A stretch of DNA of 42,465 bases. Origin: Bacteroidota bacterium (lineage in GTDB: Bacteria > Bacteroidota > Bacteroidia > B-17B0 > Aurantibacillaceae). The first letter of the stretch is position 1. Each line of letters opens with the position of its first letter. A model generated the notes under the pieces. That model did no database searches, was not told the DNA's origin, and saw only the letters and a list, made by a program, of their open reading frames with translations. Shown here piece after piece: positions 1-42,465 of the stretch. The position numbers and the translations under genes are program-made. The stretch covers positions 1-42,465 of the forward strand of contig JAJONO010000039.1 of the NCBI GenBank assembly GCA_021323535.1. Direction: 5' to 3'.

Positions 1-1737
1 GTTATTGCTCCCGTAGAAGAAACATTGAGTGAGAAAAAAGAAGAAGAAATTAAACCCATTGAGGAAATAAAAGCCGAAGACGGAAAAATTGAACTGGAAA
101 CAACAACAGAAATTGCAAACAAGGAAAAGAAAGACGGGCCCGAATTCGAGATCGGGAAAACTGTTGTAGAGCCTGAGGTGATTGAAGACGAAAACAAAGC
201 CGCGAAACTGGTTGAGCAATTCGGAGAGTACGACCCTACATTGGATCTTGGCCATTATAAATTCCCGGGATTTGATCTATTGAACGATTACGGTAATTCT
301 CACGCTAAGGTGAACCAGGAGGAACTCATTGCGAACAAGGATCGTATTATTGGTACTTTAAAAAATTACGGTATCGAAATTGATAAGATCACTGCCACTG
401 TTGGCCCTACTGTTACGCTTTACGAAATTGTTCCGGCGGCCGGTGTTCGCATCAGCAAGATCAAAAACCTTGAAGATGATATCGCTTTAAGTCTCGCCGC
501 CCTTGGTATTCGTATCATTGCGCCAATTCCCGGAAAAGGCACCATTGGTATTGAGGTTCCGAACCAGACACCAGAGATGGTGCCAATGAAAAACATTCTT
601 GCTTCTGAAAAATTTAATAATTCTAATTTTGAATTACCAATCGCTTTAGGAAAAACCATCAGTAACGAAATTTTCATTGCAGACTTAGCCAAGATGCCTC
701 ACTTATTGATGGCAGGTGCAACAGGACAGGGTAAATCGGTTGGATTAAATGCCGTGCTGGTTTCATTGTTGTATAAAAAACATCCGGCACAGGTAAAGTT
801 TGTACTTGTGGATCCTAAGAAAGTGGAGTTAACCCTGTTCAACAAAATTGAGCGTCATTTCTTAGCCAAGCTTCCAAACTCTGAAGACGCTATCATTACC
901 GATAACACAAAAGTAATTCACACGCTTAATTCATTGTGTATTGAAATGGATAACCGTTATGCCCTTTTACAGGATGCACAATGTCGTAATATCAAAGAAT
1001 ACAACACCAAGTTTGTAGCGAGAAAACTAAACCCGAACGACGGACATAAATTTCTTCCATACATCGTTCTTGTTGTGGATGAATTTGCCGATCTTATCAT
1101 GACGGCAGGTAAGGAAGTTGAAACGCCGATTGCCCGCCTGGCCCAATTAGCGCGCGCCATCGGAATTCATCTTATCATTGCTACGCAGCGTCCTTCGGTA
1201 AATATTATTACAGGAACGATCAAAGCCAACTTCCCGGCGCGTATCGCGTTTAGGGTAACGAGCAAGATCGATAGCCGCACCATTCTGGATGCAGGCGGTG
1301 CTGAACAACTGATAGGACGAGGTGATATGTTATTAAGCACAGGAAACGATCTTATCCGCATTCAGTGTGCATTTGTTGATACGCCTGAAGTAGAAAAGAT
1401 TTGTGAATTCATTGGCAACCAGAGAGCTTATCCAAGCGCTTTCTTATTACCTGAGTATGTTGGTGAAGACGGCAGCGACGGAAAAGAAACCGTTGACCTG
1501 AGCGAACGCGATAAAATGTTTGACGATGCCGCTAAACTGGTGGTTCAGTTCCAGCAGGGCAGCGCGTCATTCTTACAGCGTAAACTAAAGCTCGGATATA
1601 ACCGCGCCGGCCGCATTGTTGATCAGCTTGAAGCTGCAGGGGTAATTGGTCCTTTCGAAGGAAGCAAGGCCCGCGAAGTGCTTATTAAGGATATGTCTCA
1701 ACTTGACGAAATTTTACAAAAATTAAGAAATCAGTAG
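1..1737 (+). CDS. ftsK: DNA translocase FtsK/SpoIIIE, 5' end cut by window edge
   Basis: ATP-driven DNA pump of the division septum that moves chromosome ends and helps dimer resolution. The frame is open from base 1, so the N-terminal membrane domain lies outside the window; the TTG at 25 is only the first in-frame start-like codon, not the true start. Visible parts are an acidic, Lys/Glu-rich linker, the alpha/beta motor with Walker A GATGQGKS (nt 715-738) and Walker B LVVDEFADL (about nt 1070-1098), the downstream IATQRPSV motif, and a C-terminal winged-helix gamma domain (GSASFLQRKLKLGYNRAG region) that in this family reads KOPS-type polar sequences. A LolA gene follows, an adjacency I recall as common in Bacteroidota. 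Confidence 0.97.
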   Translation, partial: VIAPVEETLSEKKEEEIKPIEEIKAEDGKIELETTTEIANKEKKDGPEFEIGKTVVEPEVIEDENKAAKLVEQFGEYDPTLDLGHYKFPGFDLLNDYGNSHAKVNQEELIANKDRIIGTLKNYGIEIDKITATVGPTVTLYEIVPAAGVRISKIKNLEDDIALSLAALGIRIIAPIPGKGTIGIEVPNQTPEMVPMKNILASEKFNNSNFELPIALGKTISNEIFIADLAKMPHLLMAGATGQGKSVGLNAVLVSLLYKKHPAQVKFVLVDPKKVELTLFNKIERHFLAKLPNSEDAIITDNTKVIHTLNSLCIEMDNRYALLQDAQCRNIKEYNTKFVARKLNPNDGHKFLPYIVLVVDEFADLIMTAGKEVETPIARLAQLARAIGIHLIIATQRPSVNIITGTIKANFPARIAFRVTSKIDSRTILDAGGAEQLIGRGDMLLSTGNDLIRIQCAFVDTPEVEKICEFIGNQRAYPSAFLLPEYVGEDGSDGKETVDLSERDKMFDDAAKLVVQFQQGSASFLQRKLKLGYNRAGRIVDQLEAAGVIGPFEGSKAREVLIKDMSQLDEILQKLRNQ

Positions 1738-1779
1738 TTTTTTTAGGTTTTTAGGGTACTTTTTGGCACGTTTTGGTAT

Positions 1780-1787
1780 TACATTTG
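1780..1787 (+). promoter_or_regulatory. Bacteroidota-type -7 box upstream of lolA
   Basis: TACATTTG matches the TAnnTTTG -7 consensus of the Bacteroidota primary sigma factor and ends 16 bases before the lolA ATG. No -33 TTTG is found at the usual spacing of about 19; the nearest (1762-1765) is too close. lolA may therefore be transcribed separately from ftsK. Confidence 0.45.
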
Positions 1788-1803
1788 CACTTCTTAAAGT
1801 ATT

Positions 1804-2454
1804 ATGAAGAAACTACTTTCAATATTATTTGTTGCCGGAGCATTAATTTTAAATGCCCAGGACCAGGATCCAAAGGCAAAAACCATTCTCGATGATCTTA
1901 GCAAAACCACTAAGGGCTATAAAACGATAACCGCCGATTACGGTTTTATTATTTTAAATAAAGATAAAAAGCAAATCGAAAAACAAACCGGTAAGGTTCA
2001 GATCAAAGGACAAAAATTCAAACTCGAAATTCCGGGTAACACCATTGTGTGCGATGGAAAGACCTTATGGAATTATAATAAGGACGCAAAAGAAGTTACC
2101 ATAAAAGATTTTGATGCTTCCAATGACGAGCAATTAAATCCGAGTAAGATCTTTACTATGTATGAAACGGGTTATAAATATAAATATGACAAGGAAGAAA
2201 AAGTAGGAACATCTACAAGCCATGTTATTGATCTTTATCCTTCGGTAAAACCTGAGAAGAAGAAATTTCATACTGCAAAATTGTATGTAGACAAAGTGAA
2301 AAAACAAGTAACGCAGCTACGAATGATGATGAAAGACGGCGGTACACAGCTTTACGAGATTAAAACCATGAAACCGAATGTTGAATTGAACGACAACGTT
2401 TTTACGTTCGACCTTAAAGGATTCAAACCTGAACAGATTAATGACGAACGCTAA
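1804..2454 (+). CDS. lolA: LolA-like outer-membrane lipoprotein carrier
   Basis: Periplasmic chaperone that ferries lipoproteins from the inner to the outer membrane. The 216-residue product opens with a signal peptide (MKKLLSILFVAGALILNA, cut before QDQ). The mature part has the LolA/LolB half-barrel signature: GKVQIKGQKFKLEIPG, then VCDGKTLWNYN, and later KLYVDKVKKQVTQL with a C-terminal NVFTFD strand. The ATG at 1804 is chosen because the signal peptide begins exactly there. No LolB is seen nearby, as is usual in this phylum. Confidence 0.88.
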   Translation: MKKLLSILFVAGALILNAQDQDPKAKTILDDLSKTTKGYKTITADYGFIILNKDKKQIEKQTGKVQIKGQKFKLEIPGNTIVCDGKTLWNYNKDAKEVTIKDFDASNDEQLNPSKIFTMYETGYKYKYDKEEKVGTSTSHVIDLYPSVKPEKKKFHTAKLYVDKVKKQVTQLRMMMKDGGTQLYEIKTMKPNVELNDNVFTFDLKGFKPEQINDER

Positions 2455-2458
2455 CACA

Positions 2459-2527
2459 GTTATTAGTTTTTAGTTATTAATGCTTAATAAGCAGTTTACT
2501 AAAAACTAAGAACTAAACACTAATAAC
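2459..2527. repeat. Intergenic inverted repeat, family A (copy 1)
   Basis: An A/T-rich imperfect inverted repeat fills the gap between the convergent lolA and phoH genes. GTTATTAGT at 2459 is mirrored by the CTAATAAC that ends on the phoH stop codon. Its right arm (2500-2519, TAAAAACTAAGAACTAAACA) recurs exactly at 14013-14032. It may work as a bidirectional terminator, but it lacks a GC-rich stem. Confidence 0.7.
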
Positions 2528-3477
2528 TATTTGGATTCGTCGTATTTCTCAATGATCGCTCTCACGAGTCTGTGACGAATTACATCGCTCTTATCAAGTT
2601 CGATAATTTCAATACCTTCTACCTTCTTTAAAAGCTTTAATGCCTGCAGTAAACCGCTTGGTTGTTTATAAGGTAAATCTATTTGAGTAGCGTCACCGGT
2701 CACAATGAATTTTGCATTGGCTCCCATACGCGTGAGGAACATTTTCATCTGGCTCTCGGTAGTATTCTGCGCTTCATCAAGAATAACGAAAGCGTTATCG
2801 AGCGTTCTTCCACGCATAAATGCAAGGGGCGCAATCTGAATGGTGCGGTTCTCGATGTACTGATTTAATTTATCGGTAGGAACCATATCGTTAAGCGCGT
2901 CATACAATGGTTGCATATAAGGGTCGAGTTTCTCCTTTAAATCGCCCGGAAGAAATCCAAGATTTTCACCGGCTTCAACAGCGGGGCGTGTAAGAATGAT
3001 ACGTTTTACTTCTTTGTTCTTGAGTGCTTTTACGGCAAGCGCCACTGCTGTATACGTCTTTCCGGTTCCGGCCGGGCCCACAGCAAAAAGCATATCATTC
3101 TTTAAAATGCTGCTCATCATCCGACGCTGGTTGTCGGTTTTTGCCTTGATAACAAGTCCGTTATTACCAAACAAAATAATATCGTTGCTTATGGCATCTT
3201 CTTTTGATTCAAGAAGATTATCTCCCGTTTGTCCCAATAAACGTTCGAGCACGGACTCAGTCAGAAGTCCGGTTTTATGATAATGTTCGGTAAGCATATC
3301 CAGCTTTTTCTCGAAGCGGTTAATTTCAGATGATTCGCCAAGAACCTTTAGAGAGTATCCTCTCGCTATCAATTTGAGTTTTGGAAAATACTTTTTAATA
3401 ATATTCAGCTTCACATCGTTCACTCCGTAGATCTCAACCGGCTCAATGCTTTCAAGGGTAATAATCTTTTCTGTCAT
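2527..3477 (-). CDS. phoH: PhoH-like P-loop ATPase
   Basis: Cytoplasmic P-loop ATPase of the PhoH family, related to RecD-type helicase cores and linked to RNA metabolism and stress; the exact substrate is unsettled. The 316-residue length is normal. An N-terminal KH-like segment (about 10-65) precedes Walker A GPAGTGKT (about 133-140), the TRPAVEAGE motif, Walker B VILDEAQNT (about 229) and a C-terminal GDATQIDLP motif. It is convergent with lolA and divergent from the SAM hydrolase gene. Confidence 0.95.
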   Translation of the reverse strand: MTEKIITLESIEPVEIYGVNDVKLNIIKKYFPKLKLIARGYSLKVLGESSEINRFEKKLDMLTEHYHKTGLLTESVLERLLGQTGDNLLESKEDAISNDIILFGNNGLVIKAKTDNQRRMMSSILKNDMLFAVGPAGTGKTYTAVALAVKALKNKEVKRIILTRPAVEAGENLGFLPGDLKEKLDPYMQPLYDALNDMVPTDKLNQYIENRTIQIAPLAFMRGRTLDNAFVILDEAQNTTESQMKMFLTRMGANAKFIVTGDATQIDLPYKQPSGLLQALKLLKKVEGIEIIELDKSDVIRHRLVRAIIEKYDESK

Positions 3478-3485
3478 ACAATTTT

Positions 3486-3574
3486 AAGTCAAAAGTTCAC
3501 AAGTCAGAATTCAAAAGATCCGTGGGTGCAAAAGTCGCGCCATTCTTTTGACTTGAACGCTTTTGACTTTTGTC
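3486..3574. repeat. Intergenic inverted repeat, family B (copy 1)
   Basis: Long imperfect inverted repeat between divergent phoH and the SAM hydrolase gene. The left arm (3486-3517) begins AAGTCAAAAGTTCA and the right arm (3545-3574) holds CTTTTGACTTGAA followed by CTTTTGACTTTTG, its near complement. Because it lies between two gene starts it is not a terminator. The same AAAAGTCAAAAG unit occurs inside coding sequence at 15762-15780 and 37816-37841. Confidence 0.75.
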
Positions 3575-3639
3575 TTGGATGTTTATAACCCTGTTAATCT
3601 CTCATCAAGTTTAAAAAAAATTATGCCTTAAAATATATT

Positions 3640-3647
3640 TACTTTTG
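3640..3647 (+). promoter_or_regulatory. -7 box just before the SAM hydrolase start
   Basis: TACTTTTG fits TAnnTTTG and ends five bases before the ATG at 3653, so transcription should begin at or within a few bases of the start codon. No -33 TTTG is seen at normal spacing. Confidence 0.5.
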
Positions 3648-3652
3648 AACAA

Positions 3653-4471
3653 ATGAGCATTGTAACCTTAACGACAGACCTTGGCTATCGTGATCCGTAT
3701 TTGGCCATCGTTAAAGCAAAACTGCTCACCCAAAGCGCGGGATTAAATATCATTGATCTTAGCTGCGACATTAAAGACAATAACATTTCTGACGCGGCAT
3801 TCATTTTAAAAAACGCTTTACCACATTTTCCGGAAGGAACCATTCATTTAGTCGCTGTAAAATTTATTGCCAGCAACAGTGGGCTCAACAAAACCAACAG
3901 CATTGATAATACCAGGTACCTGCTGAGTAAATACATGGGTCAGTATATTATTTGTCCTGATAACGGATTGTTTACTTTGCTCGACAGTTCATTCAACGAA
4001 CCGGTTTATCAATTGTATTATGAAGACAATACCAAGCATCATTTTTTTCTGAAGGATGTTTTCGTTGACATTGCGGTACATTTACTCAATAAGAATAAAA
4101 TTGAGGACATTGGCATTCTCACCACAGATTATTACAGGGCCATTCAGTTTGAAAGTTTTGTGAATGGGAACATCCTGAGAGGAAAAGGAATTTACATAGA
4201 TGATTTCGGAAACATCATCACCAATATTTCGAAACAACAATTCAATGATGTGGTTGGAAAAAAAAATTTCAGTATCACGCTTCCCGGAACCCGCATCACA
4301 AAAATTTACAACACCTACGACGAAGTAAAACATGGGCAGCCGCTCGTTCTCTTCAATAGTTTCGGTTACCTCGAAGTGGCCATCAACGGAGGAAACGCTC
4401 AGAAAATGTTATGTCCGCGCGACATTGGTTCTAAATTTGACTTTAACCTGATAATTGAATTTTATGATTAA
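3653..4471 (+). CDS. SAM hydrolase / SAM hydroxide adenosyltransferase (DUF62 family)
   Basis: Family members use water to split S-adenosylmethionine into adenosine and methionine, and relatives are SAM-dependent halogenases. The 272-residue protein has the N-terminal VTLTTDLGYRDPYLAIVKA motif with the substrate-binding Asp, an internal ICPDNGLFTLL motif, and a C-terminal beta-barrel domain with DDFGNIITNI and LFNSFGYLEVAINGG. The loop that usually reads HLVVVDPGVG is changed to HLVAVKFIASNSG, a divergence from the commoner form. It overlaps the next gene by eight bases, so the two are probably translationally coupled. Confidence 0.85.
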   Translation: MSIVTLTTDLGYRDPYLAIVKAKLLTQSAGLNIIDLSCDIKDNNISDAAFILKNALPHFPEGTIHLVAVKFIASNSGLNKTNSIDNTRYLLSKYMGQYIICPDNGLFTLLDSSFNEPVYQLYYEDNTKHHFFLKDVFVDIAVHLLNKNKIEDIGILTTDYYRAIQFESFVNGNILRGKGIYIDDFGNIITNISKQQFNDVVGKKNFSITLPGTRITKIYNTYDEVKHGQPLVLFNSFGYLEVAINGGNAQKMLCPRDIGSKFDFNLIIEFYD

Positions 4472-4757
4472 GCGTATTGTAAAAATGAGCTTTAAACCAG
4501 AGAAAGTCGAAGAGTTTAAAGCCATCTTCAAAGCAAACTGGAAATTCATAAAAGGATTTGAAGGATGTAGTCATGTTGAATTATTGCAGGATGAAAACAA
4601 TCCCTCTGTGTTTTTCACCTATAGCTTATGGAAAGATCAGGAAAGTGTAGACAATTACCGCAATTCTGAATTGTTTGAGCGCGTTTGGGGAAGCACCAAG
4701 GTGTTATTCAATGATAAGCCAGAGGCATGGAGCGTACGTGAAATAAACTTCGATTAA
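4464..4757 (+). CDS. Small ABM-fold (antibiotic biosynthesis monooxygenase-like) protein
   Basis: A 97-residue ferredoxin-like dimeric alpha/beta barrel protein. The pattern is a first strand IKRIVKMSFKPEK, helix VEEFKAIFKANWKFIKGFEGCSHVELL, then FTYSLWKDQESVDNYRNSELFERVW. I chose the ATG at 4464, which overlaps the end of the SAM hydrolase gene (ATGATTAA), over a TTG three codons upstream. Members may be small oxygenases, haem-degrading enzymes or binding proteins; the substrate cannot be told here. Confidence 0.8.
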   Translation: MIKRIVKMSFKPEKVEEFKAIFKANWKFIKGFEGCSHVELLQDENNPSVFFTYSLWKDQESVDNYRNSELFERVWGSTKVLFNDKPEAWSVREINFD

Positions 4758-4888
4758 AGGGTTTTAGATACAGACTAATATCCGTGAGTTTCTAAAAAGC
4801 TTTTACCAGTTAAAAAAACAAACCAACCACTTATTCAGAATCAGCTTTACTTTCTGATTATTTACTGATACATTAGTATTGAGTTATT

Positions 4889-7834
4889 ATTAAAAGAATC
4901 CATTACATATTTATCCTGTTTTTAATTTCTTTCGTTGTAAAGATAAATGCCCAGCAGTACTTCTTTAAGAACTACAGTGCCGAAAGCGGGCTACCTTTTG
5001 TGCAGGTATCGTGTATGTACCAGGACAGGCAGGGTTATTTATGGGCTGGTGGTTTTGGAGGATTGACGCGATTTGACGGAGAAAATTTCGTAAATTATAA
5101 TCCAAAGAACGGATTGATAGATCATAACGTTACTGCCATTGCGCAGGATGATTATGGGAACATTTTTGTTGGAACCGCAAAAGGATTAAGCATTCTGGTA
5201 CAGAATAAGATCTACAATTACACGAAGGCGCAGGGTCTTTCCAGTCCCAACATTTCTTCTTTCTGCAAAGGCTACCATCATAATATGTACATAGGAACCT
5301 CGAAAGGGCTCTTTACATTCAGCAAAAACAAGATCAGCGAAGTGGCCGCTCTTGCGGGATACAAGATCAACCATATTTATAAATCCGACACTTCTGATAT
5401 TTACATTGGCACAGATAAAGGGCTCATTGTTTACGGACATAAAAAGTTTGAAATTATAGATGAAAGCAAGGGGCTTCCTTCCAACCAGGTGAATTCGGTG
5501 GTACAGAAAAACGGCTTCATTGTTATTGGAACCAATAAAGGACTAAGTTTTTTTAATCCTTCTACAAAAAAAATCACCAATTATTTTATTGAGAATGGAC
5601 TGATCGACGAAAACATCTCCACCTTACTTAACCAGGATAATAATTTTCTCTGGATCGGATCACAGACAGGGCTTCTTCGTTTCGACGGCACACAGTTCAA
5701 TTATTACAATATTGGTTACGATAATAATTCCAATGTGGTTCGATGCATTTTAAAAGACAGAGAGGAAAATATCTGGATAGGAACACACAGCGGTTTGTTT
5801 AAGTACAGAGATAATTCCTTCTCCACTTACGATAAAACGAATGGGCCCGGAAACGCTTTTATTTTCCAGATCTTCAGAGACAGGCAGGAGAACCTGTGGA
5901 TGTGCTCAGACAATAACGGCATCTACAAATATTACCAGGGATATTTTAAACGTTACGGTATAAAAGACGGCATGAACACGAATGTTTGTCACGCAGGCAT
6001 TGAAGACAATGAAGGACGCTTGCTTTTTGGGACAAAGAACGGCGTGATTCAGTTTAAGAACGAACGGTTTTATGATATTCCTCTTCCTTCAGAATTTAAA
6101 GGCTCCTATGAGATGCTTGTGCAGATGAAAAACAAAACCACCTGGATAGCTGGCGGAAATGGAATTGCATCGCTCGACTGGAAAAACAACCAGCCTGAAA
6201 TTAAATTTAAACGCCTACCTGGCGAGGAAGAATACCAGATATATGGCTTATGCAATGATGATAATGATCATCTTTACATAGGAACACAACAGGGAGGTTT
6301 GTTTAAACTCATAGGCGATTCAATACATCATTACAGCAAAGAACTCAATTTGCCCGAACTCGATTATTTTGCGGTAAAACATTATAAGGATCATCTTTTC
6401 TCTGCCAGTCTTAACGGTATGATGGTGATCAACACCAAAACCGGTAGCTACAAATACATTACAGAAGCGGACGGTTTGAATTCAGAAAAAGTTTATTCCA
6501 TTGAATTTGCTGAGGGGCACCGGGCGCTTTGGATTGGAACCAACCAGGGAATCAATAAACTCAATCTTAAAAAATTTCTTGAAACCGGAAAAATTGAAAT
6601 TACCGCTTACGGCAAATTGCAGGGTTTCATGGGTGTTGAATGTAACTCGAACGGTATCTGGGAAGACAAAGACGGAACCCTTTGGTTTGGAACCATTAGC
6701 GGATTGGTGAAACACGAACCGTTTAATTTAAAAAAGAATACACAACAAAATTCAACTGTTCTTCAGAATATAAAACTGCTCACCGAAGACACTCTTTTAG
6801 CCAATGGTTCTGAATTAGGTAGTGATTTTAATACCATTACTTTTTATTACAAGGGCATCTGTCTTACAAATCCTGATAAAGTTTTATATATAAAAAAACT
6901 TGAAGGTTTAGAAAAAGAATGGAGCCTGCCAAGCACAGAAGATTACAGTAAATATGCCAACCTTGCACCTGGCAAATACACCTTTAAAGTAAAAAGCTGT
7001 AACGACGAAGGAATCTGGGACGAACAGGAAACCACTTTTACATTCACTATTCTTGCGCCATTCTATACAAAATGGTGGTTTATTATTCTTGTAATTACCT
7101 GCGTTTCGGGATTGATCTATACCACTGTCATGTTACGCATTGGCAACATTAAAAAGAAACAAAAAGTGGAATTTGAACGGCGCGTAGAGATGAGCAGAAT
7201 TGAATTAAAGGCTCTTCGCTCACAAATGAATCCGCATTTTATTTTCAATTCACTCAACTCCATCCAACATTATATTTTCCACTCCAAGAGCGATGAGGCC
7301 ATTAAATACCTCAGCAAATTTGCAAGGCTGGTAAGGATCATTCTTAACAACTCCAACAAGCCAACTGTTACCGTTGAAGAAGATCTTGAAGCGTTGAAGC
7401 TTTATCTCGAATTGGAAAAAATGCGCTTTGAAGATAAGTTCGAATATGAGATTATTATAGATCCTTCGGTGGATGCCGATTATGACATTATGCCACCCCT
7501 TCTTACCCAGCCTTATGTGGAGAATGCCATTCTTCACGGCCTGAATCCTAAGCCGGAAAAAGGAAAACTCACAATTACTTTCACTTCCAGAAATAATTTT
7601 TTAATTTGCACTATCACCGATAATGGTATTGGCCGTGAAAAAGCCGCTGAAATTAAACGTACCATGCCGGTGAGTAAACATAAATCCCTGGGTATGAAAA
7701 TAACCGAAGACCGTTTACGTATTCTCAATGAGGTAAATAATTCCAAACTGAGCGTTACGGTAACCGATCTTAAGGACGAAGATGGAAATGCACTGGGCAC
7801 ACAGGTTGAACTTTACGTACCGCTTAACGGTTAA
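4889..7834 (+). CDS. Propeller-domain sensor histidine kinase (Reg_prop, Y_Y_Y, LytS-type kinase), apparent AUU start
   Basis: Membrane sensor kinase pairing with the LytTR regulator just downstream. Up to 14 Reg_prop blades (repeated LWIGT..GL.., FVGTAKGLS, IGTNKGL) form two periplasmic propellers, followed by a Y_Y_Y domain, one membrane segment (nt about 7072-7140), a short coiled coil, and a His_kinase core with MNPHFIFNSLNSIQ and the ATPase motifs QPYVENAILHGL and DNGIGREKA. The first ATG/GTG/TTG in frame is GTG 5000, which would remove the signal peptide and cut the first blade. The frame stays open upstream to a TGA at 4880-4882, and codons from 4889 read IKRIHYIFILFLISFVVK then INAQQ, a clear signal peptide. 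Start is therefore ATT at 4889 (or 4886), 981 residues. Confidence 0.85.
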   Translation: MKRIHYIFILFLISFVVKINAQQYFFKNYSAESGLPFVQVSCMYQDRQGYLWAGGFGGLTRFDGENFVNYNPKNGLIDHNVTAIAQDDYGNIFVGTAKGLSILVQNKIYNYTKAQGLSSPNISSFCKGYHHNMYIGTSKGLFTFSKNKISEVAALAGYKINHIYKSDTSDIYIGTDKGLIVYGHKKFEIIDESKGLPSNQVNSVVQKNGFIVIGTNKGLSFFNPSTKKITNYFIENGLIDENISTLLNQDNNFLWIGSQTGLLRFDGTQFNYYNIGYDNNSNVVRCILKDREENIWIGTHSGLFKYRDNSFSTYDKTNGPGNAFIFQIFRDRQENLWMCSDNNGIYKYYQGYFKRYGIKDGMNTNVCHAGIEDNEGRLLFGTKNGVIQFKNERFYDIPLPSEFKGSYEMLVQMKNKTTWIAGGNGIASLDWKNNQPEIKFKRLPGEEEYQIYGLCNDDNDHLYIGTQQGGLFKLIGDSIHHYSKELNLPELDYFAVKHYKDHLFSASLNGMMVINTKTGSYKYITEADGLNSEKVYSIEFAEGHRALWIGTNQGINKLNLKKFLETGKIEITAYGKLQGFMGVECNSNGIWEDKDGTLWFGTISGLVKHEPFNLKKNTQQNSTVLQNIKLLTEDTLLANGSELGSDFNTITFYYKGICLTNPDKVLYIKKLEGLEKEWSLPSTEDYSKYANLAPGKYTFKVKSCNDEGIWDEQETTFTFTILAPFYTKWWFIILVITCVSGLIYTTVMLRIGNIKKKQKVEFERRVEMSRIELKALRSQMNPHFIFNSLNSIQHYIFHSKSDEAIKYLSKFARLVRIILNNSNKPTVTVEEDLEALKLYLELEKMRFEDKFEYEIIIDPSVDADYDIMPPLLTQPYVENAILHGLNPKPEKGKLTITFTSRNNFLICTITDNGIGREKAAEIKRTMPVSKHKSLGMKITEDRLRILNEVNNSKLSVTVTDLKDEDGNALGTQVELYVPLNG

Positions 7835-7879
7835 ACAAAATAGTATGAAACGCTTCCTTCAAATAAACAAAAAAAGACA

Positions 7880-7916
7880 GGAACGTTCCATATGACCTTA
7901 AAAAAAATATTTTTTT
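7880..7916 (+). promoter_or_regulatory. Palindromes between the kinase and regulator genes
   Basis: The 86-base spacer holds a perfect 10-base palindrome GGAACGTTCC (7880-7889) and a 16-base AT palindrome AAAAAAATATTTTTTT (7901-7916), the latter ending four bases before the regulator ATG. Either may be an operator or may fold over the start site; no function is shown. Confidence 0.35.
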
Positions 7917-7924
7917 GCATATGA
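7892..7924 (+). CDS. Possible 10-codon leader ORF coupled to the LytTR regulator
   Basis: ATG at 7892 opens a ten-codon frame (MTLKKIFFCI) whose TGA overlaps the regulator ATG in an ATGA junction (7921-7924). It spans the AT palindrome. This could be a leader peptide for translational coupling, or chance in an A/T-rich spacer; conservation in relatives would decide. Confidence 0.25.
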   Translation: MTLKKIFFCI

Positions 7925-8664
7925 AAACATTAATTATTGAGGATGAACAAAAGAGCCGCGAAATGTTAGCCGGCATCATCCAGAAAAATTGTCCGCAGTT
8001 GCAGATTATTGGCCTGGCCAACAACGTTAAAGAAGGTGTTGAGCTCATCAAATCGCTTAACCCCGAACTGGTTTTCCTCGACATAAGCATGCCCGACGGA
8101 AGCGGTTTCGATTTACTTGAAAAAGTACAGGGCCATAAATTCGAGCTCATCTTTGCCACAGCCAGCGATCAGCATGCCATCAGGGCCATTAAATACAGCG
8201 CCTGCGATTACCTTCTGAAACCGATCGATATTGATGAATTAAAAGCCGCAGTAGATAAAGCTGTTCAGAAAAAAGCGAGCTCCCCTCCTACCATGGAAAA
8301 CCTTCAGTTCCTTATTCAGCAGCTGAAAAAAGCCGATGATAATTTCCAGAAGATCACTCTTCCAACCGGAAACGCTTTTGAGATCGTTAATATCAAAGAT
8401 ATTATCCGTTGCGAAGCCGATACCAGTTACACTATTTTTTACCTGGCCGATAAACGTAAACTTATGGTTAGTGCCGGACTAAAACACTACGAAGAACTTT
8501 TACCGGAACAGGACTTCATCAGGGTTCATCACCATCACCTCATTAACATGAACCACGTTATGCGTTTCTTAAAAGTGGATGGAGGATACGCCGTAATGAG
8601 CGACGGAACGCAGATCGAAATTTCGAGAAGAAAGAAGGACGCTTTCCTGGAAAGACTCAGCTGA
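7921..8664 (+). CDS. LytTR-family response regulator
   Basis: Cytoplasmic DNA-binding regulator, 247 residues, the natural partner of the propeller kinase upstream. The receiver domain (1-120) has the acidic pair IIEDE, phospho-acceptor D54 in VFLDISMP, and the switch lysine in LLKPID. The C-terminal LytTR domain (about 140-247) shows IIRCEADTSYTIFYL, the HHHHLINMNHV turn and a final ISRRKKDAFLERL. The ATG at 7921 is preferred to the TTG at 7915, which only adds two residues. Confidence 0.93.
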   Translation: MKTLIIEDEQKSREMLAGIIQKNCPQLQIIGLANNVKEGVELIKSLNPELVFLDISMPDGSGFDLLEKVQGHKFELIFATASDQHAIRAIKYSACDYLLKPIDIDELKAAVDKAVQKKASSPPTMENLQFLIQQLKKADDNFQKITLPTGNAFEIVNIKDIIRCEADTSYTIFYLADKRKLMVSAGLKHYEELLPEQDFIRVHHHHLINMNHVMRFLKVDGGYAVMSDGTQIEISRRKKDAFLERLS

Positions 8665-8687
8665 TTTTAAGATTTTTTTTCAATTCG

Positions 8688-8707
8688 GCCAATCGTACTC
8701 CATTGGC
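8688..8707 (+). terminator. Weak hairpin after the response regulator gene
   Basis: GCCAAT (8688-8693) pairs with ATTGGC (8702-8707) across an eight-base loop and is followed by TTTAAGTTT. It is a short stem with a poor U-tract, so a weak terminator at best. Nothing else stands out in 8665-8849. Confidence 0.25.
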
Positions 8708-8849
8708 TTTAAGTTTCCTGCGCCAGGTGGCACCAATCCGCTTTACCATTTTTATCAAAATCTTACATGTGTCAGGTTACATTGCTTAATCACCCCATCT
8801 GCACTTATTGTTTCCCGAACTTTGCTGAAGAATTAAAACTAACATTATT

Positions 8850-11384
8850 ATGTTTAATCTGGACTTTAGCCGTTATAATATTCTGCTGCTTTTTATATTG
8901 CCGGCAGTAATAAACCTAGGGATCTATCTTTATATAACCCTGAGCTTCCCAAGAAACAAACTGAATTTACTACTTGGTTTTTTTGTGTTGATACTCGCTG
9001 TTTGGCAAACACTGGAGGGCCTCATGAGACTAAGTGAGGACGCTGAAACAGCATCTGCCTGGTACAAAGTATCTGGGGTTGCCATTGTATGTGTTATAGC
9101 ATCGGGGCTCGAATTCATTTTAAGAATCACTAACTGGAAAAAATTCCGCAGCCTCTTTTCTGTTTTTCTTTATTTACCAATTACCGTGATCCTCACACTG
9201 ATCCTGATTGACGAAGTAAGGTATAGTTTTGTTAAATCCGACACCTGGAGTTGGGTGGCTAATCCTGTTCCCATTTTTGGTACAACGTTATTGATCATAT
9301 GGACAAGCCTTGGAGGACTTGCCTATCTTATATTATTATTGAGTTGTTTCATTAAAAGTAAAACCGGCGACCAGAGAAAAAAAATATCCGGGCTCTTACT
9401 GGTAGGTTTTTTATTGCCGGTTATTGGTGGAATTATTGGTGAAGCTTTGCCTCTGGTTTTTGGATACAACGCTATTCCAACAACGGCAGTTTTTGTAACC
9501 AGTTTTTCGTTAGCCTGTGTGATTGCCATAAAAAAATACGGCATGCTTGAATTTTCGCCCAAACATCATTGGGAAGATATTGTCACCCAAATGAATGAAG
9601 GCATTATGATCGTTGATAACGATGACCGAATCATGTATATGAATCCAAGTCTTTGCAAAATGACCGGTTATGAATTCCTGGAGGTTAAAGGTAAAAACGC
9701 CAAAGAACTTTTGCTTGACACCGATCACGTTTATATAGTTGATGAGGCTATAAAAAATCATAAAATTTACGGACAAAGTCAGTTTGAGTTGAAGGTAAAA
9801 ACCAAAGATGGCGGCAGATTATGGTTACAGGTTAGCAGCGCTCCTTACCTCGACGGCAATGGAAAGATCATTGGATCGATAGGAATTCAAACAGATATTA
9901 CCCACCAGAAAAAATATGAGGACTCGTTAAAACATAACGAATCAAGATTAAACCAGGCCCAGGCAGTTGCAAAGATCGGAAGCTGGGAACTTAGTTTCAG
10001 CACCGGAAAAGGCATCTGGTCGGACGAAGCATGTCGCATTTATGGATTGACTGAAGAGGAAAGAAACAATCAAACATTCCAAGGCTGGTTATCTTATATT
10101 CATCCCGAAGACCTTGAAACGGTAATACACGAAATTGAAAAATCAAAAAATATACTTAGTAACTCCAGTTTCAAACACCGCATTCTACGTCGCGACGGCA
10201 CCATAAAACACATCCATTCAGTGGCTCAGTTCGAATATAACACAGAAGGATTCCCTGTTGGCATGTTTGGTGTTTGCCATGATATAACCGATCAGATCGA
10301 AGCTGAATTAGCTCTTTTTGAAAGTGAGACCAACATGCGCACATTCATCAACGAATCACTTATGAGTATTTATTTTGTGGATCCTGTTACAATGAAAATC
10401 GCGTATTCAAATCCCGCGCTTTCAGATCTGCTTGGTTATTCGCCTGAAGAGCTTAAACTAATGAACCTCGACGATTTTATTAATCAATCGGAAAATAATA
10501 TTACATGCAGTACCGATAATGCAATCACCACAAAAAGAATATGTAACAGCGAGCGTCAATGGAAACGAAAAGACGGCAGGATCGTTCATGTTCTGGTGAA
10601 TTCTTTTTGTCATAAACAAAATGGCTCCAATGTAATCTATGTAGCAGCCCAGGATATTTCCGAAAGAAAAAAAACGGAGGAGAAACTGGAAGCCACGAAC
10701 AAAGAACTTGAGCTGTTCATTTATAAAGCATCCCATGATATTAGAGGGCCCTTGGCTTCGGTAATGGGACTTGTGAATGTAAGTAAGTTAGAATTACAGG
10801 ATCAGAAGGCGCTGAAATACCTTGACATGATCAATGTAGCAACTCAGAAACTCGATGGCACGCTTGGAGAATTAATGAAAGCTATGAAAATGAAAGATGT
10901 TGTGGCGAGCCAGAAAATAAACTTTGAAGAGCTCATTGCGGATCTGATAAAAAAGTTTGCGCATTTTCCGGGGTTCGAACGCCTCACGATAGAAAAAGAA
11001 ATTTGTGTATCCGGTACTTTTGTCTCTAACCAGTCTGTTTTGGAAACAATACTTCAAAACCTCATTGAAAACTCGATCAAATACCAAAGAACAACAGGCA
11101 CAGATCCTTATTTAAAGATAAGGATAACAGGCGATGAAAAAGCTATTAATATTACAGTGAAAGATAACGGAATGGGAATTGAAGATTCGGTACAGAGCCA
11201 GGTATTTAATATGTACTTCAGAGCTAATGAAACTTCCAAAGGATCAGGATTGGGTCTTTACCTTGTAAAAAAGGGAGTTGATAAACTTCATGGACAGATC
11301 ACTCTTAAAAGTAAAGTAAATCAGGGTACTACTTTTGAGGTTGTTATTGCTTCGGAAGAACAGAATTATATGCAGGCAGGCTGA
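8850..11384 (+). CDS. Histidine kinase with 7TM sensor region and three PAS domains
   Basis: Membrane sensor kinase of 844 residues. Residues 1-225 carry about seven hydrophobic helices, resembling the N-terminal 7TM region of many PAS kinases. Three PAS/PAC units follow (about 240-350, 370-485, 495-610), with NEGIMIVDNDDRIMYMNP, GSWELSFSTG and YFVDPVTMKIAYSNP. The HisKA motif is SHDIRGPLASV (His near 628), and the ATPase has NLIENSIKYQ, DNGMGIED and GSGLGLYLVKKG. No output domain or adjacent receiver gene is present, so its partner is elsewhere or it shares the LytTR regulator. Confidence 0.92.
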   Translation: MFNLDFSRYNILLLFILPAVINLGIYLYITLSFPRNKLNLLLGFFVLILAVWQTLEGLMRLSEDAETASAWYKVSGVAIVCVIASGLEFILRITNWKKFRSLFSVFLYLPITVILTLILIDEVRYSFVKSDTWSWVANPVPIFGTTLLIIWTSLGGLAYLILLLSCFIKSKTGDQRKKISGLLLVGFLLPVIGGIIGEALPLVFGYNAIPTTAVFVTSFSLACVIAIKKYGMLEFSPKHHWEDIVTQMNEGIMIVDNDDRIMYMNPSLCKMTGYEFLEVKGKNAKELLLDTDHVYIVDEAIKNHKIYGQSQFELKVKTKDGGRLWLQVSSAPYLDGNGKIIGSIGIQTDITHQKKYEDSLKHNESRLNQAQAVAKIGSWELSFSTGKGIWSDEACRIYGLTEEERNNQTFQGWLSYIHPEDLETVIHEIEKSKNILSNSSFKHRILRRDGTIKHIHSVAQFEYNTEGFPVGMFGVCHDITDQIEAELALFESETNMRTFINESLMSIYFVDPVTMKIAYSNPALSDLLGYSPEELKLMNLDDFINQSENNITCSTDNAITTKRICNSERQWKRKDGRIVHVLVNSFCHKQNGSNVIYVAAQDISERKKTEEKLEATNKELELFIYKASHDIRGPLASVMGLVNVSKLELQDQKALKYLDMINVATQKLDGTLGELMKAMKMKDVVASQKINFEELIADLIKKFAHFPGFERLTIEKEICVSGTFVSNQSVLETILQNLIENSIKYQRTTGTDPYLKIRITGDEKAINITVKDNGMGIEDSVQSQVFNMYFRANETSKGSGLGLYLVKKGVDKLHGQITLKSKVNQGTTFEVVIASEEQNYMQAG

Positions 11385-11540
11385 TTAGATTTACTAAATA
11401 GATATAGTATTTTAACAAATAACCAGATATAAGGAAAACATGACCACTTATTTAAACCTATAAAAACTACAGCTTTTGGTGTTGTAAATTTACAATACGT
11501 TCTTTTAAAGGGTTTTTGTTTAGTTATAACAAAAAATTGA

Positions 11541-11583
11541 GCCGCTCAGAGGTTATGGAGATTGCCTGCTGAGCGGCTTTTTT
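11541..11583. terminator. Bidirectional rho-independent terminator
   Basis: Perfect 9-bp GC-rich stem GCCGCTCAG (11541-11549) / CTGAGCGGC (11569-11577), followed by a T-run on the plus strand and preceded by AAAAAATT, which becomes the T-run on the minus strand. It ends both the PAS kinase gene and the convergent peptidase gene. Confidence 0.85.
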
Positions 11584-13222
11584 ATTTCTTTACTTTCGCG
11601 AAACCGGGTTTGGTTTTCACATAAAATGTACTGTCGGCCGTTATGGCTTTTATTTCATTACTCACCGTAATTTCTTTTTTAACTATTGATGGAAAGATCC
11701 ACATCACATCTGTTGGAGAACTGTTAAGTAGAATTCGCACCGGCATATTAAAATTTTTGTTGCAGTTGTTCCACCTATAAACCAGTTTTCCTTTTTTAAG
11801 TTCGTATTCCAGTGCAGGAATAGTTGTTGATCTCAGATACTGGTCAAATATTGGCTGAAGATCTTTACCGCTCTTAGCGATCATGTAATCTTCAATCTCT
11901 TTTGTGGTGACAGTTTTCTTTGCAAAATCTTTATTAAGTCCGAGTAGTATCCGGTGAAACAACGAATCGTTATTAATTACCTGTCGTATTGTGTGAATCA
12001 TATTTGAGCCTTTATCGTACTGGTCGCTACTGCCTTCTTTATTTACATTGTAATTACCAATCACCGGAACATCGTTGAGAATATTTTTACGCTGACCAAT
12101 AATGTACATATCCGCCGTGTCTTTTCCATAATGATATTCCATGAAAAGATATTCTGAATAAGTAGTAAATCCTTCGTGTATCCACATATCGGCATTGTCT
12201 TTACAGGTAATATTATTACCGAACCACTCATGTCCGCTTTCATGAATAATAATAAAATCAAAAAGTAATCCAACGCTGGTTTTAGAACGATCAATGCCCA
12301 TGTATCCTTTCTTAAAATTATTTCCATAGGCGATGGCGCTCTGGTGTTCCATGCCCAGGTAAGGTGTTTGAACAAGGCGGTAACCATCTTCGTAAAAAGG
12401 GTACGGACCAAACCAGTATTCAAGAGCGGTGAGCATATCACGGGTATCTTTTACCAGGTGTGAAGCTATTTTATCTTTATTGTAATCAAGAACTACATAT
12501 TCCATGTTTAGTTTTCCATTCTTTCCCATGAATGAATCTTTTACGGTTACATAGTTTCCTACATTAAAAGTAACATCATAATTGTTGATGGGATTTAGCA
12601 CTTTGTAGGTCCATGTAGCTGTATTGTTATTCTTCTTTGTTACGCTCACCAGTTTTCCGTTGGAAATATTGACGAGCGAATCCGGAATAGTTATAGAAAT
12701 AATCATTCCCTGGTCGGGCTCATCGTATTGATGATCTTTGTTTGGCCACCACACGCTGGCGCCAAGTCCCTGGCACGAAACACCCAGCCAGGTTCTTTTC
12801 ATAGCATCTTGTTTCCAGCTAATGCCGCCGTCCCACGGTGGAAATTTGGCAGCGCGTGGTTTTCCTGAAAAAAAAACAAGAACCGAATCGGGCGAAGTTG
12901 AATTCTGGGGAAGATCAATTATCCAGGCATTAAAAGTATGTTTCCAGGTACATTTTTGTGAATGAAAAAAAACACTGTCGATCTTCAGTGGTTCCTGGAG
13001 ATCGATCTGCATTTTTGTACCGCCCGTAAGAGGAACATACGCAATACAGTTACTGCCGCTGATCGTGTTGCCGGAAATATTAATGTTCACCCGAAGATCG
13101 TAATGAATAACATCCCACCAGGCCCTTTCGGGAGTAATGGACCCGCGGAGGGAATCGCCTTTGGTGAATTGGGCCTTCAGAATACCTGAAGCGAACATAC
13201 AAATGATAAAAAGAAAACGCAT
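11582..13222 (-). CDS. Secreted M1-family (aminopeptidase N-like) zinc metallopeptidase
   Basis: Exported peptidase of 546 residues, a short M1 form without the long C-terminal ERAP domain. The zinc site is HESGHEWFGN (about 327) with the third ligand in WIHEGFTTYSEY. The substrate-anchoring GAMEN motif appears as LGMEHQSAIAYGN, a Bacteroidota-like variant. I start at ATG 13222 because it begins a signal peptide, MRFLFIICMFASGILKAQ; a GTG 14 codons upstream would put hydrophilic residues before it. It is divergent from ccmB with an 88-base gap. Confidence 0.88.
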   Translation of the reverse strand: MRFLFIICMFASGILKAQFTKGDSLRGSITPERAWWDVIHYDLRVNINISGNTISGSNCIAYVPLTGGTKMQIDLQEPLKIDSVFFHSQKCTWKHTFNAWIIDLPQNSTSPDSVLVFFSGKPRAAKFPPWDGGISWKQDAMKRTWLGVSCQGLGASVWWPNKDHQYDEPDQGMIISITIPDSLVNISNGKLVSVTKKNNNTATWTYKVLNPINNYDVTFNVGNYVTVKDSFMGKNGKLNMEYVVLDYNKDKIASHLVKDTRDMLTALEYWFGPYPFYEDGYRLVQTPYLGMEHQSAIAYGNNFKKGYMGIDRSKTSVGLLFDFIIIHESGHEWFGNNITCKDNADMWIHEGFTTYSEYLFMEYHYGKDTADMYIIGQRKNILNDVPVIGNYNVNKEGSSDQYDKGSNMIHTIRQVINNDSLFHRILLGLNKDFAKKTVTTKEIEDYMIAKSGKDLQPIFDQYLRSTTIPALEYELKKGKLVYRWNNCNKNFNMPVRILLNSSPTDVMWIFPSIVKKEITVSNEIKAITADSTFYVKTKPGFAKVKK

Positions 13223-13298
13223 AAGATGAGCTAATTTAGGGAGTATTTCATTATGTACCCTCACCCTATCGGCGTTAACCGGGTTAAAAAAATAACCC

Positions 13299-13306
13299 TA
13301 CATTTG
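13299..13306 (+). promoter_or_regulatory. -7 box just before the ccmB start
   Basis: TACATTTG fits TAnnTTTG and ends four bases before the ccmB ATG at 13311, predicting a leaderless or nearly leaderless ccm transcript. Confidence 0.5.
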
Positions 13307-13310
13307 TTTA

Positions 13311-13961
13311 ATGCTCTCTGCTCTTATAAAAAAAGAGTTTTTACTCGAATTCCGTCAGAAATCAACCCTTGGCGGAGTACTGGTGTATGTGGTGGGAACC
13401 ATTTTTGTAAGCGCCCTGTGTTTTAAAGGCAAACTCGATAAGCCAACGTGGAACGCCCTTTTCTGGGTTATTACACTGTTTACTTCAGTCACCATCAGTG
13501 GAAAGAGTTTTCTGAAAGAAACTGGCGGTCATGGACTTTTTAATTATCTGTATTATTCGCCCCGGCAGTTTATTGTGGCCAAGGTGCTTTATAATATGGT
13601 ATTTATGCTGGCTCTGAGCATAGTTACATTTTTCTTTTACGGCTTTTTTGTTCAAAATGAAGTGGGTAATATGCCCTTGTTTTTTATTGTGCTTATTCTT
13701 GCTTCAACAGGACTAGCCGGAACGCTTAGCCTCATGAGCGCCATTGCTGCCAAGGCGAGCGGAAATTTTGCCATGATGAGCATTCTCAGCTTCCCGGTGG
13801 TAATGCCACTCATCATGGTAACCATTAAACTCAGCAAACAGGCCGTAGATGGCATTGAATGGGCGGGGGTCGGTTTTGATTTTATTAGCATTCTGGCGGC
13901 CCTAAATGTGCTCACACTGGCCCTTTCTTTTCTATTATTTCCTTATCTTTGGCGCGACTAG
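13311..13961 (+). CDS. ccmB: Haem exporter membrane subunit CcmB
   Basis: Permease-type subunit of the CcmABCD complex of cytochrome c maturation System I. The 216 residues hold about six membrane helices and the family opening SALIKKEFLLEFRQKSTLGG, with KSFLKETGGHGLFNYLYYSP and a later LSFPVVMPLIM helix. It leads the cluster ccmB-ccmC-ccmD-ccmE. The ATPase partner CcmA is not in this window. Confidence 0.88.
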   Translation: MLSALIKKEFLLEFRQKSTLGGVLVYVVGTIFVSALCFKGKLDKPTWNALFWVITLFTSVTISGKSFLKETGGHGLFNYLYYSPRQFIVAKVLYNMVFMLALSIVTFFFYGFFVQNEVGNMPLFFIVLILASTGLAGTLSLMSAIAAKASGNFAMMSILSFPVVMPLIMVTIKLSKQAVDGIEWAGVGFDFISILAALNVLTLALSFLLFPYLWRD

Positions 13962-13962
13962 T

Positions 13963-14036
13963 TTAAGTTCTTAGTGTTTAGTTTTGAGTGTTTAGTAACT
14001 CAGGCTTTTTATTAAAAACTAAGAACTAAACATTAA
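13963..14036. repeat. Intergenic inverted repeat, family A (copy 2)
   Basis: Spacer between ccmB and ccmC. Left arm AGTTCTTAGTGTTTAGTT and right arm TAAAAACTAAGAACTAAACA (14013-14032), the latter identical over 20 bases to the copy at 2500-2519. It interrupts an otherwise tight operon on the same strand, so it is not simply an end-of-gene terminator. Confidence 0.7.
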
Positions 14037-14045
14037 AAGCTCTTC

Positions 14046-14717
14046 GTGAAGCACACCTACAAAATACTCTCCGTTCTTCTCATACTTTATACGTTGGTGT
14101 GGGGACTGTTAGGACTTGTTCCGAGACTGGATATTCTGAACGAAACTATTCGTAATGTTTTTTACCATGTTCCTATCTGGTTTGCTATGTTATTCATGAT
14201 GGGAGTTTCTCTTTTTTACAGCATTAAAACATTAGGATCTAAAAATCCACTAAAGAACGACTCAAAAGCATTTAACGCCGCGATTGTAGGTTTCTTTTTC
14301 AGCATTCCCGGAATTACTACCGGATCGCTCTGGGCCAAGTATACATGGGGCACGTGGTGGACCTTCCAGGACCCGAAACTGAACGGTGTTGCTATCAGCA
14401 TTCTCATTTATCTTGCTTATTTTATTTTACGTGCTTCGGTAGATGACGAAAGTAAACGCGCGCGAATTTCTGCAGTGTATAACATCTTTGCTTTTGTGAT
14501 GATGAATGTGTTTATTATGGTGCTTCCACGATTAACAGATTCATTACATCCTGGTAACGGAGGAAATCCCGCTTTTGCTAAATATGATATGGATAATAAC
14601 ATGAGACTTGTATTTTATCCTGCTGTTATAGGCTGGATACTTTTCAGTGTCTGGTTATTTGAAATTAAAAACAGAATTACTTTTATAAAAAATAAACTCA
14701 ATGATCAGGAAACTTAG
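14046..14717 (+). CDS. ccmC: Haem-handling protein CcmC (CcsA-type)
   Basis: Inner-membrane protein that loads haem onto CcmE. The 223 residues give six membrane helices, the WWD-type tryptophan-rich loop (WGTWWTFQDPKL) and two flanking His positions: FYHVPIWFAM early and DSLHPGNGGNP late, where axial haem ligands of the family sit. It starts at GTG 14046; no ATG in frame gives a full first helix. Its end overlaps ccmD by 17 bases. Confidence 0.9.
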   Translation: MKHTYKILSVLLILYTLVWGLLGLVPRLDILNETIRNVFYHVPIWFAMLFMMGVSLFYSIKTLGSKNPLKNDSKAFNAAIVGFFFSIPGITTGSLWAKYTWGTWWTFQDPKLNGVAISILIYLAYFILRASVDDESKRARISAVYNIFAFVMMNVFIMVLPRLTDSLHPGNGGNPAFAKYDMDNNMRLVFYPAVIGWILFSVWLFEIKNRITFIKNKLNDQET

Positions 14718-14913
14718 TTTACTTTTATTGTTACTGCTTACTACCTTTGCCAATGCTCAGGAAGCAGGGAACCCTGAAATGGCCGATACATTCAGACAGG
14801 AAGGAAAGATCTACGTTGTGATAGCTGTGATAGGGATGATCTTTGTAGCGCTTGTCATTTTTATGGTTGTGCTTGAACGAAAATTAAAAAAATTAGAAGA
14901 TAAAATTAAATAG
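14701..14913 (+). CDS. ccmD: CcmD-like small membrane protein
   Basis: A 70-residue protein with an N-terminal signal-like segment (MIRKLSLLLLLLLTTFANAQ), a second hydrophobic helix (YVVIAVIGMIFVALVIFMVV) and a charged Lys-rich tail. Size, position between ccmC and ccmE and tail charge fit CcmD, which stabilises the CcmABC-CcmE complex. Sequence identity to enterobacterial CcmD is slight; the call rests on context. Confidence 0.75.
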   Translation: MIRKLSLLLLLLLTTFANAQEAGNPEMADTFRQEGKIYVVIAVIGMIFVALVIFMVVLERKLKKLEDKIK

Positions 14914-14916
14914 GCC

Positions 14917-15303
14917 ATGAAAAAATTACACATCGTCGGAATCATTGTTATTGCAGTTGCCATCGGCGTTATTTTTGTGTCGCTGAAAAACACAAGTACC
15001 TATGCCGATTTTACGGAGGCTCTCGCTAATCCCGGAACAGAATACCATGTTGTTGGAAAACTTGACAAGAACCAGCCACAGGTTTACGATCCACGAGTAA
15101 ATGCAAGTGAATTTTCATTTACGCTGATAGATAATAAAGGCGTTGCAAAACAAGTGGTGCTTCACAAAAGTAAACCACATGACTTTGAAAAAAGCGAGCA
15201 GATCGTTCTCATTGGAAAAATGCATGGCGAAGAATTTCACGCCAACGATATACTGATGAAATGTCCAAGTAAATACAACGACGCCAAAGGGCAAATAAAC
15301 TAA
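14917..15303 (+). CDS. ccmE: Haem chaperone CcmE, Cys variant
   Basis: Membrane-tethered periplasmic haem chaperone of 128 residues: one N-terminal helix (HIVGIIVIAVAIGVIFVSL), then the OB-fold with YHVVGKLDKNQPQVYDP, FSFTLIDNKG and IVLIGKMHGEEFHANDILMKCPSKY. In the common form the haem-binding His lies in an HxxxY motif such as KHDENY; here the aligned stretch is KCPSKY, so C116 replaces His and Y120 is kept (nt 15262-15276). CxxxY CcmE proteins are known from Desulfovibrio and archaea. Three bases separate it from ccmD. Confidence 0.92.
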   Translation: MKKLHIVGIIVIAVAIGVIFVSLKNTSTYADFTEALANPGTEYHVVGKLDKNQPQVYDPRVNASEFSFTLIDNKGVAKQVVLHKSKPHDFEKSEQIVLIGKMHGEEFHANDILMKCPSKYNDAKGQIN

Positions 15304-15328
15304 CACAATCGATTTCCATCAAACATGT

Positions 15329-15406
15329 AAAATGTATGATGGAAAATGAAAAATGGAATCACTCTATTTTCTCTCTTCCCTTTTACATTTTCCATTTTAT
15401 AATTGT
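15329..15406. repeat. Intergenic inverted repeat, family D
   Basis: A/T-rich inverted repeat between the convergent ccmE and PP2C genes. Left arm (15329-15358) holds ATGGAAAATG; right arm (15381-15406) holds its exact complement CATTTTCCAT. The right arm runs into the PP2C stop codon. It may act as a terminator for both genes. Confidence 0.55.
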
Positions 15407-17562
15407 ATTCCAATTACGCAAACGTCGTCTACCTGCTCCAAATCCCCTTTCCAATCTGAGAATTTTTTATCAAGAATTTCTTTTTGCTGATCAATAGAAG
15501 AATTCATTGACTCAACAAGAATCTGCTGGAGTTGTTTGTATTTGAATTTCTTACCCTTTAGTCCGCCAAACTGATCGGCAAAACCATCGGTGAACATAAA
15601 TATCCTGTCGCCTTTTTCCACTTTAATTTCGTGCGAAGTAAAGGGCGCTTCCGCATCGTATTTTCCAATAGGCTGCTTATCTGCTTTTATTTCCTTTATT
15701 TCTCCTTTTGGATTTATGATCCATAGAGGATTGTTGGCACCAGCCCAGCTGAGAGTCCTTTCTTTTGACTTTTGACTTTTATCCTGAATACTTAATAAAG
15801 AAATGTCCATTCCATCTTTAACTTCTTTATCGCTTTTTTCAAAAGTGGCAATTACCAATTCACGCGTTTTATCCAGAATTTTTGCAGGATCGCTTAGTCC
15901 AAACTCAAGCACAGAACGGTTCAGCGCGTTACTGCACACTACCGATACCAAAGCTCCGGGAACACCGTGGCCGGTACAATCTGCGGCAGCTATTAAGATA
16001 AGCTCAGGGTTATTTGTTATGCGTTCTGAACCTTTAACCTCTAACGAATAACTCTCAGTCGTATGCATCCAGTAAAAATCTCCCGCTACAATATCTTTTG
16101 GTTTGTAAAGAACAAAACTTTCCGGTAAATGCTTTTTAATGTTTTCTTCGGAAGGAAGAATGGCTTGCTGCAGGCGTTTTGCATATAAAATACTATCGAG
16201 TACTTCTTTATTTTTTTCCTGCAGTAAATGATGTTGTTTTTCTACTTCCAGTTTTTGTTGGGCAATGATCTTACTGGTCTTTTGTTTGCTTCTGTAACTT
16301 CTGGCAACTAAAAAAAGAATAATAAGCAGAAAAATGACTCCCACTAAGGTCGCATTCAGAATAAAACGCTGGCGAGTTTCTTTATCCTTTTGCTCCGCCA
16401 GCATTTTTTGTTTTTCGATTTCCTGCTGATATTCTTTTTTGCTGTAATCATATTTTAGAGCGTCTTCGGTTTGTTTGCGGATGGTTTTTGCATTTAACAC
16501 CGTATCTGAAAAAGCCTTATATAATTTATAATTCTCGAATGCCTCGGCAACTTTTCCCATCTTCTCCAGGATAACTGCTTTGAGCGAATACAGTGGCGCG
16601 ATGTTATGACTCTGTTTTGTCTTCCTGGCAACTTCAATTCCTGAGTCAACAAACTTAATGGCGTTTTTTAAATCGTTTTTCTTAACATACAGATCAGCAA
16701 TTCCAAGATCTACCTGCGACAAGGTGTAGAACTTATTCAGCTTGTCCATTATTTTTCTTGAGATCATCAACTTTGAAAGCGCCGAGTCAATCTGTCCCTG
16801 ATCCACATAAATATTAGAAACCGTAGAATACACATACCCTTTTCCTTCATCGGAATTGATCCTGTCATAATAGAAATAAGCGCTATCGAGAAACACTTTT
16901 GCTTTCACGTTGTTTTTAGTAGCTATCAGCGCATTGGCCATGTTCAGATATCCTCTTGCAATTCCGTTATCACTTTTCAGTCTGAATTGTATTTCCTGGG
17001 CCTTATGATAAAAATCGTAGGCTTTCTTATTATCCTCCTGGTTCAGATAAACACCACCCATCGAATTATAGATCTCGCTCATTTGTTTGGTGTTATTGTC
17101 TTTCTCGAAATAGGTGAGTCCTTTCAGATAAAACTCCAGCGCTTTATCATATTCTCCCCTGAAATGATAACGTCTTCCTATTATTTTACAAGCGTCGGCA
17201 TAAATCGAATTATCTTTTATTTCTTCGGCGAGAGTCAGAAGTTCATCCGCCACATAATAAGACTCCTCATATTTTCCATTGTCGAAATAGGTATTGGTGA
17301 GCCTTGAAACCGCTTTTGCCTTTATGACTTTGTTTCCTGTTTTTTTTGCTTCATCCACCGCTCTCTGTGCCAGTTTTTCGGAAAGTTCGCGATCTCGTTT
17401 ATAACATGTTTCGGAGATCCGGATCAGTGTAAGAACTGCTTTGCCTTTATCGGAAGCTGAGTTGTAGGCGGCCCAGAGGCTGTCTTCCTGCTTGTTTTCT
17501 TGTGTTTTGGCAATGCTGAAGATCAGCAAAAGGAGAACGCTTATCCGGAAACGGAACGACAT
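15397..17562 (-). CDS. TPR-containing PP2C/SpoIIE-type serine phosphatase, membrane bound
   Basis: Signalling phosphatase of 721 residues. A signal peptide (SVLLLLIFSIAKTQ) leads to a periplasmic TPR array (about 30-360: YDKALEFYLKGLTYFEKDNNTKQ and similar), then a membrane segment (ILNATLVGVIFLLIILFLVA), a coiled coil and a C-terminal PP2C/SpoIIE domain. Metal-binding motifs are AGDFYWM, AAADCTGHGVPGA, GMDISLL, GANNPLW, FTDGFADQFGG and QVDDVCVIGI. The family dephosphorylates anti-sigma antagonists or similar targets, unknown here. It lies on the opposite strand inside the ccm cluster, flanked by inverted repeats on both sides. A paralogous end is at 42286-42465. Confidence 0.9.
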   Translation of the reverse strand: MSFRFRISVLLLLIFSIAKTQENKQEDSLWAAYNSASDKGKAVLTLIRISETCYKRDRELSEKLAQRAVDEAKKTGNKVIKAKAVSRLTNTYFDNGKYEESYYVADELLTLAEEIKDNSIYADACKIIGRRYHFRGEYDKALEFYLKGLTYFEKDNNTKQMSEIYNSMGGVYLNQEDNKKAYDFYHKAQEIQFRLKSDNGIARGYLNMANALIATKNNVKAKVFLDSAYFYYDRINSDEGKGYVYSTVSNIYVDQGQIDSALSKLMISRKIMDKLNKFYTLSQVDLGIADLYVKKNDLKNAIKFVDSGIEVARKTKQSHNIAPLYSLKAVILEKMGKVAEAFENYKLYKAFSDTVLNAKTIRKQTEDALKYDYSKKEYQQEIEKQKMLAEQKDKETRQRFILNATLVGVIFLLIILFLVARSYRSKQKTSKIIAQQKLEVEKQHHLLQEKNKEVLDSILYAKRLQQAILPSEENIKKHLPESFVLYKPKDIVAGDFYWMHTTESYSLEVKGSERITNNPELILIAAADCTGHGVPGALVSVVCSNALNRSVLEFGLSDPAKILDKTRELVIATFEKSDKEVKDGMDISLLSIQDKSQKSKERTLSWAGANNPLWIINPKGEIKEIKADKQPIGKYDAEAPFTSHEIKVEKGDRIFMFTDGFADQFGGLKGKKFKYKQLQQILVESMNSSIDQQKEILDKKFSDWKGDLEQVDDVCVIGIQL
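15762..15780. repeat. Family B repeat unit inside the PP2C gene
   Basis: CTTTTGACTTTTGACTTTT matches the arm of the intergenic element at 3486-3574. It encodes the KSQKSK stretch of a surface loop between the PP2C motifs GMDISLL and LSWAGANN. Confidence 0.5.
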
Positions 17563-17566
17563 GTTT

Positions 17567-17574
17567 CAAAAATA
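17567..17574 (-). promoter_or_regulatory. -7 box just before the PP2C start
   Basis: On the minus strand this reads TATTTTTG, matching TAnnTTTG, and ends four bases before the ATG at 17562. A leaderless or near-leaderless transcript is predicted. Confidence 0.5.
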
Positions 17575-17592
17575 GCATAATTATCTCTAAAA

Positions 17593-17658
17593 AAGGATCA
17601 ATGATTAAGGATTAATGACTTAGGATCTTTTATCATTCATCATTTATCATTCATCCTT
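17593..17658. repeat. Intergenic inverted repeat, family C
   Basis: Imperfect inverted repeat with arms of about 26 bases: left 17593-17618 starts AAGGATCAATGATTAAGG, right 17633-17658 ends ATCATTCATCCTT. It lies between the divergent PP2C gene and ccmF, so it is not a terminator. Confidence 0.65.
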
Positions 17659-17708
17659 AAAAATGTGTGAAATCTGAGTTTTAACGGCTTTAAACCCCAT
17701 CTTTTTAG

Positions 17709-17716
17709 TACATTTG
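17709..17716 (+). promoter_or_regulatory. -7 box upstream of ccmF
   Basis: TACATTTG fits TAnnTTTG, 20 bases before the TTG start. It gives ccmF and its downstream genes their own promoter, as needed since the PP2C gene separates them from ccmB-E. Confidence 0.5.
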
Positions 17717-17736
17717 CCCCGTAATTTTTCAGGGTT

Positions 17737-20328
17737 TTGGACATTCAGTACATAGGGGAACATTTATGGGCCGGTAAACTTGGCCACGCCTTCATTACCC
17801 TCTCTTTCGTTGCCGCCTTTTTAAGTTTCCTGGCGTATTGTCTTGCCTCTAAGAATAAAGCTTATCTCAAACTCGCCCGCATGGCATTTAACGTTCACGG
17901 GTTTTCTGTGCTCGGAATTGCAGGCACTTTGTTCTTCATGCTTTTTAATCATTATTTCGAATACCAATACATTCACCAGCACAGTAACAAGGAAATGGAT
18001 ATGAAATATATTCTTTCGTGTTTCTGGGAAGGGCAGGAAGGAAGTTTCCTCTTATGGACATTCTGGAACATTATCCTTGGATGGATCTTAAAACGCCAGC
18101 TGAAGAACGGAGAATGGGAAGCGCCTGTAATGGCCATATTTGCACTGGTGCAGGTGTTTCTCGCCAGCATGCTGTTGGGAGTTTACGTTTATCTTTCACT
18201 TGATCCCGATGCGGCGCCGTTTAAAATAGGGACCAATCCTTTTTTATTATTACGCGAGATTCCCGAAAATGCAAATATTCCATTGTTCAGTAATCCGAAT
18301 TATTTAGCGAGGTTGAACGGAAGAGGTTTAAATCCCTTACTGATGAATTACTGGATGACGATCCACCCTCCTACTCTTTTCCTCGGATTTGCATCCACAC
18401 TTGTACCTTTTGCTTTTGCCATCGCTGCATTGTGGAACAAACAACATCAGAAATGGCAGGCTATTGCTTTGCCATGGACCTATTTCGGAATTCTTGTGCT
18501 AGGTGTTGGAATTTTAATGGGGGGGGCATGGGCCTATGAAGCGCTAAGTTTTGGAGGATTCTGGGCCTGGGATCCTGTAGAGAATTCATCTCTTGTACCA
18601 TGGCTGGTTCTTGTGGCTGCGGGACATACCATGATCATTAACAAAAACAAAGGAGGGTCATTATTCACCACGCATTTTCTTGCCATCGGAGGATTTTTAC
18701 TGGTGCTATATTCCACTTTCCTTACACGCAGCGGTGTGTTAGGAAATGCTTCCGTTCACGCGTTTACAGATCTGGGAATGCAGGGACAATTGGTGCTTTA
18801 CGTGATCACATTTATTTTTATCAGCGTAATTCTGCTCATCGAAGAATCTCTTTTCAAGGTTTCATACATTTTTGCTTCGCTTTATATTTTATTCTTTGGA
18901 TTATTGTACGGATACAAAAGAGAGCTGATGATGGTTTGGCTCGGAGGTTCGGCTGTAGTTACAATTATTTCTTACGCGAAATATTTTCCGAAAGAAAAAG
19001 ACGAAGAAGAATTATTCTCCAGGGAATTCTGGATGTTCCTCGGCGCGCTTGTTTTATTATTATCAGGATTGATCATTACTTACTTCACTTCTATTCCGGT
19101 ACTCAACAAATTATTCGGCACCGATTATGCTCCGAAAAAAATTCCGGTTTATAATACCTGGATCACGCCATTCGCTATTCTACTCATGATCCTCATCGGC
19201 GGATCGTTGTTTCTTAAATTCAAAAAAACAGATACAAAACAATTCGGAAAGAGAATTCTTTACGCGTTCGTTCCGGCAGTTGTTTTCGGATTAGCCTGTG
19301 TCATTCCGCTTTACTTCATGCATAATTCCGGTCTTTCAACATGGGACGCCATCAGCTACGCTCTACTTTTTATTACAGGATTGTTCGCGGTTTTTGCTAA
19401 CGCGGGTTACTGGATCGTTGTTCTGAAAGGAAAAGTAAGCAAGAGCGGTGCAGCTATCGCTCACTTAGGATTCGCCCTCATTCTTATTGGTGCATTAGTT
19501 TCCACTTCTAAAAAAGTAACGCTTTCTAAAAACACCTCCGATAAAAAAGTTTCCGATCTCGGGGAAGGATTCGATGATAAGGTAAGTCTCTTCTTACAGC
19601 AGGGAGATACCTTGCCAATGGGGCCGTATCTTGTAACTTTCAAAGGAAAAACATGGAAGGACATTGATTTTTATTTTCACGTAGATTATCTCAAGCAGAA
19701 TAAAGACAAAAAATGGGAATACGCTTTCTCGCTGGAGCCACACGTTCAGAACAATCCGCGCATGGGACAAGCCGCAGACCCTGCTACTAAACATTATCTT
19801 GACCATGATATTTACACCCACGTTACGGCCGGTAACTTTGACACCGTACCGAAAAAACAAAATGCCTGGGGCAACACCAAAAATTATATAGGCCATATAG
19901 GCGATACTATTTTTGCTTCCAATGCTTTCGTCATCATTGATTCTATCAGAACCAACATTGGCAAGGAACAATATCAGAAAAACGATTCTTTATTAGAAGT
20001 TACAGCTGTTCTCAGAGCGGTTGATGCTCAATCGAGAAACTACCAGGCCCTTCCTAAATACGTGATTAAAAACAATTTTGTGTTTCCGAAAGAATCGGAG
20101 ATCGACGCCCTTGGATTAAAATTTGTTTTCTCTAAAATCAATCCTGAACAAGGAACCATTGAAATAGTGATGAGCGAAAAGCTTAGTAACGCCAAAGACT
20201 TTATCGTTATGGAGGCATATGTATTCCCTTACATCAACATCCTGTGGCTTGGCTGTATTATAATGGCCATTGGAACAGGCATTGCCATTGCAGAAAGAAT
20301 TCGTAAATTCAGGGTGCCAACGAATTAA
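17737..20328 (+). CDS. ccmF: Cytochrome c haem lyase subunit CcmF (CcsA family)
   Basis: Large inner-membrane haem protein (863 residues, more than a dozen membrane helices) that transfers haem to apocytochrome c. Family motifs are NYWMTIHPPTLFLGFAST with a His ligand (about 208), the WWD loop GGFWAWDPVENSSLVPW (about 275-290), a later AAGHTMII His, and a C-terminal periplasmic beta domain. Start is TTG 17737, giving MDIQYIGEHLWAGKLGH, the conserved opening. It contains a G8 tract at 18519-18526 in the codons for MGGAW. It heads a same-strand run of five genes with gaps or overlaps of 1-8 bases. Confidence 0.95.
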   Translation: MDIQYIGEHLWAGKLGHAFITLSFVAAFLSFLAYCLASKNKAYLKLARMAFNVHGFSVLGIAGTLFFMLFNHYFEYQYIHQHSNKEMDMKYILSCFWEGQEGSFLLWTFWNIILGWILKRQLKNGEWEAPVMAIFALVQVFLASMLLGVYVYLSLDPDAAPFKIGTNPFLLLREIPENANIPLFSNPNYLARLNGRGLNPLLMNYWMTIHPPTLFLGFASTLVPFAFAIAALWNKQHQKWQAIALPWTYFGILVLGVGILMGGAWAYEALSFGGFWAWDPVENSSLVPWLVLVAAGHTMIINKNKGGSLFTTHFLAIGGFLLVLYSTFLTRSGVLGNASVHAFTDLGMQGQLVLYVITFIFISVILLIEESLFKVSYIFASLYILFFGLLYGYKRELMMVWLGGSAVVTIISYAKYFPKEKDEEELFSREFWMFLGALVLLLSGLIITYFTSIPVLNKLFGTDYAPKKIPVYNTWITPFAILLMILIGGSLFLKFKKTDTKQFGKRILYAFVPAVVFGLACVIPLYFMHNSGLSTWDAISYALLFITGLFAVFANAGYWIVVLKGKVSKSGAAIAHLGFALILIGALVSTSKKVTLSKNTSDKKVSDLGEGFDDKVSLFLQQGDTLPMGPYLVTFKGKTWKDIDFYFHVDYLKQNKDKKWEYAFSLEPHVQNNPRMGQAADPATKHYLDHDIYTHVTAGNFDTVPKKQNAWGNTKNYIGHIGDTIFASNAFVIIDSIRTNIGKEQYQKNDSLLEVTAVLRAVDAQSRNYQALPKYVIKNNFVFPKESEIDALGLKFVFSKINPEQGTIEIVMSEKLSNAKDFIVMEAYVFPYINILWLGCIIMAIGTGIAIAERIRKFRVPTN

Positions 20329-20331
20329 TGT

Positions 20332-21126
20332 ATGCCAAAAAAAGCCGGACAAACGATCGTAATTATTGGTTGCGGTAACCTTGCCTGGCATTTAGCCACA
20401 CATTCTATTTCTTTGAAAGAATTTAAAGTCGTTGTACACAATCACCAACCCAACAAACTGTTGTCTCCCTTTGAAACCATTGGCTGCGAAGTACACACAA
20501 GCTTAAACAAAATAACTAAAGAAGCTGATTTTTATTTTATTTGTGTATCCGATCAGTTTATTGCAAGAGTTTCGAAAAGGATAAAAACAGAAAAAGGAAT
20601 TGTGATCCATACTTCAGGAAGCAAAAATATTTCGGAACTACAACATGAAAATTGCGCCGTGTTCTACCCGGTTCAGACCTTCTCTAAAAATGATCGGGTC
20701 GACTGGAAAAAAACACCCGTTCTCATCGAAGCTTCTGGTCCGAAAAGCCTGAAAAAAATAAAAACCATAGCAAATTTATTCTCCAGGGAAGTTACATCAC
20801 TTGATTCGGAAAAAAGATTACGCTTACATTTAAGCGCGGTGCTTGTGAATAATTTTACCAACGCCATGTATGTGGCTGCCGATGATTTTCTTTCCAAATC
20901 GAAAGACAAAAAAATAAATTTTAAATTGCTGAAGCCGCTGATTCGCCAAACTGTTACAAAGCTCGACAGACTTTCTCCGCTGAACGCGCAAACCGGTCCT
21001 GCCAAACGTAACGACAAAAAAGTAATGAAACTTCATTCGGAACTTTTAAGTAAGGACAAGGAACTTCAGAAACTATACAAACAACTCAGTCATTTAATTC
21101 AATCTCAACAGAACCAGCATGCTTAA
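20332..21126 (+). CDS. Rossmann-like / DUF2520 domain oxidoreductase-like protein
   Basis: A 264-residue protein resembling pyrroline-5-carboxylate or F420-dependent reductases. The N-terminal Rossmann fold has IVIIGCGNLAWHLA (8-21) and FICVSDQFI; HTSGSKNISEL and VFYPVQTFSK sit at the domain junction; the helical DUF2520 part includes LSAVLVNNFTNAMY. The substrate is unknown for the family. It starts three bases after ccmF and overlaps kdsC by eight bases. Confidence 0.85.
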   Translation: MPKKAGQTIVIIGCGNLAWHLATHSISLKEFKVVVHNHQPNKLLSPFETIGCEVHTSLNKITKEADFYFICVSDQFIARVSKRIKTEKGIVIHTSGSKNISELQHENCAVFYPVQTFSKNDRVDWKKTPVLIEASGPKSLKKIKTIANLFSREVTSLDSEKRLRLHLSAVLVNNFTNAMYVAADDFLSKSKDKKINFKLLKPLIRQTVTKLDRLSPLNAQTGPAKRNDKKVMKLHSELLSKDKELQKLYKQLSHLIQSQQNQHA

Positions 21127-21631
21127 CTTCAAACAGGCCCTCACCAGAATAACCACTCTTATGTTCGATATCGACGGTGTATTCACCGATGGTAAAGTCC
21201 TTGTACTTGATACCGGGGAAATGGTGCGCAATATGTATGGCAAAGACGGTTACGCTCTTCATGTGGCCATTGCAAAAGGTTACAGGATCGTTATTATTTC
21301 GGGAGGAAACAATATTGCGGTGAGAGCTGCGTTGCAAAGAGCGGGGGTGAAAGATATTTTCATTAACCAACATGATAAACTGGAATGTTATAGAAATTAC
21401 ATGCAGGCAAATAATTTAAAAGACGAGGAAGTTATGTACATGGGAGATGATCTGCCCGATCATTCTGTGATGAGCATTGTTGGCCTGGCAGTTTGTCCGA
21501 AAGATTCGGCGCCTGAAATAAAGGAAATCTGTAAATATGTTTCGGGAAGAAATGGCGGCGAAGGCTGTGTAAGAGACATTATTGAACAGGTATTAAAATC
21601 GCAGGGAAACTGGGAAATAAGAAACTGGTAA
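21119..21631 (+). CDS. kdsC: KdsC-like HAD-III phosphatase (Kdo-8-phosphate phosphatase type)
   Basis: Cytoplasmic phosphatase of 170 residues, the usual KdsC length, removing phosphate from 3-deoxy-D-manno-octulosonate 8-phosphate on the way to Kdo in lipid A core. HAD motif I is FDIDGVFTDG (16-25), motif II ISGG, and motif IV MGDDLPD. No kdsA, kdsB or kdsD is adjacent, so a different sugar acid phosphate substrate remains possible. Confidence 0.88.
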   Translation: MLNFKQALTRITTLMFDIDGVFTDGKVLVLDTGEMVRNMYGKDGYALHVAIAKGYRIVIISGGNNIAVRAALQRAGVKDIFINQHDKLECYRNYMQANNLKDEEVMYMGDDLPDHSVMSIVGLAVCPKDSAPEIKEICKYVSGRNGGEGCVRDIIEQVLKSQGNWEIRNW

Positions 21632-21632
21632 A

Positions 21633-22607
21633 TTGACAAGAATACTCGATAATAAATTTATTGCGTTTCTCAAACTTGTACGAATTGAGAACCTGATCAT
21701 GATTGCATTGACGCAATATCTGCTTAGGTATTATGTGCTGCAGAAAATATTATCGGCGAATAACATTGCATTGGGATTAGACAATTCGCTTTTCGGATTA
21801 CTGGTACTGAGTACAGTTTTAATTGCAGCCGCGGGTTACATCATTAACGATTATTTTGACGTAAAAACAGACATGATCAATCATCCCGACACCGTAGTGA
21901 TTGACAAAGTGATCAAAAGACGCTGGGCCATTATTCTTCATCTCACCTTTACTGTTGTTGGTTTGATGTTGGGAATGTTCTGCGCTTTGAAAACAGGTTA
22001 TTTACGTCTCGCTATTTTTCATATTGTCGCGGCGGTACTTCTCTGGTTTTACAGCACGCACTTTAAAAAACAATTGCTCATTGGCAATGTTGTAGTTTCT
22101 TTGCTTACGGCTTCGGTGTTTTTTATTCCTTTTGTCTATGAGATAGGCATCATGCAGCATATACAACCTGGATTTACAGCCAACCACGCGCCAATTATTT
22201 TATCCTGTCTTAAAGTTGTGATCATATTTTCCATCTTCGGGTTTGTGACCAGCATGGCAAGGGAAATTATTAAGGACATGGAAGATTTTAAAGGCGACAA
22301 GGAAACAGGAGGCTACACCATGCCCATTTACTGGGGAATGCAATCGAGCAAACTGGCGGCATTCTTTTTGCTCGTAATAACGGTGATATTGCTCCTGTTT
22401 GTTGTGTATAATACTTTCAAATTACATAGAACTGTTTCTTCGCCACACATTGTTTATATTCTTGCAGCGTTGGTTCTACCGTTACTCATCCTATTATTTA
22501 TGACGATAAGAGCACAGGAACCGAAACATTTTAAACATGCAAGTTTATTGCTTAAATTTATCATGCTGATGGGCCTCGGCTACAGCTTTATTTTTTATTT
22601 CAACTGA
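21633..22607 (+). CDS. UbiA-family prenyltransferase
   Basis: Membrane-embedded prenyltransferase of 324 residues with about eight or nine helices and the two Asp-rich Mg-pyrophosphate motifs: NDYFDVKTDMINHPD and REIIKDMEDFKGDKE. The family attaches polyprenyl chains to aromatic or glycerol-phosphate acceptors; Bacteroidota members are often named geranylgeranylglycerol-phosphate geranylgeranyltransferase, but sequence alone does not fix the acceptor. Start is TTG 21633, one base after the kdsC stop. Confidence 0.85.
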   Translation: MTRILDNKFIAFLKLVRIENLIMIALTQYLLRYYVLQKILSANNIALGLDNSLFGLLVLSTVLIAAAGYIINDYFDVKTDMINHPDTVVIDKVIKRRWAIILHLTFTVVGLMLGMFCALKTGYLRLAIFHIVAAVLLWFYSTHFKKQLLIGNVVVSLLTASVFFIPFVYEIGIMQHIQPGFTANHAPIILSCLKVVIIFSIFGFVTSMAREIIKDMEDFKGDKETGGYTMPIYWGMQSSKLAAFFLLVITVILLLFVVYNTFKLHRTVSSPHIVYILAALVLPLLILLFMTIRAQEPKHFKHASLLLKFIMLMGLGYSFIFYFN

Positions 22608-22608
22608 T

Positions 22609-23205
22609 ATGAATAAGATTGATACGATCATAAAAGAATTTCCTTTCCGTTTAATTTTAGGATCTGCTTCGCCACGCAGACAAGATCTTTTAAAAAGCCT
22701 GGGCTTTGAATACCGCAACCAGCCCGTTAAAGTAGATGAAACCGAATGGCCCGAAGATTTAAAGGCGCAGGAGATCTGCATTTATCTTGCCGAGAAAAAA
22801 GCCGACGCTTATGAAGAGGAACTGAAAGAAGATGAATTGCTGATTACCGCCGATACCATTGTATGGTGCGAAGGAAAAGTATATAACAAACCCGTAAACT
22901 TCGCTGAAGGAAAAAAGATGCTGGAATCGCTCAGTGGAAAAATGCACGAAGTATTTACAGCTGTGTGTCTTAAAAGCGCGAACAAGCAAACTACATTTTA
23001 CGATGTAAGTAAAGTGTACTTCAAAAAATTAAAACCCGAAGAGATCGAATACTACCTCACCAATTATTCTCCTTACGACAAAGCCGGCGGTTACGGCGTA
23101 CAAGACTGGATCGGCTATATTGGCATCGATAAAATTGAAGGCAGCTTTTACAATGTGATGGGCCTGCCTGTGAAAGAGTTGTTTGAAGAGTTGATTAAGT
23201 TTTAG
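22609..23205 (+). CDS. maf: Maf-like nucleotide pyrophosphatase
   Basis: House-cleaning nucleoside triphosphate pyrophosphatase of 198 residues acting on dTTP/UTP or modified nucleotides. Motifs: ILGSASPRRQDLLKSLG (about 15-31) for phosphate binding, the central ITADTIVWCEGKVYNKP with the catalytic Asp, and DKAGGYGVQDW, the form usual in the dTTP/UTPase (YhdE) subgroup. It is the last gene of the ccmF run, one base after the prenyltransferase gene. Confidence 0.93.
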   Translation: MNKIDTIIKEFPFRLILGSASPRRQDLLKSLGFEYRNQPVKVDETEWPEDLKAQEICIYLAEKKADAYEEELKEDELLITADTIVWCEGKVYNKPVNFAEGKKMLESLSGKMHEVFTAVCLKSANKQTTFYDVSKVYFKKLKPEEIEYYLTNYSPYDKAGGYGVQDWIGYIGIDKIEGSFYNVMGLPVKELFEELIKF

Positions 23206-23219
23206 GAATTCGCTGGTTC

Positions 23220-23275
23220 CCGCAGCCCATTCTCCCGATAATTATCGGGATAGCTCAGGGTGACAACCCAGAGGA
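23220..23275. repeat. Intergenic palindromic element, family G
   Basis: Contains a perfect 18-base palindrome TCCCGATAATTATCGGGA (23233-23250) followed by TAGCTCAGGGTGACA. It lies between the convergent maf and a secreted-protein gene; the following T-run is lacking, so it is more like a dispersed palindrome than a terminator. Confidence 0.65.
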
Positions 23276-23305
23276 AGCAAAAGACGCAAAGTGATAAATT
23301 AAAGT

Positions 23306-23773
23306 TTAATTTGTCGTTTTTACTGATTTACATTCTGTTTTATTTTTATCATCCGATATCAGATTATCAAAAAGTTCATGTTCAAGTTTTAACCCACCTA
23401 TTTTTTCTTTTTTGAATTTCTCAAAATCAAACTTAAAAGTCTTACTGAAATTATCTGTGTACTTAAGAGATTTTGGAACAATGGATATTCTTAGTCCTGG
23501 TGTAAATTCAATAGGCACAGATGTTATTTCACCTGTGGTTTCATTAACGAAAAAACCATGGTCCTTGTATTTATTAATAATTTCCTCCTGAAGAAATTCT
23601 TTTACTGTCTTACCAAAATATTTTTTAAGATCCATTTTCTGAATTGTCTCCTTTAAAACCACATCGCTTTTTAGAATTACTCCACAGCTTCCCCTATACA
23701 AAGTATCATTTGATTGTGCAATTGTGAAACCGCTTAAAACGAACAAAATAATAGAAAAGAAAGTTTTTCGCAT
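23306..23773 (-). CDS. Secreted protein of unknown function (155 aa)
   Basis: Not recognised. A signal peptide (KTFFSIILFVLSGFTIAQ) is followed by a mixed alpha/beta region with YRGSCGVILKSDVVLKETI, FLQEEIINKYKDHGFFV and a Lys-rich C-terminal part. No catalytic motif is visible. It starts 15 bases after the T9SS-cargo gene and is probably cotranscribed with it. Confidence 0.7.
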   Translation of the reverse strand: MRKTFFSIILFVLSGFTIAQSNDTLYRGSCGVILKSDVVLKETIQKMDLKKYFGKTVKEFLQEEIINKYKDHGFFVNETTGEITSVPIEFTPGLRISIVPKSLKYTDNFSKTFKFDFEKFKKEKIGGLKLEHELFDNLISDDKNKTECKSVKTTN

Positions 23774-23788
23774 GTTTAAAGTAAGTCT

Positions 23789-25744
23789 TTAATCTTTTAC
23801 AACCTTTATAAGGCGATGACTGTCATCAATTTGCAGTTTCAGAAAATACAATCCTTTTGATACATCCTTTAAATTCAATTCAAAAGATGGTTCACCCGAA
23901 ACGAAATTTGTCTCTCCACTCAAAATTAATTGTCCAACAGAATTTATCAGAGAAATTTTACACTTTTCGAAGCGTTCAGTCAGACTTACTTTTAAAATTC
24001 CATTTGTTGGGTTAGGATAAATACTAACCCCGCGTAACATTTTTTGTTCTTCTATTCCCGTACATGGATCAACATAAACAGTCATTGTTATTGGCGAGGT
24101 CATGAGAGAGCAGTTTACAGCCTGAATGTAAAATGTGTGGGTACCAACCGGAAGATTAACGGGGTAAGACGGCCCGGTATTTAAAAGAGTCATTATACCT
24201 CCGATATTCATATACCAGTTCAATGTTCCGGTACTGGTTGCAGTTAAAGTAGTACTGTTTCCCACGCAGGCCGTTTGGCTGGAAGCAGGTGTTGTATTTA
24301 TTGGTGTTGATGGCATCTGGCAGGTATTTAGTTTGTAAATAAATCCATCCCATGCACCGCTTGAGGTAATTGAATAAGAAGGGCTCCCAAAATCAAAATC
24401 GGTTGATGCTTCGAAAAAACCTGTTGTGAAAATATTTCCGTAATTATCTACAGCAATATCATGAGGAGCATCATTCTGAGTTCCACCAATTGATTTTGCC
24501 CAGATAAAATTTCCGGCAGTATCAATCTTTGAAATATACATGTCATAAAACCCTACAGGTGTAAGTATAGCCGGAGTTGATCCCGGATTAAAATCTACCT
24601 GTCCTGAAAAGCCTCCACACGAATAAATACCATTTTTCTTATCTGATGCTAATGCGAACGAGGTGGCAACAAACGCGGCATCTGTATTTTTCACCCATGC
24701 AAAATTTCCATTCGAAAATAATTTGAGAATATAAGACTCTTGCATGGCCCCTGTTGAAACTGTAAATGTTCCCGGTCCCGGATCAAAATCAATCACGCTG
24801 CTTAGATAATCCCCACACACATAAACGCTATTAAATTTGTCGGTGGTAATATCTGCGATCTCGTCGGCGTTAGTTCCTCCAAAAGATCTGGCCCATATAA
24901 AATTTCCAGACGAACTAAGCTTGCAAATGAACACATCGCAATTTCCATTGGAGGACAGGTTATAAGCCGAGGCTCCGGGATCAAAATCAATTGTAAAGAA
25001 AAATCTTCCCGAGATATAAACCTCGCCAGACAGATCAACCGACAATGCATTTGACTCTACAAACCCTACACCTTTCATTAGTTGTGTCCAGATCATGTTT
25101 CCTGAGGGGTCCAGCTTAGAAACAAAAATCCCTGTATCGCCCTGCGTTGTGAGCGAATATGTTCCTGGTCCCGGATCAAAGTCAACCTGTCCCCTGTAAT
25201 TTCCGGTAACATGTATGTTATCCGCATTGTCTACTTTCAGATCGTTGATAATATCACTTATTCCGCCGCTAAATGAAGAGGCCCATACGAAATTGCCATT
25301 CACGTCAAGTTTTAAAATATAAGAGTGCCAGTATAAAGAACTCATTGTAAATGTTGAAGGCCCCGGATCAAAATCAAGAGTGTCCATAAAATGCCCGGCG
25401 ATATAAATATTATTTTGTGAATCTAATGCAAGAGCATTTTGTGTCACGTTTGAATCTCCTAAAAATTTTGCCCATATAAAATTCCCGAAGGGATCCAGTT
25501 TGGAAAGAAAAGCTGCAGCGCTTGTACCAGCATTCATTGTAAAGCTTGAGGGTCCAGGATCTAAATCTACCGTTCCTCTGAAAAAACCTATTGTAAAAAC
25601 GTTCCCATTTACATCTGTAACAATATGGCTACCCGCATCCATGGATGAGCTGCCGAATTGTTTCACCCATTGAAACTGGGGAGGCTGGGCAATTGAAAAA
25701 GAGACTGAAATATTAATTAGTAAAAGAATAAAAAAATTTCTCAT
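23789..25744 (-). CDS. SBBP-type repeat protein with type IX secretion sorting domain
   Basis: Exported, probably surface-attached or released through the T9SS (651 residues). Signal peptide MRNFFILLLINISVSFSIAQ, then at least seven repeats of about 50-55 residues with the pattern GNFIWAK, DVNGNVFTIGFF and DFDPGPSTFTM, as in SBBP/beta-propeller proteins. An Ig-like or PKD-like segment follows (SSQTACVGNSTTLTAT to MTVYVDPC), and a C-terminal type A sorting domain beginning SIYPNPTNG and ending LKLQIDDSHRLIKVVKD. I start at ATG 25744, which begins the signal peptide, not at the ATG 17 codons upstream. No binding partner can be named. Confidence 0.88.
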   Translation of the reverse strand: MRNFFILLLINISVSFSIAQPPQFQWVKQFGSSSMDAGSHIVTDVNGNVFTIGFFRGTVDLDPGPSSFTMNAGTSAAAFLSKLDPFGNFIWAKFLGDSNVTQNALALDSQNNIYIAGHFMDTLDFDPGPSTFTMSSLYWHSYILKLDVNGNFVWASSFSGGISDIINDLKVDNADNIHVTGNYRGQVDFDPGPGTYSLTTQGDTGIFVSKLDPSGNMIWTQLMKGVGFVESNALSVDLSGEVYISGRFFFTIDFDPGASAYNLSSNGNCDVFICKLSSSGNFIWARSFGGTNADEIADITTDKFNSVYVCGDYLSSVIDFDPGPGTFTVSTGAMQESYILKLFSNGNFAWVKNTDAAFVATSFALASDKKNGIYSCGGFSGQVDFNPGSTPAILTPVGFYDMYISKIDTAGNFIWAKSIGGTQNDAPHDIAVDNYGNIFTTGFFEASTDFDFGSPSYSITSSGAWDGFIYKLNTCQMPSTPINTTPASSQTACVGNSTTLTATSTGTLNWYMNIGGIMTLLNTGPSYPVNLPVGTHTFYIQAVNCSLMTSPITMTVYVDPCTGIEEQKMLRGVSIYPNPTNGILKVSLTERFEKCKISLINSVGQLILSGETNFVSGEPSFELNLKDVSKGLYFLKLQIDDSHRLIKVVKD

Positions 25745-25856
25745 ATGGTCGTAACGATAAAATACATGAACATATTGTACTAAATTAGGCTTCATAAAAA
25801 TAAGGAGATTCTATTGAATATTTGTTTTCTTTAGAATGAAAGCGTAAAAAGAGCAG

Positions 25857-25994
25857 ATCCATCCTTCGTTAGGATGACAGTGTCGCTGGGTGACTCTGTT
25901 CATCTCTATGCTCGTTATCCGAAGGATAACAGTCTATGTTTTCCTTTTTTGTAGTTAGAAAACAAAAACCATGTGCCCTATGTGGTAAACATAG
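25857..25994. repeat. Intergenic palindromic element, family H, with flanking hairpin
   Basis: The 255-base gap 25745-25999 holds CATCCTTCGTTAGGATGACAG, a GTGACT-like box, and the hairpin GTTATCCGAAGGATAAC (25914-25930, 7-bp stem, GAA loop). A second hairpin CTATGT/ACATAG lies at 25978-25994, next to the stop of the downstream minus-strand gene. The GGATGACA and GGGTGACA words recall the element at 23220-23275. Confidence 0.5.
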
Positions 25995-25999
25995 ATAAC

Positions 26000-26722
26000 T
26001 TATCCATTCAACTTCGTCAGCCTTGAACTTTCATCAAACTCGGCTGTAATCGTCTGTCCGTTTCGCGTAGCTGAAAGCCCTTTTGCTTTATCGGTAACAG
26101 TATAGTTTTTAGCCAGCAAATAATTTGCGAGTGCCGATTTATGATTCATTTCAAATTCTGAAATGAGTTGCGGAAACGTGAGGATAATAGCGTGGTGACT
26201 ATCATCACGGTTCTTATCCACCTTGTCGCTTTTAATGGTTACCACCATAGCACCTTGTCCGTAATCAGCTACGTAATAACCGCTGGAGCGAAACATGCCG
26301 GAAGCGATCATACCAATCAAATGCAGATCGCTTTTACCCGCGTCGAACTGATCGTTCTGAAGAAGGCTGATGCCGTTGGTTTCGCCATATTTTTTTAATT
26401 CAAGAGAATGTTTAATGAGAGAATCGGGCAAACCTGATTTTGTATTGGCCCAGGCCCAGAGCCATGTCTGGGAAGAATGAGAGAAGGTTCCTAATATTTG
26501 TATTGGGAAATTATTGTCGGGACCAAAACTTATTTCTCCTTTTTTAATATCAACGTTCCAGTTATTATCGCCTATAACTTTATAAAGTTCATTCTGTTTT
26601 TCCCAGGCAATGCCTCCATAGCGTTCAATGAGTTCCTGTTCTGTTTTACATGGGGACTGATTATGATTCGGTGTTTCTTCAGAGCCTCCTGATTTTCCAA
26701 ATAGGTCCTTAAAAAATGCCAT
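26000..26722 (-). CDS. DUF6882-type cytoplasmic protein
   Basis: A 240-residue soluble protein. The core QTWLWAWANTKSGLPDSL and LHLIGMIASGMFRSSGYYVADYGQGA match my memory of DUF6882 proteins. It has a short Gly/Asn-rich linker after an N-terminal MAFFKDLFGKSGG, a form seen in many small cytoplasmic or immunity-like proteins. No signal peptide or membrane segment. Function unknown. It is the last gene of a six-gene minus-strand group. Confidence 0.75.
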   Translation of the reverse strand: MAFFKDLFGKSGGSEETPNHNQSPCKTEQELIERYGGIAWEKQNELYKVIGDNNWNVDIKKGEISFGPDNNFPIQILGTFSHSSQTWLWAWANTKSGLPDSLIKHSLELKKYGETNGISLLQNDQFDAGKSDLHLIGMIASGMFRSSGYYVADYGQGAMVVTIKSDKVDKNRDDSHHAIILTFPQLISEFEMNHKSALANYLLAKNYTVTDKAKGLSATRNGQTITAEFDESSRLTKLNG

Positions 26723-26782
26723 GGGTTTAATGTTTTTGTTTAATTAAATATATACTTTTTCAGCGAATTTTAAAATACAATT

Positions 26783-27115
26783 TCATTCCAGCCTTAAAAA
26801 CCGTTCGTTCTTTATTTTTCTTCCATTGGTGTGATTAAGACTACTAAGAATAACTTCTTTCTTTCCTTTTGGCGTTCCCGTATATTCTATCATTCTTCCG
26901 TCGCCAAGGGGTGCAGGAAATTTAAAATTAATTGTATTTCCATTCATTGTGTACCGAATCATTCTTACTCCTGCAGTCGGATTTTCTTTTTTGAACCAAT
27001 TCAATATCTGTTTCAAATCTCCTTCCCCACTAACACGTATGAGACAGCAAAGTAAAGTTCCGTCTTTATAAAAACGAAAGAACTGGTCATCACTATAATA
27101 AATTCCATCAATCAT
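26783..27115 (-). CDS. Unrecognised 110-residue protein
   Basis: Cytoplasmic, beta-rich: YYSDDQFFRFYKDGTLLCCLI then RMIRYTMNGNTINFKF and RMIEYTGTPKGKKEVI. The alternation of strands around DGT and NGNT turns suggests a small beta-barrel or lipocalin-like sheet, but no family is recognised. It overlaps the upstream gene by eight bases. Confidence 0.65.
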   Translation of the reverse strand: MIDGIYYSDDQFFRFYKDGTLLCCLIRVSGEGDLKQILNWFKKENPTAGVRMIRYTMNGNTINFKFPAPLGDGRMIEYTGTPKGKKEVILSSLNHTNGRKIKNERFLRLE

Positions 27116-27458
27116 TTTGTCCTTTTATTTCCCTTAATCGTATTTCTATTTTGCCATCGATGGCCGGATAAAAAATTTCACCCTTCTCATCGGGCTTCCA
27201 GCCACTTTTTAAACCAAGTTCAATCACTTGTCTTACCATAAACGGCGTAATAGTAATTTGCTGTGCATATCCCTGACCTCCGTTATCATATACTTTGATT
27301 AGCTTATGATGATAATCGAAACCAGTGACCAGTAATTGCCCTCCCCTGCTCTCACCGGCAATTGTAAGACTAATGCCATAATCCTGGCCTGTGGTCTTCC
27401 ACCAGTACTTGACATTATCAACCGTTATCCTCCTGAAGCCTTTACGTGGGACTGCCAT
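27108..27458 (-). CDS. Conserved-looking 116-residue protein
   Basis: No signal peptide. It reads as three strands (RRITVDNVKYWWKTTG, ISLTIAGESRGGQLLVTG, KLIKVYDN) followed by ITPFMVRQVIELGLKSGW with KPDEKGE. That V-D-x-x-x-Y-x-W opening plus the ITP..VR..IE.....GW.P ending recurs in hypothetical proteins of several phyla in my memory, without a known function. Overlaps the following gene by eight bases and sits six bases after the cupin gene. Confidence 0.65.
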   Translation of the reverse strand: MAVPRKGFRRITVDNVKYWWKTTGQDYGISLTIAGESRGGQLLVTGFDYHHKLIKVYDNGGQGYAQQITITPFMVRQVIELGLKSGWKPDEKGEIFYPAIDGKIEIRLREIKGQND

Positions 27459-27463
27459 GATTG

Positions 27464-27811
27464 TTATTTATCAAGTTTCAAAAAATCTCCGTCAACAATA
27501 AGAAGCTTTACTCCATTCTCAGAAAAAGAACGATGAGAACTTAATTCGTCGGAAACAACATATGTTTCGTTTTTAGAAAGTTTTGTTTTTTCTCCTGTAC
27601 TCAACTCCGTGATAAAATCTCCTTCGAGACAATGAACGACGTGACCTTTTTCGCACCAGTGATCGGCGAGGTAACCCGCTGAATATTCTACAATACGAAC
27701 ACGCAGTCCTTCAAATTGTTTGGTTTGCCAGAAGGCTTTACCCGAATCGCCTTTATGTTCAGTTTTTTCTATTGTGGCCCAGTTAATGGTTTGGAAAGGA
27801 ATGTTACTCAT
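27464..27811 (-). CDS. DHCW-motif cupin-fold protein
   Basis: Small cupin of 115 residues. The family word appears as ADHWCEKGHVVHCLEG, followed by the second cupin motif region TYVVSDELSSHRSFSENGVKLLIVDG. Cupins bind a metal and may be enzymes or ligand-binding proteins; no substrate is suggested by context. Single domain, no export signal. Confidence 0.8.
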   Translation of the reverse strand: MSNIPFQTINWATIEKTEHKGDSGKAFWQTKQFEGLRVRIVEYSAGYLADHWCEKGHVVHCLEGDFITELSTGEKTKLSKNETYVVSDELSSHRSFSENGVKLLIVDGDFLKLDK

Positions 27812-27847
27812 TTTATAGTCGATAGTTTTTAGTCAATGGTTTATAGT
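27812..27847. repeat. Family A-like spacer
   Basis: ATAGTCGATAGTTTTTAGTC and GGTTTATAGTTTA resemble the TTTTTAGTT words of the family A spacers but without a matching second arm; a degenerate or partial copy. Confidence 0.3.
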
Positions 27848-28351
27848 TTAGTAGGGAGTCCAGAATACTTTTGCAACGCTGGTGATGTTTTTTCCGGGCA
27901 AGAGAACTACTTCATATGTATTGTCTTTTGAAGTGTAATCGTAATCTTCCGGATGGAAAAGCTGGCGTACCATTACCGAATAATCTCCATTGGGAATTTC
28001 AATAAAAAGGGAATCGTTATCGTCCGCCGGAATCTTATTGTCTTCAAATTGAGCGGCCATAGTTAAATCGGTATAACACGTGAGATATAATTTTCCATTG
28101 GTGACACTAATGTTATGTGTGAATTCCTGGTATGATTTTTCGGAAGAAGGTTTATCCGTGAAACGAACCCTCCACCATCCTCCCTGCGAGTTGGTTGACC
28201 ATATCACGAAACTCTGCTTATTCATTTCGCTAACAAAATGCTCCATCAGCTGTTCAAATTCCCAGTCCTCATTTACGAAAGATAAATATTTTTCAGAGTT
28301 TACAAGAGCTATGAAACCATCTTCATCAAATATGCTTAATTCTTTGATCAT
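27848..28351 (-). CDS. Unrecognised 167-residue cytoplasmic protein
   Basis: Soluble acidic protein. N-terminal helix-rich part (ALVNSEKYLSFVNEDWEFEQ, VSEMNKQSFVIW), then a strand-rich C-terminal half ending FIEIPNGDYSVMVRQLFHPE and NTYEVVLLPGKNITSV. The IPNGDY turn is common in proteins of toxin-immunity arrays, but no toxin gene is in sight. Function unknown. Confidence 0.65.
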   Translation of the reverse strand: MIKELSIFDEDGFIALVNSEKYLSFVNEDWEFEQLMEHFVSEMNKQSFVIWSTNSQGGWWRVRFTDKPSSEKSYQEFTHNISVTNGKLYLTCYTDLTMAAQFEDNKIPADDNDSLFIEIPNGDYSVMVRQLFHPEDYDYTSKDNTYEVVLLPGKNITSVAKVFWTPY

Positions 28352-28371
28352 AATTTTCAGCTTATATTCCT

Positions 28372-29046
28372 CTAATCAATTTCCTCTTCGCTAAGTTTGG
28401 ATTCGTATTCAGAGATTGCTTCCAGCATAAAAAACTCAGAAGAAAATTTTGTTCTTGCTTCCTCAAGATATTCTGTCACTTCTTCTTCGTAATGCTGACT
28501 CTGATCTCGTGGTGGATACCATTTTATATTCTGTAATTCGAGAAAGGCCTGTATATTGTTGAGTTGATTTAGTAGTTCATCGTAACCCGAAAATTTAACC
28601 GGATATATTTCTTTCCAGACAGTATGTTCTTCAATATTAAGCTTACAAGAAAAACCAACAGCAATGATTTTATCCCAGATGGTTTTATCAATCAATGCGA
28701 ATTCAATTCTTTTGCCTTTATACACAACACTATCATATTCCATGGTAACACCGCGTTCAATTCCATTAATTAATTGCTCTATAGTTATATCTTCTCTCGA
28801 CGGAATTTCATCTTTGTCCAGCTCTAATTCTTCATCATTAAATTTCTTCGCAAAGAACGCTTCAATACTTTGTGTGTTTTCGTTTTCTTCAATTCCATCG
28901 ATGGCTCCCACGCGATTGTATTGACCGGTTACAGGCAATGATATAACAGAGTAATCCTCTCCGTTCTTTTCTAATAAAATTAAAACAGTTTCCGATGACT
29001 TTAAACTTAATCCCGAAATCATACATCTGTTATCAAAAAATCCCAT
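28372..29046 (-). CDS. Unrecognised 224-residue protein with CMISG..L N-terminus
   Basis: First gene of the small-protein group. N-terminus MGFFDNRCMISGLSL, then VLILLEKNGEDYSVISLPV and TGQYNRVGAIDGIEEN, a pattern I have met in bacterial hypothetical proteins, then a Glu-rich region and a C-terminal helical part. I begin at ATG 29046; a longer frame from 29172 would encode a hydrophobic stretch overlapping the terminator at 29152-29182 and the promoter-like site at 29068-29098. Confidence 0.7.
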   Translation of the reverse strand: MGFFDNRCMISGLSLKSSETVLILLEKNGEDYSVISLPVTGQYNRVGAIDGIEENENTQSIEAFFAKKFNDEELELDKDEIPSREDITIEQLINGIERGVTMEYDSVVYKGKRIEFALIDKTIWDKIIAVGFSCKLNIEEHTVWKEIYPVKFSGYDELLNQLNNIQAFLELQNIKWYPPRDQSQHYEEEVTEYLEEARTKFSSEFFMLEAISEYESKLSEEEID

Positions 29047-29067
29047 AGCAAAATAGTTTAAAATAGA

Positions 29068-29098
29068 CCAAAGTAATTTAATTGTTTTAAAGGTCAAA
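29068..29098 (-). promoter_or_regulatory. Promoter-like site before the small-protein group
   Basis: On the minus strand TTTG (29095-29098), a 19-base spacer, then TACTTTGG (29068-29075), one mismatch from TAnnTTTG. Spacing fits the Bacteroidota promoter model. It lies 21 bases before ATG 29046 and supports that start. Confidence 0.5.
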
Positions 29099-29151
29099 TG
29101 GTTTAATCTGACATCACTTAAAAGTAACAGAAAATTCCGAAACCATAAAAA

Positions 29152-29182
29152 CAAAAAAGGCCGTCTCAACATTGAGACAGCC
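29152..29182 (-). terminator. Rho-independent terminator of the plug-domain gene
   Basis: On the minus strand GGCTGTCTCAATGTTGAGAC then GGCC and a T-run. The stem GTCTCAA/TTGAGAC is perfect and extends with GG/CC pairs. It lies 23 bases after the stop of the 29205-30053 gene. Confidence 0.85.
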
Positions 29183-29204
29183 TCTTAACACAAACAGAAC
29201 ACAT

Positions 29205-30053
29205 TTATTCTGATTTTTCTTTTGCTTTTTCTTCTTCAATTTCTTTTGCACGATTAGCTTCATCGAGTTTTGCTTTTTCGGCAGCTCTTTTCGTTTCCTG
29301 CTTATCGCGCCACTCCTGGTTACGAATATTTTTTTCTCTTATACCACTGAAATAACTTTTAGTTGTAATGAGAACCGCGCCGCTGGTCATGTCGCCATAC
29401 ATAGCAGGCACGCCACCGGTAAAAAAGGTCAGGTTTTCAATGGCTCCACCCGGAACACTGGTTGCGCCCAGACATCTTACACCATCTACGTAATACGAAG
29501 TTGAACCATCTCTCGCGCCACGAACGTGAATCTGTCCGTCGCCCATATCAACCACATTTGAAGAAATGGATGACAACATACCTTTTACGTCGCCGGGATT
29601 GGCGCTTGCCAGTTGTTTCACTTCTTTAGCGTCGAGAGAACTGAACGTATACATGGTTTTATCAACTCCTTTTGGAGCATACTCGATCGGAGCAGCTACC
29701 ACAACTACAGTTGTAAGGGTATTCGCAGTAAGTTTTACATCAACATAAGTAGCTTCGTTAGGAATTACCTTGATGTTATTTACGGGTTGTGTCTGATGAC
29801 CGGGTTCAATGATCATAAGTTCATACTTACCGGGGGTTAAAGGCTTGTATTTATAGCGACCCTCTATATCTGTAACCACACCTCCGATAAGTACATTACC
29901 TTGTAATATTTTAACGGTGGCAAAAGGAACAGTTTCAAGCGTTTCATTATCTTTAATTATCCCTCTTATTTCTCCATAACCGGTTTGAGCTGTTGCGCTG
30001 AGGCCAAGGATGGCGAAGAGGATCGCCAGTACTGATGTTGTTAGTGTTTTCAT
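29205..30053 (-). CDS. TonB-receptor-like protein with carboxypeptidase-regulatory and plug domains but no barrel
   Basis: Exported 282-residue protein. Signal peptide to ATAQ; carboxypeptidase-regulatory-like (CarboxypepD_reg) beta sandwich about 25-110 (GEIRGIIKDNETLETVPFAT, GRYKYKPLTPGKYELMI); TonB plug-like domain about 125-235 (ANPGDVKGMLSSISSNVV, IHVRGARDGSTSYYVDGVRC, GGVPAMYGDMTSGAVLITT). Instead of the 500-700 residue beta barrel it ends in a charged Lys/Glu/Ala helix (REKNIRNQEWRDKQETKR to the end). The stop is followed by a strong terminator, so it is complete, not a broken gene. Its 5' side faces an ECF sigma factor gene. Confidence 0.85.
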   Translation of the reverse strand: MKTLTTSVLAILFAILGLSATAQTGYGEIRGIIKDNETLETVPFATVKILQGNVLIGGVVTDIEGRYKYKPLTPGKYELMIIEPGHQTQPVNNIKVIPNEATYVDVKLTANTLTTVVVVAAPIEYAPKGVDKTMYTFSSLDAKEVKQLASANPGDVKGMLSSISSNVVDMGDGQIHVRGARDGSTSYYVDGVRCLGATSVPGGAIENLTFFTGGVPAMYGDMTSGAVLITTKSYFSGIREKNIRNQEWRDKQETKRAAEKAKLDEANRAKEIEEEKAKEKSE

Positions 30054-30155
30054 AGCTTTAAGTTTTAAATGTTATTTTATTGGTTCCTTCTGAACTGTGT
30101 TCATCAGGACTTTATTTAAACCGGTTTCTGATAATAAGACGGGAATAGCTATAAA

Positions 30156-30182
30156 TTCCATAAATAATTTAATTTTATGGAA
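30156..30182. promoter_or_regulatory. Palindrome between the plug gene and the ECF sigma gene
   Basis: Perfect 9-base arms TTCCATAAA (30156-30164) and TTTATGGAA (30174-30182) around a 9-base A/T centre, in the 169-base divergent spacer. It is a plausible operator for one or both genes. No TAnnTTTG box is clear in front of the sigma gene. Confidence 0.45.
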
Positions 30183-30222
30183 ATATTCAGTTAATACGTC
30201 TTAATAATAGAATCCCTGTTTT

Positions 30223-30819
30223 ATGTGGTCATTCAGAAAGAAAAACTACCGTACCGATGAGGAGCTTGCCGCCGAGTATCTTGCTACAGGCAATCGCGAG
30301 CTGGTGGGCGATCTTTTCGAAAAACATGTAAAAACAGTGTTCGGGGTTTGTCTCTTTTACTTTAAGGATAAAGATGTAGCCAAAGATGTGGTGATGCAGA
30401 TCTTCGAAAAACTGATCACCGATCTTAGACGTTCAGAAGTCAAGAATTTCAAAGGATGGTTAAGCTTTGTAGTGAGAAATCATTGCATCAGCGAACTCAG
30501 GAAAATGAAAACAAGACAATTTGTCCCTGAAAGTTATCTCGACTTTGAAATGAAAGAAACATCTTATGAAACAGAAGAAGCTATAGCTTCGGTAGGCGAC
30601 GACATTATGCTTGACCACATGAAAAACTCATTGCATCTTTTAAAAGAGAAGCAAAGAATATGTGTGGAGATGTTCTATCTCAAAAACATGTCGTACCAGC
30701 AGATCAGCGAACACATGAAGCTTTCCCTGAACGAAGTAAAAAGCAGCATCCAGAACGGAAAACGGAACTTAAAATTATTAATTGAAGAAAAATTAAAAGA
30801 TGGACACAATGCAGCCTGA
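30223..30819 (+). CDS. ECF-type RNA polymerase sigma factor
   Basis: Sigma-70 family regulator of 198 residues. Region 2: GDLFEKHVKTVFGVCLFYFK to FKGWLSFVVRNHCISELRKM; region 4: LLKEKQRICVEMFYLKNMSY with the helix-turn-helix YQQISEHMKLSLNEVKSSI. The loop between them (TRQFVPESYLDFEMKETSYE) is long and acidic. The next gene overlaps by 20 bases and probably encodes a membrane partner. Confidence 0.93.
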   Translation: MWSFRKKNYRTDEELAAEYLATGNRELVGDLFEKHVKTVFGVCLFYFKDKDVAKDVVMQIFEKLITDLRRSEVKNFKGWLSFVVRNHCISELRKMKTRQFVPESYLDFEMKETSYETEEAIASVGDDIMLDHMKNSLHLLKEKQRICVEMFYLKNMSYQQISEHMKLSLNEVKSSIQNGKRNLKLLIEEKLKDGHNAA

Positions 30820-31804
30820 TAAAAACATGAGCGACCTCGAGTATCTTGCCGAAATGGGTTTTGACAAGGTAAAGGTGAGCGACAGCGACATCAGCGAACT
30901 GAAATCGAAAGTGAAGAGCAGGGTATTTTCCTATAACAACGGATTTTACTTTGGCTTTGTGAGCCTTGTAACCGGGGCCTTTCTTGGCATTTCTGTTTTC
31001 TTCATTTTTTACAATGCCCCTAAAATATTTCCTGCTCCAAAAACCTTAGCTGAAAAAGAAATTCCCGCTGAAAAGACAAATACTCCGGAACATCTTGCTT
31101 TAGATACTGTAAATGTTGTTGCCGAAAATTTTATTCTTCCAAAGCCTGTTGTAAAAACAAGTAAGGAGCCAGAAATTGCTTTTGTTCCTTCTGTAGCAGA
31201 TACAGCCGTTGTTCTTGAATCAAAACCTGTGACTGCGATCATTCCTGGTCCGGAAAAAATAAATGAAATCCAGATAAAATACATTCCCAATTCTCCGATT
31301 ATCTTTTTACATGATCTTAAAATCACGAATTATACCAGCCTCTATTTTAAAAAGAACAGATTCGTGACTCTTTCTACAAAAAGCGGACTAGACCCTTCTT
31401 ACGCCAATAAAGATGAGTTAAGAAAATACGAGAACGTTTTTACTACGGTTGAAAATTATTATCTCCACGAAGCCATTGGTGAGGCCATGCTGTATTTCAG
31501 CAAGAAGGATTTTAACCGCTGCCTGAGAACATTGCAAACCGTTCAGAGTATTAATCCTGATGACATTAACTGTCATTTTTATTCAGGAATGTGTTATTAC
31601 TACAAGAAGAATTACGCGGGCGCCCTTAAAAATTTAGAAGCCTGCATCAACAATTCCAACAATACATTTTTGAACGAGGCGCAGTATTATAAAGCCATGT
31701 CGCTTTACGAACAGGGAAACAAAATTGAAGCGGTTGAATTATTTAAGCAGATTGCAACAGAGGGTGGATTTTATGCGGAGAAAGCGAAGAGCTACTTATT
31801 TTAA
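30800..31804 (+). CDS. Single-pass membrane protein with C-terminal TPRs, possible anti-sigma partner
   Basis: A 334-residue protein. About 50 cytoplasmic residues (MSDLEYLAEMGFDKVKVSDS) precede one membrane helix (FGFVSLVTGAFLGISVFFIFY), a periplasmic linker and two to three TPR units (AMLYFSKKDFNRCLRTLQTV, CHFYSGMCYYYKKNYAGALK, EAQYYKAMSLYEQGNKIEAV). No zinc-finger or FecR domain is seen. The overlap with the ECF gene and its single-pass topology suggest an anti-sigma role, which is inference. ATG 30800, 30809 and 30827 are all possible starts. Confidence 0.75.
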   Translation: MDTMQPDKNMSDLEYLAEMGFDKVKVSDSDISELKSKVKSRVFSYNNGFYFGFVSLVTGAFLGISVFFIFYNAPKIFPAPKTLAEKEIPAEKTNTPEHLALDTVNVVAENFILPKPVVKTSKEPEIAFVPSVADTAVVLESKPVTAIIPGPEKINEIQIKYIPNSPIIFLHDLKITNYTSLYFKKNRFVTLSTKSGLDPSYANKDELRKYENVFTTVENYYLHEAIGEAMLYFSKKDFNRCLRTLQTVQSINPDDINCHFYSGMCYYYKKNYAGALKNLEACINNSNNTFLNEAQYYKAMSLYEQGNKIEAVELFKQIATEGGFYAEKAKSYLF

Positions 31805-31887
31805 ACCACAAAGTGGCACAAAGTGTACGCAAAGTTTCACAAAGCTTAGTGAACCTTCGTGAAAACCTAGTGCCACTTTGGGGTAAG
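31805..31887. repeat. Intergenic inverted repeat, family E
   Basis: Perfect 11-base arms CAAAGTGGCAC (31809-31819) and GTGCCACTTTG (31870-31880), with inner TTTCAC/GTGAAA pairs, between the convergent TPR and tsaB genes. May terminate both. Confidence 0.75.
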
Positions 31888-31891
31888 ATAT

Positions 31892-32575
31892 CTAGGCTTT
31901 CTTCTTCGCTGTAATCAAAAATTCTTTCAGATAGAACGGCTCGAAATAAGCCACATCCTCAAATTTTTTCTCAGTAAATTTTTTGTAAGATAAAACGGCC
32001 ATGTTTTCTGAAGAAGGAACAACGTCTTCGATAAAGCGCGCATTCGGAAGCAATTCAAGAATCCCTTTACACTTACTCATGCCATCTCCAAAAAAACAGA
32101 TCTCCTCTGCCCTGTTGAATTTCTGAATGGAATTTTCATCCACAATAAAAGCATTCACGGCTTCCAGCGCTTCAAGATTAGAGTCATACAAAGCTGTATA
32201 CACCTCCATACGGCGGGCGTCTATCATGGGGCAATATAAACCTGCTGTTTTTCTTGTACGCGAGGCCCCAAACGCCATTACCTGCAAGGTATCCACCGAA
32301 ATAAGCGGAACATTTAATGCGTAGGCCAATCCTTTAGCGGCGCTTACACCAATTCTTAATCCTGTATAAGAACCCGGACCTTTACTTACAGCGATTGCAT
32401 TTAATTTATCGGCAGTAATTCCTGCCTGTTTTATCATTTCGCGAATGAACACATGAAGATTTTCGGCGTGGGTATAACCGCCATTTACTTCTTCAAACGC
32501 AAGAATTTTCTCGTTATCGGCAACAGAAACCGAACAAACTGTTGTTGCAGTTTCGATATTAAGGATCAGGCTCAC
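31892..32575 (-). CDS. tsaB: tRNA threonylcarbamoyladenosine complex subunit TsaB
   Basis: Non-catalytic ASKHA-fold subunit needed for t6A37 formation on ANN-decoding tRNAs with TsaD and TsaE. The 227 residues carry LILNIETATTVCSVSVADN (phosphate-1-like loop), THAENLHVFI, and GPGSYTGLRIGVSAAKGLAYA (about 66-86). It starts two bases after the adaptor gene, so both share a transcript. Confidence 0.93.
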   Translation of the reverse strand: MSLILNIETATTVCSVSVADNEKILAFEEVNGGYTHAENLHVFIREMIKQAGITADKLNAIAVSKGPGSYTGLRIGVSAAKGLAYALNVPLISVDTLQVMAFGASRTRKTAGLYCPMIDARRMEVYTALYDSNLEALEAVNAFIVDENSIQKFNRAEEICFFGDGMSKCKGILELLPNARFIEDVVPSSENMAVLSYKKFTEKKFEDVAYFEPFYLKEFLITAKKKA

Positions 32576-32577
32576 AA

Positions 32578-33921
32578 TTAATCGGTTTTATAAAGATCTT
32601 CTTTCTTCACAAGTTTTACCTTGTTACCCTCGCGCAGGGATTTAGACACAGCGCTATAAGGACCACTGATAACTTCTTCTCCGTTTTTCAGTCCGGATAT
32701 TATTTCAATGAAATCATTATCCTGAATACCTGTTTTAATTTCTTTCTGTTTAGCAATACCGTTTTCGAGAACAAAAACAAGTTCGGCCAATTTGGTTTCT
32801 TCTTTCTTATTTTCTTTTTCTTCGTTATCATTCTTCACTTTAACATCAGGACCATCGAACTCATCGGTTTTTGTTTTAATAGAATCTTTGTTGCGTGTTG
32901 TTACAGCCTGAATCGGAATAGAAATGACCTTATACACGCGGGTTGTCTGAATATCTACACTGGCGCTCATTCCCGGACGAAACGGAACAGGATTCTTATC
33001 ATTTACCAGGTGCTCATACGACTCGCGCAGCATCCGTATCTTCACAATAAAGTTAGTTACCTGGTCAACCGAAATCCCTGTGCTGTTTGAAGAATTGGCA
33101 ATCTCGGTAACAATACCTTTAAATTTTTTATCCATATAGGCATCTACTTCAATCAGTGCCGTATCGTTTTTATGAACTTTAATGATATCGTTCTCGTTCA
33201 CTTCAACACTTACTTCCATTTCGTTGAGATTAGCAAGACGAAGAATTTCTGTACCTGCCATACCACTTACACCAACAACGCGTTCACCTTTTTCTACGCT
33301 TAATTTGGAAATGGTTCCATCAACCGGCGCTATGATTTTTGTTTTTTCAAGATTGGTGTTGGCCTCTTTTAATGAAGCTTCTGTGCTCTGAACATTGTAG
33401 GCACTGGCATTTACCGATGCTTCCATAGCAGCCACATTGGCTTTCGCTGATTCAAACTGGGCCTTTGTAGCTTCAAATTCCTGCTGGGAAATAGCGGCTT
33501 GTTCGTATAATTTTTTATTGCGGTTAAAGGTCGCTTCTGCATTCACCAGGTTTGATTTCGCTTGTTCGAGTTGTGCCTTAGTGGTGCTCAGGTTAGCTTT
33601 GGTTGTATTTACTGTGGCGCTTACGCGGTCCATGGCGCTTACATAAAGATCGGGCTTTATTCTGCAAAGGAGATCGCCTTTTTTAACCTGGTCGCCTTCC
33701 TTCACCATCATTTCGGTGATCTCGCCACTCACATCACTGCTTAGTTTAAGTTCTGTTTCGGGCTGTATTTTCCCCGTGGCCGAAACCACTTCAATAATGT
33801 TTCTTACCTGCGCTTTTTCAGTGTAAACCTCAATAGGGGCGCTTCCTTTTATTACCTGGAAGATGACCACAACGCCGATAAGCAGCGCGCCAATGATAAT
33901 GATCCAATAGATTCGTTTCAT
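32578..33921 (-). CDS. Periplasmic adaptor (membrane fusion) protein, HlyD/MacA type
   Basis: Links an inner-membrane pump to an outer-membrane channel. The 447 residues show one N-terminal membrane anchor (YWIIIIGALLIGVVVIFQVI), a lipoyl half-motif (SSDVSGEITEMMVKEGDQV), a long alpha hairpin coiled coil (about 80-190, Ala/Lys/Glu-rich), the second lipoyl half (IIAPVDGTISKLSVEKGERV) and beta-barrel/MP domains. A charged insertion sits at about 360-395. No pump permease or TolC gene is adjacent in this direction, so it may work with components elsewhere. Confidence 0.9.
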   Translation of the reverse strand: MKRIYWIIIIGALLIGVVVIFQVIKGSAPIEVYTEKAQVRNIIEVVSATGKIQPETELKLSSDVSGEITEMMVKEGDQVKKGDLLCRIKPDLYVSAMDRVSATVNTTKANLSTTKAQLEQAKSNLVNAEATFNRNKKLYEQAAISQQEFEATKAQFESAKANVAAMEASVNASAYNVQSTEASLKEANTNLEKTKIIAPVDGTISKLSVEKGERVVGVSGMAGTEILRLANLNEMEVSVEVNENDIIKVHKNDTALIEVDAYMDKKFKGIVTEIANSSNSTGISVDQVTNFIVKIRMLRESYEHLVNDKNPVPFRPGMSASVDIQTTRVYKVISIPIQAVTTRNKDSIKTKTDEFDGPDVKVKNDNEEKENKKEETKLAELVFVLENGIAKQKEIKTGIQDNDFIEIISGLKNGEEVISGPYSAVSKSLREGNKVKLVKKEDLYKTD

Positions 33922-33936
33922 AGTTATAATCTACAT

Positions 33937-33944
33937 CAAAATTA
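33937..33944 (-). promoter_or_regulatory. -7 box upstream of the adaptor gene
   Basis: Reads TAATTTTG on the minus strand, fitting TAnnTTTG, 15 bases before ATG 33921. Confidence 0.45.
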
Positions 33945-33959
33945 AACAATATTCAACCG

Positions 33960-34058
33960 TTAAGGCTTAAATCAACGACAAAATACGAGCCTTAATATCA
34001 AATATTCGCCTTTTGTGGAAAATCGCCTATAACATCACTTATGTTTTAACCACATAAG
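33960..34058. repeat. Two hairpins in the divergent spacer
   Basis: TTAAGGCT (33960-33967) pairs with AGCCTTAA (33988-33995), and CTTATGT pairs with ACATAAG around 34038-34058 over a seven-base loop. They lie between the divergent adaptor and DUF255 genes, so they could be operators or part of a dispersed repeat. Confidence 0.4.
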
Positions 34059-34121
34059 ACACATAGGTTTTATCGTGTTTCTGCACATCGGAGGCATATT
34101 TTTTTCTTTACGGGGATAAAG

Positions 34122-34129
34122 TACCTTTG
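34122..34129 (+). promoter_or_regulatory. -7 box just before the DUF255 gene start
   Basis: TACCTTTG fits TAnnTTTG and ends five bases before the GTG start at 34135, predicting a leaderless or near-leaderless message with a GTG initiator. Confidence 0.5.
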
Positions 34130-34134
34130 CAACA

Positions 34135-36162
34135 GTGAGCAACAATTCAAATAAAACCAGCAACGACCTCATTCATGAGAGTAGTCCTTACCTTTTGCAG
34201 CACGCCTATAATCCCGTAAAATGGGTAGCGTTTTCCGATGAAGCTTTTGAAAAAGCAAAACGGGAAAACAAACTCGTGCTTATCAGTGTTGGTTACAGCG
34301 CCTGCCATTGGTGCCACGTCATGGAACATGAAAGTTTTGAAGATGAGAATGTGGCGAAGATCATGAACGAGAATTTTGTGAACATTAAAGTGGACAGGGA
34401 AGAACGCAGCGATGTGGACATGCTTTACATGCAGGCCGTTCAGTTAATGACAGGCCATGGCGGCTGGCCCCTGAATTGTTTTGCTTTGCCCGACGGACGG
34501 CCAATTTACGGAGGAACTTATTTTAATAAAACACAATGGGTAAATATTTTGAACAACCTTTCTGATCTTTACAAAAATCAACCTCAGAAAGTAGAAGAAT
34601 ACGCGACGAATCTTACGGAGGGAATTAAACAAACAGAATTGATCCTCACTAAAAAAGAAATAAAGACCAAGGCCGATAAAGAAATTTTACATGCAAGCGT
34701 GGCGAGGTGGAAAGAACGTTTTGATGAATCATTTGGCGGCGCCGATCACGCGCCGAAATTTCCTTTGCCTAATAATTATCTGTTCCTGATGCGTTATGCT
34801 TTACTGGAAAAAGATGATGAAGTGATGGATCATGTTCATCTTACTTTACAACAAATGGCGCATGGAGGAATTTATGACCAGCTGAGAGGAGGATTTGCAA
34901 GGTACAGCGTAGATCTTATCTGGAAGGTTCCTCACTTTGAAAAAATGTTGTACGACAATTCGCAACTCGTTTCATTGTATTGCGAAGCTTATCAGCATTC
35001 CAAAAACCCATTATATAAAGAAGTTGTTTACCAGACGCTGGATTTTGTACAGGAGGAATGGTTCAACGAAAAAGGATTTTTTTATTCGGCTTATGATGCC
35101 GATAGCGAAGGAGAAGAAGGGAAATATTATGTGTGGACAAAAGAAGAACTGAGAAATTCGCTGGGAGATAATTATGATCTGTTCTGCGATTTTTACCAGG
35201 TGAATGAGATAGGTTATTGGGAACACGATAATTACATCCTGATGCGGAATGAAAACCTTGCGCAAATTGCAGTGAAATTCAATCTTACCAATGAGCAGAT
35301 CGCTGAAAAAATTGAATCGTGTAAAACCATTCTTAAAAAAATTGCGGAGAAACGTGTAAAGCCAGGGCTCGACGATAAAACATTAACATCGTGGAACGCC
35401 ATGATGTGTAGCGCTTACGCAAGAGCTTATCTTGTTTTTGGCGAGGAAAAATTTAAGAACGTGGCTTTAAGTTCCATTTCGTTTATTCTTACCGAACTCT
35501 CGCAGGGCGACGATAAATTATTCAGAACCTACAAAAACGGAAAGAAAAAGATCAATGGTTTTCTCGACGATTATGCCTTTGTGATTGAAGCTTTATTACA
35601 GGTTTATCTTATCACACAAGTCGAAAGCCATTTACACGCCGCAGATGGTTTTATGAACTACTCTTTAAAAGAATTTCATAATCCCGGTAGTCCGTTCTTA
35701 TTTTATACCGATAATTCTTCTTCCCATCTTATTTCGAGAAGTACTGAAATAAATGACAATGTTATTCCTGCTTCCAACTCACAGATGGCGTTGAATCTTT
35801 TCTACCTCGGACTGTATTTCGGAAATGAAAACTATACTAAAAAGGCCTCTGAAATGTTAAATCTTACCAGTGAAGAAATACGGCACTATGGCTCGGGATA
35901 CAGCAACTGGGGCTGCCTGGCACTACATCTTAACTACCCTTTCAGGGAAATAGTTATTGTTGGTAACAATGTTAATGAAAAGTTGCACGAACTTCAGAAA
36001 CACAGCTATACAAATGCGATTTTAGTGCTTAGCCATACCAGGAGCGAACTTCCGCTGCTGCAGAACAGGTTTGTTGAAAGTGAAACGTGGATTTATGTGT
36101 GTGAGAATAAAACCTGCCAACTACCGGTGAAGACCGTTGAAGAGGCTTTGACACAAATTTGA
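34135..36162 (+). CDS. Thioredoxin-domain / DUF255 protein (YyaL, SSP411 family)
   Basis: A 675-residue cytoplasmic protein with an N-terminal thioredoxin-like domain and a C-terminal (alpha/alpha)6-like barrel related to AGE/cellobiose epimerases. Signature: [37 protein letters not shown] with the CxxC (about 57-60), [17 protein letters not shown] and, later, [17 protein letters not shown] and [13 protein letters not shown]. The biochemical role of the family is uncertain. Start is GTG 34135, matching the conserved opening. It shares an overlap with the next gene. Confidence 0.93.
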
Positions 36163-37169
36163 AAAGAGCACTGATCATATTTTTTTCGTTTTTCCTGACA
36201 TTTATTTCAGGAGCACAGATCCTGCAATGCACCCCCGAAACCGCATTTGAGGTACAGCATAATTTTAATTCGAACCTCATCAAACAAAAAAACATTAAGA
36301 AAATTACCTTCGACATCATTGACAAAAAAGATTTTGAAGTCCCGGTAGATAAAAACCTTGTAGAGACTTACGAATTCAACGATTTTGGAAAACTAACACG
36401 TTTTTATTATACCAACATTGTAAAGACCATTGAAAAACAAACAGTGGTGAATGTAAAACGCAGAAGAGGTTACGCGCAACAGGTGCAGACCTACAACGAA
36501 TACATTTACGACACAGTGAGTACTTCGTTTTTTTATAACAAGGAAAACCTGATACTGAAACGTTACCACGATGGCGCGTTATTTTACGAAAGCAGGTATT
36601 ACCGTTACGATTCGCTCAATAATCTTACGAAAGAGTTACGCTTCAGGGAAACCAACAACAGCAAAGACAAATCGGTGTTTATTCTTGGCGGACAATTACT
36701 TTTAAGTGAAGACAGTTTCCAGTATCAGAAATATTCGACAGGACAATTAAAATGCATTCTTCTCAATAACGAACATCGTCCTTATAAAGAACAAAGCATC
36801 AACTTCGATAGCCTTGGTCGGAAAAAATCGGTGTACGAACATTATACCGCCGCTGCCTGGATCATGCAGGAAATGAAGTACGAATATTCGAAGGACAGAA
36901 TGACGATGGCGCAGTTTAAAGGGAACGCCAACAATGAGATCCTTCTTAAAATCACTTACGAATACGACGAAAATAATGAGCTTCTTACTGAGAAACATTA
37001 CAAGAACGACGTACTCATGAAAGAACTCAGTTATATTACCGATCCGGTAAATAAACTATTAAAATCCCTGGTGATACGCGATCACATCAAGAAGACGATA
37101 CGGATCATAAAACTGAGATATGATTTTGCGTCGGTGTCAAAAACCTCGAACGGACTTTCAGGAAAATAA
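36159..37169 (+). CDS. Secreted YD-like repeat protein of unknown function
   Basis: Signal peptide [20 protein letters not shown] followed by 316 residues rich in short Tyr/Asp motifs: [61 protein letters not shown]. These resemble RHS/YD repeats, but far fewer than in RHS toxins and without a C-terminal toxin. The TTG start at 36159 overlaps the preceding TGA (TTGA), so translation is likely coupled. Role unknown. Confidence 0.72.
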
Positions 37170-37172
37170 GAA

Positions 37173-37865
37173 TCAGCTTTTCTTATCCATTTTTCTTTTA
37201 ATAACCGGAACCATGATCCTGGTGAGCCATTTATTAGGATCCTGTACTTTGGTTGGGTCATTAATATAGAATTCGCGCATTGGCCCTGCCTGAACAAGTA
37301 GCTTATTCACCAGGTACGCTTTGATATCTGCATAAGCCCTGTATAATTCGCTGTAAGGGCCATAATGATTACATACAACCATTGGACATGCTTCCAACGC
37401 CACGATATTACTGTTTTTTGGTTTTCGTTTAGGCAGGGTGCTATCCATGATTGGATACACGCATTCGAAAACGAGATTACTTTGGTCGTTATTGTAATAA
37501 AGAGAACCGGGAGCACCTTCAGATTTAATTCCGAGGTATTTCAGATCTTCTTCTAACAAAGCGTAATTTTTCGCAAAAGCCTCTGCCATTTTATCGGCGC
37601 TGGCTGAATCTTTCCTGCAAAGAGTAAGCATTTCGCCTACTTCATAAACACCAATTATTCCCGGAGCATCGGTTAGTTCTTCTCGTTTTTTCAATTCAAC
37701 ATGAATGCCCACATTTTCTTTAGCAAAAGAATCCCTTCTTGCTTCAATTCTTTCTTTCTGAGCTATTTCCTCTTTCTCTTTTACAACTTCAGGATCGGAA
37801 CATGAAGAAAAGACCAAAGTCAAAAATCCAAAAGTCAAAAGAAGGATATGATTTTTTTTATGCAT
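37173..37865 (-). CDS. Exported GyrI-like lipoprotein
   Basis: A 230-residue protein with a lipoprotein-type signal (LLLTFGFLTLVFSSC) and then a charged linker (VVKEKEEIAQKERIEARR). The C-terminal half matches GyrI-like/AraC-effector-binding domains: LTDAPGIIGVYEVGEM, ACPMVVCNHYGPYSELYRAY and the ending DPNKWLTRIMVPVI. GyrI-like domains usually act in the cytoplasm by binding small ligands, so export as a lipoprotein is unusual. Overlaps the aminotransferase gene by eight bases. Convergent with the upstream plus-strand gene, three bases between stops. Confidence 0.78.
   Translation of the reverse strand: MHKKNHILLLTFGFLTLVFSSCSDPEVVKEKEEIAQKERIEARRDSFAKENVGIHVELKKREELTDAPGIIGVYEVGEMLTLCRKDSASADKMAEAFAKNYALLEEDLKYLGIKSEGAPGSLYYNNDQSNLVFECVYPIMDSTLPKRKPKNSNIVALEACPMVVCNHYGPYSELYRAYADIKAYLVNKLLVQAGPMREFYINDPTKVQDPNKWLTRIMVPVIKRKMDKKS
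37816..37841. repeat. Family B repeat units within a signal peptide
   Basis: AAAGTCAAAAATCCAAAAGT and onward to 37841 repeats the intergenic unit seen at 3486-3574, here encoding the LLLTFGFLTLVF hydrophobic core of the lipoprotein signal on the opposite strand. Confidence 0.5.
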
Positions 37866-39066
37866 TCTGAGTTGTTCTTCCTGGATATTGTTTCAGTGCC
37901 TGCTCTAAACAAGCCATGGCGTTTTTAAGATCGTCGATTTTGAGAACGTATGCCAAACGTACTTCATCTTTTCCTGCACCCGGAGTAGAATAAAATCCTG
38001 TGGCTGGCGCAAGCATTACGGTTTGCGAATTATGATTAAAATCTTCGAGTAACCACTGACAGAATTTATCAGCGTCATCTATCGGTAATTTAGCAATGCA
38101 ATAGAAAGCGCCGCTTGGTTTCGGACAAAATACACCCGGAATTTTATTCAGAGCTTCGATCACATAGTCACGTCTTGCAATGTATTCAGTTTTTACTGCA
38201 TCGAAATAACTTTTAGGCGTATCGAGAGCGGCTTCGGCGCCAATCTGCGCGTAACTCGGAGGACTTAACCTTGCCTGTGCAAATTTTAATGCAGAAGCCA
38301 ATACTTCTTTGTTCCTGGTGATCATTGCTCCTACCCTTGCACCACAAGCGCTGTAACGCTTACTGATAGAGTCGAGAAGAATCACATTATTTTCGATCCC
38401 ATCGAGTTGCATTACGCTCACGTATTCTTTTCCGTCGTAACAGAATTCACGATACACTTCATCGCTTAATAAAAACAGGTCGTGCTTTTTCACAAGTTCT
38501 TTTAAAGCTAATAACTCAGATTTCGTATAAAGATACCCGGTTGGGTTTCCAGGATTACAGATCATGATCCCTTTTGTTTTAGGAGTGATCACTTTTTCAA
38601 ATTCTTCGATCGGTGGTAATGCAAAACCTGTTTCGATGGAGCTGGTAATTGGTTTTACCACCACATTCGCAGCGCAACTAAATCCATTGTAATTCGCGTA
38701 GAATGGCTCAGGAATAATGATCTCGTCGCCCGGATTGAAGCAGGTCATCATAGCAATAGAAATGGCCTCACTTCCACCGCAGGTGATGATGATATCACTG
38801 GCGTCGATGTTAATATTGTATTCTTTATAGTAGTTGCAAAGTTTTTTGCGGTAGCTCTCATTTCCGGCGCTATGGCTGTATTCGAGGACTTTTATGTCGG
38901 CGTTTTTTACCGCGTTTAAAAAAGAAGCTGGGGTTTCAATATCGGGCTGACCAATGTTCAGGTGGTAGATCTTAATTCCTTTCTTTTTAGCAGTCTCCGC
39001 AAACGGAACGAGTTTACGGATGGGGGAAGCGGGCATCGCTTTTGCTTTGTGTGAAATAACAGGCAT
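37858..39066 (-). CDS. Class I/II pyridoxal-phosphate aminotransferase
   Basis: Fold-type I aminotransferase of 402 residues, aspartate-aminotransferase type. Motifs: IYHLNIGQPDIETP, ITCGGSEAISIAM, MICNPGNPTGYLY with the conserved Asn, LSDEVYREF with the Asp that binds the pyridine nitrogen, and the Schiff-base Lys in DSISKRYSACGARVG (about 235). The amino donor cannot be fixed by sequence. Overlaps the GyrI-like gene. Confidence 0.93.
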   Translation of the reverse strand: MPVISHKAKAMPASPIRKLVPFAETAKKKGIKIYHLNIGQPDIETPASFLNAVKNADIKVLEYSHSAGNESYRKKLCNYYKEYNINIDASDIIITCGGSEAISIAMMTCFNPGDEIIIPEPFYANYNGFSCAANVVVKPITSSIETGFALPPIEEFEKVITPKTKGIMICNPGNPTGYLYTKSELLALKELVKKHDLFLLSDEVYREFCYDGKEYVSVMQLDGIENNVILLDSISKRYSACGARVGAMITRNKEVLASALKFAQARLSPPSYAQIGAEAALDTPKSYFDAVKTEYIARRDYVIEALNKIPGVFCPKPSGAFYCIAKLPIDDADKFCQWLLEDFNHNSQTVMLAPATGFYSTPGAGKDEVRLAYVLKIDDLKNAMACLEQALKQYPGRTTQNA

Positions 39067-39165
39067 TACTTGATTTTTAAGTCTGTAAAGATAGGCTTTT
39101 TGAGGGGATTAGCAAGGAATGTAACAGGCTTTAGATAGACGAATTAACACTTTTTTCATAGATGA

Positions 39166-39313
39166 TTTCTCGCAGAGGAACGCTGAAGGGAGCGTAGAAG
39201 ACGCAGAAGAAGGGCATGAAAAATAAACACACTCTGAAAGTGATACCGATTATAAATCAACAGGGAATCAGGAAAACACTCTTCTGCGATCATCTGCGTC
39301 CCTCTGCGAGAAA
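39166..39313. repeat. Intergenic inverted repeat, family F
   Basis: Outer arms TTTCTCGCAGAGG (39166-39178) and CCTCTGCGAGAAA (39301-39313) are perfect over 13 bases; inner parts share ACGC and CGCAGAAG blocks. It fills most of the 248-base gap between the aminotransferase and glycosyltransferase genes, both on the minus strand. Confidence 0.8.
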
Positions 39314-39314
39314 C

Positions 39315-40064
39315 CTATAAGAATTGCGAAATCTTCCGAAGAGGCTTCAACCAAAGCGTATAAAATCTTGGCTTGAGTCCATTTACTTCCCAGGCTTTAC
39401 GGTCTTCCATGTTGGCATTGACGCGGTTTTTCACAGACTCATTGCTTTGTCCGCCCACACGCATTTTTACAGTATATTCAGGAAGATAACCAAGTTTGAT
39501 TTTGTTTTTATGAATGAAACGCAGCATGAGTTCGTAATCGGCAGCAGTTTTAAAATCGAGGTTAAATTTTCCGAATTCAGAATAGAGTTCTTTTTTTACG
39601 AAGAAGGTCGGATGTGGAGGCATCCAGCCATTTAAGAAAGAACCCGGTTTATAATTTCCGCTTTTCCATTTACGTGTGATCTTATCGGTGTTCTTACGAT
39701 CTACATAATACAGATCGGAATATACTGCCTCGCAATTTTGTTTCGTAAAAACATCCACGTATTTCTGAATGACGTTTTCGTTGATATAAAAATCATCGGA
39801 GTGAAGAATGGCAATAATATCTCCGGTTGCCAGATCAATTCCTTTGTTGAGCGCGTCGTAAAGTCCTTTATCTTTTTCCGAAATAACTTTTGAGATTTTG
39901 TCTTTGTGTCTTTCTACAATACTTAAAGTTGAATCGGTAGATTTTCCATCGACAATAATGTACTCGATGTTGTTGTACGTTTGATTGGTAACAGAAAGAA
40001 TGGTCTGCTCAAGTGTTTCAGCCGAGTTATATGTAATGGTTATGACTGAAACTTTTAAACTCAT
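39315..40064 (-). CDS. Family 2 (GT-A) glycosyltransferase
   Basis: Cytoplasmic or membrane-associated glycosyltransferase of 249 residues. Opening SVITITYNSAETLEQTILSV, then YNNIEYIIVDGKSTDSTLSI, LYDALNKGIDLATGDIIAIL with the DXD-like HSDDFY, and the acceptor-side TAADYELMLRFI. Acts after the heptose nucleotide genes upstream in the chain, so it may add a sugar to a surface glycan. Overlap of four bases with the GmhB-like gene. Confidence 0.9.
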   Translation of the reverse strand: MSLKVSVITITYNSAETLEQTILSVTNQTYNNIEYIIVDGKSTDSTLSIVERHKDKISKVISEKDKGLYDALNKGIDLATGDIIAILHSDDFYINENVIQKYVDVFTKQNCEAVYSDLYYVDRKNTDKITRKWKSGNYKPGSFLNGWMPPHPTFFVKKELYSEFGKFNLDFKTAADYELMLRFIHKNKIKLGYLPEYTVKMRVGGQSNESVKNRVNANMEDRKAWEVNGLKPRFYTLWLKPLRKISQFL

Positions 40065-40603
40065 AGAGCTTTACTAAATTCGAGGAGGGAAGGAAACTGA
40101 TAATCTATTTTTGAATCCTGCTTTTTTTCTTCAGAAATAAAAACGGTTTTCATGCCAAGGGCGCGGCCAAATTCCATGTCGCTCATGCTATCTCCCACGA
40201 TAATACTTTTTGAAAAATCTATTTCCGGAAAATCTTTTTTAGCCTGTAATGCCATCCCCGTGCCCGGTTTACGCGTGGGATGATTCTCGGAAGACAAATA
40301 CGGAGAGAAATACACTTTATCTACTCTTCCTCCAAGGTAAGTGAGTTCGTAGAGCATGTTTTTATGTATGAGCTCAAGATCCTCTGTTCTATATAAACCT
40401 TTTCCAATTCCTTGCTGATTGGTAACCACCACAATTTTTCCGAAGGTAGCGTTCAAGGTTTTAAGAGCTTCGAAACTTCCTTCAAGGAATTCGAATTCGA
40501 TCCAGTGTTTCACATAATCGTTATCGAGTTTTTTATTTATTACTCCATCACGATCGAGGAACAGACTCCAGTTTTTATCTATATTTAAATTCTTTAAACT
40601 CAT
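40061..40603 (-). CDS. gmhB: HAD-III heptose-bisphosphate phosphatase (GmhB-like)
   Basis: Phosphatase of 180 residues, of the type that turns D-glycero-D-manno-heptose 1,7-bisphosphate into the 1-phosphate. Motifs: LFLDRDGVINKK (motif I), VVTNQQGIGKGLY (motif II), the HPTRKPGTGMA loop with the usual Zn-site region partly altered, and IVGDSMSDMEFG (motif IV). I start at the ATG that begins MSLKNLNIDKNW; a longer TTG frame overlaps the preceding gene by 89 bases. Even so it overlaps hddC by 29 bases. Confidence 0.87.
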   Translation of the reverse strand: MSLKNLNIDKNWSLFLDRDGVINKKLDNDYVKHWIEFEFLEGSFEALKTLNATFGKIVVVTNQQGIGKGLYRTEDLELIHKNMLYELTYLGGRVDKVYFSPYLSSENHPTRKPGTGMALQAKKDFPEIDFSKSIIVGDSMSDMEFGRALGMKTVFISEEKKQDSKIDYQFPSLLEFSKAL

Positions 40604-41288
40604 GTTGCGCGCGGGTGTAATCTTCAGGCATACCAATATCGATAAAATAACCATTGAATTCAAATCCCTTAATTACGAGGGACTCAAGTTGCAGTGCGAA
40701 AAAATCTTTTTCTATAGAGAAAGGAGAAACGCCATTGGTATTTCTCAGATATAAATTTTTATCGAGAATATATACTCCACCGTTAATAAGTCCGGGTTGC
40801 GACATTGAACTTTTTTCTTTGAACGAAACGATCTGATTTTGATTTCCAAGTTCAATTTTACCAAAGCGTGAAGCATCTTCCACTTTTCTGAGAGCAAGGG
40901 AAATCTGTGATCTTTGTTCCAGGTGAAGATTAACAAAGTTCTCAATATTCACATCGAAAAAGGAATCACCATTAAGAACAAGGACAATCTCGTCGTAACA
41001 TTTTTCAATCGCCATGCGAATTCCTCCACCCGTCCCCATTGGAGTTTCTTCGTGAGAATAAATCAATTCCAATCCGTTAAAAGAATCTCCGTAATGCGAT
41101 TTTATTTTGTCGGCTAAATGTCCGGTTGAAAGCACAACAGTTTTAATTCCGTAATGTTTCAGGTAATTGAACTGGTAATCGAGAAAGGGCAAACCATTCA
41201 CCGGAGCCAAAGGTTTAGGCAGATCGGTCACAACGGATTGTAATCTCGTTCCGAAACCTCCTGCGAGTATAATGGCTGTGGTGATCAT
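40575..41288 (-). CDS. hddC: Heptose-1-phosphate nucleotidyltransferase, HddC-like
   Basis: NTP-transferase of 237 residues. Signature AIILAGGFGTRLQSVVTDLP with KPLAPVNGLPFLDYQ, MGTGGGIRMA, VLNGDSFFDVN and FIDIGMPEDYTRAQHEF. Length and pairing with a GmhB-like gene favour D-glycero-alpha-D-manno-heptose 1-phosphate guanylyltransferase over mannose-1-phosphate guanylyltransferase, but the sequence does not exclude glucose- or mannose-1-phosphate. Overlaps the preceding gene by four bases. Confidence 0.87.
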   Translation of the reverse strand: MITTAIILAGGFGTRLQSVVTDLPKPLAPVNGLPFLDYQFNYLKHYGIKTVVLSTGHLADKIKSHYGDSFNGLELIYSHEETPMGTGGGIRMAIEKCYDEIVLVLNGDSFFDVNIENFVNLHLEQRSQISLALRKVEDASRFGKIELGNQNQIVSFKEKSSMSQPGLINGGVYILDKNLYLRNTNGVSPFSIEKDFFALQLESLVIKGFEFNGYFIDIGMPEDYTRAQHEFKEFKYR

Positions 41289-42289
41289 TTGTTGTAATAT
41301 GTTTTAACCGACATCGTGTGTGAAGTTACTTTTTTATTTTTTATCGACATATGTTCTTCATACCCCGCACAAGAATAAAATCTATAAACAAATCTCGGTT
41401 TTTCACTTAAGTATTTTCTCCTGAAAAAATCACCGTCTCTTGGGTCGAAACTATAATCCCCATAAAAAAATTGATTTTCCTTAACCTTACAACCATCTTT
41501 AAGATAATAATAAAGCCTTTTATAATCCAGATAATAGCCTTTTAAATTGTAGTCAATATCTTTTTCAGGATAATAATGATTAAATTCTTTATATCCTGTT
41601 CTTACGTTTTCCCTTTTAATACAAATCTGTGGGAACCTATCGCTATAGGACATATACTCGGTTGTATTCCAATCACCATTTTGTTTTTTATGAGCCACAT
41701 AGTATTTTCTTCCATAGGTATATGGAATTGCTTTTATTTTTAAATCATTAATTGAATCGCTTATAATTTCAGGATCTATAAAAGTATCTTCAAATACTTT
41801 GTATAACGCATCACTATAGAGATACGGTTTGTTATTTGATTTTAACCTTAAACGCAAAGAATCTTCTTCATTTAACCCCAATTTAATATAGATTGTATCA
41901 GAAAAAGGCTGCTTAATCCCTAAAACTGTATCCAGAACATAAATTGCATGGCCAATAGAACTATCAATTTCCATTAAAAAATAATGATAACTGGTTTTAG
42001 CTTTTTTATCTACGCTTCTTACTTCTTTAACAAACCCTGATTTCGTAAACCACTCTATTTTCGTAAGGATTTTTCGTTTACCTTTTAATTCATAGTTTCT
42101 TAATTCGAAAACCGAATCGACCCTTGGAATTTTATGTTCTTTCATTCCTTCAATTATGCAACTTCTCGCACTGGTACATCCGCCATCAAGAAATCTGCTT
42201 TCTCCATATGATTCCAATTTTGACTTCTGGGCAAAACAAAAAAAAGGAAGAATAAACAATAAAATAAATATCAGATTGATTTTCCTCAA
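41285..42289 (-). CDS. Secreted protein of unknown function (334 aa)
   Basis: Not recognised. Signal peptide KINLIFILLFILPFFCFAQ, then an aromatic-rich (Tyr, Phe) protein with TSARSCIIEGM, PRVDSVFELRNYE, YHYFLMEIDSSIG and a C-terminal RFVYRFYSCAGYEEHMS. Markedly A/T-rich like the 23306-23773 gene. Starts with TTG 42289 overlapping the TGA of the phosphatase gene (TTGA) and overlaps hddC by four bases. Confidence 0.7.
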   Translation of the reverse strand: MRKINLIFILLFILPFFCFAQKSKLESYGESRFLDGGCTSARSCIIEGMKEHKIPRVDSVFELRNYELKGKRKILTKIEWFTKSGFVKEVRSVDKKAKTSYHYFLMEIDSSIGHAIYVLDTVLGIKQPFSDTIYIKLGLNEEDSLRLRLKSNNKPYLYSDALYKVFEDTFIDPEIISDSINDLKIKAIPYTYGRKYYVAHKKQNGDWNTTEYMSYSDRFPQICIKRENVRTGYKEFNHYYPEKDIDYNLKGYYLDYKRLYYYLKDGCKVKENQFFYGDYSFDPRDGDFFRRKYLSEKPRFVYRFYSCAGYEEHMSIKNKKVTSHTMSVKTYYNK

Positions 42290-42465
42290 ATCTCAAACCC
42301 AATCAGCGTTACATCATCAATTTGTTCGAGTAAGCCTTTCCAGAGCACGAAATCATTAATGAGATTATCGGCCTGCGCATCGAAGCTCAGGTTGCTGTAA
42401 TTCATAACAAGATCCTTCAATTGTTTCTGTTTGAATTTTTTTCCTTTTGGTCCGCCAAACTGATC
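42286..42465 (-). CDS. C-terminal end of a second PP2C/SpoIIE phosphatase (cut by window edge)
   Basis: The last 59 codons of a phosphatase: DQFGGPKGKKFKQKQLKDLV, then NDFVLWKGLLEQIDDVTLIG and a final FEI. Aligns end to end with the tail of the 15397-17562 protein (DQFGGLKGKKFKYKQLQQIL, LEQVDDVCVIGIQL). N-terminal domains lie beyond base 42465; a TPR sensor part like the paralog is likely but unseen. Confidence 0.9.
   Translation of the reverse strand, partial: DQFGGPKGKKFKQKQLKDLVMNYSNLSFDAQADNLINDFVLWKGLLEQIDDVTLIGFEI

Follow-up and report, generated by a model that had tools for sequence, protein, structure and literature searches.

The window, a stretch of 42,465 nucleotides from a Bacteroidota bacterium, encodes a receptor-like plug protein lacking a barrel, an ECF sigma factor and a single-pass TPR protein, and we lean slightly towards reading them as parts of an autoregulated four-gene ECF sigma/anti-sigma circuit of Bacteroidota, in which the barrel-less plug would act as the sigma-dependent periplasmic partner. 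This reading draws on gene linkage, co-occurrence, a shared promoter-like element and domain make-up, as they appear in the sequences. If a receptor plug is indeed kept barrel-less under the sigma factor's own promoter type, it would represent a signalling or quality-control protein derived from a receptor, and the trio may reflect a mechanism, so far undescribed, by which signals or disturbances at the outer membrane are sensed, involving a TPR family that appears to combine a degenerate N-terminal domain with a TPR sensor. The predicted promoter (TATGGAA-N14-CGTCTTA) and the four-gene regulon make this idea directly testable.

Domain composition of the plug, sigma and TPR proteins

The plug gene (29205..30053, minus strand), kept as a short gene in relatives, encodes a protein of 282 AA residues consisting of a signal peptide, an NTE/CarboxypepD_reg domain, a TonB-receptor plug and a charged C-terminal helix. 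Pfam analysis placed CarboxypepD_reg at residues 29-109 (E 5e-11) and the Plug family, above its cutoff, at residues 132-227 (E 8e-8), and detected no barrel family in the protein. The AlphaFold model contains a signal helix (residues 2-22), a beta sandwich, the plug and a single helix (residues 234-281), in agreement with the preliminary description of this protein as a sandwich and plug with a charged helix in place of the barrel. In VIA-align comparisons of the model, the transthyretin-like NTE domain (residues 27-112; 29718..29975, minus strand) matched 5aq0_B (Z 14.6) and residues 25-115 matched the NTE of the SusC protein BT3090 (9hfj; Z 12.2, rmsd 2.0, 80 aligned residues), while the plug domain (residues 130-234; 29352..29666, minus strand) matched FyuA (4epa; Z 11.4, rmsd 2.2, 99 aligned residues) and 6z9a (BT1762-63; Z 10.1). 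No STN signalling domain was matched by Pfam or VIA-align, the N-terminal domain being CarboxypepD_reg/NTE. The protein is a SusC-type N-terminal extension (NTE) followed by a TonB-receptor plug without a barrel.

The reading frame stops 48 residues past the plug, and the aligned relatives are barrel-less too. A terminator-like hairpin of 14 pairs with a T run (29155..29186, minus strand), found by both hairpin and inverted-repeat searches, starts 18 bases past the stop codon, supporting the earlier assignment of a terminator to this gene. Comparison with relatives shows the charged C-terminal tail to be a local addition: one locus (L060) almost lacks it, another (L059) has a short form, and several distant members stop right past the plug. 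Receptor-type plug motifs are conserved among the aligned relatives, and in 28 of the 36 plug proteins compared a loose expression picks out a segment after the NTE whose sequence resembles a TonB box.

The sigma gene (30223..30819, plus strand) encodes 198 AA residues with regions 2 and 4, Sigma70_r2 and r4_2 both scoring above the Pfam cutoff and NCBIfam TIGR02937 above its own. It is followed by the gene of the TPR protein (30800..31804, plus strand), a single-pass protein and a probable anti-sigma factor. The arrangement first described, a sigma gene divergent from the plug gene and overlapping the TPR gene, was borne out, but the overlap of 20 bases given with it applies only if the TPR protein starts at the first ATG; 7 of 12 relatives have their first start codon where the fourth codon (30809) stands here, making this the likely start and 11 bases the likely overlap. 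The short cytoplasmic N-terminal region (30809..30937, plus strand) corresponds, in alignment A6, to the final portion of the zinc-type anti-sigma domain found in distant relatives. Beyond it are a transmembrane helix (residues 48-71; 30941..31012, plus strand), helical in the model and with the hydropathy maximum from residue 52, and a periplasmic TPR domain (residues 222-333; 31463..31798, plus strand) recognised by Pfam, the model and Foldseek, whose best match was the YbgF TPR domain (2xev). All 34 TPR proteins compared have one dominant hydrophobic segment near residues 45-90, with a second peak (1.85) in L100.

Conservation of the trio

Among 40 genomes of the genus, the plug, sigma and TPR genes are intact and adjacent in 21, absent from 16 and present as pieces at contig ends in three, the trio sigma factor being counted at E below 1e-80 with the next matches near 1e-51. 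The preliminary description had staked its proposal on the trio recurring in relatives, and since the trio is a conserved module the proposal stands on this point. In a first draw of 24 other genomes of the same genus, 12 contained a plug gene with a short open frame (257-319 AA), and all 12 had the sigma and TPR genes beside it, which argues against a chance association. Across the class, the TPR profile was matched at E 1e-8 or better in 73 of 295 genomes, and a sigma gene adjoins the TPR gene in all 30 best loci fetched. Twenty of these 30, picked to spread over families, were enlarged; 17 of them (nine families) carry a plug gene of the short kind (ORF lengths 228-309 AA), directly next to the sigma gene except in L106, where it lies one gene away, and the order plug-sigma-TPR on one strand occurs in 8 of the 20.

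Some loci count against the circuit reading. Loci of family f38 keep the sigma-TPR pair without a short plug gene (three enlarged loci, and four more within 1.5 kb), the promoter element described below preceding the pair in all three looked at. Two genomes (G037 and G036) encode short plug proteins with no nearby sigma match, although the contig in G037 is only 5.5 kb long.

The view that a TonB-dependent receptor decayed and left the plug gene behind is one to which we give practically no credence, and conservation refutes it. In its favour, the full-length protein most closely related to the plug protein is receptor-like, with ~1240 AA (31-36% identity in the genus), but the short frame stays open in 12 other genomes of the genus, where it aligns at 45-70% identity, possesses its own promoter-like element and terminator-like hairpin, and belongs to the same length class across nine families. 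A pseudogene or truncated receptor is ruled out by the same conservation. Separately, the ~1240-AA protein was not supported as a dedicated partner because it is found in genomes both with and without the trio, and BamG was rejected as this paralogue, being described in PMC12611786 as a FadL-type barrel.

Predicted promoters in the intergenic region

An inverted-repeat search between the divergent genes returned a 27-base palindrome (30156..30182) of 9+9+9 bases, with arms at 30156-30164 and 30174-30182 that are 100% complementary. The palindrome reported earlier is thus present with perfect arms, but it is better explained, from its sequence context, as the -35 elements, set back to back, of two promoters of ECF type (TATGGAA-N14-CGTCTTA), one facing the sigma gene and the other the plug gene, than as an operator. 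Each predicted promoter comprises TATGGAA (-35 type) and CGTCTTA (-10 type): an autoregulatory promoter of the sigma-TPR pair (30176..30203, plus strand) and a sigma-dependent promoter of the plug gene (30135..30162, minus strand). From the position and conservation of the element, we infer that this sigma factor uses both. The element of one type on both sides agrees with the sigma-dependent expression of the plug gene for which the preliminary description had suggested a test.

The pattern TRTGGA-N14-16-[CT]GTC, which was defined on the very loci in which it was counted, occurs toward the sigma gene in 25 of 26 divergent loci, toward the plug gene in 23 and toward both in 22; in 200 dinucleotide-shuffled sets of the same 52 strands, the mean was 0.03 and the maximum 1. 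L106 was left out of this count because another gene sits in its gap, and it has the element on neither side. An operator of a dimeric repressor would fit the perfect 9-base arms and the distance of 12-14 bases between the halves in 11 of the 22 loci having both promoters. We consider this very improbable and largely refuted, given that 106-171 bases separate the halves in three loci of family f21 (L098, L099 and L104) and 63 bases in the genus locus L059, with the -35/-10 spacing kept in each, that every arm belongs to a TATGGAA-N14-CGTCTTA unit, and that single units precede a fourth gene.

In the genome of the window itself, the pattern was counted five times against four in the reversed control, barely above it, which counts against the circuit reading. 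When genes were labelled by short expressions, 8 'other' genes had the motif and 271 others did not; the 8 comprise the trio sigma gene (L057 and L142), the fourth gene (L228, L231 and L233), an ORF directly upstream of the fourth gene (L229) and two genes in loci that had been fetched by motif match (L212 and L213). The second ECF sigma factor of the genus (C97 in the same genome), which has its own single-pass partner, served as a negative control, and the element was absent from all five of its loci read.

A fourth gene encoding a secreted NTE protein

A third copy of the promoter is located elsewhere in the genome, upstream of a gene encoding a secreted NTE protein of ~440 AA. As an independent test of the element, it was found upstream of this gene in 20 of 21 intact genus orthologues (fragments L230, L236, L237 and L238 not counted), at -34 to -37 in 17 of them. 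The gene is present in 20 of the 21 genomes with the trio, in all three with a broken trio and in none of the 16 without it. The strict pattern also precedes its homologues in four of seven f21/f19 genomes, and in L105, from one other family, the homologue lies downstream of the TPR gene on the same strand. In the class draw, the TPR protein (E 1e-14) was found in 46 genomes and the fourth protein (E 1e-40) in 47, with 37 in common (Fisher p 2e-29, for related and so not independent genomes).

Against the circuit reading, a loose element (TGGA-N14-18-GTC) lies within 250 bases of only 8 of 29 homologues of the fourth protein in the class, all from f1 or f21; seven f3 genomes have the fourth protein without a TPR match, and nine genomes have a TPR match at E 1e-14 without the fourth protein at E 1e-40. 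This co-occurring gene, with the same promoter element, had been missed by the preliminary description.

The TPR protein as a probable anti-sigma factor

As had been noted before, neither a FecR domain nor a zinc finger is detected by Pfam in the TPR protein of the window, and FecR was not matched in ten relatives either. The suggestion of a new kind of anti-sigma factor finds no support in its stated form and is probably wrong: an N-terminal Hx3Cx2C motif of class I (zinc-type) is present in 9 of 34 aligned family members. zf-HC2 matched 7 of 11 N-terminal domains, picked mostly for the motif (best E 5e-5), and 5 of 10 whole proteins at scores below the Pfam cutoff, and a profile of the N-terminal domain gave 3hug_B as the best match in the PDB, with DdvA and ChrR lower (E 0.006-0.4). 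In this genus the zinc ligands have been lost together with the beginning of the domain, and the window protein retains only the part aligning with the end of the class I domain. Since some family members bear the class I motif at their N-terminal end, it seems to be a degenerate representative of an anti-sigma domain class already known, set apart by its unusual TPR part in the periplasm, and is probably an anti-sigma factor.

It seems improbable to us that the sigma factor is controlled elsewhere and the TPR protein is merely a co-transcribed envelope factor. Such a role would agree with the lack of a recognised anti-sigma domain in the window protein by Pfam, its mere ~45 cytoplasmic residues and the weak zf-HC2 matches of its relatives, but it is opposed by the adjoining sigma gene in 30 of 30 fetched loci, the 11-base overlap indicated by the first start codon in 7 of 12 genus relatives, the hydrophobic segment common to all 34 proteins and the Hx3Cx2C motif in nine of them.

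Proposed circuit and alternatives

In the circuit that we favour, the sigma factor would transcribe its own operon, encoding itself and the membrane-bound TPR anti-sigma factor, together with the divergent plug gene and the distant fourth gene. In the TPR protein, a short N-terminal segment would tether the sigma factor to the inner membrane and the periplasmic TPR domain would act as the sensor, with the exported, barrel-free NTE-plug protein as the periplasmic partner of this sensor. We infer both the sigma-TPR and plug-TPR contacts, as well as the sign of the latter step: the plug protein probably binds and stabilises the anti-sigma factor, by analogy with the free signalling domain of FoxA-type receptors, giving negative feedback that would be lifted when something draws the plug protein off, for instance TonB, a ligand, or receptor barrels that are empty or misassembled. 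The STN domain is the part that binds known anti-sigma factors, and the presence of an NTE instead of an STN domain in the plug protein speaks against the circuit reading.

It is possible, though we judge it less than probable, that the plug protein is an output and not a signalling partner. Under sigma control, it would then serve in the periplasm as an effector of the response to outer-membrane stress, for example by supplying receptor barrels with a plug in trans, by acting as a decoy for TonB or as a holdase that keeps receptor precursors, while the TPR anti-sigma factor senses something else. The promoter type that the plug gene has in common with another secreted protein, the TonB-box-like segment, the conserved plug motifs and the f38 loci without an adjacent plug gene are all consistent with an output. 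Against it, the plug gene is tied to the sigma-TPR pair more tightly than the other predicted target, standing beside the pair in 17 of the 20 enlarged loci and leading the operon in 8, a position that would be a common place for regulatory partners. Somewhat unlikely, in our estimate, is a surveillance pathway of Bacteroidota for the assembly or TonB-coupling of their SusC-type receptors, in which the barrel-less NTE-plug would serve as periplasmic ligand for the TPR domain carried by an anti-sigma factor of zinc-finger descent, mimicking or competing with receptor plugs, and the second secreted NTE protein would be a co-regulated effector.

Comparison with known systems

The plug protein shares its NTE, TonB-box-like linker and plug with SusC-type TonB-dependent transporters (NTE-plug-barrel) but has no barrel, which in TonB-dependent transporters is formed by 22 strands in the outer membrane. 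The T9SS Plug (Fjoh_1759/PGN_0144) resembles it in name and, according to PMC9127263 and PMC7463736, shuts the periplasmic side of an outer-membrane channel; the SprA-bound T9SS Plug was not among the matches listed in PDB sequence and profile searches (E 0.001), Foldseek or VIA. A literature search over titles and the openings of abstracts yielded no description of the set of plug, sigma, TPR and fourth genes. The FecA-FecR-FecI and FoxA-FoxR-FoxI systems likewise combine an ECF sigma factor, a single-pass anti-sigma factor and the periplasmic N-terminal part of a TonB receptor, and their anti-sigma factor can be bound by signalling domains freed from the receptor, which when overproduced block sigma activity by protecting the anti-sigma factor, as stated in PMC11637429; here, in contrast, the barrel is missing, an NTE replaces STN, TPR replaces the periplasmic domain of FecR and the N-terminus is of class I type. 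With class I (ASDI/zinc-type) anti-sigma factors, such as ChrR and RseA, the TPR family has in common the Hx3Cx2C motif in some members, a membrane segment and a sigma-linked gene, and it differs from them in the missing zinc ligands and first part of the domain in this genus and in its periplasmic TPR domain.

A conserved plug-sigma-TPR module

The barrel-less plug protein of the window (29205-30053, - strand) is a secreted protein of 282 residues, in which a CarboxypepD_reg domain, the N-terminal extension (NTE) of SusC-type receptors, is combined with a TonB-receptor plug. In its AlphaFold model (mean pLDDT 84, pTM 0.41), residues 25-115 match the isolated NTE of the SusC protein BT3090 (Z 12.2, rmsd 2.0, 80 aligned) and residues 130-234 match FyuA (Z 11.4, rmsd 2.2, 99 aligned). 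At the point where the barrel of a receptor would start there is a single helix and then the protein end, and a terminator-like hairpin lies 3' of the gene, bearing out the preliminary description of a complete gene with a helix in place of the barrel. Two genes on the + strand diverge from the plug gene: the first (30223-30819) encodes an ECF sigma and the second, which probably starts at 30809 and ends at 31804, the TPR protein. In its model, the TPR protein begins with two helices in a short N-terminus, crosses the membrane once (helix 48-71) and, after a stretch that is predicted poorly, ends in a TPR domain (222-333), to which the YbgF TPR domain is the closest match.

Searches of 40 genomes of the same genus with the three profiles gave concordant results: the TPR protein and the short plug were each detected in 23, and 21 have a sigma below E 1e-80, the cut that we set for trio strength (the next matches are near 1e-51). 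Co-occurrence in other Bacteroidota, proposed earlier as a check, was indeed observed: the trio is intact and adjacent in 21 of the 40, absent altogether from 16 and present as pieces at contig ends in three (G318, G010 and G325), and it recurs in nine families of the class. In a draw of 295 class genomes the TPR profile matched 73 at E 1e-8, many weakly and through the TPR repeats only. Among the 30 best loci, a sigma gene adjoins the TPR gene in all 30 and a plug match falls inside the 1.5 kb flanks in 17. Twenty of these loci, picked for spread over families, were enlarged; in 17, spanning the nine families, sigma is flanked by a short plug gene with an open frame of 228-309 aa (one gene away in L106), nine being divergent and eight in the order plug-sigma-TPR on one strand. 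Family f38 is the exception, with no plug gene in three enlarged loci, nor within 1.5 kb in four more.

Several neighbouring observations were made. Short plug proteins without a sigma match nearby occur in G037 and G036, and stand-alone short NTE-plug proteins ending directly after the plug are encoded at L062:2040-2738 (+) and L063:6053-6733 (-), with no sigma or TPR match in the region read. The gene between sigma and plug in L106 (6914-8839, +; one f23 genome) encodes a VWA/YfbK-like protein bearing its own CarboxypepD_reg domain. In three f9 loci (L109, L111, L113), PorP/SprF-like or OmpA-like genes, assigned with Pfam for L109 and by eye for the others, lie near the plug-sigma-TPR operon and may connect it with type IX secretion. 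Among full-length proteins, the nearest relative of the barrel-less plug is a ~1240-aa receptor-like protein from the window's own genome (contig C131; L135:5174-8911, -), present in 35 of the 40 genus genomes (E 1e-20), two open frames being shorter; downstream of it, L135 and L145 encode a ~1500-aa protein (661-5151, -, in L135), for which no Pfam match was found in L135, and a PorV-like protein (by eye).

Predicted promoters and a fourth gene

The plug-sigma gaps of 27 loci carry TATGGAA, 14 bases and CGTCTTA towards each gene at near-constant spacing. A TGGAA/CGTC pair so spaced is the usual shape of an ECF promoter. PMC9723704 reports a CGT box at -10 in an ECF-type motif from Flavobacterium psychrophilum. 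In the window, one element faces sigma (30176-30203, +) and one faces the plug gene (30135-30162, -), and the two TATGGAA elements make up the 27-base palindrome noted previously (30156-30182). The palindrome exists, as part of two predicted ECF-type promoters each facing one gene. An operator is very unlikely: the distance between the TATGGAA elements is 12-14 bases in 11 of 22 loci with both and 21-23 in six more, but widens to 63 in L059, to 106-171 in three f21 loci (L098, L099, L104) and to 455 in L101. Each half nevertheless retains its CGTCTTA partner, which is not the behaviour of an operator. Across 26 loci (L106 left out), the element occurs towards sigma in 25 (missing in L114), towards plug in 23 (missing in L060, L140 and L141) and towards both in 22; in 200 dinucleotide-shuffled sets the 52 strands together averaged 0.03 matches, with one at most. 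Since the motif was defined on the very loci counted, the independent test is its presence before a fourth gene.

In the window's own genome the pattern matched five times and the reversed control four times, a count meaningless by itself. Of the five matches, two are the trio promoters, two (contigs C55 and C122) are unexplained or inside a gene region, and one lies 35 bases before the gene of a 434-aa secreted protein, next to what we take by eye to be aroE; this protein has a CarbopepD_reg_2 domain, and no Pfam family covers its other ~320 residues. A match precedes the ortholog in 9 of 12 relatives searched, and the element is upstream of 20 of 21 intact genus orthologs (at -34 to -37 in 17), the exception being L229, where it precedes an ORF directly upstream. 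Every trio genome but G018 carries the fourth gene (20 of 21), as do all three broken ones; none of the 16 without the trio has it. The element is absent from 271 other gene starts of the same loci; the few 'other' starts that carry it are trio genes, fourth genes or the L229 ORF, or lie in loci that had been chosen because the motif matched there. Single matches, in one genome each, before a 205-aa protein (L212:2375-2402, +) and a 282-aa protein (L213:2156-2183, +) are consistent with chance.

Across the class draw, 37 genomes are common to the TPR protein (46 at E 1e-14) and the fourth protein (47 at E 1e-40), with a Fisher p of 2e-29 in which related genomes are not independent; nine have TPR only and ten the fourth protein only, seven of these in f3. 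The homolog follows TPR in one f24 locus (L105; plug-sigma-TPR-homolog, one strand) and, by coordinates, directly in G259 (f5). Seven f21/f19 genomes gave 17 pattern matches against seven for the control, nine of them outside the trio, four before fourth-protein homologs and five elsewhere. Against the regulon, even a loose element lies within 250 bases of only 8 of 29 class homologs, all f1 or f21. By eye, an altered element, TATGGAA...TTGCATC, precedes both the plug operon and the homolog in two f34 genomes (clear in G195, weak in G274). Overall, we are confident of a conserved module with a shared promoter type. In the f21 genome G243, the element stands ~90 bases ahead of a gene (L251:1501-3028, +) for a DUF4139/DUF4140 protein into which a CarbopepD_reg_2 domain is inserted; this is either a further regulon member or a chance match.

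The TPR protein as a putative anti-sigma factor

A PDB profile search with the N-terminal domains of the TPR family placed 3hug_B first, presumably RslA with SigL, and DdvA and ChrR further down (E 0.006-0.4), with unrelated proteins ranked between them. zf-HC2 matched 7 of 11 such domains (best E 5e-5), nine of the 11 having been selected because of an Hx3Cx2C motif, and 5 of 10 whole proteins, below the curated cutoff. Hx3Cx2C stands at the N-terminus of 9 of 34 aligned TPR proteins. In PMC7406223 it serves to recognise class I anti-sigma domains that bind zinc, and zinc and zinc-free forms are reported there to be mixed within groups. Taken together, these matches and this mixing suggest that the TPR protein, proposed previously as a new kind of anti-sigma, most probably belongs to the class I anti-sigma factors and has lost its zinc ligands in this genus; its function as an anti-sigma we consider probable.

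The sigma factor would then be autoregulatory, transcribing the sigma-TPR operon as well as the plug and fourth genes, and be restrained by the TPR protein. By analogy, the nearest experimental precedent for the plug is free receptor signalling domains, which, when overproduced in the periplasm, shield the anti-sigma from proteolysis and silence the system (PMC11637429). The sigma-controlled plug would be a built-in version of such a protecting domain. Unlike the precedent, an STN (the signalling domain of Fec-type receptors), the window plug protein bears an NTE; PMC7782687 ties anti-sigma signalling to STN rather than NTE, and reports that growth on levan is lost when the NTE of BT1763, a SusC protein, is deleted, an effect left unexplained there. 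A direct partnership of plug and TPR is proposed here as a tentative and rather doubtful reading. Taken singly, the sigma, the anti-sigma class and the plug each belong to a known kind; a search of limited scope in the open-access literature gave no description of a barrel-less NTE-plug that shares one promoter type with a TPR anti-sigma and an NTE effector.

The window's own genome encodes a second ECF sigma (contig C97; L134:5321-5908, +), paralogous to that of the window (E about 1e-50) and overlapped by the gene of a 463-aa protein (L134:5889-7280, +) that lacks a Pfam match and, by eye, contains a hydrophobic segment. The two genes recur together in all four further genomes of the genus that were read (L136-L139), and may form another sigma/anti-sigma pair not yet described.
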